A stretch of 64,000 nt of DNA. It comes from Williamsia sp. GTDB lineage: Bacteria; Bacteroidota; Bacteroidia; Chitinophagales; Chitinophagaceae. The stretch covers positions 1-64,000 of the forward strand of contig JADCRZ010000036.1 in the NCBI GenBank assembly GCA_015069695.1, given 5' to 3'. Positions 1-64,000 of this stretch are shown one piece after another. The position numbers and the translations under genes were made by a program. A model generated the notes under the pieces. That model was given only the letters and a program-made list of their open reading frames with translations, was not told the origin of the DNA and made no database searches. Every line of letters starts with the position of its first letter. Within the stretch, counting starts at the first letter, position 1.

Positions 1-1421
1 AAGCGGCCGTCGGTGATCAGGGCAACTGTTTTGCCCAGTCCTGAACCCATGATGGCTGATGTGGGTTTCAGCATTTCCTGCATACCCGGACCGCCTTTGG
101 GACCCACATAGCGGATCACCACTACATCACCGGGTTTGATCCGGTGCGTATTGATGCCATTGATCAGTTCGTGTTCGCCGTCGAAGACGCGGGCCGGACC
201 TTCAAAGCGTTCGCCTTCCTTGCCGCTGATCTTGGCTACGCTGCCACCCAGGGCAAGGTTGCCATAGAGGATTTGCAGGTGCCCGGTTTTTTTGATGGGC
301 TGGCCCAGCGGGAAAATGATCTTTTGGGTCTCAAAGCTCAGGTCAGGAACTGTCGCCAGGTTTTCTGCCAAAGTCTGGCCGGTAACTGTCAGGCAGTCGC
401 CGTGCAAAAATCCTTGTTGCAGCAGGTACTTCATCACAGCCGGAACGCCGCCAATATTGTGCAGGTCTTCCATCAGGTATTTGCCGCTGGGCTTGAGATC
501 GGCCAGTACCGGTGTTTTGTCGCTGATAGCCTGGAAGTCATCCTGCGTGAGCGGAACGCCGATGCTTTTAGCGATGGCGATCAGGTGCAGTACGGCATTG
601 GTGCTGCCACCCAGCGCCATGATCACGGTCATGGCATTCTCAAATGCTTTCCGGGTCATGATGTCAGAAGGCTTGATGTCTCTCTCCATCAGGAGTTTGA
701 TGGCGGCACCTGCCCGCAAACATTCACCCCGTTTTTCTTCGCTTAAAGCAGGGTAGGAGGAAGAATAAGGAAGGCTCATGCCCAGTGCTTCAATGGCAGA
801 AGCCATGGTATTGGCCGTGTACATGCCACCGCAGGCGCCGGCACCCGGACAGGAATGCTGCACGATGCCTTTGAAGTCGGCTTCATCCAGCTGCCCGGCA
901 ATTTTTTGCCCGAGCGCTTCAAAAGCAGATATGATGTTGAGATCTTTTCCTTTGTAATGACCCGGTGCAATGGTGCCGCCATAAATCATGATAGCAGGGC
1001 GGTTCAGCCGGCCCATCGCAATCAGGGAGCCCGGCATATTTTTGTCGCAGCCAGGCAATGCAATAAGTGAGTCGTAGTACTGTGCACCGCAAACTGTTTC
1101 AATGGAATCTGCAATCAGGTCGCGGCTTACCAGCGAGTAGCGCATGCCATCCGTACCGTTGCTCATGCCGTCGCTTACCCCGATGGTGTTGAAGATAAGC
1201 CCTACCAGGTCACTGTCCCACACGCCTTGCTTGACGATCTTGGCCAGGTCGTTGAGATGCATGTTGCAGGTATTGCCGTCGTAGCCCATGCTGGCGATGC
1301 CTACCTGTGCTTTGGCCAGATCGGCTTCGGTTAAACCAATGCCATAGAGCATGGCCTGCGCGGCCGGTTGGGTTACATCCTGTGTTAAGATTTTGCTGTA
1401 CTTGTTAAGTTCTTGCGACAT
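1..1421 (-). CDS. ilvD: Dihydroxy-acid dehydratase (IlvD), C-terminus cut by window edge
   Basis: Dehydrates 2,3-dihydroxy-3-methylbutanoate and its valerate homologue to the 2-keto acids that precede valine, leucine and isoleucine; cytoplasmic iron-sulfur enzyme. About 473 codons are present, starting [16 protein letters not shown]; the reading frame is still open at base 1, so the C-terminus is missing. Family cysteine motifs are visible: GCDKNMPG in the first third and [16 protein letters not shown] shortly after, both typical of cluster ligation in IlvD/Edd proteins. It lies 36 nt after ilvE and is the last visible gene of the leu-ilv operon; ilvB/ilvN/ilvC would be expected beyond the edge, but that is inference. 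Confidence 0.97.
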
Positions 1422-1457
1422 AAGTATGTTGGGAAGATCGTTGTGTTGTTGGTTAAT

Positions 1458-2381
1458 TTATGAACTGAGCGCAGCGTCTAACTGTCTGCTTTCGGGAGCG
1501 GGCTCCTGTTCTTTTTCTATGACCAGGTCTTTGTAAGCGTTCTGGATCTTTTTGCTGAGGGTTTCGCTCCAGGGCTTTTTAAAGAAGATGTCATCCAGTG
1601 ATTCCCAGCCGATGATTTCAGCCGCAGTGCCACAGAAGAAAGCAGCGTCTGCCTCCTTCATATCTTCTACCGTAAACTGACCTTCTTCTACTTCTATTTG
1701 TAAAGCCTCGCAAAGTTCCAATACGGTTTGCCGGGTAATGCCGGGAAGGATATTGCCCGTAGCCGGTGTAAACAGTCTGCCCTCTTTCTCAAAGAATACA
1801 TTGGCACCAGGACCTTCCGCTACCCATCCATTCATATCCGTGAGCAGCGCTTCGTTGTAGCCTCTCTGCTTGGCATCCTGGCTGGCAAGAATTGAATTTA
1901 CATAATGACCGCTGGCCTTTGCTTCAATGATAAAGCCTTTTGGATTCGGGCGTTGGTACTGGGAAGTGGCCACCCGCAGCAACTTGTCACCCAGGAACAG
2001 GCCCATGGGCCATGCTGCAATCATCAGGTAAGATTCCTGGCTTACATTGAAAGTCATGTCTGCCGGCAGGTAAACAAGCGGACGGATATAAGCATCCTGT
2101 ATGCCGTTTTTCTCCAGCACCTGGTATGTAATGTCAATGATTTCATCCCTGTCGAAAGGGTAGGGGATATTGAGCAGGGTGGCAGAGTTCTTCAGGCGCT
2201 CGTAATGTTCTTTCGCCTTGAAGATCTTTGTTTCGCCACTAACCGTCTTGTATGAACGAATTCCTTCAAAAACAGCATACCCGTAATGAAGCGACTGGCT
2301 GTACAGATCCATGCCAGCCTCACTTGCGTTTACATATTCACCGTTCAGGTAGATGATCGTATTCTTATTGTAATAGTTCAT
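1458..2381 (-). CDS. ilvE: Branched-chain amino acid aminotransferase
   Basis: PLP-dependent class IV aminotransferase that interconverts 2-keto acids with leucine, isoleucine and valine using glutamate. The 307-residue length is standard for the family. The PLP lysine lies in EAKASGHYVNS near residue 155, followed by the class IV signature region NEALLTDMNGWVAEGPGANV. The start is 11 nt after the leuB stop, so the two are probably cotranscribed. Placing ilvE between leuB and ilvD puts the last step of leucine synthesis in the same transcript as the common pathway. Confidence 0.96.
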   Translation of the reverse strand: MNYYNKNTIIYLNGEYVNASEAGMDLYSQSLHYGYAVFEGIRSYKTVSGETKIFKAKEHYERLKNSATLLNIPYPFDRDEIIDITYQVLEKNGIQDAYIRPLVYLPADMTFNVSQESYLMIAAWPMGLFLGDKLLRVATSQYQRPNPKGFIIEAKASGHYVNSILASQDAKQRGYNEALLTDMNGWVAEGPGANVFFEKEGRLFTPATGNILPGITRQTVLELCEALQIEVEEGQFTVEDMKEADAAFFCGTAAEIIGWESLDDIFFKKPWSETLSKKIQNAYKDLVIEKEQEPAPESRQLDAALSS

Positions 2382-2392
2382 AGGAGCGGGAT

Positions 2393-3508
2393 TTAGATGA
2401 TGGTTGATTTGCTGATGGCGATGTTGTTTTTATTTACAACCGAAGGAATCCGGTTTTCAATAAAGTCGCGGATCAGATCACCAATCGTTGAGGTAGAATA
2501 ATTATTGATCTGGTCGATGTCTTTTGTAACAAAGCCATTGGAAAGCGCCCATTCTACTGCTTTGTAAATTTGCAGGGCTTCTTCTTTCAAACCGAAATGG
2601 TCCAGCATCATGGCTGCGGAAAGGATCGAACCCAGCGGGTTGGCAATGTCTTTTCCGGCTGCCTGCGGATAAGAACCATGGATCGGTTCAAAAAGGGCGG
2701 AGCCTGTGCCGATGGAAGCCGAAGGCAGCAAGCCCAGCGAGCCGCTGATCACGCTGGCTTCATCGCTGATGATATCGCCAAACATGTTCTCTGTAACGAT
2801 CACATCGAATTGCTTGGGATTTAAGATGATCTGCATGGCAGCATTGTCAACAAACATATAATCTACAGCTACTTCCTTGTACTGCCCGCTTAACTCCTGT
2901 ACCACCTTGCGCCACAACCTGGATGTTTCCAGTACATTGGCTTTGTCAACCAGGGTCAGTTTTTTCCTTCTGCGCTGGGCTGATTGAAAGGCCAGGTGTG
3001 CCACGCGTTCAATTTCTTCCTTTGTGTAGGTACATTCGTCGATGGCCTGTGTTTGCTCGGCATTGGTTTCTTTCTTGCCAAAATAAATACCGCCGGTCAG
3101 TTCACGGTAGATAACAAAATCAACCCCTTCAAGCTGTTTGTTCTTGAGGGGTGACAGGTGATGAAGGGAAGGATAGGTACTTACCGGCCTGATGTTGGCG
3201 AATAGTTGCAAAACCTTTCGCAACTTGAGCAGCCCTTGTTCGGGTCTTACTTTGGCTGTCGGGTCATTGTCGTATTTAGGATGGCCGATAGCACCGAACA
3301 GGATGGCGTCACTTTCCAAACAAAGCTTCACGGTTTCATCGGGGAGGGGATTGCCGGTTTTATCGATGGCATCTGCACCCATGAGGCCGTAGTTGTAGGT
3401 AAACTGGTGACCAAACTGCTGGGCAATGGCGTCCAGTACTTTAATAGATTGCTGGGTTACTTCCGGTCCGATCCCGTCGCCCAATATAACTGCAATGTTT
3501 TTGTTCAT
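2393..3508 (-). CDS. leuB: 3-isopropylmalate dehydrogenase
   Basis: NAD-dependent oxidative decarboxylation of 3-isopropylmalate, third step of leucine synthesis. 371 residues from the chosen start MNKNIAVILGDGIGPEV, which puts the conserved GDGIGPEV at the N-terminus as in the family. An in-frame start 33 nt upstream would add an unlikely extension and overlap leuD. The substrate and metal region (VTENMFGDIISDEASVI) and the NAD-binding GSAPDIAGK-like segment (EPIHGSYPQAAGKDIANP) are present. The gap from the leuD stop is 10 nt. Confidence 0.97.
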   Translation of the reverse strand: MNKNIAVILGDGIGPEVTQQSIKVLDAIAQQFGHQFTYNYGLMGADAIDKTGNPLPDETVKLCLESDAILFGAIGHPKYDNDPTAKVRPEQGLLKLRKVLQLFANIRPVSTYPSLHHLSPLKNKQLEGVDFVIYRELTGGIYFGKKETNAEQTQAIDECTYTKEEIERVAHLAFQSAQRRRKKLTLVDKANVLETSRLWRKVVQELSGQYKEVAVDYMFVDNAAMQIILNPKQFDVIVTENMFGDIISDEASVISGSLGLLPSASIGTGSALFEPIHGSYPQAAGKDIANPLGSILSAAMMLDHFGLKEEALQIYKAVEWALSNGFVTKDIDQINNYSTSTIGDLIRDFIENRIPSVVNKNNIAISKSTII

Positions 3509-3518
3509 ATAGATTTGG

Positions 3519-4100
3519 TTAGTAAAAATGTTGGTTCTCAAATGCCGCGATGTCTTCCTTGATGCTTAACAGATAATCAATATCGTCGTAGCCGTTCAGC
3601 AGGCATGTCTTTTTGTAGTTGTTGATGTCGAATCTTTCCTGCTCCCCGGTTGCATCAATGGTGATGGTCTGGTTAGCAAGGTCGACAGTAAGCGTAGCTT
3701 GGTTGCCCTGTTCAAATATTTTTTGCAGGAATGGTTCGCTGATCTGTACAGGCAGCACACCGTTATTGAGTGCATTGTTTTTAAAGATGTCGGCAAAAAA
3801 GCTGGATACCACTACCCGGAAGCCATAGTCGAGGATGGCCCAGGCTGCATGTTCTCTTGACGAGCCGCATCCGAAGTTTTTACCTGCTACCAGGATCTCT
3901 CCCTGGTACTCGGGGTGGTTGAGTACAAACTCGGGTTTGGGATTGCCTGCCCCGTCATACCGCCAGTCGCGGAACAGGTTTTGACCAAAACCTGCTTTGG
4001 TGGTTGCTTTTAGAAAGCGGGCCGGAATGATCTGGTCCGTGTCGACGTTTTCCATCGACAGGGGAACAAACCGGGATGTAAGAAGGGTGAACGCTTGCAT
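3519..4100 (-). CDS. leuD: 3-isopropylmalate dehydratase small subunit
   Basis: Swivel domain of isopropylmalate isomerase, which works as a heterodimer with LeuC to convert 2- to 3-isopropylmalate. 193 residues, normal for LeuD. The motif [15 protein letters not shown] is the substrate-contacting loop typical of the family. It follows leuC by 27 nt and precedes leuB by 10 nt, matching the canonical leuCDB order. Confidence 0.97.
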
Positions 4101-4127
4101 TGGAAAGATTTGTTTGGGATGATATGA

Positions 4128-5534
4128 TTATGCAGGCAGCATTTCGCGGATATCTGTTACCACACCGGTGATGGCTGCCGCAGCTGCTGTGAGCGGACTG
4201 GCAAGCAGGGTACGGGCGCCGACGCCCTGGCGGCCTTCAAAATTCCGGTTGCTGGTGCTGATGCAATACTGGCCGGCAGGTATCTTGTCTTCGTTCATAC
4301 CCAGGCAGGCACTGCAGCCAGCCTGGCGGACAGAAAACCCGGCTTCTTCAAATATTTTATCCAGTCCTTCGGCTTTCACCTGGGCAGCTACCTGTTGCGA
4401 GCCGGGCACGATCATGACTTCCACATGCTCGTTCTTTTTCCGGCCTTTTACTACAGAAGCGACCAGGCGCAGGTCTTCAATGCGGGCATTGGTGCAGCTG
4501 CCGATAAATACATGCTGGATCGGCATACCCAGCAGGGATTTGCCTGGCTGGAGGCCCATATAATCAAGTGCTTTCAGGATATTTCTCCGGTCGCCTTCAT
4601 CGGGAATGCTTTCTGCCACCGGGATCGATCCGTTGATGGCAATGCCCAGGCCGGGATTGGTGCCGTATGTGATCATTGGTGGTATGTCGGCAGCATTGAT
4701 ATGAAGTTCATGGTCGAAGCGGGCATCGGCATCGCTGTACAGTTCTTTCCAGTGCGCCATTTTATGCTCCCACTGTTCACCGGCCGGTGCAAACAGGCGG
4801 CCTTTCATGTATTCAAATGTGGTTTCGTCGGGAGCGATCATGCCACCCCGGGCGCCCATTTCGATGCTCATGTTACAGATGGTCATCCGGGCTTCCATGC
4901 TCAGGGCACGGATGGCAGAGCCCGCATATTCTACAAAATACCCGGTACCCCCGCTGGCGGTAATTTGAGAGATGATGTGAAGAATAATGTCTTTGGAAAC
5001 CACGCCCTGGTTCAGTTCGCCTTCGATGTTGATGCGCATCAGCTTGGGCTTTACCTGCATCAGGCACTGGGAGGCAAATACCATTTCCACTTCGCTGGTA
5101 CCGATGCCGAATGCGATCGAACCAAAAGCGCCGTGGGTAGAAGTATGGCTGTCGCCGCAGACGATTGTCATGCCCGGCTGGGTGATGCCCAGTTCCGGAC
5201 CAATGATGTGAACAATGCCCTGGAAGGGATGCCCCAGGCCATAGAGTTCTATGTCGTGCTTAGCACAGTTTTCTTTGAGTTTTTGCACCTGCATGCGCGA
5301 AAGCTCGTCGCGGATCGGCAGGTGTTGGTTGATGGTCGGAACGTTGTGGTCGGCCGTTGCCACGGTCTTGTCCGGACGGAGCACTTTCAACCCCCGTTTT
5401 TCAATTCCGGCAAAAGCCTGTGGTGAAGTGACTTCGTGTATAAAATGTTTGTCGATATACAATACCGACGGACCGCCTTCGATGGTTTTTACAATGTGTG
5501 TGTCCCAGATCTTATCAAATAGTGTCTTTGCCAT
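4128..5534 (-). CDS. leuC: 3-isopropylmalate dehydratase large subunit
   Basis: Aconitase-type catalytic subunit of isopropylmalate isomerase carrying a 4Fe-4S cluster. 468 residues, full length. Cluster cysteines occur in [14 protein letters not shown] and in [24 protein letters not shown] is the conserved substrate-binding segment. It is separated from leuA by 149 nt that hold a palindromic repeat (5549-5695), while the following gene leuD is 27 nt away. This gap is the largest within the operon and could let leuA and leuCDB be expressed at different levels. Confidence 0.97.
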
Positions 5535-5548
5535 ATAAGTTTATTTTT

Positions 5549-5695
5549 GTCTGAACCATGGTTTACAGGATGGGAGGGATATGGGTATCGGGTATGTTAG
5601 TCCATCAATTCTCCTCTTGATAATGACTTTATCGGTTTACTAATTGATCCACTCACGTCTCCGCATCCCTCGCATCCTGTAAATCATGGTTCGGA
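5549..5695. repeat. Dispersed palindromic repeat, copy A
   Basis: Two arms form an inverted repeat: the left arm (5549-5579) begins GTCTGAACCATGGTTTACAG and the right arm (5666-5695) is its near-perfect reverse complement ending CATGGTTCGGA. About 27 of 30 positions pair. The middle part is not clearly shared with the other copies. The right arm contains the leuA stop codon (5684-5686). The same end sequences occur at 8607, 27108 and 43149. Confidence 0.8.
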
Positions 5696-6865
5696 AAGTG
5701 CCAGCTGCGAGCCGTGCTGGTATTGGCTGGCCAGGTTCTGCAGGTCTTCTTCCTGTACTTCTTTTTTTGTGTCAGCTACTTCCAGGAATTTCTGGTATAA
5801 TACGTCTACATCGTTCCGGTTGAACTGATAGCCCAGCTTTTGGAAGCGGTAGGCCAGCGCACTGCGGCCGCTTCTGGCCGTAAGCACGATCTTGCTGCCT
5901 TCGGCGCCGACTTCATCGGGGTTGATGATCTCGTAGGTCTGCGCATCTTTCAAAAAGCCGTCCTGGTGGATACCGGAGGAATGGGAGAAGGCGTTGGCGC
6001 CTACAATGGCCTTGTTGGGCTGCACAGGCACCCGCATGGTGTCGGCAACCAGCCGGCTCATGGGATTGAGGAGCTGTGTTTTGATGTCTGTATACAGGTT
6101 CAGGTCTTTGTGCTGTTTGAGCACCATGACCACTTCTTCCAGGGAGGTGTTGCCGGCCCGTTCACCGAGGCCGTTGATGGTACATTCGATCTGGCGGGCC
6201 CCGCTCATCACACCGGCGATGGCGTTGGCGGTAGCCAGGCCCAGGTCGTTGTGGCAGTGGCAGCTGATCACGGCCTTGTCGATATTGGGGACGTTGTTGA
6301 TCAGGTAAGCGATCTTTTCACCGTACTGGGTGGGCAGGCAATAACCGGTGGTATCCGGGATATTAACCGTTGTGGCGCCGGCTGCGATCACAGCTTCTAC
6401 CACCCTGGCAAGGTATTCATTGTCGGTGCGACCGGCATCTTCCGCATAGAATTCAACTTCTTCCACAAAATTCTTGGCCCATTTCACGCATTGTGCGGCG
6501 CGGGCCAGGATGTCTTCCCGGTTTGATTTGAACTTGCTCCTGATATGATAATCGGACGTGCCGATACCGGTATGGATGCGGGGGCGTTTAGCGGCCCGCA
6601 GAGCTTCAGCAGCTACTTCAATGTCTTTTTGCACGGCCCGGCTAAGAGCGCACACGGTAGCGTCCCGGATAACGCGGGAGATCTGGTCAACGGATTCAAA
6701 ATCGCCCGGACTGGAAATGGGAAAACCTGCTTCGATGATGTCTACCCCCAGGGCTTCCAGCTGCAGCGCCAGCTCCAGTTTTTCACTTGCAACCAATTTG
6801 CATCCAGGTACTTGTTCGCCATCGCGAAGTGTAGTGTCGAAAATGTATACTTTGTTGCCAGACAT
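5684..6865 (-). CDS. leuA: 2-isopropylmalate synthase, short form without regulatory domain
   Basis: Condenses acetyl-CoA with 2-ketoisovalerate, the committed step to leucine. The N-terminal TIM barrel is complete, with [11 protein letters not shown] near residue 11, the metal-binding HCHNDLGLA around residue 200 and [15 protein letters not shown] after it. The protein ends at 393 residues, about 130 shorter than enzymes such as E. coli LeuA (about 520), and lacks the C-terminal LeuA dimer domain that binds leucine. Such short forms are common in Bacteroidota. The last codons and stop lie inside palindrome copy A. Loss of allosteric control would fit with regulation of expression through the leader peptide upstream (inference). 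A citramalate or homocitrate synthase is less likely given leuCDB downstream. Confidence 0.93.
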
Positions 6866-6931
6866 AAAATTTATGTGGATATTTATATAAGAATGACGCT
6901 GTTTGCCTGAGGTAAGGGGCCATCTGTATCC

Positions 6932-6985
6932 CTAAACAGCCTGAATAGTCGAAATTACTAAGGTAATGCGCAGAAATAAAATCAT
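6932..6985 (-). CDS. Candidate branched-chain amino acid leader peptide
   Basis: A 17-codon reading frame ending 66 nt before the leuA start encodes MILFLRITLVISTIQAV followed by TAG. Nine of 17 residues are Ile, Leu or Val, the amino acids whose synthesis the downstream operon serves. The last codons (6934-6940) can pair perfectly with 6898-6904, giving a hairpin with a 29-nt loop in which AGGG and CCCT can also pair. No uridine-rich tail follows, so this is not a textbook attenuator. It is a candidate only: short hydrophobic frames can arise by chance in AT-rich DNA, and no clear promoter was found upstream. Confidence 0.45.
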   Translation of the reverse strand: MILFLRITLVISTIQAV

Positions 6986-7070
6986 AATTGCGATTATTTT
7001 ACAGGATTAAAAAGAGGCTGTTTCCCCTGAAACCCTTGCTGGTAGCGGTTTACATGTTAAATAAATTACG

Positions 7071-8612
7071 ATGCCCAATAGATCAACGGATGCGCTGTTT
7101 CAGTTAGTTAAGTCGTTGGAAAAGTCAGAAAAACGAAATTTCAAGCTATTTGTTAAAAGAAATTCCGCTTCCCCCGATCTGAAAATCATCCGCTTGTTCG
7201 ATGCGCTGGACAAAATGAACGAGTATGATGAGGCCTTGTTGCTCAAAAAGAACAAGTCTATTACCAAGCTCCAGCTCTCTAACATAAAAGCGCACCTGTA
7301 CCGCCAGATCCTCGACAGTCTCCGCCTCTTGAACAACGAAGAAAACATCGACATCCAGCTGCATGAGCAGATGGACCATGCCCGCATCCTGTACAACAAA
7401 GGCCTCTATCTGCAAAGCCTGAAGGCCCTCGACCGGCTGAAAGAACAAGCCAAGGCCCACAACCAGTTCACCTACCTGCTCCAGGCCCTTTTCTTTGAAA
7501 AAAAGATCGAAGCCCTGCATATTACGCGCAGCATGGTTGACCGGGCCGACCAGCTGGCCGGGGAAGCAGATGCTGTAAACTGCAGCCTGACACGCATCAA
7601 TCGGCTATCTAACCTGTCCCTGATGCTCTACAGCTGGTATATCAAACATGGCCATGCCCGCAACGAACAGGATGAAGCTGCGGTCAAAAGCTTTTTTGCG
7701 GAGCACCTGACCGTAGATGCAAAGAACCTGCAGGGATTTTATGAGCTGCTCTACCTCTACCAGAGCTATTGCTGGTATGCTTTTATCCTCCAGGACTTTC
7801 TGATGTACTATCGTTACGCCCACAAATGGCTTGCCCTGTTCGACCGAGAACCGTTTATGATTGAAGTAGAGACGGCCCATTACATAAAAGGCATGCACAA
7901 CCTCCTGAGCGCACATTTCGATCTGCAAAACCACGAAAAATTCAATGCCCTGCTCTCCCGCTTCGAGGAATTTGCCAGCTCCGACATCGTATCCCAAAGC
8001 GAGAACAACCGGATACAAGTGTTTGTTTATCTGCAAATTGCCAAGCTGAACCGGCATTTTATGGAGGGAACATTTACCGAAGGACTGGAGCTGGTTCCCC
8101 TGATCGAGCAAAAGCTCAAAGAATACGCCCTTTACCTGGACCGGCACCGCATCCTGGTATTTTATTACAAGATCGCCTCCCTGTATTTTGGCAGTGGCGA
8201 TTACGGCGCTACGGTCGATTACCTGAACAAGATCATCAACTGGAAGGGCAACCTGCGGATCGATCTGCAATGCTATGCCCGCCTGCTGCACCTCATTGCG
8301 CACTATGAACTGGGCAATTTCTCCCTGATCGAACACCTGATCAAATCGGTGTACCGCTTTATGTCTAAAATGCAGAACCTGAGCGTAGTAGAAGAGGAGA
8401 TCTTTGGATTCTTGCGCCACTCTTTCCGGCTCTCGCCCAGGCAGCTCAGGCCGGCCTTCGAAAGTTTGCTCAGCACCCTCCGCCAGGTAGAAAAAAACAA
8501 GTCAGAAGCCCGCGCTTTTGCTTACCTCGATATCATCTCCTGGCTGGAAAGCAAACTGGAAAATGTACCGGTACAGGATGTGATCAGGGCGAAATATTTG
8601 AAAGTTGTCTGA
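7071..8612 (+). CDS. Unrecognised helical protein, 513 residues
   Basis: No family is recognised with confidence. The protein starts MPNRSTDALFQLVKSLEKSE, has no signal peptide or membrane segment, and is rich in Leu, Lys, Glu and Tyr in a pattern of paired helices, consistent with a TPR-like or other alpha-solenoid cytoplasmic protein. The stop codon TGA is supplied by the first bases of palindrome copy B (GTC TGA ACC). It is divergent from the leu operon with 205 nt between starts and precedes rpoC by 245 nt, but rpoC has its own promoter candidate, so no functional link to RNA polymerase is implied. Confidence 0.85.
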   Translation: MPNRSTDALFQLVKSLEKSEKRNFKLFVKRNSASPDLKIIRLFDALDKMNEYDEALLLKKNKSITKLQLSNIKAHLYRQILDSLRLLNNEENIDIQLHEQMDHARILYNKGLYLQSLKALDRLKEQAKAHNQFTYLLQALFFEKKIEALHITRSMVDRADQLAGEADAVNCSLTRINRLSNLSLMLYSWYIKHGHARNEQDEAAVKSFFAEHLTVDAKNLQGFYELLYLYQSYCWYAFILQDFLMYYRYAHKWLALFDREPFMIEVETAHYIKGMHNLLSAHFDLQNHEKFNALLSRFEEFASSDIVSQSENNRIQVFVYLQIAKLNRHFMEGTFTEGLELVPLIEQKLKEYALYLDRHRILVFYYKIASLYFGSGDYGATVDYLNKIINWKGNLRIDLQCYARLLHLIAHYELGNFSLIEHLIKSVYRFMSKMQNLSVVEEEIFGFLRHSFRLSPRQLRPAFESLLSTLRQVEKNKSEARAFAYLDIISWLESKLENVPVQDVIRAKYLKVV

Positions 8613-8658
8613 ACCGGGATTTACAAAATCACTCCAATCCTGTAAATCATGGTTCCGA
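8607..8658. repeat. Dispersed palindromic repeat, copy B (short)
   Basis: A 52-bp version of the repeat: GTCTGAACCGGGATTTACA on the left and TGTAAATCATGGTTCCGA on the right, with little between the arms. The TGA in the left arm is the stop codon of the preceding gene. The right arm ends 7 nt before the putative -33 element of rpoC. Confidence 0.75.
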
Positions 8659-8665
8659 ATTTTTT

Positions 8666-8696
8666 ATTGTATTTCCCTGCTTATTAACTACATTTG
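8666..8696 (+). promoter_or_regulatory. Predicted Bacteroidota promoter for rpoC
   Basis: ATTG at 8666-8669 and TACATTTG at 8689-8696 are 19 nt apart, matching the TTTG / TAnnTTTG pattern of the primary sigma factor of Bacteroidota with one mismatch in the -33 box. Transcription would start near 8702, giving a leader of about 155 nt before the rpoC start. Its presence supports independent transcription of rpoC. Confidence 0.6.
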
Positions 8697-8857
8697 CGCT
8701 CCTAATTTAGGTGATTTGGCAGCTTTTCAAAGCAATTTCTTATATAAAATATTGAGTTTCATTTTTGTACAACCTGTTGAAGCAAAACTCTTTCCAACCG
8801 GGAAAGGACGTTTGTTTCTAACGGGATGTTTATTTTTCAAAAATTATATTTCCAAAT

Positions 8858-13150
<4,293 letters not shown>

Positions 13151-13185
13151 ATAAGTCAGGCAGATCATACTGAATCAGATTTTAT

Positions 13186-13220
13186 AAAGGCTGCGTCGTG
13201 TAATGCGACGCAGCCTTTTT
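13186..13220 (+). terminator. Intrinsic terminator after rpoC
   Basis: GGCTGCGTCG (13189-13198) pairs perfectly with CGACGCAGCC (13206-13215) around a 7-nt loop, flanked by AAA on the left and a T5 tail on the right. Confidence 0.93.
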
Positions 13221-13310
13221 GTTTTAAAAAGCTGCCCGGTTAAAATCTCTCCAAAAATTTCTAAAAAAAATAGAATCCGCCGCTTCTGTATTTAATTTGC
13301 ACGAAAAAAC

Positions 13311-13904
13311 ATGAAGCAGCTATTGATTGCCTTGAATATTGTATTACTGATACTCGTAGCCGTTTTATTCTATCTCCATTTCGATACCAAAAATAAAACA
13401 GCCAAAACAGCTGCTTCCGGTCAGCAGACGGTTCCCTCTGCTGCACCATCCATGCGCATAGCTTATTTTGAAATGGATTCGGTACAGGCCAATTATGAAT
13501 ATTTCAAAGACATCATTGGCCAGCTTAAGAAAAAGGAAAATGCCATGAACGCAGAGCTGGCCGGACTGGAAAAGTCTTACCAGCAAAAAGTAAGCATGTG
13601 GCAGCAGAAGGGAAAGAACATGACGGAAATAGAAATGAATGCCGCGCAAAAGGAAAATGCACAGATGCAGCAAAACTACCAGCTCCGCAAGCAAACGCTG
13701 GAAGAAGGTTACACACGCGAGTCGATCGAATATAAAAAGAACATCAAGGAAAAGATTGAAGAGTACCTGCAGGACTACAACAAGGATAAAAACTACACCT
13801 ACATTCTTTCCTACGAGCCCGAGTTTATCTACTACCGCGATACCACTATGAACATCACAAAGGAACTGGTGACCGGGTTGAATGCAGCGTATAAGAAGAA
13901 GTAA
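13311..13904 (+). CDS. OmpH/Skp-like envelope chaperone
   Basis: 197 residues. An N-terminal hydrophobic segment (about residues 4-22, LLIALNIVLLILVAVLF) acts as a signal anchor or uncleaved signal, followed by a low-complexity linker and the Skp-type opening RIAYFEMDSVQANYEYF. The middle is a long charged coiled coil (about residues 65-155), as in the tentacles of Skp, which holds unfolded outer membrane proteins in the periplasm. The C-terminus (YTYILSYEPEFIYY) matches the beta-strand closure of the family. It stands alone between the rpoC terminator and a permease. Assignment to the family is good; substrate is unknown. Confidence 0.85.
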   Translation: MKQLLIALNIVLLILVAVLFYLHFDTKNKTAKTAASGQQTVPSAAPSMRIAYFEMDSVQANYEYFKDIIGQLKKKENAMNAELAGLEKSYQQKVSMWQQKGKNMTEIEMNAAQKENAQMQQNYQLRKQTLEEGYTRESIEYKKNIKEKIEEYLQDYNKDKNYTYILSYEPEFIYYRDTTMNITKELVTGLNAAYKKK

Positions 13905-13950
13905 TCTTGGTTCAGAAATCCCTATCTTCAACCCAAAGATTTAACTACTT

Positions 13951-15378
13951 ATGAGTGAACATGCATCTTCCTTCAAGCCTTCATTGGGATTGCTGGATGC
14001 CACGATGGTTGTGGCGGGTTCCATGATCGGTTCGGGTATCTTTATTGTGGCGGCCGACATCAGCCGCAATGTAGGCAGCGCAGGCTGGCTCATTGTTGTT
14101 TGGCTGATCACCGGTTTTATGACCATCACCGCTGCAGTAAGCTATGGCGAGCTGAGCGGCATGTTCCCCAAGGCTGGCGGACAATATGTTTACTTGAAAG
14201 AAGCGTACAATCCCCTGATCGGATTTTTATATGGCTGGAGCTTTTTTGCTGTTATTCAAACAGCCACCATCGCCGCTGTGGGCGTGGCTTTTGCCAAGTT
14301 CACCGCTTATCTGTTGCCGGCCGTGAGCGAGGACAATAAGATATGGGCCCTTCCTTTCACAACCATATCTATAACGGCAGCACAGCTGCTTTCTATTGTT
14401 GTTATTGTGCTGCTCACGTTTATCAATACCCGCGGTGTAAAAAGCGGCAAGCTGATCCAGACCACGTTCACGCTCACCAAACTGGTGAGCTTGTTTGCGC
14501 TGATTGCATTCGGACTGATCCTGGCCAAGCACGATGTGTGGACGGCCAACTGGACCAATGCCTGGGATCTGCGCAAGCTCAATCCGTCCGGTACGTTTGA
14601 GAGCTATACAACCGTAGCAGCCCTCGGAGCCATTGCTGCCGCGATGGTAGGCTCTATTTTCAGCAGCGATTCCTGGAACAATGTAACATTTATCGCAGGT
14701 GAGATCCGCAATCCAAGGCGCAATATCGGATTGAGCCTGTTCCTGGGAACCCTGATCGTAACCATTATCTATGTTACCGCCAATGTAATGTACACAGCTG
14801 TTCTTTCCCTGCAGGAAATTGCCGCTGCAGACAAGGACCGGGTTGCGGTATCCGCATCCAGGGCTATCTTCGGCAATGTGGGTACAATCATCATTGCGGT
14901 CATGATCATGATCTCCACCTTTGGTTGTAACAATGGACTGATCCTTTCAGGTGCAAGGGTGTATTATACGATGGCCAAGGATGGATTGTTTTTCAGAAAA
15001 GCCGGCGTGCTCAATGAAAATGCAGTGCCGGAATGGGGTTTGTGGATCCAGTGTATTGCAGCCTGCCTGTGGAGCCTGAGTGGCAGCTATGGCAATCTGC
15101 TTGACATGATCTCGTTCGTGGTAGTGGGCTTCTATATGCTCACCATCTGGGGAATTTTTATCCTGCGCAAAAAGCGGCCTGATGCAGACCGGCCCTACAA
15201 GGCTTTTGGTTATCCCGTACTGCCACTGCTTTATATCGTAACCGGACTCGCCTTCTGCATTTTGCTGATTATCTACAAACCGCAATACACCTGGCCGGGA
15301 TTGATTATCACCCTCGCCGGTATTCCTATTTATTATATAGCCCTGGCCAATAAAAACAAAGTTTCCAGCAGTATATGA
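13951..15378 (+). CDS. APC-superfamily amino acid permease
   Basis: 475 residues with about twelve hydrophobic segments. The N-terminus has the conserved first-helix substrate motif of the APC fold, VVAGSMIGSGIFIVAADIS, where the GSGI break binds the amino acid backbone. Closest in pattern to the LAT/serine-threonine exchanger branch (ELSGMFPKAGGQYVYLKEAY in helix 2-3). The stop overlaps the start of the heptose kinase by ATGA, so the two are translationally coupled, though no metabolic link between them is evident. Substrate cannot be told from sequence. Confidence 0.9.
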   Translation: MSEHASSFKPSLGLLDATMVVAGSMIGSGIFIVAADISRNVGSAGWLIVVWLITGFMTITAAVSYGELSGMFPKAGGQYVYLKEAYNPLIGFLYGWSFFAVIQTATIAAVGVAFAKFTAYLLPAVSEDNKIWALPFTTISITAAQLLSIVVIVLLTFINTRGVKSGKLIQTTFTLTKLVSLFALIAFGLILAKHDVWTANWTNAWDLRKLNPSGTFESYTTVAALGAIAAAMVGSIFSSDSWNNVTFIAGEIRNPRRNIGLSLFLGTLIVTIIYVTANVMYTAVLSLQEIAAADKDRVAVSASRAIFGNVGTIIIAVMIMISTFGCNNGLILSGARVYYTMAKDGLFFRKAGVLNENAVPEWGLWIQCIAACLWSLSGSYGNLLDMISFVVVGFYMLTIWGIFILRKKRPDADRPYKAFGYPVLPLLYIVTGLAFCILLIIYKPQYTWPGLIITLAGIPIYYIALANKNKVSSSI

Positions 15379-16367
15379 TCGATTTTGAAAGTTTATTTGC
15401 CGCTTTTTCTTCCACCAAGGTAGCCGTGATCGGTGATGTGATGCTTGATACCTACCTCTGGGGCAAGGTAGAGCGGATATCACCGGAAGCCCCTGTGCCG
15501 GTTGTAAGTCTTTCGCACAAGGATTATCGCCTGGGCGGCGCTGCCAACGTAGCGCTGAACCTGCGGGCACTCGGTGCGCAGGTACATGTTTTTTCGGTGA
15601 TCGGGGATGATGATGATGGTACCCTGCTGCAAAAACGGTTTGATGATGAAGGCATTGATACCGTTCACCTGCTGCGCAGCTACAAACGCATTACCACCAA
15701 TAAATCGCGCATCATCAGCCGCAACCAGCAGATGATGCGGCTGGATGCAGAGATCACGACCGATCTGGAACCAGATGACCGCGACAGGTTGGTTGTTGCC
15801 ATCCAGAAATGGATCGAAACCGAAAAGCCGTCCCTCGTTGTATTTGAGGATTACAACAAAGGGGTTTTATCAGAGGAAGTGATTGCGGCTGTAATAGAGA
15901 TCTGTAAGCAACATGGGGTGATTACGACAGTAGATCCCAAGCGCAAGAACTTCTTTGCCTACAAAGGAGCGTCCATCTTTAAACCCAATCTCAAAGAAGT
16001 GCGTGATGCGTTGAACCTGCTTTCAGACGATACAAGCGGAGTCGCCTTGCAACACATTCATGCCTTGTTAAGTGAGCAGCTTCATCACCAGATTTCGCTG
16101 ATCACCTTGTCTGAGAAAGGGGTTTTTTACCAGCAACAAAATGCCTTTCGCATCGTTCATTCGCATGTGCGCAATATCTCGGATGTGTCTGGCGCCGGCG
16201 ACACAGTGATTGCAGTGGCATCGCTGGTGTACGCCGCCACCCGGAACATAGACCTGATGGCGGAAATCGCTAATATTGCAGGTGGACTGGTTTGTGAGGA
16301 AGTGGGTACCGTAGCGATCAACAAAGACCGGTTGCTGGAAGAATGCCAGCTTCTGCTGAAAGGGTAA
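15375..16367 (+). CDS. rfaE1: D-glycero-beta-D-manno-heptose-7-phosphate kinase
   Basis: PfkB-family sugar kinase that makes heptose 1,7-bisphosphate on the way to ADP-heptose for lipopolysaccharide core. 330 residues, matching the kinase half of E. coli HldE; the cytidylyltransferase half is absent, so the two activities are encoded separately here. Motifs are the N-terminal GDVMLDTYLWGKVERISPEA, the glycine-rich RLGGAANVALNLRALGA, and the catalytic DVSGAGDTVIAVASLVYA in which the Asp is the base. Start overlaps the permease stop by 4 nt. Confidence 0.92.
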   Translation: MIDFESLFAAFSSTKVAVIGDVMLDTYLWGKVERISPEAPVPVVSLSHKDYRLGGAANVALNLRALGAQVHVFSVIGDDDDGTLLQKRFDDEGIDTVHLLRSYKRITTNKSRIISRNQQMMRLDAEITTDLEPDDRDRLVVAIQKWIETEKPSLVVFEDYNKGVLSEEVIAAVIEICKQHGVITTVDPKRKNFFAYKGASIFKPNLKEVRDALNLLSDDTSGVALQHIHALLSEQLHHQISLITLSEKGVFYQQQNAFRIVHSHVRNISDVSGAGDTVIAVASLVYAATRNIDLMAEIANIAGGLVCEEVGTVAINKDRLLEECQLLLKG

Positions 16368-16403
16368 GATGGCCTGATTATGGCACGTAGAAAATCTAAT
16401 CTT

Positions 16404-17354
16404 ATGATGGAAACATACACGATCGTCATTCACGGTGGAGCAGGAACCATCCTGAAAAAGGACATGACACCTGAGCTGGAAGATGCTTACCTGAAAGGAC
16501 TCCAGGATGCGCTGGATGGAGGATATGCAGTGCTTGAAAACGATGGCAGCGCTGTGAACGCCGTAAAGGCGGCTGTGGTGATCCTGGAAGACAATATGCT
16601 TTTTAATGCAGGCCGGGGTTCTGTGTTTACCAAGAAAGGATTGCAGGAAATGGATGCTGCTATTATGGAAGGCAAGAACCTGGACGCCGGCAGCATTGCA
16701 GGCGTACGCAACGTACGCAACCCGGTTGAGCTGGCTGCTGAAGTGATGCACTATAGCAACCATGTTTTTTTAAGCGGCAAGGGCGCCAACGATTTCGCCA
16801 TCAAACAAGGCATCAAGCTTGAACCCGATGAATTCTTTTTTTCCCAATTCCGCTACGACCAATGGAAAGCCATCCGCGATTCAGACAACTACTCACTTGA
16901 TCATACCCACCAGCAGCTGGAAGAGCTGATGAAAGACAAAAAATTCGGGACGGTGGGTGCCGTAGCGCTTGACCGGTACGGTAATGTGGCGGCAGCTACA
17001 AGCACCGGTGGGATGACCAACAAAAAATACGGCCGCATCGGCGATACACCGATCATTGGCGGGGGCACCTATGCCAACAACAAAACCTGCGCGGTTTCCT
17101 GTACCGGTCATGGTGAAGTGTTTATCCGCGCTGTAGCAGCATACGATGTAAGCTGTTTGATGGAGTACAAAAACTTTTCCCTTCAGCAGGCCTGCGAAGA
17201 AGTTGTCCTCAACAAGCTTGTTAAGATGGAAGGAGAAGGGGGCCTGATTGCTGTAGATGCGCAAGGCCATGCAGCCCTTGTGTTTAACAGCGAAGGCATG
17301 TACCGGGGTGTACGCGACAGCAAGGGAAGAAATGAAGTAGCTATCTACAAATAA
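16404..17354 (+). CDS. Isoaspartyl peptidase / L-asparaginase, Ntn-hydrolase
   Basis: Plant-type asparaginase that self-cleaves and removes isoaspartyl residues or hydrolyses asparagine. From the chosen start (MMETYTIVIHGGAGTI) the protein has 316 residues. The nucleophile is the Thr of KKFGTVGAVALD near residue 183, where cleavage between Gly and Thr yields two chains; AATSTGGMTNKKYGRIGDTP and GCGTYA-like GGGTYANN form the substrate pocket. A start at 16380 adds eight residues (MARRKSNL) that the family lacks, and is less likely but not excluded. No signal peptide, so cytoplasmic. Confidence 0.93.
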   Translation: MMETYTIVIHGGAGTILKKDMTPELEDAYLKGLQDALDGGYAVLENDGSAVNAVKAAVVILEDNMLFNAGRGSVFTKKGLQEMDAAIMEGKNLDAGSIAGVRNVRNPVELAAEVMHYSNHVFLSGKGANDFAIKQGIKLEPDEFFFSQFRYDQWKAIRDSDNYSLDHTHQQLEELMKDKKFGTVGAVALDRYGNVAAATSTGGMTNKKYGRIGDTPIIGGGTYANNKTCAVSCTGHGEVFIRAVAAYDVSCLMEYKNFSLQQACEEVVLNKLVKMEGEGGLIAVDAQGHAALVFNSEGMYRGVRDSKGRNEVAIYK

Positions 17355-17416
17355 GTGGTCTTCTTTATTCTTTTTCTATCATGTGCCTTTGAAAGAACAA
17401 TTGTTTCCTTCAATTG

Positions 17417-17465
17417 TAAACAGCCTTGATTTTTTTGGTTCCTTTTTCTACCAACGCAAAAAGAA
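17417..17465. repeat. Short dispersed repeat, CAGCCTTGA type, copy 1
   Basis: The stretch with CAGCCTTGATTTTTTTGGTT and then CCTTTTTCTACCAACG, AAAAAGAAC closely resembles 38286-38338. The arms GGTTCCTTTTT and AAAAAGAAC can pair into a hairpin, so it may act as a terminator for the upstream asparaginase gene. Only two copies were noticed. Confidence 0.5.
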
Positions 17466-17483
17466 CATGCCTATTTTTACTCT

Positions 17484-18383
17484 ATGCTAGCAGTCACTAT
17501 TTTAGGGAACAATTCGGCTTTACCTGCATTCGACAGGCACCCGACGGCGCAGGTAGTGACGCTGAATGAACACCTGTTCTTGGTTGATTGCGGCGAAGGC
17601 ACGCAAATACAGATTGCCAAGTACCGGATCCGCAGAAGCCGCATCCAGAAAATATTTATTTCCCACCTGCATGGCGATCATTATTTCGGGCTTGTTGGCC
17701 TGATTACCACCATGGGCCTGCTGGGCAGGGAAAATGATTTGCATGTGTACGGACCCGCTGAGCTGGAACCGATCATCCAGCTGCAGCTAAAAGCAGGCGG
17801 AAACCACTTGCCCTTCAAGCTGCAATTTTATACACTGCACGATGGCATGACGATCACGGAAGACAAATTTGAGATCACCTGTTTCAAAGTGTTTCACCGC
17901 ATCGAGTGTTATGGATTTGTTTTCCGGGAAGTAAGAGCACCCCGCCGGATCAACCCGGATAAGATCAAGCTTTATTCTATTCCCACGCCATATTATGATT
18001 GGCTGAGGTGGGGACATGATTTTGTTTCGGAAAGCGGGGAAGTGATCGCGAATGAGCTGGTAACAGAACCAGGATCAGGCTCTAAGTCTTATGCTTATGC
18101 AGCAGATACGCTTTTTGAAAGATCGATTGCCTGCAGGGTAAAAGGGGTAGACCTGCTGTATCATGAAACCACTTACCTGCACGATCTGGCAGAAAAAGCA
18201 ACCAAGCGTTTTCATAGCACGGCTGTACAGGCTGCTACCATCGCAAAGGAAGCCGGTGTGCACCGCCTGATCATCGGCCATTTTAGTTCCAAGTATGAAA
18301 AGCTGGATCCGTTTGAAGAAGAAGCCAGGGAAATTTTCCCATCTACAGACCTGGCGCTGGAAGGCGTTACCTACCGGGTGTAA
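17484..18383 (+). CDS. rnz: Ribonuclease Z
   Basis: Zinc-dependent beta-lactamase-fold endonuclease that trims tRNA 3' ends. 299 residues, the standard length of the short form. The metal motif HLHGDH is at residues 61-66 and later histidines occur in FKVFHRIECYGF and LIIGHFSSKY; the start of the protein (TILGNNSALP) and DCGEGTQIQIAKYRI are typical of RNase Z. Needed here because the visible tRNA gene does not encode CCA, so trailer removal must precede CCA addition (known for the family). Weak -7-like TATTTTTA lies 5 nt before the start. Confidence 0.96.
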   Translation: MLAVTILGNNSALPAFDRHPTAQVVTLNEHLFLVDCGEGTQIQIAKYRIRRSRIQKIFISHLHGDHYFGLVGLITTMGLLGRENDLHVYGPAELEPIIQLQLKAGGNHLPFKLQFYTLHDGMTITEDKFEITCFKVFHRIECYGFVFREVRAPRRINPDKIKLYSIPTPYYDWLRWGHDFVSESGEVIANELVTEPGSGSKSYAYAADTLFERSIACRVKGVDLLYHETTYLHDLAEKATKRFHSTAVQAATIAKEAGVHRLIIGHFSSKYEKLDPFEEEAREIFPSTDLALEGVTYRV

Positions 18384-18461
18384 TCTCCCTCAAAAATACC
18401 TTTCCCTTACTGAACCCGACAGCGGTTCTGCGCGTTATGTTGCTTTTTTAATCATCAGCTT

Positions 18462-19745
18462 ATGCGGTTGCCTGCGTTGAATGAACAGGCCGGTTGGCGG
18501 TACTTTACTTTTTTCTATCTCTATTTGATGCAGGGCATTCCTGCCGGCTTTGCGCTCACAGCCATTGCCAATTACCTGGTAGGCAAAGGGCTCGCGTCGC
18601 AACAGGTCGGTAGTTTTGTTGCCATTGTCGGTATTCCGTGGATCCTGCAATTTGTATGGGGCCCCCTGATCGACCGGTACCAGTACTCTGTGATTGGCCA
18701 TCGCAAACACTGGGTGCTGCTGACCCAATTGGTGGCATTCCTGGCTTCCCTCACGCTGCTGCTGGTGCAGCAACCTGAAAAGCAGCTGGTGCTGATGTCG
18801 GTTGTATTTTTTACCCACAGCATATTTGCCTCTATCCAGGATGCCAGTGTAGATGCCATCGCTATTTTTATTGTACCGGAGCAGGAGCGGGGCCGGGTAA
18901 ACGCATTTATGCGGGGCGGCTTTTTACTGGGTATTGCTTTTGGCTCGGCCGTCCTGTCGACCGTTCTGCACCGGTGGGGCTTTACAACGGCTGTATGGGT
19001 ACAGTCGCTTAGTTTGCTCCTGTTTACCATCCTTACTTTTTTTATCAAGCTTGATCAGCATGATCCGCTCTTGCCTTCAAAGGCCACCGCAAAAAGGCCG
19101 CTCAATGAAGGAGCACACAATCCATCCCTTTCGCACCTGTTCCGGGAATTGTTCCGGGGCATGACAGTTGCGCCCAGTCTGCGCAGCTTTGGGGTGATTG
19201 CGCTGGTGTATCTATGTCTGAGCATTTTTATCCGTTCATTTTCTTACCACATCATTCATGTGCTCAAATGGCCCGACCAGGAAGTATCGGTATTGCAGGG
19301 AAGCTGGGGCAGCCTGCTGACCTTTTGCGTGATTGTGGGTGGTGGCGTTTTGTCTGACAGGGTAGGTGCCCGGCGTTTGCAGATCTGGGTGATGTGGAGC
19401 ATCGGCTTGTTTTTGCTGGTGCTGTGCAGCCTGAGCTTTCTCTGGGTACACCGGGAGGTAACGACCAGCGGATTGATCCTCTGGAATTTTGTTGATCCCC
19501 TGTTCAGCGTAGCCTGCTTTCCGATCCTGATGTCGCTCTGCCGCCCGCTTGTGGAAGGATCACAGTTTACGGCTTACATGGCTTTCATCAATTTTTGTGA
19601 TGTGATCGGTTCTTATGTTTCCGGCTGGGCCCTGAACTGGGTAAAGGCACCCCTGTTGGGTTTGCTTTGTGCCGGCCTGATCCTCGGGTCGGTCATTGCC
19701 TTGCAGGTAATGCGGTCCAGGCGCCTGAGCCTGGCGGATGCGTAG
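18462..19745 (+). CDS. MFS transporter, AmpG-like
   Basis: 427 residues with about twelve membrane segments. The opening FFYLYLMQGIPAGFALTAIANYL and WILQFVWGPLIDRYQYSVIGHRKHW resemble the AmpG/acetyl-CoA transporter branch of the major facilitator superfamily, in which some members import muropeptides during wall recycling. The DIQDASVDAIA-like helix 4 (FASIQDASVDAIAIFIV) fits that branch. Actual substrate is unknown. It is 78 nt after rnz and 36 nt before the flavoenzyme gene, possibly one transcript. Confidence 0.85.
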   Translation: MRLPALNEQAGWRYFTFFYLYLMQGIPAGFALTAIANYLVGKGLASQQVGSFVAIVGIPWILQFVWGPLIDRYQYSVIGHRKHWVLLTQLVAFLASLTLLLVQQPEKQLVLMSVVFFTHSIFASIQDASVDAIAIFIVPEQERGRVNAFMRGGFLLGIAFGSAVLSTVLHRWGFTTAVWVQSLSLLLFTILTFFIKLDQHDPLLPSKATAKRPLNEGAHNPSLSHLFRELFRGMTVAPSLRSFGVIALVYLCLSIFIRSFSYHIIHVLKWPDQEVSVLQGSWGSLLTFCVIVGGGVLSDRVGARRLQIWVMWSIGLFLLVLCSLSFLWVHREVTTSGLILWNFVDPLFSVACFPILMSLCRPLVEGSQFTAYMAFINFCDVIGSYVSGWALNWVKAPLLGLLCAGLILGSVIALQVMRSRRLSLADA

Positions 19746-19781
19746 AAAACCTTTGCTACATTCACGTAACATTTCCTGCTC

Positions 19782-21056
19782 ATGCCCCACACAACGCATC
19801 CTTCCGGCCCCGACAGGCAAGCCTATGTATATACCAACGGCATTGCAGGCACAAAGCCTGCTATACCGGTCAGCTATCCCCATCTTGCAGCAGCTGCGCA
19901 GAAAAAGATGAGCCGGGAAGCGTTTGCTTATGTGGCAGGCGGTGCAGGACTGGAATCCACCCTAACGGCTAACCGGCAAGCATTTGACCGCTGGAAGATT
20001 GTGCCGCGTATGCTGCGCGATGTTTCGGTGCGTGATATGTCTGCACAATTGTTCAATCAGTCATTGCCCGCGCCGCTCTTATTGGCCCCGGTAGGCGTGC
20101 TCGAGCTGGCGCACAAGGATGCTGACCTGGCTGTTGCCAAAGCAGCCGGCGAAATGGGTATACCGATGATTTTTTCCAGCCAGGCTTCGGTAAGCATGGA
20201 AACATGTACAGGGGTGATGGGTGATGGGCCACGCTGGTTCCAGCTGTACTGGAGCAAATCGGATAGATTGGTGGAAAGCTTAGTAGGCAGAGCAGAAGCC
20301 TGCGGTTGTACGGCGATCGTTGTAACCCTGGATACCACCATGCTGGGTTGGAGGACCCGCGATCTTGACCTGGCCTACCTGCCGTTTTTAAGAGGAAAGG
20401 GGATCGCGCAGTATGTAGCTGACCCGGTATTCCAGCAACTCCTCCATTCATTCACACCTCAAAAAAGTAAAACCAAAATCAACTGGCATACCATCCAGAC
20501 GCTGACCCAGATGGTGAAGGCTTATCCGGGAAGTTTTTTCAAAAACCTTCGATCAGGAGAGGCTGTGGCCGCCGTGCAGTTTTTCATCAGCACGTACTCT
20601 CGTCCTTCGCTTACCTGGGAAGACCTGTCTTTTCTGCGCAGCATCACCAAGTTGCCGATCCTGCTAAAAGGGATCCTGCACGTGGCAGATGCCCGGCTGG
20701 CCGCTGATCATGGCATGGATGGGATCATTGTATCCAATCACGGCGGGCGCCAGGTAGATGGCGCACTGGGCACGCTGGATGCTTTGCCGGCCATAACGGA
20801 GGCAGTTGGCAACCAGCTCACCATCTTGCTTGATAGCGGCATCCGCTGTGGGGCCGATATCTTTAAAGCACTGGCATTGGGTGCCAAAGGGGTTTGCGTA
20901 GGACGTCCCTACGTGTATGCATTGGCGTTAAAAGGACAGGCAGGTGTACAGGAGCTTGTTCAGAACCTGCTTGCTGAATTTGATCTTACGATGGGGTTGG
21001 CCGGTTGTAAAAATTTGTCGGAGATCACCCGGGACGCCTTGCTGCAATGTGGGTAG
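19782..21056 (+). CDS. FMN-dependent alpha-hydroxy-acid oxidising enzyme
   Basis: TIM-barrel flavoprotein oxidising an L-2-hydroxy acid such as lactate to the keto acid. 424 residues. Flavin and substrate motifs are PLLLAPVG near residue 100, the catalytic His-Gly-Gly-Arg in VSNHGGRQVDGALGTLDALP, and the phosphate loop LLDSGIRCGADIFKALALGAKGV. An insertion after TLDTTMLGWRTRDLDLAYLP resembles lactate 2-monooxygenase-like members. Whether it is an oxidase, monooxygenase or quinone-linked dehydrogenase cannot be decided from sequence. No membrane segment is seen. Confidence 0.88.
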   Translation: MPHTTHPSGPDRQAYVYTNGIAGTKPAIPVSYPHLAAAAQKKMSREAFAYVAGGAGLESTLTANRQAFDRWKIVPRMLRDVSVRDMSAQLFNQSLPAPLLLAPVGVLELAHKDADLAVAKAAGEMGIPMIFSSQASVSMETCTGVMGDGPRWFQLYWSKSDRLVESLVGRAEACGCTAIVVTLDTTMLGWRTRDLDLAYLPFLRGKGIAQYVADPVFQQLLHSFTPQKSKTKINWHTIQTLTQMVKAYPGSFFKNLRSGEAVAAVQFFISTYSRPSLTWEDLSFLRSITKLPILLKGILHVADARLAADHGMDGIIVSNHGGRQVDGALGTLDALPAITEAVGNQLTILLDSGIRCGADIFKALALGAKGVCVGRPYVYALALKGQAGVQELVQNLLAEFDLTMGLAGCKNLSEITRDALLQCG

Positions 21057-21147
21057 GACCTTCAAGCATCATGTGCGCAGCTGTTGGATATTAACCAAGC
21101 AAAACTTCCGTCACAGACGCGCAACTTTTTACCTGCAACGATAAACG

Positions 21148-24100
21148 TCATTTTGCCAGTAATTCCCTGATCCTGCCAACATCATCGTTGACGATGCCCT
21201 TTTTCTCCAGTTCGTCCAGGTCCGTCAGGCAAGCAACCGCATACGATTTACCTGTTTTATCTTTCCCGGATTTTAGCTCCTGGTATAGCTTGAGTGCCTG
21301 GTCATATTTGCGCGCAAATAGCAAGGCATGGGCAAGCGTGGCCTTGAGGGATGGCTGTGCGCGCTGCAGCTCCAGGCCCTTGGTAGCATACTGCACAGCC
21401 TCGTTGAACTTAGTGGAGAACAACAGATACCTGGAGTATCTCCCATAATACTGACCCATCATGGCAGCAAAGCCTGTATCGATCTTTGCCAGATTATAGA
21501 GCTTGTTTTCCGTTATGACGGAGCCCTCTTTTTCTTGCGGGTTCAGCACATTAAAAGCCAGGGAATCAGGTAACGCGGTGTAAAGCTCTACCAAGTTTGT
21601 TGCCACATCGGTCATCTCCCTTCTATGACCGTGCGGATGGGCTGTTTCCCAATTTTCAAAGATCTTGAAAGCCTCAACGAGCAGTTGTTCCGATTGGGCA
21701 AAGTCCTTTGTTTGTACATACAAAGCGCCTAGGTCAGTTTGCAAGACGGCTTTAAGCGTTTCAAATTTCACGGAATCCGTTTTTGCCCGTTGTGCAAATA
21801 GCTGAAGAGATTGCTTCAGCAAGGCTTCGGCCTTGGAGTAATTCTTCATGCCGGTATACACGAGACCGAGGGCGTCTTGCACAGTAGATAAAACCGGTCC
21901 ATAATTTTGCGGATCTTCTTTAGATAGTGGGGTCACCAGTTCAATTGCTTCAAGTAGAATAGCTTCCCCTTTGGCATATGCTTGCATGTTTTTGTAAAGC
22001 AAGCCCAGGTCTTTCTGCGTTGTTGTCAATTCCGGCGCGTATCTTTTTGGATTGCCTGCATACAACTGCTTGTGAATATGGAGTGCTTCCAGCAAAGCGG
22101 CCTCGGCTTTCGGGTAGTTTTTTTCTTGCTTGTACAGAAAACTGGCACCTAATTGCACGCGGGCTACTTGTGGTTGGTAAGTTTGCGGATTTTGCACGGC
22201 CAGTTGCCTGACAAGCACGAGGGCATCCGAGTAAGCAGCCTCTGCTTTCTGGTAATTTCCGTTTCTACTGTAAAGTATACCAAGATTGCTTTGCGTTTGA
22301 ACGATGGCTGGTTCATATGTGTTGAGGTGGTTTTTCGCCAGGCGGATTCTTATCTGCAGAGATTCCAATAGGGCTGCTTCAGCTTTCTGGTATTCATTCA
22401 TGGCCGTATATAAATTGCCCAGGTTGTTAAGCAAGGAAGCTAACTGAGATTCATAAGCTTGAGGATGTTCTCCGGCCAGCAGCCTGAAAACCTGCAATGC
22501 ATCCAGGTCAGCCTTTTCTGCTTTAAGAACTTCACCTTTGTCAATATAAAAAACACCCAGGTTTAGTAAGGTCACAGCAACCTGGTAATTGTATGTCTGG
22601 GCATTTTCCTGGGCAAGTCGCTTGTATATTTTAAGTGCTTCAAACAGGGCAGGCTCTGCTTTGGCAAAATCGTTGGTTTCATCATAAAAGCTGCCTAGCC
22701 TCCGTTGCATGTCTGCCAAATCCGGCTCGTATGTCAGGGGGTTGTTTTTGGCCAGTCGCTTCAGGGTCTCAAGTCCTTGGAGAAAAGCCGTTTCTGCTTT
22801 GCCGTAATCATTTTTATTCCAATAATGGTTTCCCAGGCTGTTTTGTGCCATGCTCACAAAGGGTTCAAACTCTTGCGGTTCAGTCTTGGCAAACCGCTGG
22901 TATATCTCATATGCTTCCAGGAAGGCCGGCTCTGCTTTGGTATATTCCTTTTTTTCTTCGTAGAGATTGCCCAGGCTATGCAGGGCGTCTGCCACAGTCA
23001 GCTCATAACGCTGGGGGTCGTTTTTTGTGAGCAGCCGCCTGATTTCCAATGATTCGATCAAAGCCGCTTCTCCTTTGGTATATTCTCTTGTCTTCCTGTA
23101 AAGCACGCCCAGTTGAAATTGTGCTGCTGCTACAGTTTGCCTGGAGATCCGCCCGTCATATTTTCCCAGCTCTCGGCTGATGGCAAGGGCCTGCAACAGC
23201 ATCTGCTCTGCTTTTGGAAATTCTCTTTTGTTTGTGTAGAAGGTGCCCAGATTGTACAGTGCCCGAACCTCATCCTGTTGATAGAGCAGGGGGTTTTCCT
23301 TTGCCATGCGCCTTGCCACATCCAAGGCGCGCAAACTGTATTCAATGGCTTTGTCGTACCTGTTTAGCCATCCGAGAAAATCTGCGTATTTATTCAGGTA
23401 TTTCGCACTGGAAGTATCCAACATTATCAGCAGCTCGTAACAGGAGGAAGTGCTGTCAAACTCGAACCTTGTTACGTGCAGGTCTGCCTTGAGCTGAAGT
23501 GCCTCTGCTGCATCCCGGGTCCTTTGCTTTTCTACCGAATCCCTTTGCTGGATTTCATTCCGCGCTGCTGAAATTTTTTCTCTCTCCACTAAAATGGAGT
23601 CAACCATGCCGGAAAGATTGGCTCTTTGCAGCATTCTGTACGCTGAATCTACATACCCGTTCTGAAAAAGTATAAACGACTGCCTGAACAAGGCTGATGC
23701 ATCATCAAGGTTTACAGGTGCATACTTGCGGGCCAGCTCTTCGGCCTGCTCCGCCACCTTCCGCCTTTGCACTTCCAGGTTCTGCAGATCATCTTCCAGT
23801 TTCTTGATCCTGCTCTCATTTTGTCCCTTGTTTTTTTTCAGTTCATCCAACTCCCTGCTTTTGCGCTGCACCAGGCCCTCCAGCTGCTTCTCCGCTTCTG
23901 TTTTTCCTATCTTGAATATCCGCCGCCGGTACTCCGCAATGCTGTCAGGGTGAGCCATCGTGATCCGGATAACAGCCTGCTGGCCTGCTACGGCAGACAG
24001 CATCGTGGGGTCAACCACCTGAAGGCCCGACTTCCTGACCTGCAAGGAAACACTCGCTTTTTCCGCGACACCTACGTATACCAGGTTAAACTGGCCCAGG

Positions 24101-24282
24101 TTGTCCGTCACACGGGGCGTCGCTTTGCCAAAGTCGTCCTCTACCTGCGCATTAACGACATACTGTCGCTTTCCTGTTTGTGTTTCACTGTTCTGGATAG
24201 AAATAACTCCCGAAAGGGTGCTTTGCTGGGCTGTTAACTGCAGGCAGCCTACTGCAAAGCAAAGCAATAAGCCCGCTCTCAT
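21148..24282 (-). CDS. Exported TPR protein with 13 tandem 46-residue repeats
   Basis: 1044 residues. A signal peptide (about residues 1-19, ending LQLTAQQ) is followed by a carboxypeptidase-regulatory-like beta domain (about 20-110), a charged coiled coil (about 115-190), a spacer, and then 13 consecutive 46-residue units from residue 311 to about 908. A unit reads roughly YxKAEAALLEALxIxxRLAK, then NPxTYEPxVAxxxxNLGxLY; it is a TPR pair element lengthened by a conserved linker. The C-terminal part has two ordinary TPR motifs. Likely periplasmic scaffold; partners unknown. No operon partner within 190 nt. Confidence 0.9.
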   Translation of the reverse strand: MRAGLLLCFAVGCLQLTAQQSTLSGVISIQNSETQTGKRQYVVNAQVEDDFGKATPRVTDNLGQFNLVYVGVAEKASVSLQVRKSGLQVVDPTMLSAVAGQQAVIRITMAHPDSIAEYRRRIFKIGKTEAEKQLEGLVQRKSRELDELKKNKGQNESRIKKLEDDLQNLEVQRRKVAEQAEELARKYAPVNLDDASALFRQSFILFQNGYVDSAYRMLQRANLSGMVDSILVEREKISAARNEIQQRDSVEKQRTRDAAEALQLKADLHVTRFEFDSTSSCYELLIMLDTSSAKYLNKYADFLGWLNRYDKAIEYSLRALDVARRMAKENPLLYQQDEVRALYNLGTFYTNKREFPKAEQMLLQALAISRELGKYDGRISRQTVAAAQFQLGVLYRKTREYTKGEAALIESLEIRRLLTKNDPQRYELTVADALHSLGNLYEEKKEYTKAEPAFLEAYEIYQRFAKTEPQEFEPFVSMAQNSLGNHYWNKNDYGKAETAFLQGLETLKRLAKNNPLTYEPDLADMQRRLGSFYDETNDFAKAEPALFEALKIYKRLAQENAQTYNYQVAVTLLNLGVFYIDKGEVLKAEKADLDALQVFRLLAGEHPQAYESQLASLLNNLGNLYTAMNEYQKAEAALLESLQIRIRLAKNHLNTYEPAIVQTQSNLGILYSRNGNYQKAEAAYSDALVLVRQLAVQNPQTYQPQVARVQLGASFLYKQEKNYPKAEAALLEALHIHKQLYAGNPKRYAPELTTTQKDLGLLYKNMQAYAKGEAILLEAIELVTPLSKEDPQNYGPVLSTVQDALGLVYTGMKNYSKAEALLKQSLQLFAQRAKTDSVKFETLKAVLQTDLGALYVQTKDFAQSEQLLVEAFKIFENWETAHPHGHRREMTDVATNLVELYTALPDSLAFNVLNPQEKEGSVITENKLYNLAKIDTGFAAMMGQYYGRYSRYLLFSTKFNEAVQYATKGLELQRAQPSLKATLAHALLFARKYDQALKLYQELKSGKDKTGKSYAVACLTDLDELEKKGIVNDDVGRIRELLAK

Positions 24283-24479
24283 ACACTGATCTTTTTAAAA
24301 TGGGTTTAAATAAACATATCAATAAGGGAGGATGAAAATATATTCACAGGGGAGTGATAATGAAGGTTGCTCAAGGTAAGGAATATCTACAGGTTAAATA
24401 AAAAACCTGCTGATTTATTTTAAAGAGTTGAGAATAAAGTTTGCTCTCCTTTTTAGTTGCGTGTTAAGGTATGCAGTCG

Positions 24480-25712
24480 TTACCTGAACTGAATGGCTTT
24501 CACCGGTTGTATCCTCCGGATGATAAAAGTAGGAATGGTAAGCACCAGAAAACAAACCAGCAAGGTGCCTGTGTTGACCAGGGCTACCTGCCACCATACG
24601 ATCCTGGCTTCGGCTTTTGAGATATAGTACATGTCTTCAGGCAAGGATACAAGTCCAAACCGTTGCTGCAACCAGCACAAACCCAGGCCGGCTATATTGC
24701 CCAGCACAATGCCGGTAAGAGCTATAATGGTGGCCTGGAACAAAAATATGCGCTGCACCGTTCCATCAGGTGCCCCCAGGGCTTTCAGGATACCCACCAT
24801 GCGGGTTCTTTCCAGTACCAGGATGATCAAACAGGTAATCAGGTTCAGCACAGCCACAACCGTCATAATGATGAGCACGATCACGATGGTTTGGTTTTGC
24901 AGGTTGAGCCAATCAAAAATATTGGGATTGATCTCCATGATCGTACGACTGTTCCATTGCTGGGGCAGTTCCATAAAGATGGCCTCGTTCACCGTATCGA
25001 TCTTGTGATAGTCTCTGAGAAAAACCTCATAGCCCCCGATGGCATTGTCTTTCCATTTGTTCAGCTTCCTGACCAGCCGGATGTCTCCGATGGCCATAAC
25101 CTTGTCATACTCTTCAATACCGGTCTTGAAAATGCCGGCCACGGTCAGCTTTCTTGCGCGGGGCGGTTTGCCATTGGATTGAATAAAATAAACCAGCACC
25201 TGGTCGTTTACATGCAGGCGAAGCTGTTTGGCCGTGTATTCAGATAAATCGATCTCATCGCTGTAAGCCGAATCGGGAAAATTGACCCAGTGCCCCTGGA
25301 GCAGGAATTGGTTCAGGTTTTTGAAGTCATAGTCCTTATCCACGCCCTTGAACAAAACGCCTTCAATGGTTTCACTGGTTTTCAGGATGGCATTCTTGGT
25401 GGCATAAGCCTGTATGCTGGTGATCTCGGGATTCTGCTTCAGCAGGTTTTCTACCGTGTCATTTTTCAGGATCGGAAATTCTTCTGCAAAGGCCATTCTT
25501 CCGGCCTCGAAATGCTGCACCCGGATATGACCAAAAAAACGAAAGATCTTCTGGCTGATGGCATATTGAAACCCATTGGTAAATGCAATGGCAATGATCA
25601 TGGCTGCCACGCTGATGATGGTAGCGCCCGTGGCAAGCCGGATGATAAAACGCGAAAAAGATTTTTGCTGGTTAAAAGCAAGGCGGTTGGCTATAAAAAC
25701 AGAAATATTCAA
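24480..25712 (-). CDS. ABC transporter permease, LolC/LolE-FtsX type
   Basis: 410 residues with one N-terminal membrane helix (about 30-50), a long periplasmic domain and three C-terminal helices that form the FtsX core (NLITCLIILVLERTRMVGIL is the conserved coupling region). The layout is that of lipoprotein-releasing permeases LolC/LolE, which extract lipoproteins from the inner membrane; MacB-like permeases are the alternative. The ATPase gene is not adjacent. The gene is divergent from the plug protein gene with 108 nt between start codons. Confidence 0.85.
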   Translation of the reverse strand: MNISVFIANRLAFNQQKSFSRFIIRLATGATIISVAAMIIAIAFTNGFQYAISQKIFRFFGHIRVQHFEAGRMAFAEEFPILKNDTVENLLKQNPEITSIQAYATKNAILKTSETIEGVLFKGVDKDYDFKNLNQFLLQGHWVNFPDSAYSDEIDLSEYTAKQLRLHVNDQVLVYFIQSNGKPPRARKLTVAGIFKTGIEEYDKVMAIGDIRLVRKLNKWKDNAIGGYEVFLRDYHKIDTVNEAIFMELPQQWNSRTIMEINPNIFDWLNLQNQTIVIVLIIMTVVAVLNLITCLIILVLERTRMVGILKALGAPDGTVQRIFLFQATIIALTGIVLGNIAGLGLCWLQQRFGLVSLPEDMYYISKAEARIVWWQVALVNTGTLLVCFLVLTIPTFIIRRIQPVKAIQFR

Positions 25713-25820
25713 TCAGGTGAGTATTAGTTTTTCAAAATTATGTACATAGAAATAGTGTGCCCGCTTTTTAACATTGCCCAAAATATGCAACTTTACCATT
25801 TAATCAGTGATCTTTTTTAC

Positions 25821-27101
25821 ATGAAGCATGCTATTCTTATTTTGATAGGGTTTTCCCTGTGCTCCCTTTCCCAGGCACAGATACCGGATCATATTTATTC
25901 ACCGGCGATCAAAACGGTCAAGTTGGCGCTATACGGGAATCAACTCTCTTATCCGGTTTGGAAGCTCAACAGTGCAGACAGGCTGCAGCTGGACTTTGAT
26001 GAGACGGGCAGCGCGGTGAGAAATTATTCCTACACATTTCAGCTGTACAATGCCGACTGGTCGCCCGCCATGCTGAGCCAGTTTGATTATATCAGTGGCT
26101 TTTCCCAGGTGCGCATCTCCAATTACCGGGTTTCATCCGTTGCTTTTACAAAGTATGTCCATTACCAGGCCATACTGCCCGACAGAAACTGCCTGCCTAC
26201 CCGCTCAGGCAATTACCTGGTCAAAGTTTTTCTGGATGGAGATACTTCAAAAACCGTTTTCACGCGGCGCCTCCTGGTGATTGATTCCAAGGCTGAAATT
26301 GCGGCACAGGTCCTGCAGCCTTTTAATGGGCAGTATTTCAGAACGCACCAGAAGATCCAGCTGAGTGTAAACACCAAGAGCCTCAACCTGATGAACCCTA
26401 TGCAGCAGGTGCACCTGTGCATCCTGCAGAACTACCGCTGGGACAATTATCTGCATGATATCCGTCCCACCTTTATCCGGCAAAACACCCTTGAATACAA
26501 TGCGGAAAACGATTGCCTGTTCCCCGGTGGCCGCGAATGGCGCTGGCTTGATCTGCGCAGCTTTCGCTTTCAGAGCGACCGGGTAGAAAAGGCAGATTAT
26601 TCCAACCAGGCCACCACCATTTGGGCAAAACCGGATGTGGACCGTTCACAGCAGCGCTTTGTTTTTTACCGCGACATCAACGGCCTGTTTTACAACGAGG
26701 TAACTGAAAGCATCAATCCGCTCTGGCAGGCTGATTATGCAACGGTGTTGTTTCGCTACGTACCACCCGGAAACAGGCCTTACGCCAACAAAGACCTTTA
26801 CCTGATCGGCGAGCTCACCAACTACGGCGACCTGGATTCAGCCAAAATGCATTTCAATGAACAAAGCGGCATGTACGAAACATCTTTGTTTCTCAAGCAG
26901 GGCTACTACAACTATGATTACGTAACCACCAATAAGGACCGGACCAGTCCTTCCTTCGAACTCACCGAAGGAAATTTCTGGGACACCGAAAACAACTACA
27001 CCATCCTGGTCTACTACCGCCCCCTCGGCGGCCGCGCCGATGAACTGATCGGTTATACACTGCTGAATTCACTGACGGGCAGGCCGGACTCGGGGTTTTA
27101 G
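25821..27101 (+). CDS. Type IX secretion system plug protein
   Basis: Matches the family formerly called DUF5103, now T9SS plug protein, whose members seal the large outer membrane translocon SprA when no substrate carrier is bound (known from Flavobacterium structures). The start chosen is MKHAILILIGFSLCSLSQAQ, a clean signal peptide; an earlier in-frame ATG at 25740 would hide it. The mature 405 residues begin IPDHIYSPAIKTVKL and contain the conserved DETGSAVRNYSYTFQLYNADW and, late, LYLIGELTNYGD. 426 residues, typical length. Other T9SS genes are not in the window. Confidence 0.9.
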   Translation: MKHAILILIGFSLCSLSQAQIPDHIYSPAIKTVKLALYGNQLSYPVWKLNSADRLQLDFDETGSAVRNYSYTFQLYNADWSPAMLSQFDYISGFSQVRISNYRVSSVAFTKYVHYQAILPDRNCLPTRSGNYLVKVFLDGDTSKTVFTRRLLVIDSKAEIAAQVLQPFNGQYFRTHQKIQLSVNTKSLNLMNPMQQVHLCILQNYRWDNYLHDIRPTFIRQNTLEYNAENDCLFPGGREWRWLDLRSFRFQSDRVEKADYSNQATTIWAKPDVDRSQQRFVFYRDINGLFYNEVTESINPLWQADYATVLFRYVPPGNRPYANKDLYLIGELTNYGDLDSAKMHFNEQSGMYETSLFLKQGYYNYDYVTTNKDRTSPSFELTEGNFWDTENNYTILVYYRPLGGRADELIGYTLLNSLTGRPDSGF

Positions 27102-27107
27102 TTGTTT

Positions 27108-27273
27108 GTCTGAACCAGGATTGCACGGATCCACGGATTACAGGATTGCAGCTTGAACATGTATCATCTTGAAAATAGTCAATCCTTAAACACAAGCATC
27201 GACTATTTTCAAGATGATCGACCATCAACCTCCAATCCTGTAATCCGTGGATCCGTGTAATCCTGGTTCAGAC
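27108..27273. repeat. Dispersed palindromic repeat, copy C, with nested hairpin
   Basis: Outer arms of about 40 bp (GTCTGAACCAGGATTGCACG... against ...CCTGGTTCAGAC) are almost perfect complements and contain GGATCCACGGATTACAGGAT. Inside lies a second, perfect 18-bp inverted repeat, 27163-27180 against 27201-27218 (ATCATCTTGAAAATAGTC), with a 20-nt loop. It begins 6 nt after the stop of the plug gene and ends 9 nt before the -33 box of the SRP RNA promoter. Confidence 0.85.
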
Positions 27274-27282
27274 AAGAAAAGA

Positions 27283-27315
27283 TTTGCTCGTAAGAAATCA
27301 AAACACATATATTTG
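27283..27315 (+). promoter_or_regulatory. Predicted promoter for SRP RNA
   Basis: TTTG at 27283-27286 and TATATTTG at 27308-27315 with 21 nt between them match the Bacteroidota consensus exactly. Expected start 5-7 nt later coincides with the 5' end of the SRP RNA stem. Confidence 0.85.
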
Positions 27316-27318
27316 CCG

Positions 27319-27415
27319 TGGCAAGTCTTATACGACCAGCTCCTGCTAAACTCCCCCAGGGTCGGAAGGCAGCAAGGGTAGGCGGTTGTAGCGGTGCGAT
27401 GTAAGTAACTTGCCA
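27319..27415 (+). ncRNA. ffs: Signal recognition particle RNA, small bacterial type (4.5S-like)
   Basis: RNA partner of Ffh in cotranslational membrane targeting. The ends TGGCAAGT and ACTTGCCA pair to close a single long hairpin, and the apical domain contains the invariant GGTCGGAAGGCAGCAAGGGT, with the GGAA tetraloop and the asymmetric internal loop bound by the Ffh M domain. About 97 nt, and directly followed by T6, so the closing stem also serves as terminator. Confidence 0.95.
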
Positions 27416-27443
27416 TTTTTTATTTCTGTAAATCCCTCCTGTT

Positions 27444-28109
27444 ATGAAATTTTTTATCGATACGGCCAACCTGGCTCAAATCAAAGAAGCGAACGAACTG
27501 GGCATTCTCGACGGGGTTACTACCAATCCTTCCCTCATGTCGAAGGAAGGCATCAAAGGTGAAGAAGGCGTTATTGAACACTATAAAAAAATCTGCGACA
27601 TCGTAGACGGCGACATCAGCGCCGAAGTACTGGCTACCGAGTTTGACAAGATCGTGGAAGAAGGCAAAAAATTAGCTGCCATCCACCCCAATATTGTTGT
27701 AAAAGTGCCGATGATCAAAGACGGTGTAAAAGCCATCAAGTGGTTTACCGACAACGGCATCGCGACCAACTGCACACTGGTGTTTTCTGCCGGGCAAGCC
27801 ATCCTTGCCGCCAAAGCCGGTGCCCGCTATGTATCTCCCTTTATCGGCCGCATCGACGACGGTAACTGGGATGGTATCCAGCTGATTGAGCAGATCGCTT
27901 CTATCTATACCATCCAGGGTTTCCAGACACAGATCCTGGCTGCTTCTATCCGCTCATCCCTTCACATCGTAAAATGCGCGGAAGCCGGTGCCCACGTGTG
28001 CACTTGTCCGCTCGAACCGATTATGGGCTTGCTCAAACATCCGCTGACTGACATCGGACTGGCCAAGTTCCTCGAAGACGGAAAAAAGATGGGATCGGCG
28101 ATCGCCTAG
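27444..28109 (+). CDS. Small transaldolase / fructose-6-phosphate aldolase family
   Basis: 221-residue single-domain TIM barrel of the transaldolase subfamily shared by FSA and short transaldolases. It starts MKFFIDTANLAQIKEANELG; the Schiff-base lysine is Lys87 in NIVVKVPMIKDG, and TNCTLVFSAGQAILAAKAGA and VSPFIGRIDD are family signatures. Transaldolase of the pentose phosphate pathway is the likely role in Bacteroidota, but the FSA aldolase reaction cannot be excluded by sequence alone. It lies 28 nt after the SRP RNA. Confidence 0.92.
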   Translation: MKFFIDTANLAQIKEANELGILDGVTTNPSLMSKEGIKGEEGVIEHYKKICDIVDGDISAEVLATEFDKIVEEGKKLAAIHPNIVVKVPMIKDGVKAIKWFTDNGIATNCTLVFSAGQAILAAKAGARYVSPFIGRIDDGNWDGIQLIEQIASIYTIQGFQTQILAASIRSSLHIVKCAEAGAHVCTCPLEPIMGLLKHPLTDIGLAKFLEDGKKMGSAIA

Positions 28110-28126
28110 CGGGGTGCTGTAAGAGA

Positions 28127-28540
28127 TCAGGTTCCCTTTCTGCGTTGCCGGGGTTGCCCGATCTCCCGGTCTATTTCTTCCTTTGTACGGGGCTTTTCTG
28201 TATCAACTCCCTTTTTGATCCAAATAGTAATTGATTTGCTGATAGCAGTATCTGATTTCAAGGTAGCTGTTATCAGCACTTTTTCTTGTGTAAAGTCTAG
28301 ATCCAGCAACAAGCTGTTGCGCTCAAACCTGCCTCCCGTAGTGGTAAAGCTGAGTTGTGCCTCCGTGAGCGGTAACCAGCTGCCATCGTGCATTTTGCCA
28401 TCAACATTGATATAATTATAAGTTCCTTTTTTCAGGCTGTCTGTATACAGGTGAAAAAAAATGCTGTCTGGTTTTTGCTGCGCTTGCAGGCGGCAGAAAC
28501 CAGACAGCAGTATAAAAATAAATATCGATCGCAGTTTCAA
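28127..28540 (-). CDS. Small exported protein of unknown function
   Basis: 137 residues. A clear signal peptide (MKLRSIFIFILLSGFCRLQA, cleavage after QA) precedes a small beta-rich domain with the stretch DGSWLPLTEAQLSFTTTGG, and the C-terminus is basic and charged (KEEIDREIGQPRQRRKGT). No known family recognised. The start lies 29 nt beyond the stop of the S9 peptidase on the same strand, so the two are probably cotranscribed and it may work in the same envelope compartment. Confidence 0.75.
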   Translation of the reverse strand: MKLRSIFIFILLSGFCRLQAQQKPDSIFFHLYTDSLKKGTYNYINVDGKMHDGSWLPLTEAQLSFTTTGGRFERNSLLLDLDFTQEKVLITATLKSDTAISKSITIWIKKGVDTEKPRTKEEIDREIGQPRQRRKGT

Positions 28541-28569
28541 CGTAGAAAGGGTTTTTCTACCTGTTGCAA

Positions 28570-31035
28570 TTAAAATGCCTTTTTGCCCTGCGGTTCACTA
28601 TTTATCGTTCCCTTTGCATTTTTCACATACTTCTCGAGCCAGTTGTTTTGTTCCCAAAGCATGTGCAGGATATTTTCCTTGCCAGCATACCCGTGCGCTT
28701 CAAAGGGCAGATATACCAGCCTCACCGTTCCACCATGTCCTTTTACGGCATTGAACAGGCGTTCACTCTGAATAGGGAAGGTGCCGGGGTTGTCATCTGC
28801 TTCGCCATGGATCATCAGGAGCGGTGTTTTGATGCTGTCGGCATAGCTGAACGGACTCATCTTGTAATACACATCAGGCGCTTGCCAGTAAGTCCTTTCT
28901 TCGGCCTGGAACCCAAACGGGGTCAGGGTTCTGTTGTAGGCGCCGCTGCGTGCAATACCGGCTTTGAACAGCTTGGTATGCGCCAGCAGGTTGGCAGTCA
29001 TGAAGGCACCGTACGAATGGCCACCCACGGCTACCCGGTCGCTATCACCCACACCCATCTTGGCCACCGCCTGGATGGCTGCATGGGCATTCAGGTACAA
29101 CTGAGGAATAAAATTATCATTGGGCTCCTGGCTGCCTTCACCTACGATCGGCATTTCTGCATTGTCCATCACGGCATACCCCTGCGTAACCCAGAAAATA
29201 GGTGAGCCATAGTTGATGCGGGTAAACATATATTTTGAACCCCTTACCTGTGCTGCATCTGCTGCGCTCTTGTACTCGCGCGGGTAAGCCCAGATGATCA
29301 CGGGCAGCGGACCTTCTTTTGCCGCATCATAATTCTTGGGCAGGTACAGATCGGCGGTGAGGTCAATACCATCTGCTCTTTTGTAGGAAATCTTTTGCTT
29401 TTTCACGCCTTCCAGCAGGGCATACGGATTGGTGAAGTTGGTGATGGGCGTACCTGCCAGCGATTTCTTACGCAGGTCGCGGATATAATAATTGGGTACT
29501 TCGGTCTGGCTTTGCCGTACGGTGACAAAGATCAGTTTTTCCGGGTCGATCACATCTTCAATGGTTTCATAAAAAGGCGCCTGGCATCTCCACAGGATCT
29601 TTCCTTTTCTTTCCTTGATGCTGTACGATTGGATAAAGGGCATGTCGCCTTCAGGTGATGAGCCTTGTGATGTAAGCAGGAGCTGGGTATTGCCGGCAGA
29701 TGTAAAAAGCACATCCTTGCCAAAACTGTTCTTCACGGTTACGGGGCGGCCAATATCGCTGTAGGCATCATTGGTGCTTCTTTCAAAAAGCGAATCCAGC
29801 GCGCCGGTGGATGGATTGAAGGTGTTGATGCGGGTGCGGCGGGTTGCCGTCATGCCTTCATATACAAGGGCCAGCTGGTTGTTGCCCCATTCGATGTTGC
29901 GCAGCCGCATAGTGGTTTTGAACAATTCTTTGGGCGTGGCATTGCCCTCCAATGAGACTGCATAAAGAGCATCGCGGTAAGGCGCCTTGGTGCGGCCCAG
30001 CCCTTTGTCGAGCGCTTGAATATAGGTAAGAGTTGCCGGCTCATCTTCGCGCCAGGAATAGTTTCTGGCATACGCCGGCACATCGTCAAAACCAATGGGA
30101 TTGCCTTCGGAGGAAGGATTGGTGGCCAGCACTTTTTTAGATTCGCCGTTTACGGTCAGCACTTCAATGGTGGTTGGAAAACCGTTGGCCGGTACCAGGT
30201 AAGAAAAGGGTTTGTTGATCTTGCTTACCAGCAGATAATTTTTGTCGGGTGATGCACTGATGCGGCTGTAGATAGCCGGGATACCTATTTTTGTTTCTTT
30301 GGTAAAATCATTTTTAATCAGCTGGGAAGTCGCGTAGAACTCAAACAGGGTCTCATCATACGCCGTTCTGATCAGGTCTTCGTAGGTTCTGGAAGCGCCT
30401 TGCTTTCCTTTTGATTCCTGGATGTTGGGACCTTTCGGCGCCAGGGGTTTGGGAGGAAGCTGCTGCAGGCCATTCACTACGCCCCGGTACAAAATGGTGT
30501 GATTATCAAGCCAGGAAAAAATACCAAAATTGCCGAGTACAGCGTTCAAGGGAGTGGTATTGACTTTATAAGCCTTTTTCTCAGCTATGTTTACCCGGTA
30601 CAGGTCGATGCGGTCGGCCTCCGTATTGGTAAAAGCAAACTGGGTTTCATCCGGACTCCATTGCAGGATGCCTGCTCTGAGGTTTTTAGGAAGATCTTTG
30701 ATAGCCGAAAGTTCCTTTGTCTGGATATTTTTTATCTGCAAACCGGTGATATGCGAACCCCTGCTCGGACCAAAATTATTGGGGTCGATGCGGAGGCCGG
30801 CAATGCGCAGTTCTGGTTCGGCCAGTTCATCCACACCCGGAAAACTTGATCTTTCCATCAGGATCATCCAGTTGGCTTTGCTGTCGAGCGATACGCCCGG
30901 CGTAGGTTTTGCGAGTACCAGTTCTTCAATTTCTTTTGGGGGTGTTTTGTACGAATTATCATCCTGCGCCGGCAGCTGATAAACCGCACCAAGCATACAT
31001 GCAGATAAGAAGCATGCATAGAATCTTTTCCTCAT
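28570..31035 (-). CDS. Exported S9 family serine peptidase, glutamyl-peptidase-like
   Basis: 821 residues with signal peptide (ends LGAVYQLPAQ), a beta-propeller-like region and a C-terminal alpha/beta hydrolase domain. The nucleophile is Ser674 in AVGGHSYGAFM; the Asp is in MIHGEADDNPGTFP and the His in PFEAHGYAGKENIL. The pattern (VYLPFEAHGYAGKE, Pro-rich WMILMERSSFPGVDELAEPE start) resembles the plant glutamyl endopeptidase branch of S9 rather than DPP-IV. Probably periplasmic digestion of peptides. Divergent from the his operon. Confidence 0.92.
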   Translation of the reverse strand: MRKRFYACFLSACMLGAVYQLPAQDDNSYKTPPKEIEELVLAKPTPGVSLDSKANWMILMERSSFPGVDELAEPELRIAGLRIDPNNFGPSRGSHITGLQIKNIQTKELSAIKDLPKNLRAGILQWSPDETQFAFTNTEADRIDLYRVNIAEKKAYKVNTTPLNAVLGNFGIFSWLDNHTILYRGVVNGLQQLPPKPLAPKGPNIQESKGKQGASRTYEDLIRTAYDETLFEFYATSQLIKNDFTKETKIGIPAIYSRISASPDKNYLLVSKINKPFSYLVPANGFPTTIEVLTVNGESKKVLATNPSSEGNPIGFDDVPAYARNYSWREDEPATLTYIQALDKGLGRTKAPYRDALYAVSLEGNATPKELFKTTMRLRNIEWGNNQLALVYEGMTATRRTRINTFNPSTGALDSLFERSTNDAYSDIGRPVTVKNSFGKDVLFTSAGNTQLLLTSQGSSPEGDMPFIQSYSIKERKGKILWRCQAPFYETIEDVIDPEKLIFVTVRQSQTEVPNYYIRDLRKKSLAGTPITNFTNPYALLEGVKKQKISYKRADGIDLTADLYLPKNYDAAKEGPLPVIIWAYPREYKSAADAAQVRGSKYMFTRINYGSPIFWVTQGYAVMDNAEMPIVGEGSQEPNDNFIPQLYLNAHAAIQAVAKMGVGDSDRVAVGGHSYGAFMTANLLAHTKLFKAGIARSGAYNRTLTPFGFQAEERTYWQAPDVYYKMSPFSYADSIKTPLLMIHGEADDNPGTFPIQSERLFNAVKGHGGTVRLVYLPFEAHGYAGKENILHMLWEQNNWLEKYVKNAKGTINSEPQGKKAF

Positions 31036-31100
31036 AAGTATATATTTGGAATAAAATTATTTCAATCTGTCCGGTTTTGGTGTCACACCAAGGGATAATT

Positions 31101-31132
31101 TTTGACCAAGTGGGGGCGGGGACTTATTTTTG
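31101..31132 (+). promoter_or_regulatory. Predicted promoter of the his operon
   Basis: TTTG at 31101-31104 and TATTTTTG at 31125-31132, 20 nt apart, match the Bacteroidota consensus fully. The predicted start, near 31137-31139, is only a few nucleotides before the leader peptide ATG at 31142. Confidence 0.85.
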
Positions 31133-31141
31133 CGCCGTATT

Positions 31142-31183
31142 ATGAAAAGGAGCCATCATACACATTTGTTTGCGGAAACCTAA
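31142..31183 (+). CDS. Histidine operon leader peptide
   Basis: A 13-codon frame encodes MKRSHHTHLFAET with three His codons in a four-codon stretch (CAT CAT ACA CAT). It starts just after the promoter and is followed by the attenuator hairpin before hisG. Ribosome stalling at the His codons when charged tRNA-His is scarce would be expected to prevent terminator formation. This is the arrangement of classical his attenuation, although sequence and length differ from the enterobacterial peptide. Confidence 0.8.
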   Translation: MKRSHHTHLFAET

Positions 31184-31217
31184 GGGTAAGCATTTGTATA
31201 TGATTCTGTTGATACAC

Positions 31218-31250
31218 AAGGGCTGACCAAAAATTAGCCCTTTTATTTTT
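31218..31250 (+). terminator. Attenuator terminator upstream of hisG
   Basis: AAGGGCT (31218-31224) pairs with AGCCCTT (31236-31242) and is followed by a T-rich run up to the hisG ATG. A competing pairing, TGTAT (31195-31199) with ATACA (31212-31216), lies between leader peptide and terminator and could be part of an antiterminator. Confidence 0.8.
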
Positions 31251-31251
31251 T

Positions 31252-32106
31252 ATGAAACTCAAGATAGCCATTCAAAAGTCAGGTCGTTTGTATGATGATT
31301 CCATTCTCTTGTTAAAAGAATGTGGCATCGGCATTTCTCACCGGCCCAACCAGCTAAAAACCGAAGCAAGCAATTTTCCGTTGGAGATATTTTTTCTGCG
31401 GGACGATGACATCCCGCAGTATGTGGAAGATGCGGTAGCCGACATCGGGGTGGTAGGGGAGAATGTGGTTTTTGAAACAGAGAAACAGGTTGATGTGGTA
31501 GAAAAGCTGGGCTTTGGCCGCTGCCGTTTATCTATTGCTATCAACCGGACCGAAACCTATACAGGTGTCAGCTCAATCCATGGCAAAAGGATTGCAACCA
31601 GCTACCCGGTACTGGTTAAACAATTCCTGCAAAGGAATGGGGTAGAAGCAGAGATCCATGAGATCAGTGGTTCCGTAGAGATCGCGCCGGGCATAGGATT
31701 GGCAGATGCTATCTGCGACCTGGTGAGCAGCGGCTCTACCCTGCTTACAAACGGATTAAAGGAAGTAGAAACCATCCTGCAATCCGAGGCAGTGCTGATC
31801 CGCAACCTTCATTTAGACCCGGAACAAATAAAATTGCTTGATAAGCTGCTGTTCCGCATCAAAGCCGTTAAAAAAGCGAGGAACAACAAATACATCCTGC
31901 TGAACGCGCCCAATCACAACCTGCAGAAAATTGTTTCCCTGTTGCCTGGTATGAAAAGTCCGACCGTAGTACCGCTGGCCGAGCCAGGTTGGAGCAGCGT
32001 ACATAGTGTGCTCAACGAAAACGAGTTTTGGGAGATCATCGAAAAATTGAAAGAAGCAGGTGCCCAGGGCATCCTGGTTGTGCCGATCGAAAAAATGATT
32101 TTGTAA
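31252..32106 (+). CDS. hisG: ATP phosphoribosyltransferase, long form
   Basis: First enzyme of histidine synthesis, joining ATP and PRPP. 284 residues, the long form whose C-terminal ACT-like domain (about 210-284) binds histidine for feedback inhibition, so no HisZ is needed. Motifs are KIAIQKSGRLYDDSILLLKECGI at the start, and the PRPP loop GIGLADAICDLVSSGSTLLTNGL near 165-185. The ATG follows directly on the attenuator T-run, so expression depends on readthrough. Confidence 0.97.
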   Translation: MKLKIAIQKSGRLYDDSILLLKECGIGISHRPNQLKTEASNFPLEIFFLRDDDIPQYVEDAVADIGVVGENVVFETEKQVDVVEKLGFGRCRLSIAINRTETYTGVSSIHGKRIATSYPVLVKQFLQRNGVEAEIHEISGSVEIAPGIGLADAICDLVSSGSTLLTNGLKEVETILQSEAVLIRNLHLDPEQIKLLDKLLFRIKAVKKARNNKYILLNAPNHNLQKIVSLLPGMKSPTVVPLAEPGWSSVHSVLNENEFWEIIEKLKEAGAQGILVVPIEKMIL

Positions 32107-32202
32107 CGCAGCGCGTTGAAAAAAGACTTCTTTGTGTTCCCTGCAGAACAGAAAGAAGTGCGATACCCTTGCTTACTGAACAAACAAGAAGAACTGGATT
32201 TT

Positions 32203-33477
32203 ATGCAAATAATTAGATACCCTGAGAAAGCGGAGTGGAAGAAGATCTGCAAACGGCCTGCGATAGATATGTCGGCTTTGGAAGTAGCGGTTACAAATAT
32301 TTTGAAAGAAGTCAAGGAAAACGGCGACCAGGCCGTAAGGCGGTTTACGGGCATGTTCGACAAAGTGTCGGTGACCGATCTGCAAGTATCGCAATCAGAA
32401 ATAAAAGAAGCTGCTTCGCTACTTTCTCCCGAGCTCAGGCAGGCGATTGAGCAGGCCCGGCGCAACATTGAACTGTTCCATGCAAAACAGCTGAACCCGG
32501 TTGAAGTGGTGGAAACCATGCCTGGCGTACGCTGCTGGCGCAAATGTGTAGCCATTGAAAAAGTAGGTTTGTATATACCCGGCGGAACTGCTCCCCTGTT
32601 CTCCACCTTGCTGATGCTGGCCGTTCCGGCCCGCCTGGCTGGTTCTAAGGAAATCGTACTTTGCTCTCCTGCCAACAAGGAAAAAAAGATACATCCGGCG
32701 ATCCTCTATGCGGCCCAGCTTACCGGGGTAACCAAGATCTATAAAACCGGCGGTGCCCAGGCTATCGGTGCCATGGCATATGGCACAGAAACGATTCCGC
32801 AGGTGTACAAAATTTTTGGTCCCGGTAACCAGTATGTAACCTGTGCCAAACAGCTGATCCAGAAAGATGGTGTGCCGATCGACATGCCGGCGGGTCCGAG
32901 TGAAGTTGCTGTTTATGCCGATGAATCTGCCAGGGTGCCGTTTGTGGCAGCGGACCTGCTCAGCCAGGCCGAACATGGAAGCGATAGCCAGGTGATGCTG
33001 GTATGCACGACAGAAACCGTGATAGAGGAAGTGATCAGGGAAGTGGAAAACCAGCTCCTCAGTTTGCCCCGCAAGGAATTTGCGCAAGCATCCCTTGAAA
33101 ATAGCCGGGCCATCCTGGTAAGAAATGAACGGGAAGCCATTGACCTGTTAAATGAATATGCGGCCGAGCACCTGATCCTTTCCTGCCGCAATGCCGATGA
33201 GCTGGCTGAAAAGGTCATCAATGCAGGCTCTGTATTCCTGGGGCACTACTCACCGGAAAGTGTAGGCGATTATGCCAGCGGCACCAATCATACCCTGCCT
33301 ACCAACGGGTATGCAAAAGCTTACAGCGGTGTAAGTGTAGACAGTTTTCTTAAAAAGATCACCTTTCAACACCTGACTGAAGAAGGGCTCAGAAATATAG
33401 GGCCGGCTGTGGAACTGATGGCAGAGGCCGAGGGATTGCTGGCGCACAAACGGGCCGTGACATTGCGTTTACAATAA
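32203..33477 (+). CDS. hisD: Histidinol dehydrogenase
   Basis: Zinc- and NAD-dependent enzyme for the last two steps of histidine synthesis. 424 residues from the chosen start [20 protein letters not shown]-initiated frame open from 32116 would add 29 residues without family support. Catalytic and zinc-binding regions include [44 protein letters not shown] and the C-terminal [21 protein letters not shown]. The distance from hisG stop to this start is 96 nt, the longest in the operon. Confidence 0.96.
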
Positions 33478-33489
33478 TCATCATATCTC

Positions 33490-34536
33490 ATGTTCAATCT
33501 CGACAATCTTTTACGCAACAACATAAAGAACCTGGTACCTTATTCATCTGCAAGGAGTGAGTTTTCAGGAAAGGCCAGCATATTCCTGGATGCCAATGAA
33601 AACAGCTACGGGTCACCGTTATCCAAGTGGTACAACCGTTATCCTGATCCGCTGCAGCTGGAAGTAAAAGAAAAGCTGAGCAGCATCAAGCATGTACCGG
33701 TACCCAATATCTTTCTTGGCAATGGCAGCGATGAATGCATCGATGTGCTCTACCGGGCCTTCTGTGAGCCCGGCAATGACAATGTGATCACTACGCCACC
33801 TACTTACGGCATGTATGAAGTAAGTGCCCACATCAACGATGTGAGCATAAAGAATGTACCCCTCACACCTACCTATCAACTCGATGTACCGGCCATTGAA
33901 GCTGCCATTGATGACCATACCAAGATGATCTTTCTTTGCTCACCCAATAACCCGACCGGTAATTCGCTGCACCGGGAAGACATCGAGATCATTTTGAATA
34001 ATTATTTCGGGCTCGTCGTAATTGATGAGGCCTATATCAACTTTTCGCGTCACCGTTCATTTGTCCAGGAACTGGCTGAATATCCCAATTTGGTGATCCT
34101 GCAAACCCTTTCCAAAGCATGGGGACTGGCAGCGCTCCGTGTCGGGATGGCTTTTGCTTCCCAGGAGATCATTGAAGTGATGAACAAAGTAAAGCCGCCT
34201 TATAACATCAACCAGCCCTCGCAGGAGCTTGTTCTCAAAGCGCTGGATGAAATAGAACAGGTCAACGAAACCATCCGGCAGATTGTACAGGAGCGGGAAG
34301 CCCTTGCAGGCCGGCTCGCTGAAATTTCTTTTGTGGAAGAAATTTATCCCAGTGATGCCAACTTCCTGCTGGTGAAGGTAAAAGATGCCCGTTCAGTTTA
34401 CCGCTTTCTGCTGGACAGCGGCATTGTGGTCAGGGATCGCAGCAAGGTTATCCTCTGTGAAAACTGCCTGCGCATCACCGTGGGAACACACGCAGAAAAT
34501 CAGGAATTGATCAGTAAGTTGCAGGAAATTGGCTGA
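33490..34536 (+). CDS. hisC: Histidinol-phosphate aminotransferase
   Basis: PLP enzyme that converts imidazole acetol phosphate to histidinol phosphate. 348 residues. PLP lysine in [18 protein letters not shown] near residue 210; substrate and cofactor contacts in [17 protein letters not shown] and [12 protein letters not shown]; Asp-Tyr pair in [10 protein letters not shown]. Follows hisD by 12 nt. Confidence 0.96.
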
Positions 34537-34537
34537 C

Positions 34538-35680
34538 ATGAAAAAACTCCTCATCATAGACAGGGACGGTACGCTGATCAATGAAGCGCCGCCTACCTAC
34601 CAGTTGGATTCTATCGAAAAGGTCACGTTCTACCCGCATATGTTCGAGTGGATGTCGAAGATAGCCCGTGAGCTGCCCTATGAGCTGGTAATGGCCACCA
34701 ACCAGGATGGAATGGGCACGCCTTCTTTTCCGGAAGATACATTCTGGCCGGTTCACAACCTGGTTATGCGCAGCCTGGAAGGAGAGGGGATCCACTTCAA
34801 TGCCGTACTCATCGACAGGACCTTTGTACAAGAAAACGCGCTGACCCGCAAACCGGGTACGGGCATGTTTACGCATTACCTGAACAACCCGGATTATGAC
34901 CTGGCCCACTCCTATGTGATCGGCGACCGCATCACCGATATGCAGCTGGCAAAAAATTTAGGCTGCAAAGGCATCTGGCTTAACAATGATCCCAACCTGG
35001 GTGCCGGGGAAATGGCCGATAAGATCGCAGCCCTCCACGAAGCAGGCACCATAGCGCTCGAAACCCGCGACTGGCGCAGCATCTACGAATTCCTGCGCCC
35101 GCAGCGGCTGGTGGTGCATGAGCGCAATACCCACGAAACCCGCATAAAAGTTGAGTTGAATGTAGATGGACAGGGAAAGGCCGCGATCAAAACCGGGTTG
35201 GGTTTTTTTGATCACATGCTGGAACAAATCGCCCGGCACGGAAAGATGGACCTGTCCATCACTACCCAGGGCGATCTGCATATCGATGAACACCATACCA
35301 TCGAAGACACCGGTATTGCATTAGGAGAAGCGTTTGCACAAGCACTGGCTGATAAACGGGGCATGGAACGGTATGGCTTTGCCTTGCCGATGGATGAAGC
35401 CGAAGCAAAAGTGCTGGTTGATTTTGGCGGAAGGAATTGGCTGGTCTGGAACGCCGATTTCAAGCGCGAAAAGATCGGCGAGATGCCGACCGAAATGTTT
35501 TTTCATTTCTTTAAATCATTCTCGGATGCAGCCAAATGCAACCTGAACATCGAATGCAAGGGCGAGAATGAGCATCACAAAATAGAGGCTATTTTCAAGG
35601 CATTTGCCAAAGCCATCCGGATGGCCGTCAAGAAAGATCCCCTGTCAAACTACCTGCCTTCTACAAAAGGGGTTTTATAA
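34538..35680 (+). CDS. hisB: Bifunctional histidinol-phosphatase / imidazoleglycerol-phosphate dehydratase
   Basis: Two-domain HisB of 380 residues. The N-terminal HAD phosphatase (about 1-165) has the nucleophile motif [10 protein letters not shown] and the Mg-binding [14 protein letters not shown]. The C-terminal dehydratase (about 185-380) has [14 protein letters not shown] and [21 protein letters not shown] with the metal-binding histidines. The ATG one base after the hisC stop was chosen over an upstream TTG that overlaps hisC. hisH, hisA, hisF and hisI do not follow, so the his pathway is split in this genome. The end overlaps the converging DUF2891 gene by 6 nt. Confidence 0.96.
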
Positions 35681-36784
35681 ATCTTTTTCATCAAAGATGG
35701 CGTATACGGCAAAAGAAGCCAGCCAGTGATCACCGCCATAGTTGCCGGACGTGACCTGCGGAAGGGTTTCACGCAAAAACTTTTCTGCCGTTTGCTCAAA
35801 TAATTTTTTGGCGGGATGACCTGCCGGCAACACCCTGGCAATGCCCCGCATACACCAGGCGCGGCTCAGGCTCAGTCCGTCCAGGTGCACGATGTACATG
35901 TCTTTGCGGTCGCTTACAACCGGCATCTGCGTGATGTTGCGAATGCCCTCCTTTGTGTAAAACTGGTTGAACCATTCCAGGAATGCCGCTTTGGAAAGCA
36001 CCCGGCGCATCAGGTCGGCAGTTTCCAGGCTGGGTGATAAAAAATCAGTACCGTCGGGTTCCAGGTGGGCCGGTATTTTTTTGTTGTTGAGGTAGTAATC
36101 TCGGCTGCGTTGTACCAGCAGCTTTTCAAAGGCCCCATTTTGAAGCGTGCGCGACCAGTCCAGCGCAAACACTTGTCCGAAAGCGGTATTGGGATGAACG
36201 CCGGTCCGGTTGGGATACGTTTGTTTGGGAAGAAATTCGGTCCACAGATCCACGATCGTTTTGGTGAGCGGCTGCAGGGTTTGGTACCAGGCCTTGCCCA
36301 GGCTGTCGTTCCACGTATACAATTCTTCATCGAGCTTGAGCAGCCAGGCCCAACCGTAGGTTCTTTCGTATGAACTGCTGGTTTTGTATTTCTTGAAATA
36401 AGCTGCTTCACCCGCGATCTTTTCCGGCTGAAAGCTGTTGCCAAGCACCCGGATGATCTCTTCCTTGTCTGCTATGTTGGGAAAGGTTTTGAGCAGCTTT
36501 ACCAGCATCCAATGCCCGTGTACCGAAGAATGCCAGTCCAGGCAGCCGTAAAAGGCCGGATGCAGTTCATGGGGCAGGAGGGTATGGTCGAGACTGGAAT
36601 CGGAGGTGTGATTGGTTTTGTTGGGCCATTCACGGGGGATGCAATGCAGGGGAAGGGCAGCCAGCCTGGCGGCTACTGCTTCGCTAAAGAAGGTACGCAT
36701 GTTGTTACCGGCAGGCTGCGCATAGGCTGCGCAGCAAAGCAGGAGCAGGAAGCCTGTTTTGAGAAAGCGGGCTGGCTTGTGCAT
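35675..36784 (-). CDS. Exported DUF2891 family protein
   Basis: 369 residues from [20 protein letters not shown], a signal peptide with cleavage after AYAQ or nearby; an in-frame ATG 30 nt upstream adds charged residues and is less likely. The mature part is helical and carries family features such as [20 protein letters not shown] and [16 protein letters not shown] near the N-terminus and [13 protein letters not shown] in the middle, suggesting an alpha/alpha toroid-like fold. Function is unknown. The GNAT gene lies 31 nt upstream, likely cotranscribed. Confidence 0.85.
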
Positions 36785-36815
36785 ATGCCGCGAAGATAGC
36801 GCGCAGGTGCGCATC

Positions 36816-37136
36816 TCAGTGAATGTCGGCGGCTACTTTTTGTTCCATTGGAGCAGCAAGCAGCACATCGTGCCATTCAGGATACTTTTCAAACATCAGT
36901 TTGGCGAACGGACAGCGGGGAATAATCTTTCGCTCGTTCGTGCGGGCAAAATGAACAGCGGCCGTTACCAGATCATTGCCCACGTGTTTCCCCCTAAGCG
37001 AGTTGTCTACTTCTGTGTGTTCTATTACCATCTTATCGGGTGAAATCATGGTATAGATCAGTTCCGCCACTTGCCTGCTATCATCATTTACAAAGAAAAT
37101 TCCTTGCCTGTTTATTTCTTTTTGTTGAATGAGCAT
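36816..37136 (-). CDS. Small GNAT-like N-acetyltransferase (YjdJ type)
   Basis: 106 residues, the minimal acetyltransferase type in which only the acetyl-CoA core is kept. The motif NSLRGKHVGNDLVTAAVHFAR is the coenzyme A pyrophosphate-binding helix, and KIIPRCPFAKLMFEKYPEW is the conserved C-terminal segment of this small family. Substrate unknown. Cytoplasmic, no signal peptide. Confidence 0.85.
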   Translation of the reverse strand: MLIQQKEINRQGIFFVNDDSRQVAELIYTMISPDKMVIEHTEVDNSLRGKHVGNDLVTAAVHFARTNERKIIPRCPFAKLMFEKYPEWHDVLLAAPMEQKVAADIH

Positions 37137-37296
37137 AGGTTGTCGGTTTATTCAGATAAATGGTATGGTTGAGCAAAATTAGGAAAGCTTAGCTGAACAG
37201 GGATTCATTTACCTGCGCGCCGGTTCCGTACACATGCCAGGCAGCTAATGGTAGAGGCAAGCGCTGCCAAACTAGACATTGTTCAAGTGTTTTCTC

Positions 37297-37317
37297 AATT
37301 TTCTGCAACAGAAAATT
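37297..37317. other. Short perfect hairpin near the IS element
   Basis: AATTTTCTG (37297-37305) and CAGAAAATT (37309-37317) form a 9-bp stem with a CAA loop, about 24 bp outside the left end of the IS element. No T-run follows. The rest of 37137-37340 shows nothing recognisable. Confidence 0.5.
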
Positions 37318-37340
37318 TGGCTATAAGAGTTTATATTTAT

Positions 37341-38254
37341 AAGGTTGTTTAGCATTTAACATTTGGAGGCTTTCTGCACAACCAGACCGTGAAAGCCAGG
37401 AAGTGCAACGCCATCCAGTTCTTCACCCGTGTTTCATACCTGACAAGCAAGGCCTTAAAGCTGTCCAGCCATGCATTCATGCGTTCTATCACGTACCTTC
37501 TTTTGTACAACAACTCATCAAAGTAACGGTACTCTTGCTCTAAGCGCTGCGTATTTCTTGTGTTGTGATAAATGTTAGCTTCTATACCTGCCTCTTCGCA
37601 TTTCTGGTGTACTACCTGGGCATCAAAGGCACTGTCAGCATTCATAAACACGCCCTCCAAACTCACGCCTGCCTCGACCAGCACTTCACACAGCTCATCA
37701 AAGAGCTCAGCTATGCCGGTGATGTCGTGCTGGTTGCCACTCTGTGGAGTAGCCAGCGAGAGGGGCAACCCCTTGTCATCACACAAGAACAGCGTGTTAG
37801 TGGTTCTGGCTGACTTTCTTTTCTGCATACCCGTATGATCACCCCCTTTCTTTGCCACCGTATGGGAGCCATCGAGCTGCATGCTGGAAAGATCGAGCTG
37901 GTGGTGGTGATGCCTTAAAGCATTGATCCACACCCTCTTGAACGAACCATCCCTGACCCACCTTCTAAAATGGTAGTAGACCCCTTGCCAGGTTAAAACG
38001 TTGTGTTCAAAGAACATACCCACCGGCAGCAGGCGCCACTGACAACCCGATTTAAGGCGGTACAAGATGGCCGCAATGATTTGCCATAGCTCCACAGCTG
38101 GCTTACTGCCTCTTTTTCCTTTACTAACATGAGGAACGATCCATGCCTCTATGTTATCTTTGCTCAAGACTTCCAAGAATAAGTGCTTTTGTTTTTGCAA
38201 TTCAAAGTTCCTTATCACTTGGAGGTCTCTTTTGTTAAAATCCTAAACAGCTTC
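37341..38254. mobile_element. IS5-family insertion sequence
   Basis: About 0.9 kb bounded by imperfect inverted repeats: left AAGGTTGTTTAGCATTTAAC (37341-37360) and right, read inward, AAGCTGTTTAGGATTTTAAC (38253-38234). It holds one transposase gene on the minus strand. No convincing target duplication was identified at these ends, so the outer borders are uncertain by a few bases. Confidence 0.8.
37349..38218 (-). CDS. IS5-family DDE transposase
   Basis: 289 residues, intact in a single frame. The N-terminal domain (KRGSKPAVELWQIIAAILYR and SGCQWRLLPVGMF) is typical of the IS5/IS1031 type. Catalytic residues are the Asp of MQLDGSHTVAKKGG, the Asp of FMNADSAFDAQ and the Glu of KRRYVIERMNAWLDSFK. 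The stop codon lies inside the left inverted repeat. The intact frame suggests recent arrival or continued activity. Confidence 0.95.
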   Translation of the reverse strand: MIRNFELQKQKHLFLEVLSKDNIEAWIVPHVSKGKRGSKPAVELWQIIAAILYRLKSGCQWRLLPVGMFFEHNVLTWQGVYYHFRRWVRDGSFKRVWINALRHHHHQLDLSSMQLDGSHTVAKKGGDHTGMQKRKSARTTNTLFLCDDKGLPLSLATPQSGNQHDITGIAELFDELCEVLVEAGVSLEGVFMNADSAFDAQVVHQKCEEAGIEANIYHNTRNTQRLEQEYRYFDELLYKRRYVIERMNAWLDSFKALLVRYETRVKNWMALHFLAFTVWLCRKPPNVKC

Positions 38255-38285
38255 AAGAAAAAAAGAAGACGGAGTCCATGTTTCA

Positions 38286-38338
38286 AACAGCCTTGACTTT
38301 TTTGGTTCTTTTTGCATCAAGAAAAAAAGTAGACAGAC
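38286..38338. repeat. Short dispersed repeat, CAGCCTTGA type, copy 2
   Basis: CAGCCTTGACTTTTTTGGTT followed by CTTTTTGCATCAAGAAAAAAAG resembles 17417-17465. In addition TCAAGAAAAAAAG at 38318 also occurs at 38253, directly at the IS end, with similar following bases (AAGACGGAGTC against TAGACAGACTC), so a partial direct repeat flanks the stretch next to the IS. Confidence 0.5.
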
Positions 38339-38340
38339 TC

Positions 38341-38724
38341 TCACTTCGCATCAAACCACAAAGGTGTCGTGTCATTCCAGACGCCGTTGTAGTTGATGAA
38401 CAACTCTTCGCCTGGTTTTATCAGCCGCATGGTTTTGATGCTGATGGTGTTTTCATCATAGTCCATCTCGTACTCGCAATTGCTTTTGTAGGCATGGTTG
38501 TACAGAGATACATAGCCCAGTCCGACGCAGCAGTGATCCAGCTTGGGACCCCATTCAAATACATAATTGTGCAGCATGGTCTGGTCTACGACATCCCATT
38601 CTTTTTTGCTGAGCACCAGCACCGGCGAAATCTCAATAACCGTATTGGCTTTCAATTTTTCGGATGTAAAAACGCCTCTTCCCATGCCTTCTGTAGGAGC
38701 TATAAACAAACAAGGTAAAATCAT
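38341..38724 (-). CDS. Small SET-domain protein, putative lysine methyltransferase
   Basis: 127 residues from MILPCLFIAPTEGMGRGVFT. It is almost only a SET fold: GMGRGVF (13-19) is the first S-adenosylmethionine motif, LYNHAYKSNCEY (74-85) corresponds to the NHSxxPN knot motif, and GEELFINYN (105-113) to the GEELTYDY motif with the catalytic Tyr. A longer in-frame reading back to 38904 would overlap mgtE antisense and is rejected. Pre-SET and post-SET cysteine clusters are absent, as in other short bacterial and viral SET proteins. Divergent from mgtE with 76 nt between starts. Confidence 0.85.
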   Translation of the reverse strand: MILPCLFIAPTEGMGRGVFTSEKLKANTVIEISPVLVLSKKEWDVVDQTMLHNYVFEWGPKLDHCCVGLGYVSLYNHAYKSNCEYEMDYDENTISIKTMRLIKPGEELFINYNGVWNDTTPLWFDAK

Positions 38725-38763
38725 AATAATGCGTTTGATTCCTTTCCGTACAAGCCTAAGACC

Positions 38764-38796
38764 ATTGACAAGTATACACTGAACGTCGTACTTTTG
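38764..38796 (+). promoter_or_regulatory. Predicted promoter of mgtE, close to the start codon
   Basis: ATTG at 38764-38767 and TACTTTTG at 38789-38796, 21 nt apart, fit the Bacteroidota consensus. The expected transcription start falls at or next to the ATG at 38801, predicting a leaderless or nearly leaderless mRNA. Confidence 0.7.
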
Positions 38797-38800
38797 AAAA

Positions 38801-40192
38801 ATGTCTATAGAACTGGAAAACCTGGATATAAAAGAGCAATTTAAGGAGATCATTGCGAGTGAAGACAAGCTCCAGATAAAAGAGTTTTTAAATAGCCTGA
38901 ACATCAGTGATGTGGCCGAACTGATCTATGAATTTGAAGACTATGCCAGCCAGATCATCGGCAACATGAGCATCCACCGGGCCGCTTCTGTATTCAAGAT
39001 CATCGACATCTCTATCCAAAAAACCATCATCCAGGAACTGCCTCCCTTCCAGACTGCCGAACTGCTCAATGAACTGCCCGCCGATGACCGAACCGCCTTT
39101 CTCGGCGAGCTGCCCAGCGAAGTGGTAAAAGAACTGATCAAAACCCTTGACCCCGAAGAAAGAAGGATCACCCTCTCCCTCCTGGGCTACCCTGAAGGAA
39201 GCGTAGGCCGCCTGATGACGCCGGACTACATCGCCGTAAACAGCGACTGGTCCATCGAAGAAGTGCTTGCGCATATCCGCGAGGTAGGGCGCGACAGCGA
39301 AACCATCGATGTGATTTATGTGGTGAACGACAAAGGTGAGTTTGTGGATGACATACGGATCCGGGAAATTATCCTGGCACCGCCCGATAAAATAGTAAGC
39401 GATATTATTGATGATCGCTATATTACACTCAATGTAAACGACGACCAGGAACTGGCCAACCAAACGTTCAAGATGAACAACCGTGTAGCCCTCCCGGTGG
39501 TCGACAACAACAACATCCTTCTGGGTATTGTTACCATCGACGATATGCTGTGGGTAGCCAGCGAAGAGTTCAGCGAAGACATTCAAAAGATCGGTGGTAC
39601 CGAAGCGCTTGATGAACCCTACCTGGAAATACCCTTGTTACGCTTATTTAAGAAAAGAATTACCTGGCTGGTCGTGCTGTTCCTGGGTGAAATGCTGACA
39701 GCCACCGCCATGGGGTATTTTGAAGACGAAATCGGCAAAGCCCTGGTGCTGACCTTATTTATTCCGCTGATCATATCCAGCGGCGGTAATAGCGGGTCAC
39801 AGGCTTCTACCCTTATCATACAAGCCATGGCCACCGACGAGATCAGCGTGACAGACTGGTGGCGGGTGATGAGAAGGGAAATCTTGTCCGGATTGTTGTT
39901 GGGCATCACGCTGGGCGCCATCGGGTTTATCCGGGTGCTGGCATGGGCGCACCTGTTTCCCAATGCCTATGGCAATTACTCGATGCTTGTTGCTTTAGTA
40001 GTGGGTTTTGCCCTGGTAGGCGTTGTGTTGTGGGGAAGCCTGAGCGGCTCTATGCTGCCCATCATCTTAAAGAGACTCGGGGCCGACCCGGCTGTTTCAT
40101 CTGCCCCTTTTGTAGCAACCCTGGTGGATGTGACCGGCCTGATCATTTATTTTTCAGTGGCCTTTGTTCTGCTGAAAGGAACTTTGCTGTAA
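38801..40192 (+). CDS. mgtE: MgtE-type magnesium transporter
   Basis: Mg2+ channel of 463 residues. The N-terminal acidic superhelical domain (about 1-130) contains PPFQTAELLNELPADDRTAFLGELP; two CBS domains (about 140-265) follow, including LMTPDYIAVNSDWSIEEVLAHIREV; five C-terminal membrane helices include the pore motif SSGGNSGSQASTLIIQAMAT. The N and CBS domains sense cytosolic Mg2+ and gate the pore in characterised members. No Mg riboswitch can fit between promoter and start. Confidence 0.96.
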   Translation: MSIELENLDIKEQFKEIIASEDKLQIKEFLNSLNISDVAELIYEFEDYASQIIGNMSIHRAASVFKIIDISIQKTIIQELPPFQTAELLNELPADDRTAFLGELPSEVVKELIKTLDPEERRITLSLLGYPEGSVGRLMTPDYIAVNSDWSIEEVLAHIREVGRDSETIDVIYVVNDKGEFVDDIRIREIILAPPDKIVSDIIDDRYITLNVNDDQELANQTFKMNNRVALPVVDNNNILLGIVTIDDMLWVASEEFSEDIQKIGGTEALDEPYLEIPLLRLFKKRITWLVVLFLGEMLTATAMGYFEDEIGKALVLTLFIPLIISSGGNSGSQASTLIIQAMATDEISVTDWWRVMRREILSGLLLGITLGAIGFIRVLAWAHLFPNAYGNYSMLVALVVGFALVGVVLWGSLSGSMLPIILKRLGADPAVSSAPFVATLVDVTGLIIYFSVAFVLLKGTLL

Positions 40193-40219
40193 CCAGCCTT
40201 TACCATACCAAATTGTATT

Positions 40220-42661
40220 ATGAAGAAAATCTTTTTTGCCTTCCTGGCCATTTCATCTTCGGCATTCAGCCAATCCAAGCTCGGTACGCTAACCGTTGAA
40301 AAGATCATGCGCGATCCCAAATGGATCGGCACTTCACCAGCCGACCCTTACTGGAGCCTCGATGGAAAATATTTGTTCTTTAGCTGGAATCCCGAGCAAG
40401 CCATATCAGACTCGGTATACTACATCACGGCAGACAACCTGGCTCCCCGCAAGACAAGCGCAGACATGCGGCAGAACACCTTAACGGCCGCGAATGTTTC
40501 GTACAATACAAGCCGTTCTGCCTATGTATATGCAAAACAGGGCGACCTCTTCTTAGTAGATGTAAAAACAAACCGGCAGCGCCGGATCACCCAAACAACC
40601 GAGCTGGAAAGCAATCCGCAATTTATTCTTCACGACCGGGCCATTGCCTATACGCGCAACCAAAACCTGTATGCATGGGAAATAGAAAGCGGTCTCACTA
40701 TGCAGCTAACCAATTTCCAGCGCAGCACAACAGGCGTTGTTGAAACAACTACACCGGCTTTTCAACGCAGGGGCGGTGGAGGTGCTGCCGGTCCGGTACG
40801 GGAAGAAAGGGGCACCGGCAACCAACAGGAAAGATGGCTGCAGAATGACCAGTTGAAATTATTTGATGTGCTGAGAGAACGCAAACAAAAGCGTGACCTG
40901 GCCAGTGCGGCAAACCGTTCCCTCCCCAAGCCAAAAGAACTGCGTACCATCAACCTCGACGACCGCCCTTTACAAAACCTCGCGGTTTCACCCGATGGCC
41001 GTTTTGTCACCTACCGTTTATACCGGGCACCGGTTGGCGCAAAAAACACCATTGTACCCGACTATGTAACAGAAAGCGGCTTTACAACCGATATACCGGG
41101 CCGCACAAAAGTGGGTGCCCCTCTTGGCAGCTATGAGTCTTTTATTTATGACCGGGAAAAGGATACAGTGATGGCCATCAAAACTGACCAGCTCCCCGGT
41201 ATCCGCGACCTGCCTGATTATGTAAAGGATTATCCCCAGCGCGACAGTTCAAGAAGAAATACACCCCTGCGTTCCGTTACCATCAACGGGCCTTACTGGA
41301 ACGAGCAGGGAACCCATGCGGTTGTTGAAATTTCTGCGCAGGATAACAAAGACCGCTGGATCATGCTGCTGGATGCAGCCGCCGCTACACTGCAGCTGCT
41401 CGACCGGCAACGTGATGAAGCCTGGATCGGTGGTCCTGGTGTAGGGGGCGGTGGATTTGGCAATGCTGGCCGTTTGCGCTGGATCGACGAAGCTACTTAC
41501 TGGTACCAAAGTGAGGCCAGTGGCTACTCACATCTGTACACCGTGAACGTAGTCACAGGCAAGAAAGCAGCCCTGACGTCCGGCAACTATGAAGTGCAGC
41601 GGACCATCCTCTCCCCCGGCAAAAAATATTTCTACATCACCACCAATGAAGTGCATCCCGGCGAACAGCAGTTCTACCGCCTGCCCGCAACAGGTGGCAA
41701 AGCAGAACGCATTACCACGCTAACAGGTGCGAACCAGGTAGACATCTCACCGGATGAAAAACAGCTGGCCATCCTGTACTCATACAGCAACAAACCCTGG
41801 GAGCTTTACCTGCAGGAAAACAAACCGGGCGGCAAGCTGCAACAAATCACCCGCAAAGCCCAGTCGGAAGAGTTTGCTTCTTATCCCTGGAAAGACCCGC
41901 AGGTACTCACCTTTACAGCAAGGGATGGCGCAAAAGTATATGCCCGCCTGTTCAAACCAACCACGCCTCACCCCTCCAAACCGGCAGTGATCTTTGTACA
42001 TGGCGCCGGCTACCTGCAAAATGCACACAAGTGGTGGAGCTCCTATTTCCATGAATACATGTTCAACAACCTGCTTGTGGACAACGGCTATACGGTGATG
42101 GACATCGACTACCGGGGCAGCGCAGGTTATGGCCGCGACTGGCGCACAGGTATTTACCGGTACATGGGTGGCAAAGACCTGACCGATCATGTAGATGCCG
42201 TAAAATACCTGGTTGATTCGTTGGGGGTTGATCCTAAAAGGGTCGGATTGTACGGTGGCTCCTACGGAGGCTTTATCACCCTGATGGCCATGTTTACCCA
42301 ACCGGATGTGTTTGCTGCCGGTGCCGGTCTGCGCTGCGTAACAGACTGGGCTAACTACAACCATGGCTATACAGCCAACATCCTGAATGAGCCTTTCACC
42401 GACAGCATCGCCTATAAACGGAGCTCCCCCATCTATTTTGCCAACGGTTTAAAAGGTCACTTGCTGATGTGCCACGGGATGGTTGATACAAATGTAAATT
42501 TTCAGGACATCGTAAAACTTTCGCAACGGCTTATTGAACTGGGCAAGAACAACTGGGAACTGGCGGTATACCCAATGGAAGACCATGGCTTTGTAGAACC
42601 CAGCAGCTGGACAGACGAATACAACCGCATATTCAACCTGTTTGAGACCTACCTGAAATAA
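40220..42661 (+). CDS. Exported S9 family peptidase, DPP-IV/prolyl-oligopeptidase type
   Basis: 813 residues with signal peptide MKKIFFAFLAISSSAFSQ. The N-terminal beta-propeller has repeated WD40-like blades (SPADPYWSLDGKYLFFSW, LAVSPDGRFVTYRLY, VDISPDEKQLAILYSYS). The C-terminal hydrolase has Ser681 in VGLYGGSYGGFITLMAMF, Asp in CHGMVDTNVNFQDIV and His in PMEDHGFVEPSSW. Likely cleaves proline-containing or small peptides in the periplasm. A Gly-rich insertion (RRGGGGAAGPVREERGTGNQ) interrupts the propeller. Starts 27 nt after mgtE. Confidence 0.93.
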   Translation: MKKIFFAFLAISSSAFSQSKLGTLTVEKIMRDPKWIGTSPADPYWSLDGKYLFFSWNPEQAISDSVYYITADNLAPRKTSADMRQNTLTAANVSYNTSRSAYVYAKQGDLFLVDVKTNRQRRITQTTELESNPQFILHDRAIAYTRNQNLYAWEIESGLTMQLTNFQRSTTGVVETTTPAFQRRGGGGAAGPVREERGTGNQQERWLQNDQLKLFDVLRERKQKRDLASAANRSLPKPKELRTINLDDRPLQNLAVSPDGRFVTYRLYRAPVGAKNTIVPDYVTESGFTTDIPGRTKVGAPLGSYESFIYDREKDTVMAIKTDQLPGIRDLPDYVKDYPQRDSSRRNTPLRSVTINGPYWNEQGTHAVVEISAQDNKDRWIMLLDAAAATLQLLDRQRDEAWIGGPGVGGGGFGNAGRLRWIDEATYWYQSEASGYSHLYTVNVVTGKKAALTSGNYEVQRTILSPGKKYFYITTNEVHPGEQQFYRLPATGGKAERITTLTGANQVDISPDEKQLAILYSYSNKPWELYLQENKPGGKLQQITRKAQSEEFASYPWKDPQVLTFTARDGAKVYARLFKPTTPHPSKPAVIFVHGAGYLQNAHKWWSSYFHEYMFNNLLVDNGYTVMDIDYRGSAGYGRDWRTGIYRYMGGKDLTDHVDAVKYLVDSLGVDPKRVGLYGGSYGGFITLMAMFTQPDVFAAGAGLRCVTDWANYNHGYTANILNEPFTDSIAYKRSSPIYFANGLKGHLLMCHGMVDTNVNFQDIVKLSQRLIELGKNNWELAVYPMEDHGFVEPSSWTDEYNRIFNLFETYLK

Positions 42662-42734
42662 GAAGTGGCTTTCTATTTGCATGATACAACTCTAAGAGGC
42701 CGGATTGCTACTTAGGAAAAACCACTTACCGCTG

Positions 42735-43154
42735 ATGAACAAAAGACCGATCATAATTATTGAAGATGACATAGACGACCAGGAAATTATTACCCAGGTG
42801 CTGGAGTCACTCAATATTTCCAATAAGCCTGTCTTCTTCAACAATGGGAAAGAGGCGCTGGACTTCCTGCAAAAAGAAGATGTCCACCCTTTTGTAATTC
42901 TTTCAGACATCAACATGCCCGTGATGAACGGATTTGAGCTGCGCATGCGGATCGCCGAAGACATGCACCTGCGAAATAAAAGCATTCCCTTTGTATTCTA
43001 CACAACTGCCGCCGACCAGAAATCCGTCTCAACTGCCTACGATCTTACCGTACAGGGCTTTTTTATCAAACCACCCGATATAAGCTCACTCACAAAAATC
43101 CTGAAATCTATCCTGGAATACTGGAAGTATTGTATGCATCCGAATACCGTCTGA
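42735..43154 (+). CDS. Stand-alone response regulator
   Basis: 139 residues consisting of a receiver domain only. The acidic pair EDDIDD near the start, phosphoacceptor Asp in VILSDINMPVMNGFEL, Thr in FVFYTTAAD and Lys in GFFIKPPDI are all present, so it should be phosphorylatable. No output domain; such CheY/Rcp1-type regulators act by protein contact. No sensor kinase adjacent. The start MNKRPIIIIEDD was chosen over an ATG 30 nt upstream. The stop TGA is supplied by palindrome copy D (GTC TGA ACC). Confidence 0.9.
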   Translation: MNKRPIIIIEDDIDDQEIITQVLESLNISNKPVFFNNGKEALDFLQKEDVHPFVILSDINMPVMNGFELRMRIAEDMHLRNKSIPFVFYTTAADQKSVSTAYDLTVQGFFIKPPDISSLTKILKSILEYWKYCMHPNTV

Positions 43155-43290
43155 ACCATGATTTACAGGATTTTGGGGATCCGGGGATTGTAATGGTTCA
43201 ATCATCAAAGTAGTAAAGTCTTTACCAGCAAGCCGATCCATCCATTACAATCCCCGGATCGCCAAAATCCCGTAAATCATGGTTCAAGAC
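43149..43290. repeat. Dispersed palindromic repeat, copy D
   Basis: The left arm begins GTCTGAACCATGATTTACAG and the right arm ends CGTAAATCATGGTTCAAGAC; inner arms GGATCCGGGGATTGTAATGG and CCATTACAATCCCCGGATC continue the pairing, giving about 48 bp of near-perfect stem around a 46-nt centre. Lies between the response regulator, whose stop it contains, and glmS. Confidence 0.85.
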
Positions 43291-43339
43291 AAACAATTTT
43301 CTATAAATTTATCTACTCATAACCCATTATCCTTAAACC

Positions 43340-45175
43340 ATGTGTGGCATTGTAGCATATATCGGGCAACGGGAAGCTTATCCTATTATCTTGAAAGGGC
43401 TCAAGCGGCTGGAATACCGCGGGTACGATAGTGCGGGCGTGGCCCTGCTCAACGGAAGCCTGCGGGTGTACAAGAAAAAAGGAAAAGTAGCCGCCCTGGA
43501 AGAAAGCCTGGTAGGCAAAGCGGTTCATGCACATGCCGGCATCGGCCATACCCGCTGGGCCACACACGGCGAACCGAGCGACCGCAATGCACATCCGCAT
43601 CTCTCTGCCAGCGGAAAGCTGGCCATGATTCACAATGGCATCATTGAAAATTACGCCCAGCTGAAAAGCGATCTGCAGAAAAAAGGCTATGAATTCAAGA
43701 GCGATACCGATACGGAAGTGCTACTCAATTTCATCGAAGACATTCACATCAACAACGGCGGCAACCTCGAAGAGGCCATCCGTATTGCCCTGCGCAGGGT
43801 AGTAGGTGCTTATGTGATCGTTGTGCTGGACCAGGACCACCCCGATACCCTGATCGCAGCACGCAAAGGAAGTCCGCTGGTGATCGGTGTTGGCAAAGAT
43901 GAACATTTCCTGGCCTCCGATGCCTCTCCCATCATCGAATACACCAAAGAAGTTGTGTATGTAAATGACTATGAGCTGGCCATTCTCAAACCCGATGAGC
44001 TGGTTTTAAAAAACCTGGGCAACGACAAGCTTACCCCCTTTATCCAAAAGCTTGACCTGGAGCTGGCCGCCATTGAGAAAGGTGGTTACGACAGCTTTAT
44101 GCTCAAGGAAATTTTTGAACAGCCGCATACCATTTACGACTGCTTACGCGGCCGCCTCGATGCCACGGCCGGTACCATCACGATGAGTGGTGTGCAAAGC
44201 TGCATGCAGTATTTAAAAGAAGCCAACCGCATCCTGATCATTGCCTGCGGTACCAGCTGGCATGCCGGACTGGTAGCCGAGTACATCATCGAAGAGCTTT
44301 GCCGCATTCCGGTGGAAGTGGAGTATGCTTCGGAGTTCCGCTACCGCAACCCGATCATCAACAAAGGCGACATCATTATTGCTGTTTCACAAAGCGGGGA
44401 AACAGCCGATACACTGGTGGCCATCGAAAAAGCAAAAGAACAGGGTGCCATTATTTTTGGCATCCTCAACGTAGTTGGCTCATCCATTGCGCGGGCATCA
44501 CACGCGGGTGCCTACACACATGCCGGCCCTGAGATCGGGGTTGCAAGCACCAAGGCATTCACCGCGCAGCTGGTGGTCCTTACCATGGTAGCCCTTAAAC
44601 TGTCAAATGAAAGAGGCACCATCGATCAGAAAAGATATTTGCATTTGCTCAACGAACTGCAGCAGATTCCCGATAAAGTAGCTACAGTGCTGCAACAAAA
44701 TGAGCACATCAGTGCCCTGGCTGAAAAATACAAAGACGCCCGGGACTTTCTCTACCTGGGCCGCGGCTACAATTTTCCTATTGCCCTGGAAGGTGCGTTA
44801 AAGCTTAAGGAAATCTCTTATATCCATGCGGAGGGCTATCCGGCAGCAGAAATGAAACACGGGCCTATTGCCCTGGTTGATGAAAAACTGCCGGTTGTAT
44901 TTGTTGCCACCAGGGATTCTTACCACGAAAAGATTGTCAGCAATATCCAGGAAATAAAAGCAAGAAAGGGCAAGGTGGTTGCCGTGATCAGTGAAGGCGA
45001 CGATGTAATTGAAGGCATGGCCGATGATGTTATCAAAGTGCCGGAGGCAGATGAAATTGTTGCGCCGTTGCTGAGCGTGATCCCGCTGCAATTGCTAAGC
45101 TACCACATTGGCATGGCCAAAGACCTGGATGTTGACAAGCCCAGGAACCTCGCCAAATCCGTTACGGTTGAATAA
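43340..45175 (+). CDS. glmS: Glutamine--fructose-6-phosphate aminotransferase (isomerising)
   Basis: Makes glucosamine-6-phosphate for peptidoglycan and lipopolysaccharide. 611 residues. The start MCGIVAYIGQ exposes Cys2 as the glutaminase nucleophile after Met removal; GHTRWATHG and HNGIIENY are glutaminase motifs. Two SIS domains follow (IACGTSWHAGLVAEY and FLYLGRGYNFPIALEGALKLKE), ending in the conserved DVDKPRNLAKSVTVE. No glmS ribozyme is visible in the 50 nt between palindrome D and the start. Confidence 0.98.
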   Translation: MCGIVAYIGQREAYPIILKGLKRLEYRGYDSAGVALLNGSLRVYKKKGKVAALEESLVGKAVHAHAGIGHTRWATHGEPSDRNAHPHLSASGKLAMIHNGIIENYAQLKSDLQKKGYEFKSDTDTEVLLNFIEDIHINNGGNLEEAIRIALRRVVGAYVIVVLDQDHPDTLIAARKGSPLVIGVGKDEHFLASDASPIIEYTKEVVYVNDYELAILKPDELVLKNLGNDKLTPFIQKLDLELAAIEKGGYDSFMLKEIFEQPHTIYDCLRGRLDATAGTITMSGVQSCMQYLKEANRILIIACGTSWHAGLVAEYIIEELCRIPVEVEYASEFRYRNPIINKGDIIIAVSQSGETADTLVAIEKAKEQGAIIFGILNVVGSSIARASHAGAYTHAGPEIGVASTKAFTAQLVVLTMVALKLSNERGTIDQKRYLHLLNELQQIPDKVATVLQQNEHISALAEKYKDARDFLYLGRGYNFPIALEGALKLKEISYIHAEGYPAAEMKHGPIALVDEKLPVVFVATRDSYHEKIVSNIQEIKARKGKVVAVISEGDDVIEGMADDVIKVPEADEIVAPLLSVIPLQLLSYHIGMAKDLDVDKPRNLAKSVTVE

Positions 45176-45199
45176 GACGACAAGTACAACTATCTGTTC

Positions 45200-47440
45200 A
45201 TGAATATCATCAAGAGAAGTCCGGTTGCTGCGTTGGGATACAACTTTGTAGGGGCCGAATACCTGCCGCCTGACAAGGATGAGTATTACCTGCGCAACCT
45301 GCAAAACCGCAACGGCATCGAGTACCGGAAATTGTCGGCCTATGAAATTGAAGTGCTGGTGCGCAACCGCAATACGTCGGACGACTGGAACAAAATCCTG
45401 GTATCCGATGCTTTCAATCCCGAACTGGTTAAGAACTGCAAGTTTTACGGGCTGGTACGCATCGGAAAGCTGGAGCCTTATTTTCTTGAGTTTCACAACC
45501 TGCGCATGCCGGTGGGTTTGTACAACAGCACCATCATCAGCTGCGACTTTGGCGACAATGTAGTAGTTGACCATGCCGACTATATGTCGCACTATATTGT
45601 GGGCAATGAAGTCATGATCGTACACGTGAACGAACTGGCCACAACAGATGTAGCTAAGTTCGGGAACGGTATCCTTAAAGACGGAGAATTGGAGCAGAAC
45701 CGGATCAAACTGGAGATCTGCAACGAGAATGGCGGCCGTTCCATTATACCATTTAATGGCATGCTGCCGGGTGATGCTTATCTGTGGAGCCGCTTCCGGA
45801 ACGATGATGTTTTACAGAAAAAGCTGGAAGAGTTCACAGAAAAAAAGTTCAACAAGCAAAGGGGTTATTATGGGAAGATAGGTGACCGGACAGTGATCAA
45901 AAACTGCAAGATCATCAAAGACGTCTGGATCGGAAGCGATGCTTATCTGAAGGGAGCCAATAAAATAAAGAACATCACCCTCAACTCTTCACCGGAAGCA
46001 AAATCGCAGATCGGGGAAGGATGTGAGATTGTGAACGGCATCATCGGGTTTGGGTGCAGGATATTTTACGGCGTAAAAGCCGTCCGTTTTATTATGGCCT
46101 CCCATTCCCAGCTGAAATACGGCGCCCGCCTGATCAATTCTTACCTGGGCAACAATTCTACCATCTCCTGCTGCGAGGTCCTGAACTCGCTGATCTTTCC
46201 CGCGCATGAGCAGCACCACAACAATTCGTTTCTGTGTGCAGCTTTTGTAATGGGGCAAAGCAATATGGCTGCAGGTGCTACCATCGGCTCCAATCACAAT
46301 TCAAGAAGTCCGGATGGCGAGTTGATTGCCGGCCGCGGGTTCTGGCCGGGTTTGTGTGTCAGCCTGAAACACAATTCCCGTTTTGCCTCTTACGCCATTC
46401 TTGCCAAAGGCGATTATCCTGCAGAGCTCGACATTCCGCTTCCTTTTTCACTGATCAGCAATGATGCCAGTGCCGATAAACTCGTGGTAATGCCCGGCTA
46501 CTGGTTTATCTACAATATGTATGCGCTGGCCCGCAACGCCTGGAAATACACTGACCGGGACCAACGGATAGAAAAATTTCCCTTTATAGAATACGATTAC
46601 CTGGCTCCCGATACCATCAATGAAATTGTGCACGCCCTCGATCTTTTTAAAAGATTCGTCGGCTTGGCCTATCTCAGCCAGGAGGGGAATGAAGCAGGCA
46701 CCAGCGAGGAAGAAACAGTCCGCCTGGGCGAAAAGCTCCTGGAAACAAAGGAGGGGATCATTGATACGCTGGAAATCCTGGCTGAAAATTTCGAGAACTC
46801 ACAGCGCAAGGTTGAGCTGGTAAAGATCACCACCTGCTACCACCTGTTCAAAGAACTTGTTCAATACTACGCAGCCACCCTGCTGGTCCGTTTCATGGAG
46901 TCAGAAGGCATCGTCTATTTTGAAGAGCTGCTTTCCCGTTTGCCTGCACAGCGCGCTGTTGCCACCTGGATCAATATCGGCGGACAGCTGATCCTTCAAA
47001 CCGAGTTTGACAACTTCGGGAAAAAGATCCACTCCGGAGAAATCCGGGACTGGGAAGATGTGCACGGGTTTTACAAATACCAGGAAGGACTGTACCCGCA
47101 ACAAAAGCTGTTTCACGCCCTGGCCGTTTTGCAAAAAGTGCATGCAATCGATTTGGCGGAAGGTGGCAAAGCTGCATTCAGGAACCTGCTCCGGCAAAGC
47201 GTTGTTACGAGAGAAAAGCTCTGCCAGGGTATTTATGAATCCCGCGCCAAAGATTACAGCAATCCATTTAGAAAAATGGTTTATGAAACCGAAGCAGAAA
47301 TGAACCGGGTCATTGGCAAACTGGAAGACAACAGCTTTATCCGGCAGGAAAAAAAATCATTGGAAGCCTACAGGCAAGCTGTCGAGAAAATGGTCCTGAA
47401 TCTTGATTCACCCCTGTTATCTGCTACCCGGATAAAATAA
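45200..47440 (+). CDS. DUF4954 family protein with left-handed beta-helix
   Basis: 746 residues, cytoplasmic (no signal). The middle (about 90-420) has runs of hexapeptide-like turns such as CDFGDNVVVDHADYMSHYIVG, KNCKIIKDVWIGSDAYLKGA and GATIGSNHNSRSPDGE, typical of left-handed beta-helix acyl- or nucleotidyltransferases; the C-terminal third is helical. Recognised as the DUF4954 family of Bacteroidota, function unknown. It follows glmS by 24 nt; a role related to amino sugars would be a plausible guess since UDP-GlcNAc synthesis also uses a beta-helix enzyme, but this is inference. Its last 73 nt overlap the converging gene. Confidence 0.85.
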   Translation: MNIIKRSPVAALGYNFVGAEYLPPDKDEYYLRNLQNRNGIEYRKLSAYEIEVLVRNRNTSDDWNKILVSDAFNPELVKNCKFYGLVRIGKLEPYFLEFHNLRMPVGLYNSTIISCDFGDNVVVDHADYMSHYIVGNEVMIVHVNELATTDVAKFGNGILKDGELEQNRIKLEICNENGGRSIIPFNGMLPGDAYLWSRFRNDDVLQKKLEEFTEKKFNKQRGYYGKIGDRTVIKNCKIIKDVWIGSDAYLKGANKIKNITLNSSPEAKSQIGEGCEIVNGIIGFGCRIFYGVKAVRFIMASHSQLKYGARLINSYLGNNSTISCCEVLNSLIFPAHEQHHNNSFLCAAFVMGQSNMAAGATIGSNHNSRSPDGELIAGRGFWPGLCVSLKHNSRFASYAILAKGDYPAELDIPLPFSLISNDASADKLVVMPGYWFIYNMYALARNAWKYTDRDQRIEKFPFIEYDYLAPDTINEIVHALDLFKRFVGLAYLSQEGNEAGTSEEETVRLGEKLLETKEGIIDTLEILAENFENSQRKVELVKITTCYHLFKELVQYYAATLLVRFMESEGIVYFEELLSRLPAQRAVATWINIGGQLILQTEFDNFGKKIHSGEIRDWEDVHGFYKYQEGLYPQQKLFHALAVLQKVHAIDLAEGGKAAFRNLLRQSVVTREKLCQGIYESRAKDYSNPFRKMVYETEAEMNRVIGKLEDNSFIRQEKKSLEAYRQAVEKMVLNLDSPLLSATRIK

Positions 47441-49197
47441 ATCCGTTTTGACCAAAAAGGAATTGCACAATAAACCTGGTTGTTGCCTTCAGTCACCTCA
47501 TGCCTGGCATTGTAGATGGTTTTTCCATCGCTAGCGGTTATTACGATCTGTACGCGTTGCCTTTGCCGCGAGAAAACCGTTACCACCACATTCCTGCCTG
47601 TACAGCTTACTTGTTTGATGTCAAAGAAAGTTTTTTCTCTGCTGTAGAAAATGCGATCATTATTTACCCCTCTGAGCGGAAGCGGATTCTGGTCTTCCAC
47701 CGTACTGGCCAGCGTAAAAGCTCCATAACTCGTGACCGGGTTGCTGGTAATCTTCCCGGTCGCTATACCGCTCCATGCCGCGTTGCCTTCACTCACCCAG
47801 CTTGATCCGCCGGCATTCCATCTGCTTACAAGCAATTTGTCGACAGCCGTAGCATGGCTGTATGTACCGACCGGCAAGGTGATCTTTCTGGATGATGAAC
47901 CTCCTGTCTGTTCTATGCTCCAGTATTCCAGTGTGCTGAGGTGATGGATAGGAGGATACTCCAATGCAGTACCATAAACCGCTTGCGGATTTCCATGGTA
48001 ATAAGTTGCAACAAATTCATCTGATGCGGAGCTTCCGGCCGAAACCGCTACCGGTGCATAATCTCGCTGTCTTCCTACCGGAAATTCAAATGCTTCATCG
48101 CCCTTTTTCTTCACAGGCCCTTCTACAAATGATTGAGCTGAGGCACCGGTAACCTGGCCAGTACCGGGTATAATCAGCAGGGAAGCCGGAGAGGTAAAGA
48201 GGTTGCCCTGCTGCATTTGCAGGAGATACGGGATGGTTAGGTTGTGCAATAAAAAGACGCCGGCCGGATTGTTGACCCGCAAGACAAGCTGGTTAAGAAG
48301 GCTTCCGGCCAGTGATACCTGTTGCTGCGCTTTTCCATTGAACTCAATCAGCGGCAGTCCGGTGGAGGTTTCTGTGATGATACTGCCTGCAGCCTGGTTC
48401 ACATCTCCCTGCAAGTTCACTCTATTGGTGGAAGGTTGGCTGGCTATGTTAAAAACGCCTCCGTTCTGGAGGTAATTGCCCATGACGGTGAAGTCCTTGG
48501 TAAAGTCCAGATTGATGGTTACGCCGTCATTGATCACCAGGTCACCACGTACAAGCAGGGGGTTGGTGCCGGAAGCATTATAAGTTTGTGTGCCACCGGA
48601 GGCCTGGGCCGAGAACACCAGCTTTCCATAAATCCGGTTACTCAGCGAAACGGGGTAAGAACCACCCGGAACGTCAAATTCAAAAGAACCGGTTTCCGTG
48701 CCGGCAGCAGTAGATAATTTGGCAACCACATCTGCTGCATGCCCGGAGCGGGTTTGATGAATGTACAGTCCGCCATTTTCAATGCGCAGCCCTCCATTGA
48801 TCTGCAGCGATTGACCGCTGTTGATGCCCGATGCATTGCAAAGGATACCGCCACTTCCTATAACAATGGCATCGCCTGTTGAACGCGCAATAAATGCAGG
48901 ACTGCCCAGGTTGGTAGCCGGCAAATACAATTCTATCTGCCTGCCTCCAGCCGGTGCAATGACCAGGGTATTGACCGTTACTGCATGATCAGGCAACTTG
49001 ACTGTATAGGCATTTGGCTGAAAACTGTTGTCCAGGATTACCTGGTCGTTGCTATCCGGAACTGCGGTTGGTTGCCAGTTCACTGCATCATCCCAGTTCC
49101 CACCGGCACCTACCCATCGCTTTTGTGCAGCGCAGGAATTGCCTGAGAGCAGGAGTACCCCAACCAATGCGTATATCATCAAAAAAGGCTGCTTCAT
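47368..49197 (-). CDS. Secreted beta-rich protein, probable T9SS substrate
   Basis: 609 residues from MKQPFLMIYALVGVLLLSGN, a signal peptide; an ATG 48 nt upstream lacks one. The mature start KRWVGAGGNWDDAVNW with PTAVPDSNDQVILD is a motif of large secreted Bacteroidota proteins. The centre is repetitive beta structure. The last 80 residues (VSCTGRNVVVTVFSRQRQRV ... KRIYFIRVADNRGESRF) resemble a type A sorting domain, though the final GxxxQKIIxK-like motif is degenerate. Converges on DUF4954 with 73 nt overlap. Confidence 0.8.
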   Translation of the reverse strand: MKQPFLMIYALVGVLLLSGNSCAAQKRWVGAGGNWDDAVNWQPTAVPDSNDQVILDNSFQPNAYTVKLPDHAVTVNTLVIAPAGGRQIELYLPATNLGSPAFIARSTGDAIVIGSGGILCNASGINSGQSLQINGGLRIENGGLYIHQTRSGHAADVVAKLSTAAGTETGSFEFDVPGGSYPVSLSNRIYGKLVFSAQASGGTQTYNASGTNPLLVRGDLVINDGVTINLDFTKDFTVMGNYLQNGGVFNIASQPSTNRVNLQGDVNQAAGSIITETSTGLPLIEFNGKAQQQVSLAGSLLNQLVLRVNNPAGVFLLHNLTIPYLLQMQQGNLFTSPASLLIIPGTGQVTGASAQSFVEGPVKKKGDEAFEFPVGRQRDYAPVAVSAGSSASDEFVATYYHGNPQAVYGTALEYPPIHHLSTLEYWSIEQTGGSSSRKITLPVGTYSHATAVDKLLVSRWNAGGSSWVSEGNAAWSGIATGKITSNPVTSYGAFTLASTVEDQNPLPLRGVNNDRIFYSREKTFFDIKQVSCTGRNVVVTVFSRQRQRVQIVITASDGKTIYNARHEVTEGNNQVYCAIPFWSKRIYFIRVADNRGESRFRTIFSTACL

Positions 49198-49287
49198 ATC
49201 CGGTATCGTGATAAAAGCCGGCATTCCGTCTTTTAAATCTTCCATGAAAATACCGGTAAAGTGAACTGCCGCACAGGGTGTTTACAC

Positions 49288-49320
49288 CCCAAAAAAATCC
49301 CCTGGCATAGCAGGGGATTC
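49288..49320 (-). terminator. Intrinsic terminator after the small lipoprotein gene
   Basis: AATCCCCTG (49296-49304) and CAGGGGATT (49311-49319) pair around a 6-nt loop; on the minus strand the hairpin is followed by a T7 run. Confidence 0.9.
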
Positions 49321-49341
49321 TCTATGATGGATCTACTGAGA

Positions 49342-49542
49342 TTATCTTGCTGCTGTACTGTCGGCACGCGGGCCTGTAGTATCTGTTTTCAAAGTGCCTG
49401 TATCAATACTGGCCGGAGCCGGAGCAGGTGTCATAGAGCCTGAATCAAGATTGGATGAATCAGGATTACTGCTGCTGTCTGCATTGCTGTTGCAGGCAGT
49501 GAGAACAGCAGCGGTGATCAGGACGGCAAATAATTTCTTCAT
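49342..49542 (-). CDS. Small lipoprotein, Ser/Asp/Pro/Thr-rich
   Basis: 66 residues. MKKLFAVLITAAVLTACNSN is a lipoprotein signal with lipobox LTAC; the mature 51 residues are a low-complexity tail of Ser, Asp, Thr, Ala and Pro with no predicted fold. An ATG 30 nt upstream lies outside the signal. A terminator follows. Probably an envelope-anchored spacer or a small uncharacterised lipoprotein. The 237 nt upstream to der hold no recognisable gene. Confidence 0.7.
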   Translation of the reverse strand: MKKLFAVLITAAVLTACNSNADSSSNPDSSNLDSGSMTPAPAPASIDTGTLKTDTTGPRADSTAAR

Positions 49543-49779
49543 ACAACTGTTTTTTAAAGGTTTTGGAAACATGAATAAAGAAGTACTATAAATAAAGTGC
49601 CAGAAAATAGATTTCCGGGATAAAATACAGGGTTTGACTGATCGCCGCCTGCAGCAGAAAACAGGTGATACACACCCGTATTCAAATCACCGTTCAGGTC
49701 CGGGAAAGATTCTGCCGGGGCTGTATGGGCTGCTGCCCGGTCTGCTTGTAAATCGCTGCGTTTGCAGTGGGCGCACGGT

Positions 49780-51093
49780 TTATTTTTTGCGGAAGAAGAT
49801 ACGCACCGGAACACCGGTAAAATTAAATTGGGTGCGCAGCTGGTTTTCAAGATAGTTTTTGTACGGCGTTTTTATATCATCCGGGAAATTGGTGAAGAAA
49901 GCAAAAGAAGGAACTGCTGTGGGAAGCTGCGTAACATACTTGATGCTGACCGGTGTACCCCTTACTACGGGGGGCTGGTATGCAGCGATCGCCTTTTGCA
50001 GGAAGTCGTTTAACTGCGAAGTAGGTACTTTGCGCTGCCGGTTCTCATATACGTCCAGTGCGGCTTCCATGGCCTTGAATATCCTCGTTTTTTCAAGGAC
50101 TGATACAAACAGGACAGGCACATCCGTAAACGGCGCAATCTTTTCTTTCAATGCCTTTTCGTAGTCGCGTGCTGTATTGGTTTCTTTTTCAATCAGGTCC
50201 CATTTGTTCACCAGCAGCACGATGCCCTTACCTTTTTTCACGGCCAGACCGAATATGTTCAGATCCTGTGCCGTTATTCCTTTTTCTGCATCGATGAGCA
50301 GCAGACAAACATCTGCTTCATCCATGGCCTTGATGGCGCGGATCACCGAATAAAACTCCAGGTCTTCGTTTACCCGGGCCTTGCGCCGGATACCGGCTGT
50401 GTCTATCAGCACAAATTCTTTTTTAAAAAGATTGTATTGCGTGTAGATGGTATCCCTTGTCGTGCCTGCGATATCGCTTACGATCGTTCTTTCTGCGCCG
50501 ATCAGGGCGTTGAGCAGGGATGATTTACCGGTATTGGGCTGACCGATGATCGCAAACTTGGGAAGCGGGGCTGCTTCCAGATCGGGCTGGTTGTCTTCTT
50601 TGATCAGGGCCGTTAAGGCATCCAGGAGTTCACCGGTGCCGGAGCCGCTGATCGCAGAAACAAAATAAATATCTTCAAAACCCAGGCTGTAAAACTCTGC
50701 TGCTTCCATCAGCCTGTTGTGGTTGTCAACCTTGTTCACCATCAGAAAAACCGGCTTTTCTGTACGGCGCAGTGTGTCGGCCATGGCCTCATCCAGGTCG
50801 GTAATACCGGTAGCTGCGTCAACAATAAAAATGAGCGCATCGGCTTCTTCCAGCGCCACCAGTACCTGCTTTTTGATCTCTCTTTCAAACACATCATCGC
50901 TGCTGGGTACAAAGCCGCCCGTATCTATCACATTGAATGATTTGCCCGTCCATTCAGCCACACCATATTGGCGGTCGCGGGTTACGCCGCTGATGTTGTC
51001 AACAATTGCTTTGCGTTGTTCAAGAAGACGGTTAAAAAAAGTACTTTTTCCGACGTTCGGTCTTCCTACGATCGCTACAGTAAATCCGGCCAT
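49780..51093 (-). CDS. der: Ribosome-assembly GTPase Der (EngA)
   Basis: Double-GTPase needed for 50S subunit maturation. 437 residues. Two G domains: GRPNVGKSTFFNRL, DTGGF and NKVDN in the first; GQPNTGKSSLLNAL, DTAGIRRK and NKWDL in the second. The C-terminal KH-like domain (about 350-437) ends PVRIFFRKK. It is 9 nt after the era stop, and the two GTPases form one transcript. Confidence 0.97.
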   Translation of the reverse strand: MAGFTVAIVGRPNVGKSTFFNRLLEQRKAIVDNISGVTRDRQYGVAEWTGKSFNVIDTGGFVPSSDDVFEREIKKQVLVALEEADALIFIVDAATGITDLDEAMADTLRRTEKPVFLMVNKVDNHNRLMEAAEFYSLGFEDIYFVSAISGSGTGELLDALTALIKEDNQPDLEAAPLPKFAIIGQPNTGKSSLLNALIGAERTIVSDIAGTTRDTIYTQYNLFKKEFVLIDTAGIRRKARVNEDLEFYSVIRAIKAMDEADVCLLLIDAEKGITAQDLNIFGLAVKKGKGIVLLVNKWDLIEKETNTARDYEKALKEKIAPFTDVPVLFVSVLEKTRIFKAMEAALDVYENRQRKVPTSQLNDFLQKAIAAYQPPVVRGTPVSIKYVTQLPTAVPSFAFFTNFPDDIKTPYKNYLENQLRTQFNFTGVPVRIFFRKK

Positions 51094-51102
51094 AATAATA
51101 AA

Positions 51103-51972
51103 TTAATTGTATCCGTATTCCCTTAAATACAGATCATTGTCGCGCCACTTGGGGCGCACTTTTACAAAGAGTTCCAAGAACACTTTCCGGCCTATGAACT
51201 GTTCTATTTCTTTTCTGGCTTCCGTGCCCAGTTCACGGATCATCTTGCCGCCTTCTCCCAGAATAATGCCCTTCTGGGTTTCGCGTTGCACTACTATCTC
51301 GGCGCGGATCTTGACCAGGGTTTGCTTTTCCTTGTATTCCTGCACAATCACCGTGGCATGGTAAGGTATTTCATCCTGAAACAGCTGGTAAATTTTCTCC
51401 CTGATCAGCTCGCCTACAAAAAACCGGGTAGGCAGGTCGCTGATATCATCTTCGCTGAAGAAAGGCTCACCTTCGGGAATATAGCGTAAGATAGTATTGA
51501 GCAGCCCGTCGATATTCTTCTTTGACAGGGCCGAGATAGACACAACTTCTTTGCAGTAATCCCTGGCTCCCCAAAAAGCGGCTGCTTCCTGCACCTGTTT
51601 ATCATTCACCCGGTCAACCTTGTTGATCACCACCAAGGCAGGAACTTTTAACCGGAGCGCAGAGAAAATAGCATCGTTCTCTTCCCGGTCTTCCTGCACA
51701 TCTACCAGCAGCAGGGCTACATCTGCATCTTCCAGGGCACTCCGTACAGCCTGCATCATTTTTTCGTGCAGTTTGTATTTGGGCTCTATGATGCCGGGGG
51801 TATCTGATAAGATGAGCTGGTAACCAGGCTGGCTTAAGATGCCCTTGATGCGATGGCGGGTGGTTTGCACTTTGTGCGAAACGATGGCCATCTTCTCACC
51901 CATCAGGGCGTTGAGCAGGGTGCTTTTGCCGGCATTGGGCTTACCGAAAATATTTACAAATCCAGCTTTCAT
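51103..51972 (-). CDS. era: GTPase Era
   Basis: 16S rRNA-binding GTPase for 30S assembly. 289 residues from MKAGFVNIFGKPNAGKSTLL. G motifs GKPNAGKST, DTPGI and NKVDR; C-terminal KH domain with GEGGKMIRELGTEARKEIEQF. An in-frame extension to 52041 would read through the terminator of the initiator tRNA and is rejected. Only 18 nt separate the start from the terminator hairpin, so era probably has a promoter within that region or depends on readthrough from the tRNA transcript. Confidence 0.97.
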   Translation of the reverse strand: MKAGFVNIFGKPNAGKSTLLNALMGEKMAIVSHKVQTTRHRIKGILSQPGYQLILSDTPGIIEPKYKLHEKMMQAVRSALEDADVALLLVDVQEDREENDAIFSALRLKVPALVVINKVDRVNDKQVQEAAAFWGARDYCKEVVSISALSKKNIDGLLNTILRYIPEGEPFFSEDDISDLPTRFFVGELIREKIYQLFQDEIPYHATVIVQEYKEKQTLVKIRAEIVVQRETQKGIILGEGGKMIRELGTEARKEIEQFIGRKVFLELFVKVRPKWRDNDLYLREYGYN

Positions 51973-51990
51973 ATACTTACTGCCACAAAA

Positions 51991-52024
51991 TAAAAAACCG
52001 CCTCTTATCACGTAAGAAGGCGGT
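51991..52024 (-). terminator. Terminator after the initiator tRNA
   Basis: ACCGCC (51997-52002) pairs with GGCGGT (52019-52024), extended by TCTT/AAGA with one bulge; the minus-strand tail is TTTTTTA. It begins 5 nt past the tRNA 3' end. Confidence 0.85.
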
Positions 52025-52029
52025 CTTTG

Positions 52030-52101
<72 letters not shown>

Positions 52102-52212
52102 ATGTGGGAGGCAAAACTAAGGCTTATATCTTTACCACCAAATATTTTATTTGTTAAAGAAAAAGAAAGATTGCCGGCTGCCGGTTCTGGGTGCTGACAG
52201 CCGGTAAACTCT

Positions 52213-52926
52213 TTATCCTTTTTTGTTTACGCTGCTGGCGCCATTGGTTTTGGTAGAAGTGATCACTGCGTTGCCTTTGTATTGAATGGAGCTGGCACCG
52301 CTGGCTTCCACCTGCAATTGTTTTTCTACCGTGATCTTTACATCCGAAGCACCATGGGCTTTGGCATTGCACACATCGGTCGACAGGTCAAATCCTTTCA
52401 GGTCGCTGGCGCCCGATGCATTTACTTCCAGGTTTGCTACCCTGCCTGATATAGTCGCATCAGAAGCACCCCGTTGGTCGAGGTCCAGTTTGTTTACCTG
52501 AACAGCTCCTTTGAAATCGCTGGCTCCGGAAAGGTTGATCGACAATTCATCTCCCTTGATGGTGCCATCCACAAATACATCACTGGCGCCTGAGGCATCC
52601 AGTTTCTTCAACGTTGCAAACGCTACATATGCTTTCAGCTTTTTGTTCCCAGACTTCCAGGGCTTTCCGGCATCTTCATAAGAAATCTTCAGCACGCCAT
52701 TTTCAACCACGGTTTTGATCCTGCTCCTGTACTCAGTTTCAGCCGCACTTACGGCCAGGGCTTCCCGATCAGCTTGCGAAATATACAGGTCGATACCGCC
52801 TGAGATACGGATGGCTGAAAAGGGGCTTACCGGGCGGGCTTCAGCATTGGGATCGTTGATAATTGTTTTTTGAGCCTGGATTGCCAGTACAGCAAACAGC
52901 CCCAGTAAGGTGAAAAAGAGCTTCAT
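52213..52926 (-). CDS. Exported head GIN domain (DUF2807) protein
   Basis: 237 residues with signal peptide MKLFFTLLGLFAVLAIQAQ. The mature protein is a right-handed beta-helix-like array: SGASD or close variants recur about every 20 residues (LDASGASDVFVDGT, INLSGASDFKGAV, LDQRGASDATISG, VNASGASDLKGFD, AKAHGASDVKITV, VEASGASSIQYKG). Family function is unknown; usually periplasmic or surface. It is isolated, 112 nt upstream of the tRNA and divergent from the riboswitch-controlled receptor. Confidence 0.88.
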   Translation of the reverse strand: MKLFFTLLGLFAVLAIQAQKTIINDPNAEARPVSPFSAIRISGGIDLYISQADREALAVSAAETEYRSRIKTVVENGVLKISYEDAGKPWKSGNKKLKAYVAFATLKKLDASGASDVFVDGTIKGDELSINLSGASDFKGAVQVNKLDLDQRGASDATISGRVANLEVNASGASDLKGFDLSTDVCNAKAHGASDVKITVEKQLQVEASGASSIQYKGNAVITSTKTNGASSVNKKG

Positions 52927-53059
52927 GGTTTAGATCATTTAAATTGTTGCATTGATAGAATAAGTATAGGGTGATACGGATGGCATTCCTGAAATGTTAC
53001 AAAATGGAAGATTTTTTTTAGAGAGTTCTTATCTTCGCAGCGGTTTACACATTTATCAG

Positions 53060-53140
53060 ATTCCCGGGGTGCTGAAGGCAATGCCAACGGCTGAGATCAA
53101 ACCCGTAGAACCTGAACAGGGTAATGCCTGCGCAGGGAAG
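53060..53140 (+). promoter_or_regulatory. TPP riboswitch (THI element)
   Basis: The aptamer core is intact: CGGGGTGC at the 5' side, GGCTGAGATCAAACCCGT, GAACCTGAACAGGGTAATGC and CTGCGCAGGGA; TTCCC (53061-53065) and GGGAA (53135-53139) close the P1 stem. Downstream, GGTAGCCGG (53140-53148) can pair with CCGGCCTACC (53226-53235), a possible expression platform. It implies repression of the following receptor by thiamine pyrophosphate. The remaining leader to 53287 shows no gene. Confidence 0.94.
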
Positions 53141-53287
53141 GTAGCCGGTTTCCTTATTTTCTTTACTTCTTTCCGTAGCACAAGCATTTCTCCTTTTTAC
53201 TGTGGCAGAACCAGTGCGTGGTTTGCCGGCCTACCAGCCAGCAGCAAGCCTTGCAGTCCATTTTGTGTACCATAAAAATTTAGACCT

Positions 53288-55654
53288 GTGATCAAGAAAC
53301 TGCTTTTCCTGTCTGTTTTGCTCTTTCCTGCTACTGCCCTGTTCTGCCAGCACCTGCTTACTGGCAAAGTTACCGATGCTGCTACCGGATTACCCATTCC
53401 CCAGGCTACCATTGAACTCCGGAACGGCACTTCCACCGTGGCTGATGACCAGGGTGCATTCCATGCTTCCCTGAAAAAAGGAACACAGCAGATCAGGATC
53501 TCGGGGATCGGCTACAAAACGCTTGAGCAAGATTTGTCTGCCAGCGATGCAGCAACCACGTTCCGGCTGGAACCGGTTAAACTATTTCTGCAGCCAGTAG
53601 AAATCCGCGCTGTGCGGGCGGGAGATAATGCACCGTTTACAAAAACCAACTTGTATAAAAAAGACATCGAGAAGGCAAACCTCGGAAGAGACCTGCCCTT
53701 CCTGCTCGACCAAACACCGTCCGTTGTCATCAACTCCGATGCAGGCAACGGGGTGGGCTACACAGGCATCCGCATCCGGGGCAGCGATGCTACCCGCATC
53801 AACGTAACCCTGAATGGCATTCCGTACAATGATGTAGAAAGCCAGGGAACTTTTTTTGTTGACCTGCCCGATATCTCCTCTTCCATCAACAGCATCCAGA
53901 TACAGCGCGGCGTGGGCACTTCTTCCAACGGTGCCGGTGCTTTTGGTGCTTCGCTCAATATCTCCACCAATGAGTTCAGGGAACAGGCTTACGGAGAAGT
54001 GAACAACAGCTATGGCTCCTTCAACACCTGGAAGCATACCGTAAAAGCAGGCAGCGGACTGATCAACAATCATTTCACCATTGATGCCCGGCTTTCCAAG
54101 GTATCGAGTGATGGTTATATAGACCGCGCCAGCAGCAACCTGCATTCATTTTACCTGTCGGCCGCTTACCTGAATCCGACATCATCCCTCCGGCTCAATG
54201 TATTCTCCGGCAAGGAAAAGACTTACCAGGCTTGGAACGGCATCCTGCAAGAAGACCTGGCCCGGAGCAGAACCTATAACTCTGCCGGCACCGAAAAACC
54301 CGGTGAGCCTTATGACAACCAAACGGATAATTATCAGCAGGATCATTACCAGTTGTTTTTCAACCACCACTTCAGCAACGAGCTTTCCTTCAACACAGCC
54401 GTTTTTTTAACCAGGGGATTGGGCTATTATGAAGAATACCATGCGCAGGAAAGTTATTCCGGTTACGGGTTAGCCAATTACATCACAGGAATGGATACCA
54501 TCCGGAAAACAGATTTGGTCAGACAGCTTTGGCTGGATAATTATTTTTATGGGAACATTACATCCGTCCAGTACAAAAACGGAGGAACCCAGCTTACAGG
54601 AGGCCTGGGCATCAACCGCTATGATGGAAAGCATTATGGAAAAATTACCTGGAGCCAGCTGGGCGGTATTCCGAAAGATTACAGGTGGTACAACCTGGAT
54701 GCTTTTAAAACCGATGCAAGCGTGTACGGAAAGCTGCAGCAAAGCCTGTCGGCAAACTGGAACGGATTTGTTGACCTGCAATACCGGACGGTGAAATACG
54801 ACCTGAACGGGTTCAGAAAAAATCCGCAGCTCATTATCAACAACACCTACAACTTTTTTAATCCAAAGGCAGGCATCGCTTACAACAAGGGAAACTGGAA
54901 AGCTTATTTATCATACTCGCAGGGCAACAAAGAGCCCAACCGCGATGATTTTGAAGCGGGCGTTCAGGAGCAGCCCAGGCCGGAAAAACTGCACGATATA
55001 GAATTGAACGTGGAAAAAAGAACCGCTCTTTACACCTGGTCGGCCACTTTTTATTACATGTTGTACAAGGATCAGCTGGTGTTAACAGGCAAGCAAAACG
55101 ATGTAGGTGCTTACACCCGCACCAATGTACGCGACAGCTACCGCCGGGGCATTGAACTGCAGGGCACCCTTTTTCTGAACCCCTGGCTGAATGCAGGCGG
55201 CAACCTCACCCTGAGCGAAAACAAGATCTTAAACTCAAATGAATTCCTGGATGATTACGACAATGGCGGACAAAAACTGGTCAGCTATCACAAAACCGAT
55301 ATCTCTTTTTCACCGGCCGTTATCGGTAGTGCTGCCCTGAACTTTCTGCCTGTTAAAAGAGGAGAATTGAGCTTGATCGGTAAATACGTGGGCCGGCAGT
55401 ATTTAGACAATACCGGAAGCAAGGCCAGGAGCTTGGGTGATTATTACGTGCAGGACCTCAGGGCCGTTTATACCCTCAACAAGCTATTTGATGAAATCAG
55501 TTTGGTATTCCAGCTCAACAATGTTTTCAACCGCAAATACGAACCCAATGGCGCTACCTACAGCTATATCTCGGGCGGCACGCGCGTGAATGAAAATTAT
55601 TTATTCCCGATGGCCGGTACAAACTGGATGGTAGGCGTGAATGTGAAGTTGTAA
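53288..55654 (+). CDS. TonB-dependent receptor, predicted thiamine transporter
   Basis: 788 residues; start codon GTG (no ATG fits) with signal peptide MIKKLLFLSVLLFPATALFC. Domains: carboxypeptidase-regulatory-like domain (about 22-100, GKVTDAATGLPIPQATIEL), plug (about 115-225, GVGYTGIRIRGSDATRINVTLNG), then a 22-stranded barrel closing with NVFNRKYEPNGATYSYISGG and the terminal aromatic-poor strand NWMVGVNVKL. The TPP riboswitch upstream predicts thiamine or a precursor as ligand, as proposed for other Bacteroidota receptors with THI elements. No SusD partner. It converges on the rhodanese gene, with one base between the stops. Confidence 0.93.
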   Translation: MIKKLLFLSVLLFPATALFCQHLLTGKVTDAATGLPIPQATIELRNGTSTVADDQGAFHASLKKGTQQIRISGIGYKTLEQDLSASDAATTFRLEPVKLFLQPVEIRAVRAGDNAPFTKTNLYKKDIEKANLGRDLPFLLDQTPSVVINSDAGNGVGYTGIRIRGSDATRINVTLNGIPYNDVESQGTFFVDLPDISSSINSIQIQRGVGTSSNGAGAFGASLNISTNEFREQAYGEVNNSYGSFNTWKHTVKAGSGLINNHFTIDARLSKVSSDGYIDRASSNLHSFYLSAAYLNPTSSLRLNVFSGKEKTYQAWNGILQEDLARSRTYNSAGTEKPGEPYDNQTDNYQQDHYQLFFNHHFSNELSFNTAVFLTRGLGYYEEYHAQESYSGYGLANYITGMDTIRKTDLVRQLWLDNYFYGNITSVQYKNGGTQLTGGLGINRYDGKHYGKITWSQLGGIPKDYRWYNLDAFKTDASVYGKLQQSLSANWNGFVDLQYRTVKYDLNGFRKNPQLIINNTYNFFNPKAGIAYNKGNWKAYLSYSQGNKEPNRDDFEAGVQEQPRPEKLHDIELNVEKRTALYTWSATFYYMLYKDQLVLTGKQNDVGAYTRTNVRDSYRRGIELQGTLFLNPWLNAGGNLTLSENKILNSNEFLDDYDNGGQKLVSYHKTDISFSPAVIGSAALNFLPVKRGELSLIGKYVGRQYLDNTGSKARSLGDYYVQDLRAVYTLNKLFDEISLVFQLNNVFNRKYEPNGATYSYISGGTRVNENYLFPMAGTNWMVGVNVKL

Positions 55655-55655
55655 T

Positions 55656-55970
55656 TTACTTTACCGGCCCCGGTTGCGCCTGCCATTCGAGCATACCGCC
55701 TTCTAAATTTTTTGTGTTGGTGAAACCCATGGCCTCCAGGAAATGGCAGGCGATCATGCTTCTTTTTCCGCTGCGGCAGTGAACAATGATTTCCTGTTCT
55801 TTCCACTCCTCCAGGTCGTCAATCTGCATGGATTGGATATTACCCAGGGGGATGAGCTTGCCACCGATATTGAATTCTGCATACTCATCCGGCTCGCGTA
55901 CATCCAGTAAGTTAAGCTGTTCACCAGCCTGTTGTCTCTTTTTTACTTCTTCTACTGTGATCGTTTGCAT
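55656..55970 (-). CDS. Rhodanese-like sulfurtransferase domain protein
   Basis: 104 residues, single rhodanese domain. The motif IIVHCRSGKRSMIACHFLEA holds the persulfide-forming Cys and the active-site loop; LLDVREPDEYAEFNIGGKLIPLG is the conserved start. GlpE-like. It could supply sulfur in a pathway not visible here. It is 11 nt from the PASTA gene, in one probable transcript with it. Confidence 0.93.
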   Translation of the reverse strand: MQTITVEEVKKRQQAGEQLNLLDVREPDEYAEFNIGGKLIPLGNIQSMQIDDLEEWKEQEIIVHCRSGKRSMIACHFLEAMGFTNTKNLEGGMLEWQAQPGPVK

Positions 55971-55981
55971 GTGTCAGTTTT

Positions 55982-56791
55982 TTATGGTGTATTATCAGCG
56001 CTCTTCGTTGTATCTGCAGCCCGCTCCTGCCGTTCGGCGCTTAGCCAGATATCGATCAGCTGCCCCGCACGGATTCTGTTTACTTTGCGGTCTTCATCCA
56101 GCCTTTCCGGATTCTGGCGGTAAACAAAAGCATTCAATGTATCCCGGATGCCTGCATCCGGTACCGGTATATGCCCTATGTGCATGGAATCAAGCAGGTC
56201 AATTGCCTCGCTATAGGTCATGCCAAATAAGTCAGGAACTGCGATGGTAGAATTGGAGATACCACTTCCCAGTACAAGGGAAATAATAGAACCCATGGGA
56301 ATTTTTGTGCCGGGCTTTACGGGCTGGCCATTATAGATTTGATCCAGCACAGAGTTTTTTGCAAAGTCGAGGCGGTAGGTGGTATCGCCCAGTTTAAGTC
56401 CGAACTGTTTAAGGATCAGCAGGGCATTCCGGAAACTGCCTACCAGCCTGGGCATAGAAACCATGGGCGGAACAGAACGGTTGACGGTCAGATAAACCGT
56501 CCGGTTGATCTTTACGACGGCATCCGCTTCCGGGAATTGTCTGACTACTTTCAGAGGCGCCATCGTATCGATATAGACAGAGTCCTGCACCTTGACATCA
56601 AACCCTTCCTCGTTCAGAATCTTCTCTGCCTCGCTCATTGATTTACCGGTAATGGATGGTATTTTCAGGCTTTGTCCATGTTTCGTCAGGATACCAAGTG
56701 AACCGAGAAACAAAACCAATACCAGCCCAACCAGGAAAAAAGCAACCAGTATATTGACCCATAAAGGTCTGCTAGTGATAAATTTGAACAC
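55982..56791 (-). CDS. Membrane-anchored protein with three PASTA domains
   Basis: 269 residues: one membrane helix (about 13-33, NILVAFFLVGLVLVLFLGSL) followed by three PASTA domains, LKIPSITGKSMSEAEKILNE (about 40-110), VSMPRLVGSFRNALLILKQF (about 115-180), and IAVPDLFGMTYSEAIDLLDS (about 185-258), then a polar tail. PASTA domains bind peptidoglycan in kinases and PBPs of other phyla; here there is no kinase or transpeptidase domain. The gene ddl lies 72 nt upstream, which supports a wall-related role (inference). Confidence 0.9.
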   Translation of the reverse strand: MFKFITSRPLWVNILVAFFLVGLVLVLFLGSLGILTKHGQSLKIPSITGKSMSEAEKILNEEGFDVKVQDSVYIDTMAPLKVVRQFPEADAVVKINRTVYLTVNRSVPPMVSMPRLVGSFRNALLILKQFGLKLGDTTYRLDFAKNSVLDQIYNGQPVKPGTKIPMGSIISLVLGSGISNSTIAVPDLFGMTYSEAIDLLDSMHIGHIPVPDAGIRDTLNAFVYRQNPERLDEDRKVNRIRAGQLIDIWLSAERQERAADTTKSADNTP

Positions 56792-56863
56792 GGATTACAG
56801 TTTTAATATACCCATAATTTCTGTTCATAAGACTGGACTTTACCGGCTCAAAGAAAGCGAAAA

Positions 56864-57859
56864 TTATTTATGCGACAGGGCTTCCTCAACCAGGGCGGTG
56901 TAAAAATCTGTTAAGGTCCACCCTTTTGCCCTTACCTGTTGCGGTACAATGCTGGCTTCGCTTTGTCCGGGAACGGTATTGATTTCGAGCATATAAGGCT
57001 CTCCCTTTTCAGCATTGAAGATAAAATCGATCCGCACAATACCACTGCAGTTAAATACCCGGTATACCTTTTCTGCTGCTGCTGCAATCTTTTCCTGCAT
57101 GAAGCTATCGATCGGAGCCGGTGTAATTTCTTCACTCATGCCCGCTGTGTACTTGGCCTCGTAATCAAAGAATTCTTTTTTGCTGACGATTTCCGTAAAA
57201 GGCAGCAGGGTAATGGTGCCCTTGTTCCTGAAAACACCCACAGTTACTTCCCGCCCAGAAATAAATTCTTCTACCAGCACCTGGTCATCTTCCCGGAAAG
57301 CTTTCTCCAGCGCGGCTTCCAGGTCTTCGGCAGCCGATACTTTCGACATGCCGATGCTGCTGCCGCCGTTGTTGGGCTTTACAAATACAGGCAATTGCAG
57401 CTGGGCCCTGATCTCTGCAGCCGGAACAGGCTGGTGCTTGAAGAGATGCAGTGATTTGGCTACAGAGATGCCGGCGAAAGCAGCCACCGCCACCGTATAG
57501 CGTTTGTTAAAGGTAAGTGCAGAGGTAGCTGCGTCACAGGATGTATAAGGCAAGCCAAGCATATCAAAATACCCCTGCAGCTTGCCGTCTTCTCCCGGTG
57601 TTCCATGAATGCCGATCAATACGGCATCAAACCGGATCTTCTGCCCGTCAACTGTCAGACTAAAATCATTTTTGTCTATTTCGATCGGCTCTCCTGCCGG
57701 CGACCGGTAGTACCAGCCCTCCGGCGTAATGTCGATCTTATATACTTCATACCGGTCGTGATCAAGGTTGTTTTCGATTGTAACCGCGCTGTTGTAAGAA
57801 ATAACTGCTTCTCCCGAGTATCCACCCGTAAGAAAGGCAATAACAGGTCTAGAGGCCAT
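56864..57859 (-). CDS. ddl: D-alanine--D-alanine ligase
   Basis: ATP-grasp enzyme that makes the D-Ala-D-Ala terminus of peptidoglycan precursors. 331 residues from MASRPVIAFLTGGYSGEAVIS; an ATG 27 nt upstream is less suitable. Motifs: GIHGTPGEDGKLQGYFDMLGLPYT near the start, LPVFVKPNNGGSSIGMSKV for ATP binding, and RIDFIFN with MLEINTVPGQSEASIVPQQ for Mg and substrate. Confidence 0.96.
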   Translation of the reverse strand: MASRPVIAFLTGGYSGEAVISYNSAVTIENNLDHDRYEVYKIDITPEGWYYRSPAGEPIEIDKNDFSLTVDGQKIRFDAVLIGIHGTPGEDGKLQGYFDMLGLPYTSCDAATSALTFNKRYTVAVAAFAGISVAKSLHLFKHQPVPAAEIRAQLQLPVFVKPNNGGSSIGMSKVSAAEDLEAALEKAFREDDQVLVEEFISGREVTVGVFRNKGTITLLPFTEIVSKKEFFDYEAKYTAGMSEEITPAPIDSFMQEKIAAAAEKVYRVFNCSGIVRIDFIFNAEKGEPYMLEINTVPGQSEASIVPQQVRAKGWTLTDFYTALVEEALSHK

Positions 57860-57896
57860 AGATAAGAAAATTAAACAGGGGAGCAAATATATAAGA

Positions 57897-57972
57897 AAGG
57901 TGAAGAAAACAATCCTTCACCTTATTGCGACAGGACATATCACCTGTCTGTATAAAGCGGCCGATGAGCCGC
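57897..57972 (-). other. Cluster of three hairpins between ferredoxin gene and ddl
   Basis: Three perfect stems stand in line: GCGGC/GCCGC (57957-57972), GACAGG/CCTGTC (57929-57948) and AAGGTGAAG/CTTCACCTT (57897-57923). The last, read on the minus strand, is followed by TCTTATATATTT and could end the ferredoxin transcript. Confidence 0.6.
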
Positions 57973-57988
57973 TCTCTTATGAAAAAAC

Positions 57989-58336
57989 TTAAATATGCAG
58001 CTTTTCTTTTTTCTCCATCAGCTCATCCACTGTTTCGCGGTACATATCATCCGGCACGCAGCAATCAACCGGACAAACAGCAGCACATTGCGGCTCTTCA
58101 TGAAATCCCTGGCACTCTGTGCACTTGTTGGGAACGATGTAATAGGTATCCACGCCCAGGGGAGCATTGCGCTGGTCGGCATCGATTACCGTGCCGTCGA
58201 GCAATACAAAAGAGCCTTTTACGGTTGTACCATCTGAAATGGCCCATTCCACACCACCTTCATAAATGGCGTTGTTCGGACACTCGGGCTCACAGGCGCC
58301 GCAGTTGATACATTCTTCGGTAATTTTTATAGCCAT
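57989..58336 (-). CDS. 4Fe-4S dicluster ferredoxin
   Basis: 115 residues. Two cluster motifs: CINCGACEPECPNNAIY near the N-terminus and CTECQGFHEEPQCAAVCPVD in the second half, with a 40-residue insertion between that contains the DQRNAPLGVDTYYIVP typical of a Bacteroidota family. Electron carrier; the partner is unknown. Divergent from the acyl-CoA reductase gene, 167 nt between starts. Confidence 0.95.
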   Translation of the reverse strand: MAIKITEECINCGACEPECPNNAIYEGGVEWAISDGTTVKGSFVLLDGTVIDADQRNAPLGVDTYYIVPNKCTECQGFHEEPQCAAVCPVDCCVPDDMYRETVDELMEKKEKLHI

Positions 58337-58503
58337 ACTTTACCTTGTTTTAACAGGTTATCATTTTAATAGATTACAGGCAATACAAAGCCTGCAAAAT
58401 AAATCTCTTGTTTTCAAAATTATAACAAGTTGCCTGAAAATAGGCTGCCCGCACCGACTATTTCCATAAAAATTCCCGCCCTTTTCTATGTTACTTTTGC
58501 AGC

Positions 58504-59508
58504 ATGGATGTACAACAACGCATTGATCTGCTCGTTCAGTTGGGGAATTACATATTGTCAGACGAGAGCAGCTGGAAGCAGGCCAAGCAAAAAGCAGCGC
58601 AGGCAAACAATTGGTTCACCCAGGAATTTATAGAACGGGCAACCAGCATCATAGCACAGCAGTTTTTACAAAGAGGAAAGCTGGAAGAATTTGCAGCGGA
58701 ATATAGATTAGAGGCAACCAATCCGCTTTCAAAAACGGTCGGACTGGTAATGGCAGGCAACATACCGCTGGTAGGTTTTCACGATTGGCTTTGCCTATTT
58801 CTGGCAGGCCACCGGGCTTTGATCAAAGCCTCCTCCAAAGATGAAGTGTTGATAAAACACCTCACCGGGCAGCTTGCACAGTGGAACCCCGCTGCCGGCA
58901 GCCAGTCCCTTTTTGCCGATATGCTCAAAGCCTGCGATGCTTATATCGCAACAGGCAGCAACAATACATCCCGTTATTTTGAGTACTACTTTGGAAAGTA
59001 CCCCCATATCATCCGCAGGAACCGGACATCCGTTGCCGTCCTCACCGGCCACGAATCAAGTGCCGAGCTGGAGAACCTGGCTGATGACGTGCATCTTTAT
59101 TTTGGACTGGGATGCAGGAATGTAACCAAGCTCTATGTTCCGCCCGGTTATGATTTTGTGCCCCTCCTGGATGCCTTCAACAAATGGGCGCACCTCATCA
59201 ACCATCACAAATACAAAAACAACTACGACTACCAGCTTGCTATTTACATGCTTAACAACCAGTACTATATGACCAACGGGTCGGTGCTGCTGGTAGAAGA
59301 TAGCAAACTGTTCTCACCCATTAGCCAGGTCAACTATGCGTTTTACGAAAATGAGGAAGAGCCCATGCGAACCCTGCAGCAAAACAGCGAAGTACAGTGC
59401 ATTGTAGGCAATGGCACAGTTCCTTTCGGGCAGGCCCAGGTACCCACACTTACAGATTATGCAGATGGAGTAGATACCATGCAGTTTGCGCTGGATTTAA
59501 ACCGGTAA
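58504..59508 (+). CDS. LuxC-like acyl-CoA reductase family protein
   Basis: 334 residues, shorter than LuxC of bioluminescent bacteria (about 480) but with the same aldehyde-dehydrogenase-like core: LVMAGNIPLVGFHDWLCLFL, ATGSNNTSRYFEYYF, and a candidate nucleophile Cys204 in DVHLYFGLGCRNVTKLYVP. Reduces an acyl-CoA or acyl thioester to aldehyde in the family; the actual substrate in Bacteroidota is not known. TACTTTTG at 58492-58499, just before the ATG, is a likely -7 element. The neighbouring ferredoxin gene may share a regulatory region. Confidence 0.87.
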   Translation: MDVQQRIDLLVQLGNYILSDESSWKQAKQKAAQANNWFTQEFIERATSIIAQQFLQRGKLEEFAAEYRLEATNPLSKTVGLVMAGNIPLVGFHDWLCLFLAGHRALIKASSKDEVLIKHLTGQLAQWNPAAGSQSLFADMLKACDAYIATGSNNTSRYFEYYFGKYPHIIRRNRTSVAVLTGHESSAELENLADDVHLYFGLGCRNVTKLYVPPGYDFVPLLDAFNKWAHLINHHKYKNNYDYQLAIYMLNNQYYMTNGSVLLVEDSKLFSPISQVNYAFYENEEEPMRTLQQNSEVQCIVGNGTVPFGQAQVPTLTDYADGVDTMQFALDLNR

Positions 59509-59893
59509 TAGGAAGATGGGTTTTGTGGGGTGTTCTCTATATAGAACCAACCAAGTGCGGGATACAGGTATCTATGTAAGATGTCAAAATGCACTTCTTT
59601 TTATCGCGGGCTGTCAACCTAACCTGACAAACTGAAGGGCCTTTTTTGTAATTTTAGAAGAAACTGCCTTCTATTTTACTGGATCAGGGGCTTTATCTCC
59701 ATTTTTAGTAGATAAAAACCTACCGGAACAGGCAGAACTTTGCTAACTTTAAACTAAGTACGAAAACTTTAGTAAAACAATTGTTAAACCCCTTTTTGGC
59801 GAAATGGAGCAGAGATGCGCAACGTTTACATTTGTAACAGGGGCATATAATTTGAAGAAGTAAATCATCAGTTCATCCAAATACTATTTAATT
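59509..59893. other. 385-nt intergenic region upstream of htrA
   Basis: No coding signal on either strand. Contains a near-palindrome at 59759-59774 (TACGAAAACTTTAGTA) of the TAC-N10-GTA layout seen in BlaI/MecI-type operators, a -7-like TACATTTG at 59827-59834 and another TAACTTTA at 59744-59751. No riboswitch recognised. Confidence 0.5.
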
Positions 59894-61405
59894 ATGAAAT
59901 TCAGACAAGTGGCCGCTGTTGTGTTGATCAGCGCATCTACCGCTGTAGGCAGTGTATGGACCTACAACCGGATCGCTGAAAAAAGCACCTATCAGTACCA
60001 GGCCAGTAATCCCAGAACTCCGATCAACTATGCAGGGTTTGTGAATGGGGGTACTGGTGCACCGGCGGGCACACCGGTCGATTTTACAGAAGCCGCTGCT
60101 GCCAGTGTACCGGCAACCGTGCATATCAAAACCAAAACAAACGCAAAACCAAGCAACAATCTTCCCAGCCGGAGAAGCCCGTTCTCCGATTTATTCGGCG
60201 ATTGGGATGATCTGTTTGGTGGGGATGGACTCCGTTCAAGGCCGCAGCAGGCATCTGGTTCAGGAGCCATTATCAGTGAAGACGGTTATATTGTAACCAA
60301 TAACCACGTGATCGAAGGAGCTGATAACATCACCGTTACACTGAGCAACAGAAAATCTTTCCAGGCAAAACTTGTAGGTACCGACCCCAGCAGCGACCTG
60401 GCCGTTATTAAAATTGACGCAAAAGGCCTTCCCTTTATGCTTTACGGCAATTCAGATGAAGTAAAGATCGGACAGTGGGTGCTGGCTATCGGTTATCCGT
60501 TGAACCTGGAAACTACTGTAACTGCCGGTATAGTAAGTGCCAAATCAAGAACCCTGGACATCAACCGCCGCAACAATACAAAAGTTTCTCCTGTTGAGTC
60601 GTTCATCCAGACAGATGCTGCTGTGAACCCCGGTAACAGCGGTGGGCCCCTGGTAAGCACTGATGGCAAGCTGATTGGTATCAACTCAGCCATAGCTTCT
60701 CCTACGGGTTCTTATGCAGGTTATTCATTCACCATTCCGGTTAACATTGTACAGAAAGTAATGGCCGACCTGGTAAAGTTTGGTACTGTTCAAAGGGCTT
60801 ATCTGGGAATTGAATACGCACCCGAAAGTGTAACAGAAGACCAGAAGAAAGAACAGGGCATTAAAGATGGCGAAGGTGTATATGTAATGCGTGTTCAACA
60901 GGAAGGAGCAGCTTTAGCAGCTGGTATCCAGAAAGGTGATTTCATTACCAAAGTAAACGGCGTACCGGTTTACTCCGGTGCTGATATGGTAGGCCAGATA
61001 GCTACTTACCGTCCTGGCGACAAAATTACCATCACCTACAACAGGGAAGGCAAGGAACATACAACAAACCTGACCTTCCGCAACAGTGCAGGTACTACTG
61101 AGATCGTAAAAACTTCTGTCCTGGATAAACTGGGTGCTAATCTCGAAACCGTTTCAAAAAAGAGCGCCACAGAAATGGGTATCAAAGGTGGTGTGGTGGT
61201 AAAATCATTTACCGAAACCAGTCCTTTCAGCAAAACCAGAATGGAAGAAGGTTATGTGATCACAAGAGTGAACGACAAGGAAGTGCTGACGCTGGAAGCT
61301 TTCAGGAATGAAATTGAAAAATCAAGCGGAAACGTAAAACTGGATGGTGTATACCCCGGTTTCAACGGAACATTTTCTTACCCGCTGCGCTTGAATACAG
61401 AATAG
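59894..61405 (+). CDS. HtrA/Deg-type periplasmic serine protease
   Basis: 503 residues. An N-terminal signal or anchor (about 5-22) is followed by a flexible linker with a FGDWDDLFGG patch, the trypsin-like domain with His138 (VTNNHVIEG), Asp168 (PSSDLAVIKI) and Ser249 (AVNPGNSGGPLV), and two PDZ domains (about 290-385 with AYLGIEYAPES, and 400-495). Degrades misfolded envelope proteins in the family. Long leader and operator-like site upstream suggest regulated expression. A strong bidirectional terminator follows. Confidence 0.95.
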   Translation: MKFRQVAAVVLISASTAVGSVWTYNRIAEKSTYQYQASNPRTPINYAGFVNGGTGAPAGTPVDFTEAAAASVPATVHIKTKTNAKPSNNLPSRRSPFSDLFGDWDDLFGGDGLRSRPQQASGSGAIISEDGYIVTNNHVIEGADNITVTLSNRKSFQAKLVGTDPSSDLAVIKIDAKGLPFMLYGNSDEVKIGQWVLAIGYPLNLETTVTAGIVSAKSRTLDINRRNNTKVSPVESFIQTDAAVNPGNSGGPLVSTDGKLIGINSAIASPTGSYAGYSFTIPVNIVQKVMADLVKFGTVQRAYLGIEYAPESVTEDQKKEQGIKDGEGVYVMRVQQEGAALAAGIQKGDFITKVNGVPVYSGADMVGQIATYRPGDKITITYNREGKEHTTNLTFRNSAGTTEIVKTSVLDKLGANLETVSKKSATEMGIKGGVVVKSFTETSPFSKTRMEEGYVITRVNDKEVLTLEAFRNEIEKSSGNVKLDGVYPGFNGTFSYPLRLNTE

Positions 61406-61424
61406 TTAATCGTAAATAGATTTG

Positions 61425-61460
61425 ATAAAAAAGGCCGGAACCAGGTTCCGGCCTTTTTTA
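61425..61460. terminator. Bidirectional terminator between htrA and GH13 genes
   Basis: GGCCGGAA (61433-61440) and TTCCGGCC (61446-61453) pair around CCAGG, flanked by A6 and T6, so it can terminate both converging genes. Confidence 0.93.
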
Positions 61461-61491
61461 TTGTTGCTCAGCAGATGTAACGTCTTCCTCT

Positions 61492-62790
61492 CTAAACCGC
61501 AGGTACCAGTGAAGTATCTTTTGCATACACCAGGTACTCCCAGGGTCGCAGCGCAAAATACTTTTTCCCGGTAAAATTGCTTTCATTCTCGCTGATGATA
61601 TTCACAAAAGAACCCGTAAGCCGCTCATCTCCAATTTCAAAAAACGGCCGCTCTTCACCGGAAAGATTCAGTACGATTAATACTTCATCCCCTTCCGATT
61701 CACGCAAATAAGCAAACACAAACTGATCAGCCGCTGTTTTCAGGCGAACCGTTTTACTGCGCTCACCCGCCTGCAGGGCCTTGTTTGTTTTGCGCAGCGA
61801 AAGCAATCTTTTGTAGAAGTCATGCAGCGCGTAAGTACCGGTCCATTCTATCGGATCTTTTTCAAAAAACCGGAGCCGTTTTGTATTGGGTAATTCCTGG
61901 CCACTATAAATCAGGGGAATGCCGTTCCAGGTGCAGCACAATACAGCAAATGCTTCTGCAGCCTTGCCCATCCGCTCGTACTCGCTGCCGCTGTGCGAGT
62001 TCTCATCGTGGTTGGTGGTGAACAGGAGATGAAAAGCGTTGGGAGGAAATCCATTGCTGTAAAAATTCAGCACTTCATCCAGTCCGCCGATATTGGTTTC
62101 ACCCCTCCAGAAAGCTTCCATCTTATGCAGGAAATTCCAGGAATAAGTAGCATCAAACACGTCGTGGTAGCTGACCTCTTCACATTCAGCCAGCCAGAAC
62201 AACTTTTTTACTTTGTCGAGTTCCTGCCGGGCAGTCCGCCAGAAATCAAGCGGAACCAGCATGGCCATATCGCACCGGAAGCCATCAATATCACATTCTG
62301 TGATCCAGAAGCGCATGGCTTCTATCATAGCCTGGCGAACAGCGGGATTATCATAGTTCAGGTCTATCACATCTTCCCACCCATTCGGATCATAAAAATT
62401 GCCTTCCCAGTTTTTTTTGTAATAATCAGGATGCTCCCGGGTCCACCAATGATCCCAGCCGGTGTGATTGGCTACCCAATCTATCAGGACTTTAAACCCC
62501 AGGTTATGTGCTGTTTGAACCAGTTGTTTAAAATCATCCATGCTTCCATACTCGGGATTTGTGCTGGTATAGTCGGAACAGGCATAATAGCTGCCCAGCA
62601 CACCCAGGCGCTTTTCTTTGCTGATGGGTGTAACGGGCATAAACCAAAGCACTTCTATGCCCATGTCCCGCAGACGGGGAAGCTCCCGCTCAAATGCCTG
62701 AAAGCTGCCCTCCTGCGTGTACTGACGCAGGTTCACTTCGTAAATATTTGTATTGTAGCTCCATTCTACCGGTCTGTTTTCATTGCTCAT
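61492..62790 (-). CDS. Cytoplasmic GH13 alpha-amylase-family enzyme
   Basis: 432 residues, no signal peptide. Catalytic residues of the GH13 barrel are Asp174 (DGFRCDMAM), Glu202 (LFWLAECEE) and Asp262 (FTTNHDENSHSG); the conserved first region is DWVANHTGWD. A C-terminal beta-sandwich (about 345-432) ends PWEYLVYAKD. Substrate probably intracellular glucans such as glycogen or maltodextrin; exact specificity unclear. Divergent from ispH with 162 nt between starts. Confidence 0.93.
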   Translation of the reverse strand: MSNENRPVEWSYNTNIYEVNLRQYTQEGSFQAFERELPRLRDMGIEVLWFMPVTPISKEKRLGVLGSYYACSDYTSTNPEYGSMDDFKQLVQTAHNLGFKVLIDWVANHTGWDHWWTREHPDYYKKNWEGNFYDPNGWEDVIDLNYDNPAVRQAMIEAMRFWITECDIDGFRCDMAMLVPLDFWRTARQELDKVKKLFWLAECEEVSYHDVFDATYSWNFLHKMEAFWRGETNIGGLDEVLNFYSNGFPPNAFHLLFTTNHDENSHSGSEYERMGKAAEAFAVLCCTWNGIPLIYSGQELPNTKRLRFFEKDPIEWTGTYALHDFYKRLLSLRKTNKALQAGERSKTVRLKTAADQFVFAYLRESEGDEVLIVLNLSGEERPFFEIGDERLTGSFVNIISENESNFTGKKYFALRPWEYLVYAKDTSLVPAV

Positions 62791-62952
62791 ATATGATTGT
62801 AATAATTTCTATTGTATGTTGAGTAATTGCTTTCGCCAATGTTTGCAGGCGGGCTACCCCAAATGGGTTCGCTGTTGTACCTTTGCAATTTACTGACCAC
62901 TATCAAGAACTTACCGGGAAATAAAAATATTGCAGGAAAGACATCGATCTAT

Positions 62953-64000
62953 ATGAAAACATTTAATGTTCCCTCTACCTACCGAAGCCCGCTTCTCTCC
63001 GCCATTAAGAGCAAACGCAAACAACAGGACAAATTAAAAAAAGATTTTAGTCCCAGCCTGATCGATCTGGGCCCCCTGCAGATTTACCTGGCCCGCCATT
63101 TCGGTTTTTGCTACGGCGTAGAAAATGCCATTGAAATTTCTTTCCGCACCATCGAGGAAAACCCTGGTAAACGCATTTTTTTGTTGAGCGAGATGATTCA
63201 CAACCCACAGGTAAATGCAGACCTGCAAAAAAGAGGACTCTGTTTTTTGCAGGACACGTATGGCCATGAGCTGATCCCCTTCTCTGAATTAGGGCCTGAT
63301 GACATCGTGATCATACCTGCATTCGGAACCACCCTGGAAATTGAAAAAAAACTGGCTGCCATTGGTATTCAAACAGAAAGGTACAACACGACCTGCCCCT
63401 TTGTGGAAAAGGTTTGGAATCGTTCGGCCCAGATCGCTGCCAACAATTACACGATCGTTATTCATGGAAAGCCCAAACACGAAGAAACCCGGGCTACCTT
63501 TTCGCACGCAGCTGACCGGACCCCTTCCGTAGTGGTAAAGGATATGAAAGAAGCTGAGATCCTTGCTAAATACATTACGGGAGAGTACGCACCGGAGCTT
63601 TTCTATGAAGCCTTTAAAGGACAATACAGCGAAGGATTTGATGTGCGCAAAGACCTGCAGCGCATCGGTGTCGTAAACCAAACCACCATGCTGGCAAGCG
63701 ATACACAGGCCATTGCAGATTTCCTGAAACAAACCATGATAGCCCATTACGGCTTAACCGATGCTACAGTAGCCGATCATTTTGCCGATACAAGAGATAC
63801 ACTCTGCTACGCCACCAACGACAACCAAACTGCCGTCAGCGCCATGCTGGAAACCCCTGCTGACCTGGCCATTGTTGTAGGCGGTTATAATTCATCCAAT
63901 ACCTCTCACTTGGTTGAGCTCTGCGAAGAAAAACTCCCTACTTATTATATCAGCTCAGCCGACAAAATCCTCAATCCCAAAGAAATCCTCCATTATAATT
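62953..64000 (+). CDS. ispH: 4-hydroxy-3-methylbut-2-enyl diphosphate reductase, cut by window edge
   Basis: Last enzyme of the MEP isoprenoid pathway, a 4Fe-4S protein. 349 codons visible, frame open at the edge. It starts MKTFNVPSTYRSPLLSAIKS with an N-terminal extension of about 40 residues before the family core, the long type also found in cyanobacteria and plants. Cluster cysteines: Cys53 (RHFGFCYGVENAI), Cys148 (NTTCPFVEKVWNRS) and Cys285 (DTRDTLCYATNDNQ). A -7-like TACCTTTG lies at 62878-62885. Confidence 0.96.
   Translation, partial: MKTFNVPSTYRSPLLSAIKSKRKQQDKLKKDFSPSLIDLGPLQIYLARHFGFCYGVENAIEISFRTIEENPGKRIFLLSEMIHNPQVNADLQKRGLCFLQDTYGHELIPFSELGPDDIVIIPAFGTTLEIEKKLAAIGIQTERYNTTCPFVEKVWNRSAQIAANNYTIVIHGKPKHEETRATFSHAADRTPSVVVKDMKEAEILAKYITGEYAPELFYEAFKGQYSEGFDVRKDLQRIGVVNQTTMLASDTQAIADFLKQTMIAHYGLTDATVADHFADTRDTLCYATNDNQTAVSAMLETPADLAIVVGGYNSSNTSHLVELCEEKLPTYYISSADKILNPKEILHYN

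Follow-up and report, generated by a model that had tools for sequence, protein, structure and literature searches.

The 64 kb window, the whole stretch of DNA analysed here, contains the histidine biosynthesis genes hisG, hisD, hisC and bifunctional hisB, all four of which exceeded the NCBIfam cut-offs. The closest named relatives of its hisG belong to Chitinophaga and Sediminibacterium, with identity of 78–79%. An earlier note on this DNA had placed a complete attenuator just ahead of hisG; promoter, His-codon peptide, competing hairpins and terminator do occupy 31101–31251, with hisG adjoining, and they are collected in Table 1. For comparison, we assembled a set of 99 his leaders, which consists of the window leader and the leaders of 98 of 100 loci. 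The promoter of the window fits the Bacteroidota consensus TTTG/TAnnTTTG, as given in the accessible text of PMC7366714, and 9 nt lie between the G of its -7 element and the peptide ATG (31142). The peptide ends with TAA (31181–31183). The hisG ATG follows directly after the T-tract; the statement of the earlier note that the terminator abuts this ATG holds for the T-tract alone, since the terminator hairpin ends 9 nt short of it.

Table 1. Features of the his leader and the first structural gene in the window
Feature	Coordinates	Strand	Basis and remarks
-33 promoter element TTTG	31101–31104	+	Sequence reading; 20 nt ahead of the -7 element; TTTG similarly placed in 78 of 99 his leaders
-7 promoter element TATTTTTG (TAnnTTTG)	31125–31132	+	Among his leaders, exact TAnnTTTG in 95 of 99, one mismatch in 4 of 99
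Predicted transcription start	31137–31138	+	Promoter position and the 4–5 nt spacing of F. johnsoniae (accessible text of PMC6847099)
His leader peptide ORF MKRSHHTHLFAET, stop included	31142–31183	+	Sequence, chance test, matching ORFs in relatives
1:2 (protector) hairpin, 5′ arm holding the His codons	31155–31204	+	RNA folding
2:3 antiterminator, GGUAAGC with GCUGACC and UUUGUAU with AUACACAA	31185–31228	+	Folding, alignment
3:4 intrinsic terminator, hairpin (31218–31242) plus T-tract	31218–31251	+	Folding, covariation
hisG (ATP phosphoribosyltransferase), first of hisG-hisD-hisC-hisB	31252–32106	+	NCBIfam

The leader peptide is 13 codons in length and contains CAT at codons 5, 6 and 8, so the three His codons within four positions that had been pointed out before can be read directly. 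Under the rule used for the chance test (ATG start, 7–45 aa, at least three His in four codons), such an ORF turned up in 9 cases when 31036–31251 was shuffled 4000 times with its dinucleotides preserved; no second ORF of this kind was found elsewhere in the window on either strand. Two marks of amino-acid attenuators are present at the locus, one being a short ORF enriched in the codons of the regulated amino acid, the other an intrinsic terminator between the peptide and the first structural gene.

The relatives were the best 80 of 192 hisG loci from a scan of genome contigs; their titles name mostly Chitinophagaceae or related Bacteroidota, and some are mislabelled or unspecific. Because several loci are near-duplicates (L043/L086, L063/L070 and L064/L067), the locus counts are not independent of each other. 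Peptide conservation in relatives had been set as a test beforehand, and a His-rich leader ORF was found upstream of hisG in all 80 relatives. In 75 of them the ORF, with at least three His in six codons, lies at most 450 nt from hisG; in the other five (L045, L053, L057, L076 and L080) it starts 596–704 nt upstream, with an inserted gene between. The terminator motif GCTTA is similarly widespread, being present in 95 of the 99 leaders and in 79 of the 80 named-collection loci; the exceptions are L024, L100, L101 and the window itself, which has the variant GCTGACC. When 118 genomes were drawn from across the phylum, a hisG match was obtained in 103, and 41 of 67 of their upstream regions contained a His-rich ORF (at least three His in six codons), part of which, being long or loosely His-rich, may be chance products. 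For a distant form of HisG (about 30% identity), none of the 10 upstream regions in this draw had one.

The inserted gene of L045, L053, L057, L076 and L080, which is placed between the terminator and hisG, looks like a mobile cassette. In L053 it matches the NCBIfam family GxxExxY, and the other four are alike by eye, with a shorter frame in L080. It lies between inverted ends, TCTGAAC...GATT on the left and AATC...GTTCAGA on the right. In four of the five loci the latter overlaps the start codon of hisG, and HisG starts with MVQ in all five.

Four to seven His residues are present in 96 of the 98 leader peptides other than that of the window, and three in the remaining two; the window peptide, with its three, is therefore an unusual, divergent copy. 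Typical peptides of the relatives are MITNKHTHHHHHILPQG or MINQLHIHHHHFLPIG, and the single available relative of the same genus has MKLYTHIHHHYR. The enterobacterial his leader peptide resembles peptides of the HIHHHH or HHHHH type. The description of the window peptide as unlike the enterobacterial one was thus misleading: the usual peptides of the relatives (HIHHHH, HHHHH) do resemble it, and the window copy is the odd one.

The leader RNA (31137–31250) folds more stably than its shuffles, with a z of -3.24 and 1 of 200 shuffles as stable; for the part before the terminator (31137–31216), z is -2.57, again with 1 of 200 shuffles as stable. In the predicted 1:2 helix, residues 31155–31173 pair with 31186–31204, and the antiterminator and the terminator have energies of -12.1 and -11.6 kcal/mol, respectively. 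The pairings were followed in alignment A1, which holds 80 of the 99 leaders. The other 19 (L012, L013, L024, L027, L028, L032, L035, L050, L051, L060, L066, L075, L078, L079, L088, L096, L099, L100 and L101) had been removed by eye beforehand, either for a peptide frame that extends into segment 2 or beyond it or for a deviating or distant leader, so the percentages of pairs describe the regular form only. In A1, 96.8% of the terminator cells are paired and 6 of the 11 pairs have changed on both sides; cells with such changes number 51 compared to 15.6 in shuffles, a value that 0 of 500 shuffles reached. In the antiterminator, 96.4% of the cells of the nearly invariant core are paired, compared to 66.4% in the outer part; for the 1:2 helix the figure is 80.7%. 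Neither the antiterminator nor the 1:2 helix has covariation beyond shuffles among these 80 leaders. As the excess is confined to the terminator, it is the terminator that covariation backs, whereas the 1:2 and 2:3 pairings are backed by conservation and complementarity; the covariation check proposed beforehand for the his leaders came out in favour of the former and not of the latter two. A third mark of attenuators, an antiterminator that is mutually exclusive both with the terminator and with a protector hairpin overlapping the regulatory codons, is present by prediction and conservation, without covariation of 1:2 and 2:3. Together with the leader ORF (80 of 80 relatives) and the terminator motif (79 of 80), the competing hairpins bear out the histidine attenuator that had been proposed, and we are highly confident that the hisGDCB operon is headed by a ribosome-mediated transcription attenuator of classical anatomy.

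For the window leader, we infer transcription start, translation, stalling and histidine response as follows. RNA polymerase would start about 5 nt ahead of the peptide ATG, and a ribosome would load at the 5′ end almost once the AUG emerges. With plentiful charged His-tRNA, the ribosome would reach the stop codon and cover segment 2, whose GGUAAGC lies just past the stop, and the 3:4 terminator would form. With scarce charged His-tRNA, a ribosome stalled on the His codons would cover segment 1, and segment 2 would be left to pair with segment 3; as segment 3 is the 5′ arm of the terminator, this 2:3 pairing would let transcription proceed into hisG. If no ribosome were loaded, 1:2 would form and the terminator would be favoured again.

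These states were modelled with a ribosome footprint, reaching 12 nt beyond the A-site codon, in which the RNA was kept unpaired, and the score was the probability that upstream RNA ties up the 5′ arm of the terminator while its 3′ arm is still unmade. The medians over 99 loci were 0.70 for a ribosome stalled at the first His, 0.66 at the last His, 0.08 at the stop and 0.23 without a ribosome, and the first-His value exceeded both the stop and the no-ribosome values in 96 of the 99. The window gave 0.68, 0.68, 0.06 and 0.50 for the same four states. Against the model speak the 0.50 of the window without a ribosome and, in the relative of the same genus, the likeness of the values without a ribosome (0.72) and with a stalled one (0.71). 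When the spacer was shuffled, the stalled median fell to 0.39, and the real value was the higher one in 91 of 99 loci. At equilibrium, the terminator is favoured in every ribosome state, with medians of 0.97–0.99 (0.80–0.82 in the window) and with values above 0.5 in 92–98 of the 99 loci, depending on the state. The switch must therefore be kinetic and would need co-transcriptional timing, on which known attenuators rely. The His-rich peptide and the switchable hairpins very likely allow the bacterium to switch on its histidine-making genes upon a shortage of histidine.

No Rfam family reached the gathering score at the attenuator locus in the window. With E up to 10, the region 31050–31300 gave four weak unrelated matches only, and RF00514 (His_leader), the attenuator of the enterobacterial his operon, was not among them, nor did it reach the gathering score anywhere in the window; by these tests the locus does not belong to that family. 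A protein- or metabolite-sensing riboswitch or a repressor site, to which the peptide would be incidental, is hardly credible: we found neither supporting evidence nor a relevant Rfam match at the locus, and the His-codon runs have been kept where the remaining peptide varies.

Our own covariance model, R1, which was built from the leader alignment, gave one match in the genome of the window at E ≤ 0.01, which is the window leader, itself a training sequence. Across 23 genomes, 16 matches were listed, 10 of them before hisG; nine of these 10 are training sequences and one (G004) is from outside the training. The other six, with E of 0.0016–0.005 and one of them antisense at a hisG, look like noise. 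No hisG-linked R1 match was obtained for G002, G024 and G031, which do have hisG. The window scored 37.9 bits, the lowest of the 10 hisG-linked matches, compared to 63.5–93.5 for the others. This low score, the three His codons compared to four to seven in 96 of 98 others, the altered peptide end and GCTGACC instead of GCTTACC are what a degenerate attenuator would leave, one that has lost most of its His codons and whose hairpin has become a constitutive terminator or a relic. We consider such decay unlikely, since the window still forms all three pairings (1:2, 2:3 and 3:4), the pre-terminator RNA keeps its stability (z -2.57), and the stalled, stop and no-ribosome states are still distinct (0.68, 0.06 and 0.50).

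According to the accessible text of PMC6847099, transcripts of Flavobacterium johnsoniae start 4–5 nt from the -7 element; the window transcript is therefore predicted to start at 31137 or 31138, with a leader of 5 or 4 nt. That the peptide starts only a few nt from the predicted transcription start, as had been suggested for the window, is supported by promoter position in the 99 his leaders. For these we counted d, the number of nt from the G of the -7 element to the first in-frame ATG; L102, which has no His ORF, was omitted. The median d is 10, with 18 leaders at 6 or less, 62 at 7–15 and 19 above 15; 75 of the 99 are at 12 or less, and 16 have a d of 4, for which a leader of 0 nt is therefore predicted. 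Among the named-collection loci, 65 of 80 have d ≤ 15. When one locus per genome was taken from the 22 genomes with hisG in the relatives set, 15 had d ≤ 15, all of them in fact ≤ 10, and four had 16–20; L097, L098 and L102 gave no value.

The control genes, 928 in number and each coding for 120 aa or more, came from 2.2 Mb of DNA, most of it from Chitinophagaceae; they include many hisG and other genes of the fetched loci and are not a random genome sample. An exact TAnnTTTG preceded 106 of them, compared to 50.9 in shuffles, so about half of these are chance. In 24 of the 106, d was ≤ 15, with 7.5 expected from shuffles. The excess falls at d 4–6 (15 observed, 1.3 expected), a class that the promoter position marks as probably leaderless, and at d 16–40 (53 compared to 12.6), which would be a second class; d 10–15, where many his leaders fall, is a trough (2 observed, 2.7 expected). 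The proportions with d ≤ 15, 80 of 99 his leaders versus 24 of 106 controls, differ with a Fisher p of 2e-17, which is uncorrected for the shared ancestry of the leaders. When both promoter boxes were required, 9 of the 928 controls were left, none with d ≤ 15, compared to 64 of 77 his leaders (p 1e-6). In the phylum sample, d was obtained for 35 of 67 regions, with a median of 19 and 23 values above 15; the short distance is therefore not a phylum-wide trait.

The 19 his leaders in which box and ATG are over 15 nt apart, like the median of 19 in the wider phylum, would suit a his attenuator on a leadered RNA, whose transcription starts further upstream and does not use the near -7 box. For the window this seems improbable to us, given that its TTTG and TAnnTTTG are well spaced, with 9 nt from the latter to the ATG, and that the box is similarly close in 80 of the 99 leaders, with an exact TAnnTTTG in 95. 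Where mRNAs were measured elsewhere in the phylum, only a minority are leaderless or have a short leader: the accessible texts give 5.5% leaderless mRNAs for Flavobacterium psychrophilum (PMC9723704), about 3.7% of mRNA leaders under 10 nt for Bacteroides thetaiotaomicron (PMC7366714) and 13% of leaders at 10 nt or less for F. johnsoniae (PMC6847099).

Two other amino-acid genes were compared in the same manner. The trp set comprises the 14 best-scoring of a longer list of loci (L250–L263), and all 14 have a Trp-rich ORF upstream of trpE, with WWWH in 12; upstream of pheA, a Phe/Tyr-rich ORF was found in 13 of 15 loci (L310–L323 among them). A terminator-like hairpin follows all 27 leader ORFs, each scoring above 20 shuffles. 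The start codons are mostly 4–9 nt past the -7 box, and d by the automatic rule is ≤ 15 in 9 of 14 trp leaders and 12 of 13 pheA leaders. In five of the 14 trp leaders the automatic choice of the -7 box gives d ≥ 28; in three of these (L251, L253 and L256) a weaker box can be seen by eye 7–10 nt before the ATG, and the counts keep the values of the rule. In the genome of the window, d is 9 for pheA and 5 for trp with a one-mismatch box, the latter becoming 7 with CATATTTG as the box. Judged from promoter positions, the trpE and pheA leaders mostly agree with the his leaders on a near-5′ start. The chances are about even, in our view, that leader peptides of Chitinophagaceae his, trpE and pheA start as a rule 0–8 nt from the RNA 5′ end, and that ribosomes working without Shine-Dalgarno contacts load on the nascent tip and catch up with the polymerase in time; near-leaderless starts would then serve the family to synchronise the two for attenuation.

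With regard to known systems, a 2004 comparative survey reportedly mentions Bacteroidetes. Like the enterobacterial his attenuator, the window leader combines a His-codon peptide with mutually exclusive hairpins and a terminator ahead of the first his gene. It departs from that attenuator in its sequence, which has no Rfam match, in a start codon that lies some 5 nt from the predicted 5′ end of the RNA, and in belonging to a phylum with mRNAs without Shine-Dalgarno sequences (accessible text of PMC6847099). Leaderless attenuator peptides, which likewise begin at or beside the RNA 5′ end, are described in the accessible texts for Streptomyces lividans (PMC8079986) and for trpL of Sinorhizobium meliloti (PMC7298713). 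These belong to other phyla and other operons, and several of the Streptomyces cases are without a clear intrinsic terminator (PMC8079986). A leaderless attenuator peptide is also discussed for the ilvBNC leader of Corynebacterium glutamicum in the accessible text of PMC11857589, and leaderless polycysteine ORFs of mycobacteria are, by its title, the subject of a 2020 paper cited in PMC13236596. In the same phylum, leader-peptide attenuation, the same mechanism as proposed here, is reported before amino-acid operons of F. psychrophilum (PMC9723704); the accessible text, tables aside, names no his leader and no 5′ distance of leader peptides. Among the matches listed in our search, with supplements and most subscription papers outside its scope, we found no publication on near-leaderless attenuator peptides in Bacteroidota, and there is no such case in the accessible texts of PMC2965389, PMC4833913, PMC4046766, PMC11857589, PMC13236596 and PMC10272879. 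As far as this search shows, the description of his leaders in Chitinophagaceae and the near-5′ start common to three unrelated attenuators are new. The his leaders form a well-conserved attenuator family, missed by the Rfam models in the window, in a phylum with mRNAs that lack Shine-Dalgarno sequences; the distance from promoter to start codon provides a testable point, namely how such ribosomes get onto the nascent leader in time for attenuation, and the short native leaders are on offer for measuring near-leaderless initiation.

Some further candidates were noticed. An Ile/Leu/Val-rich ORF, MILFLRITLVISTIQAV, lies before leuA in the window (6985–6932, minus strand); among 13 relatives none showed a clear counterpart of it, and it was set aside. 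At a similar place, L231 has a Val/Ile-rich ORF. Upstream of homoserine dehydrogenase, 5 of 14 regions have an ORF by the rule, and four of the five ORFs are Thr/Ile-rich; short ORFs of the latter kind, such as MSATTTITITTP, occur at L328, L329, L335 and L336. The window also contains a TPP riboswitch at 53055–53156, which scores above the gathering score.
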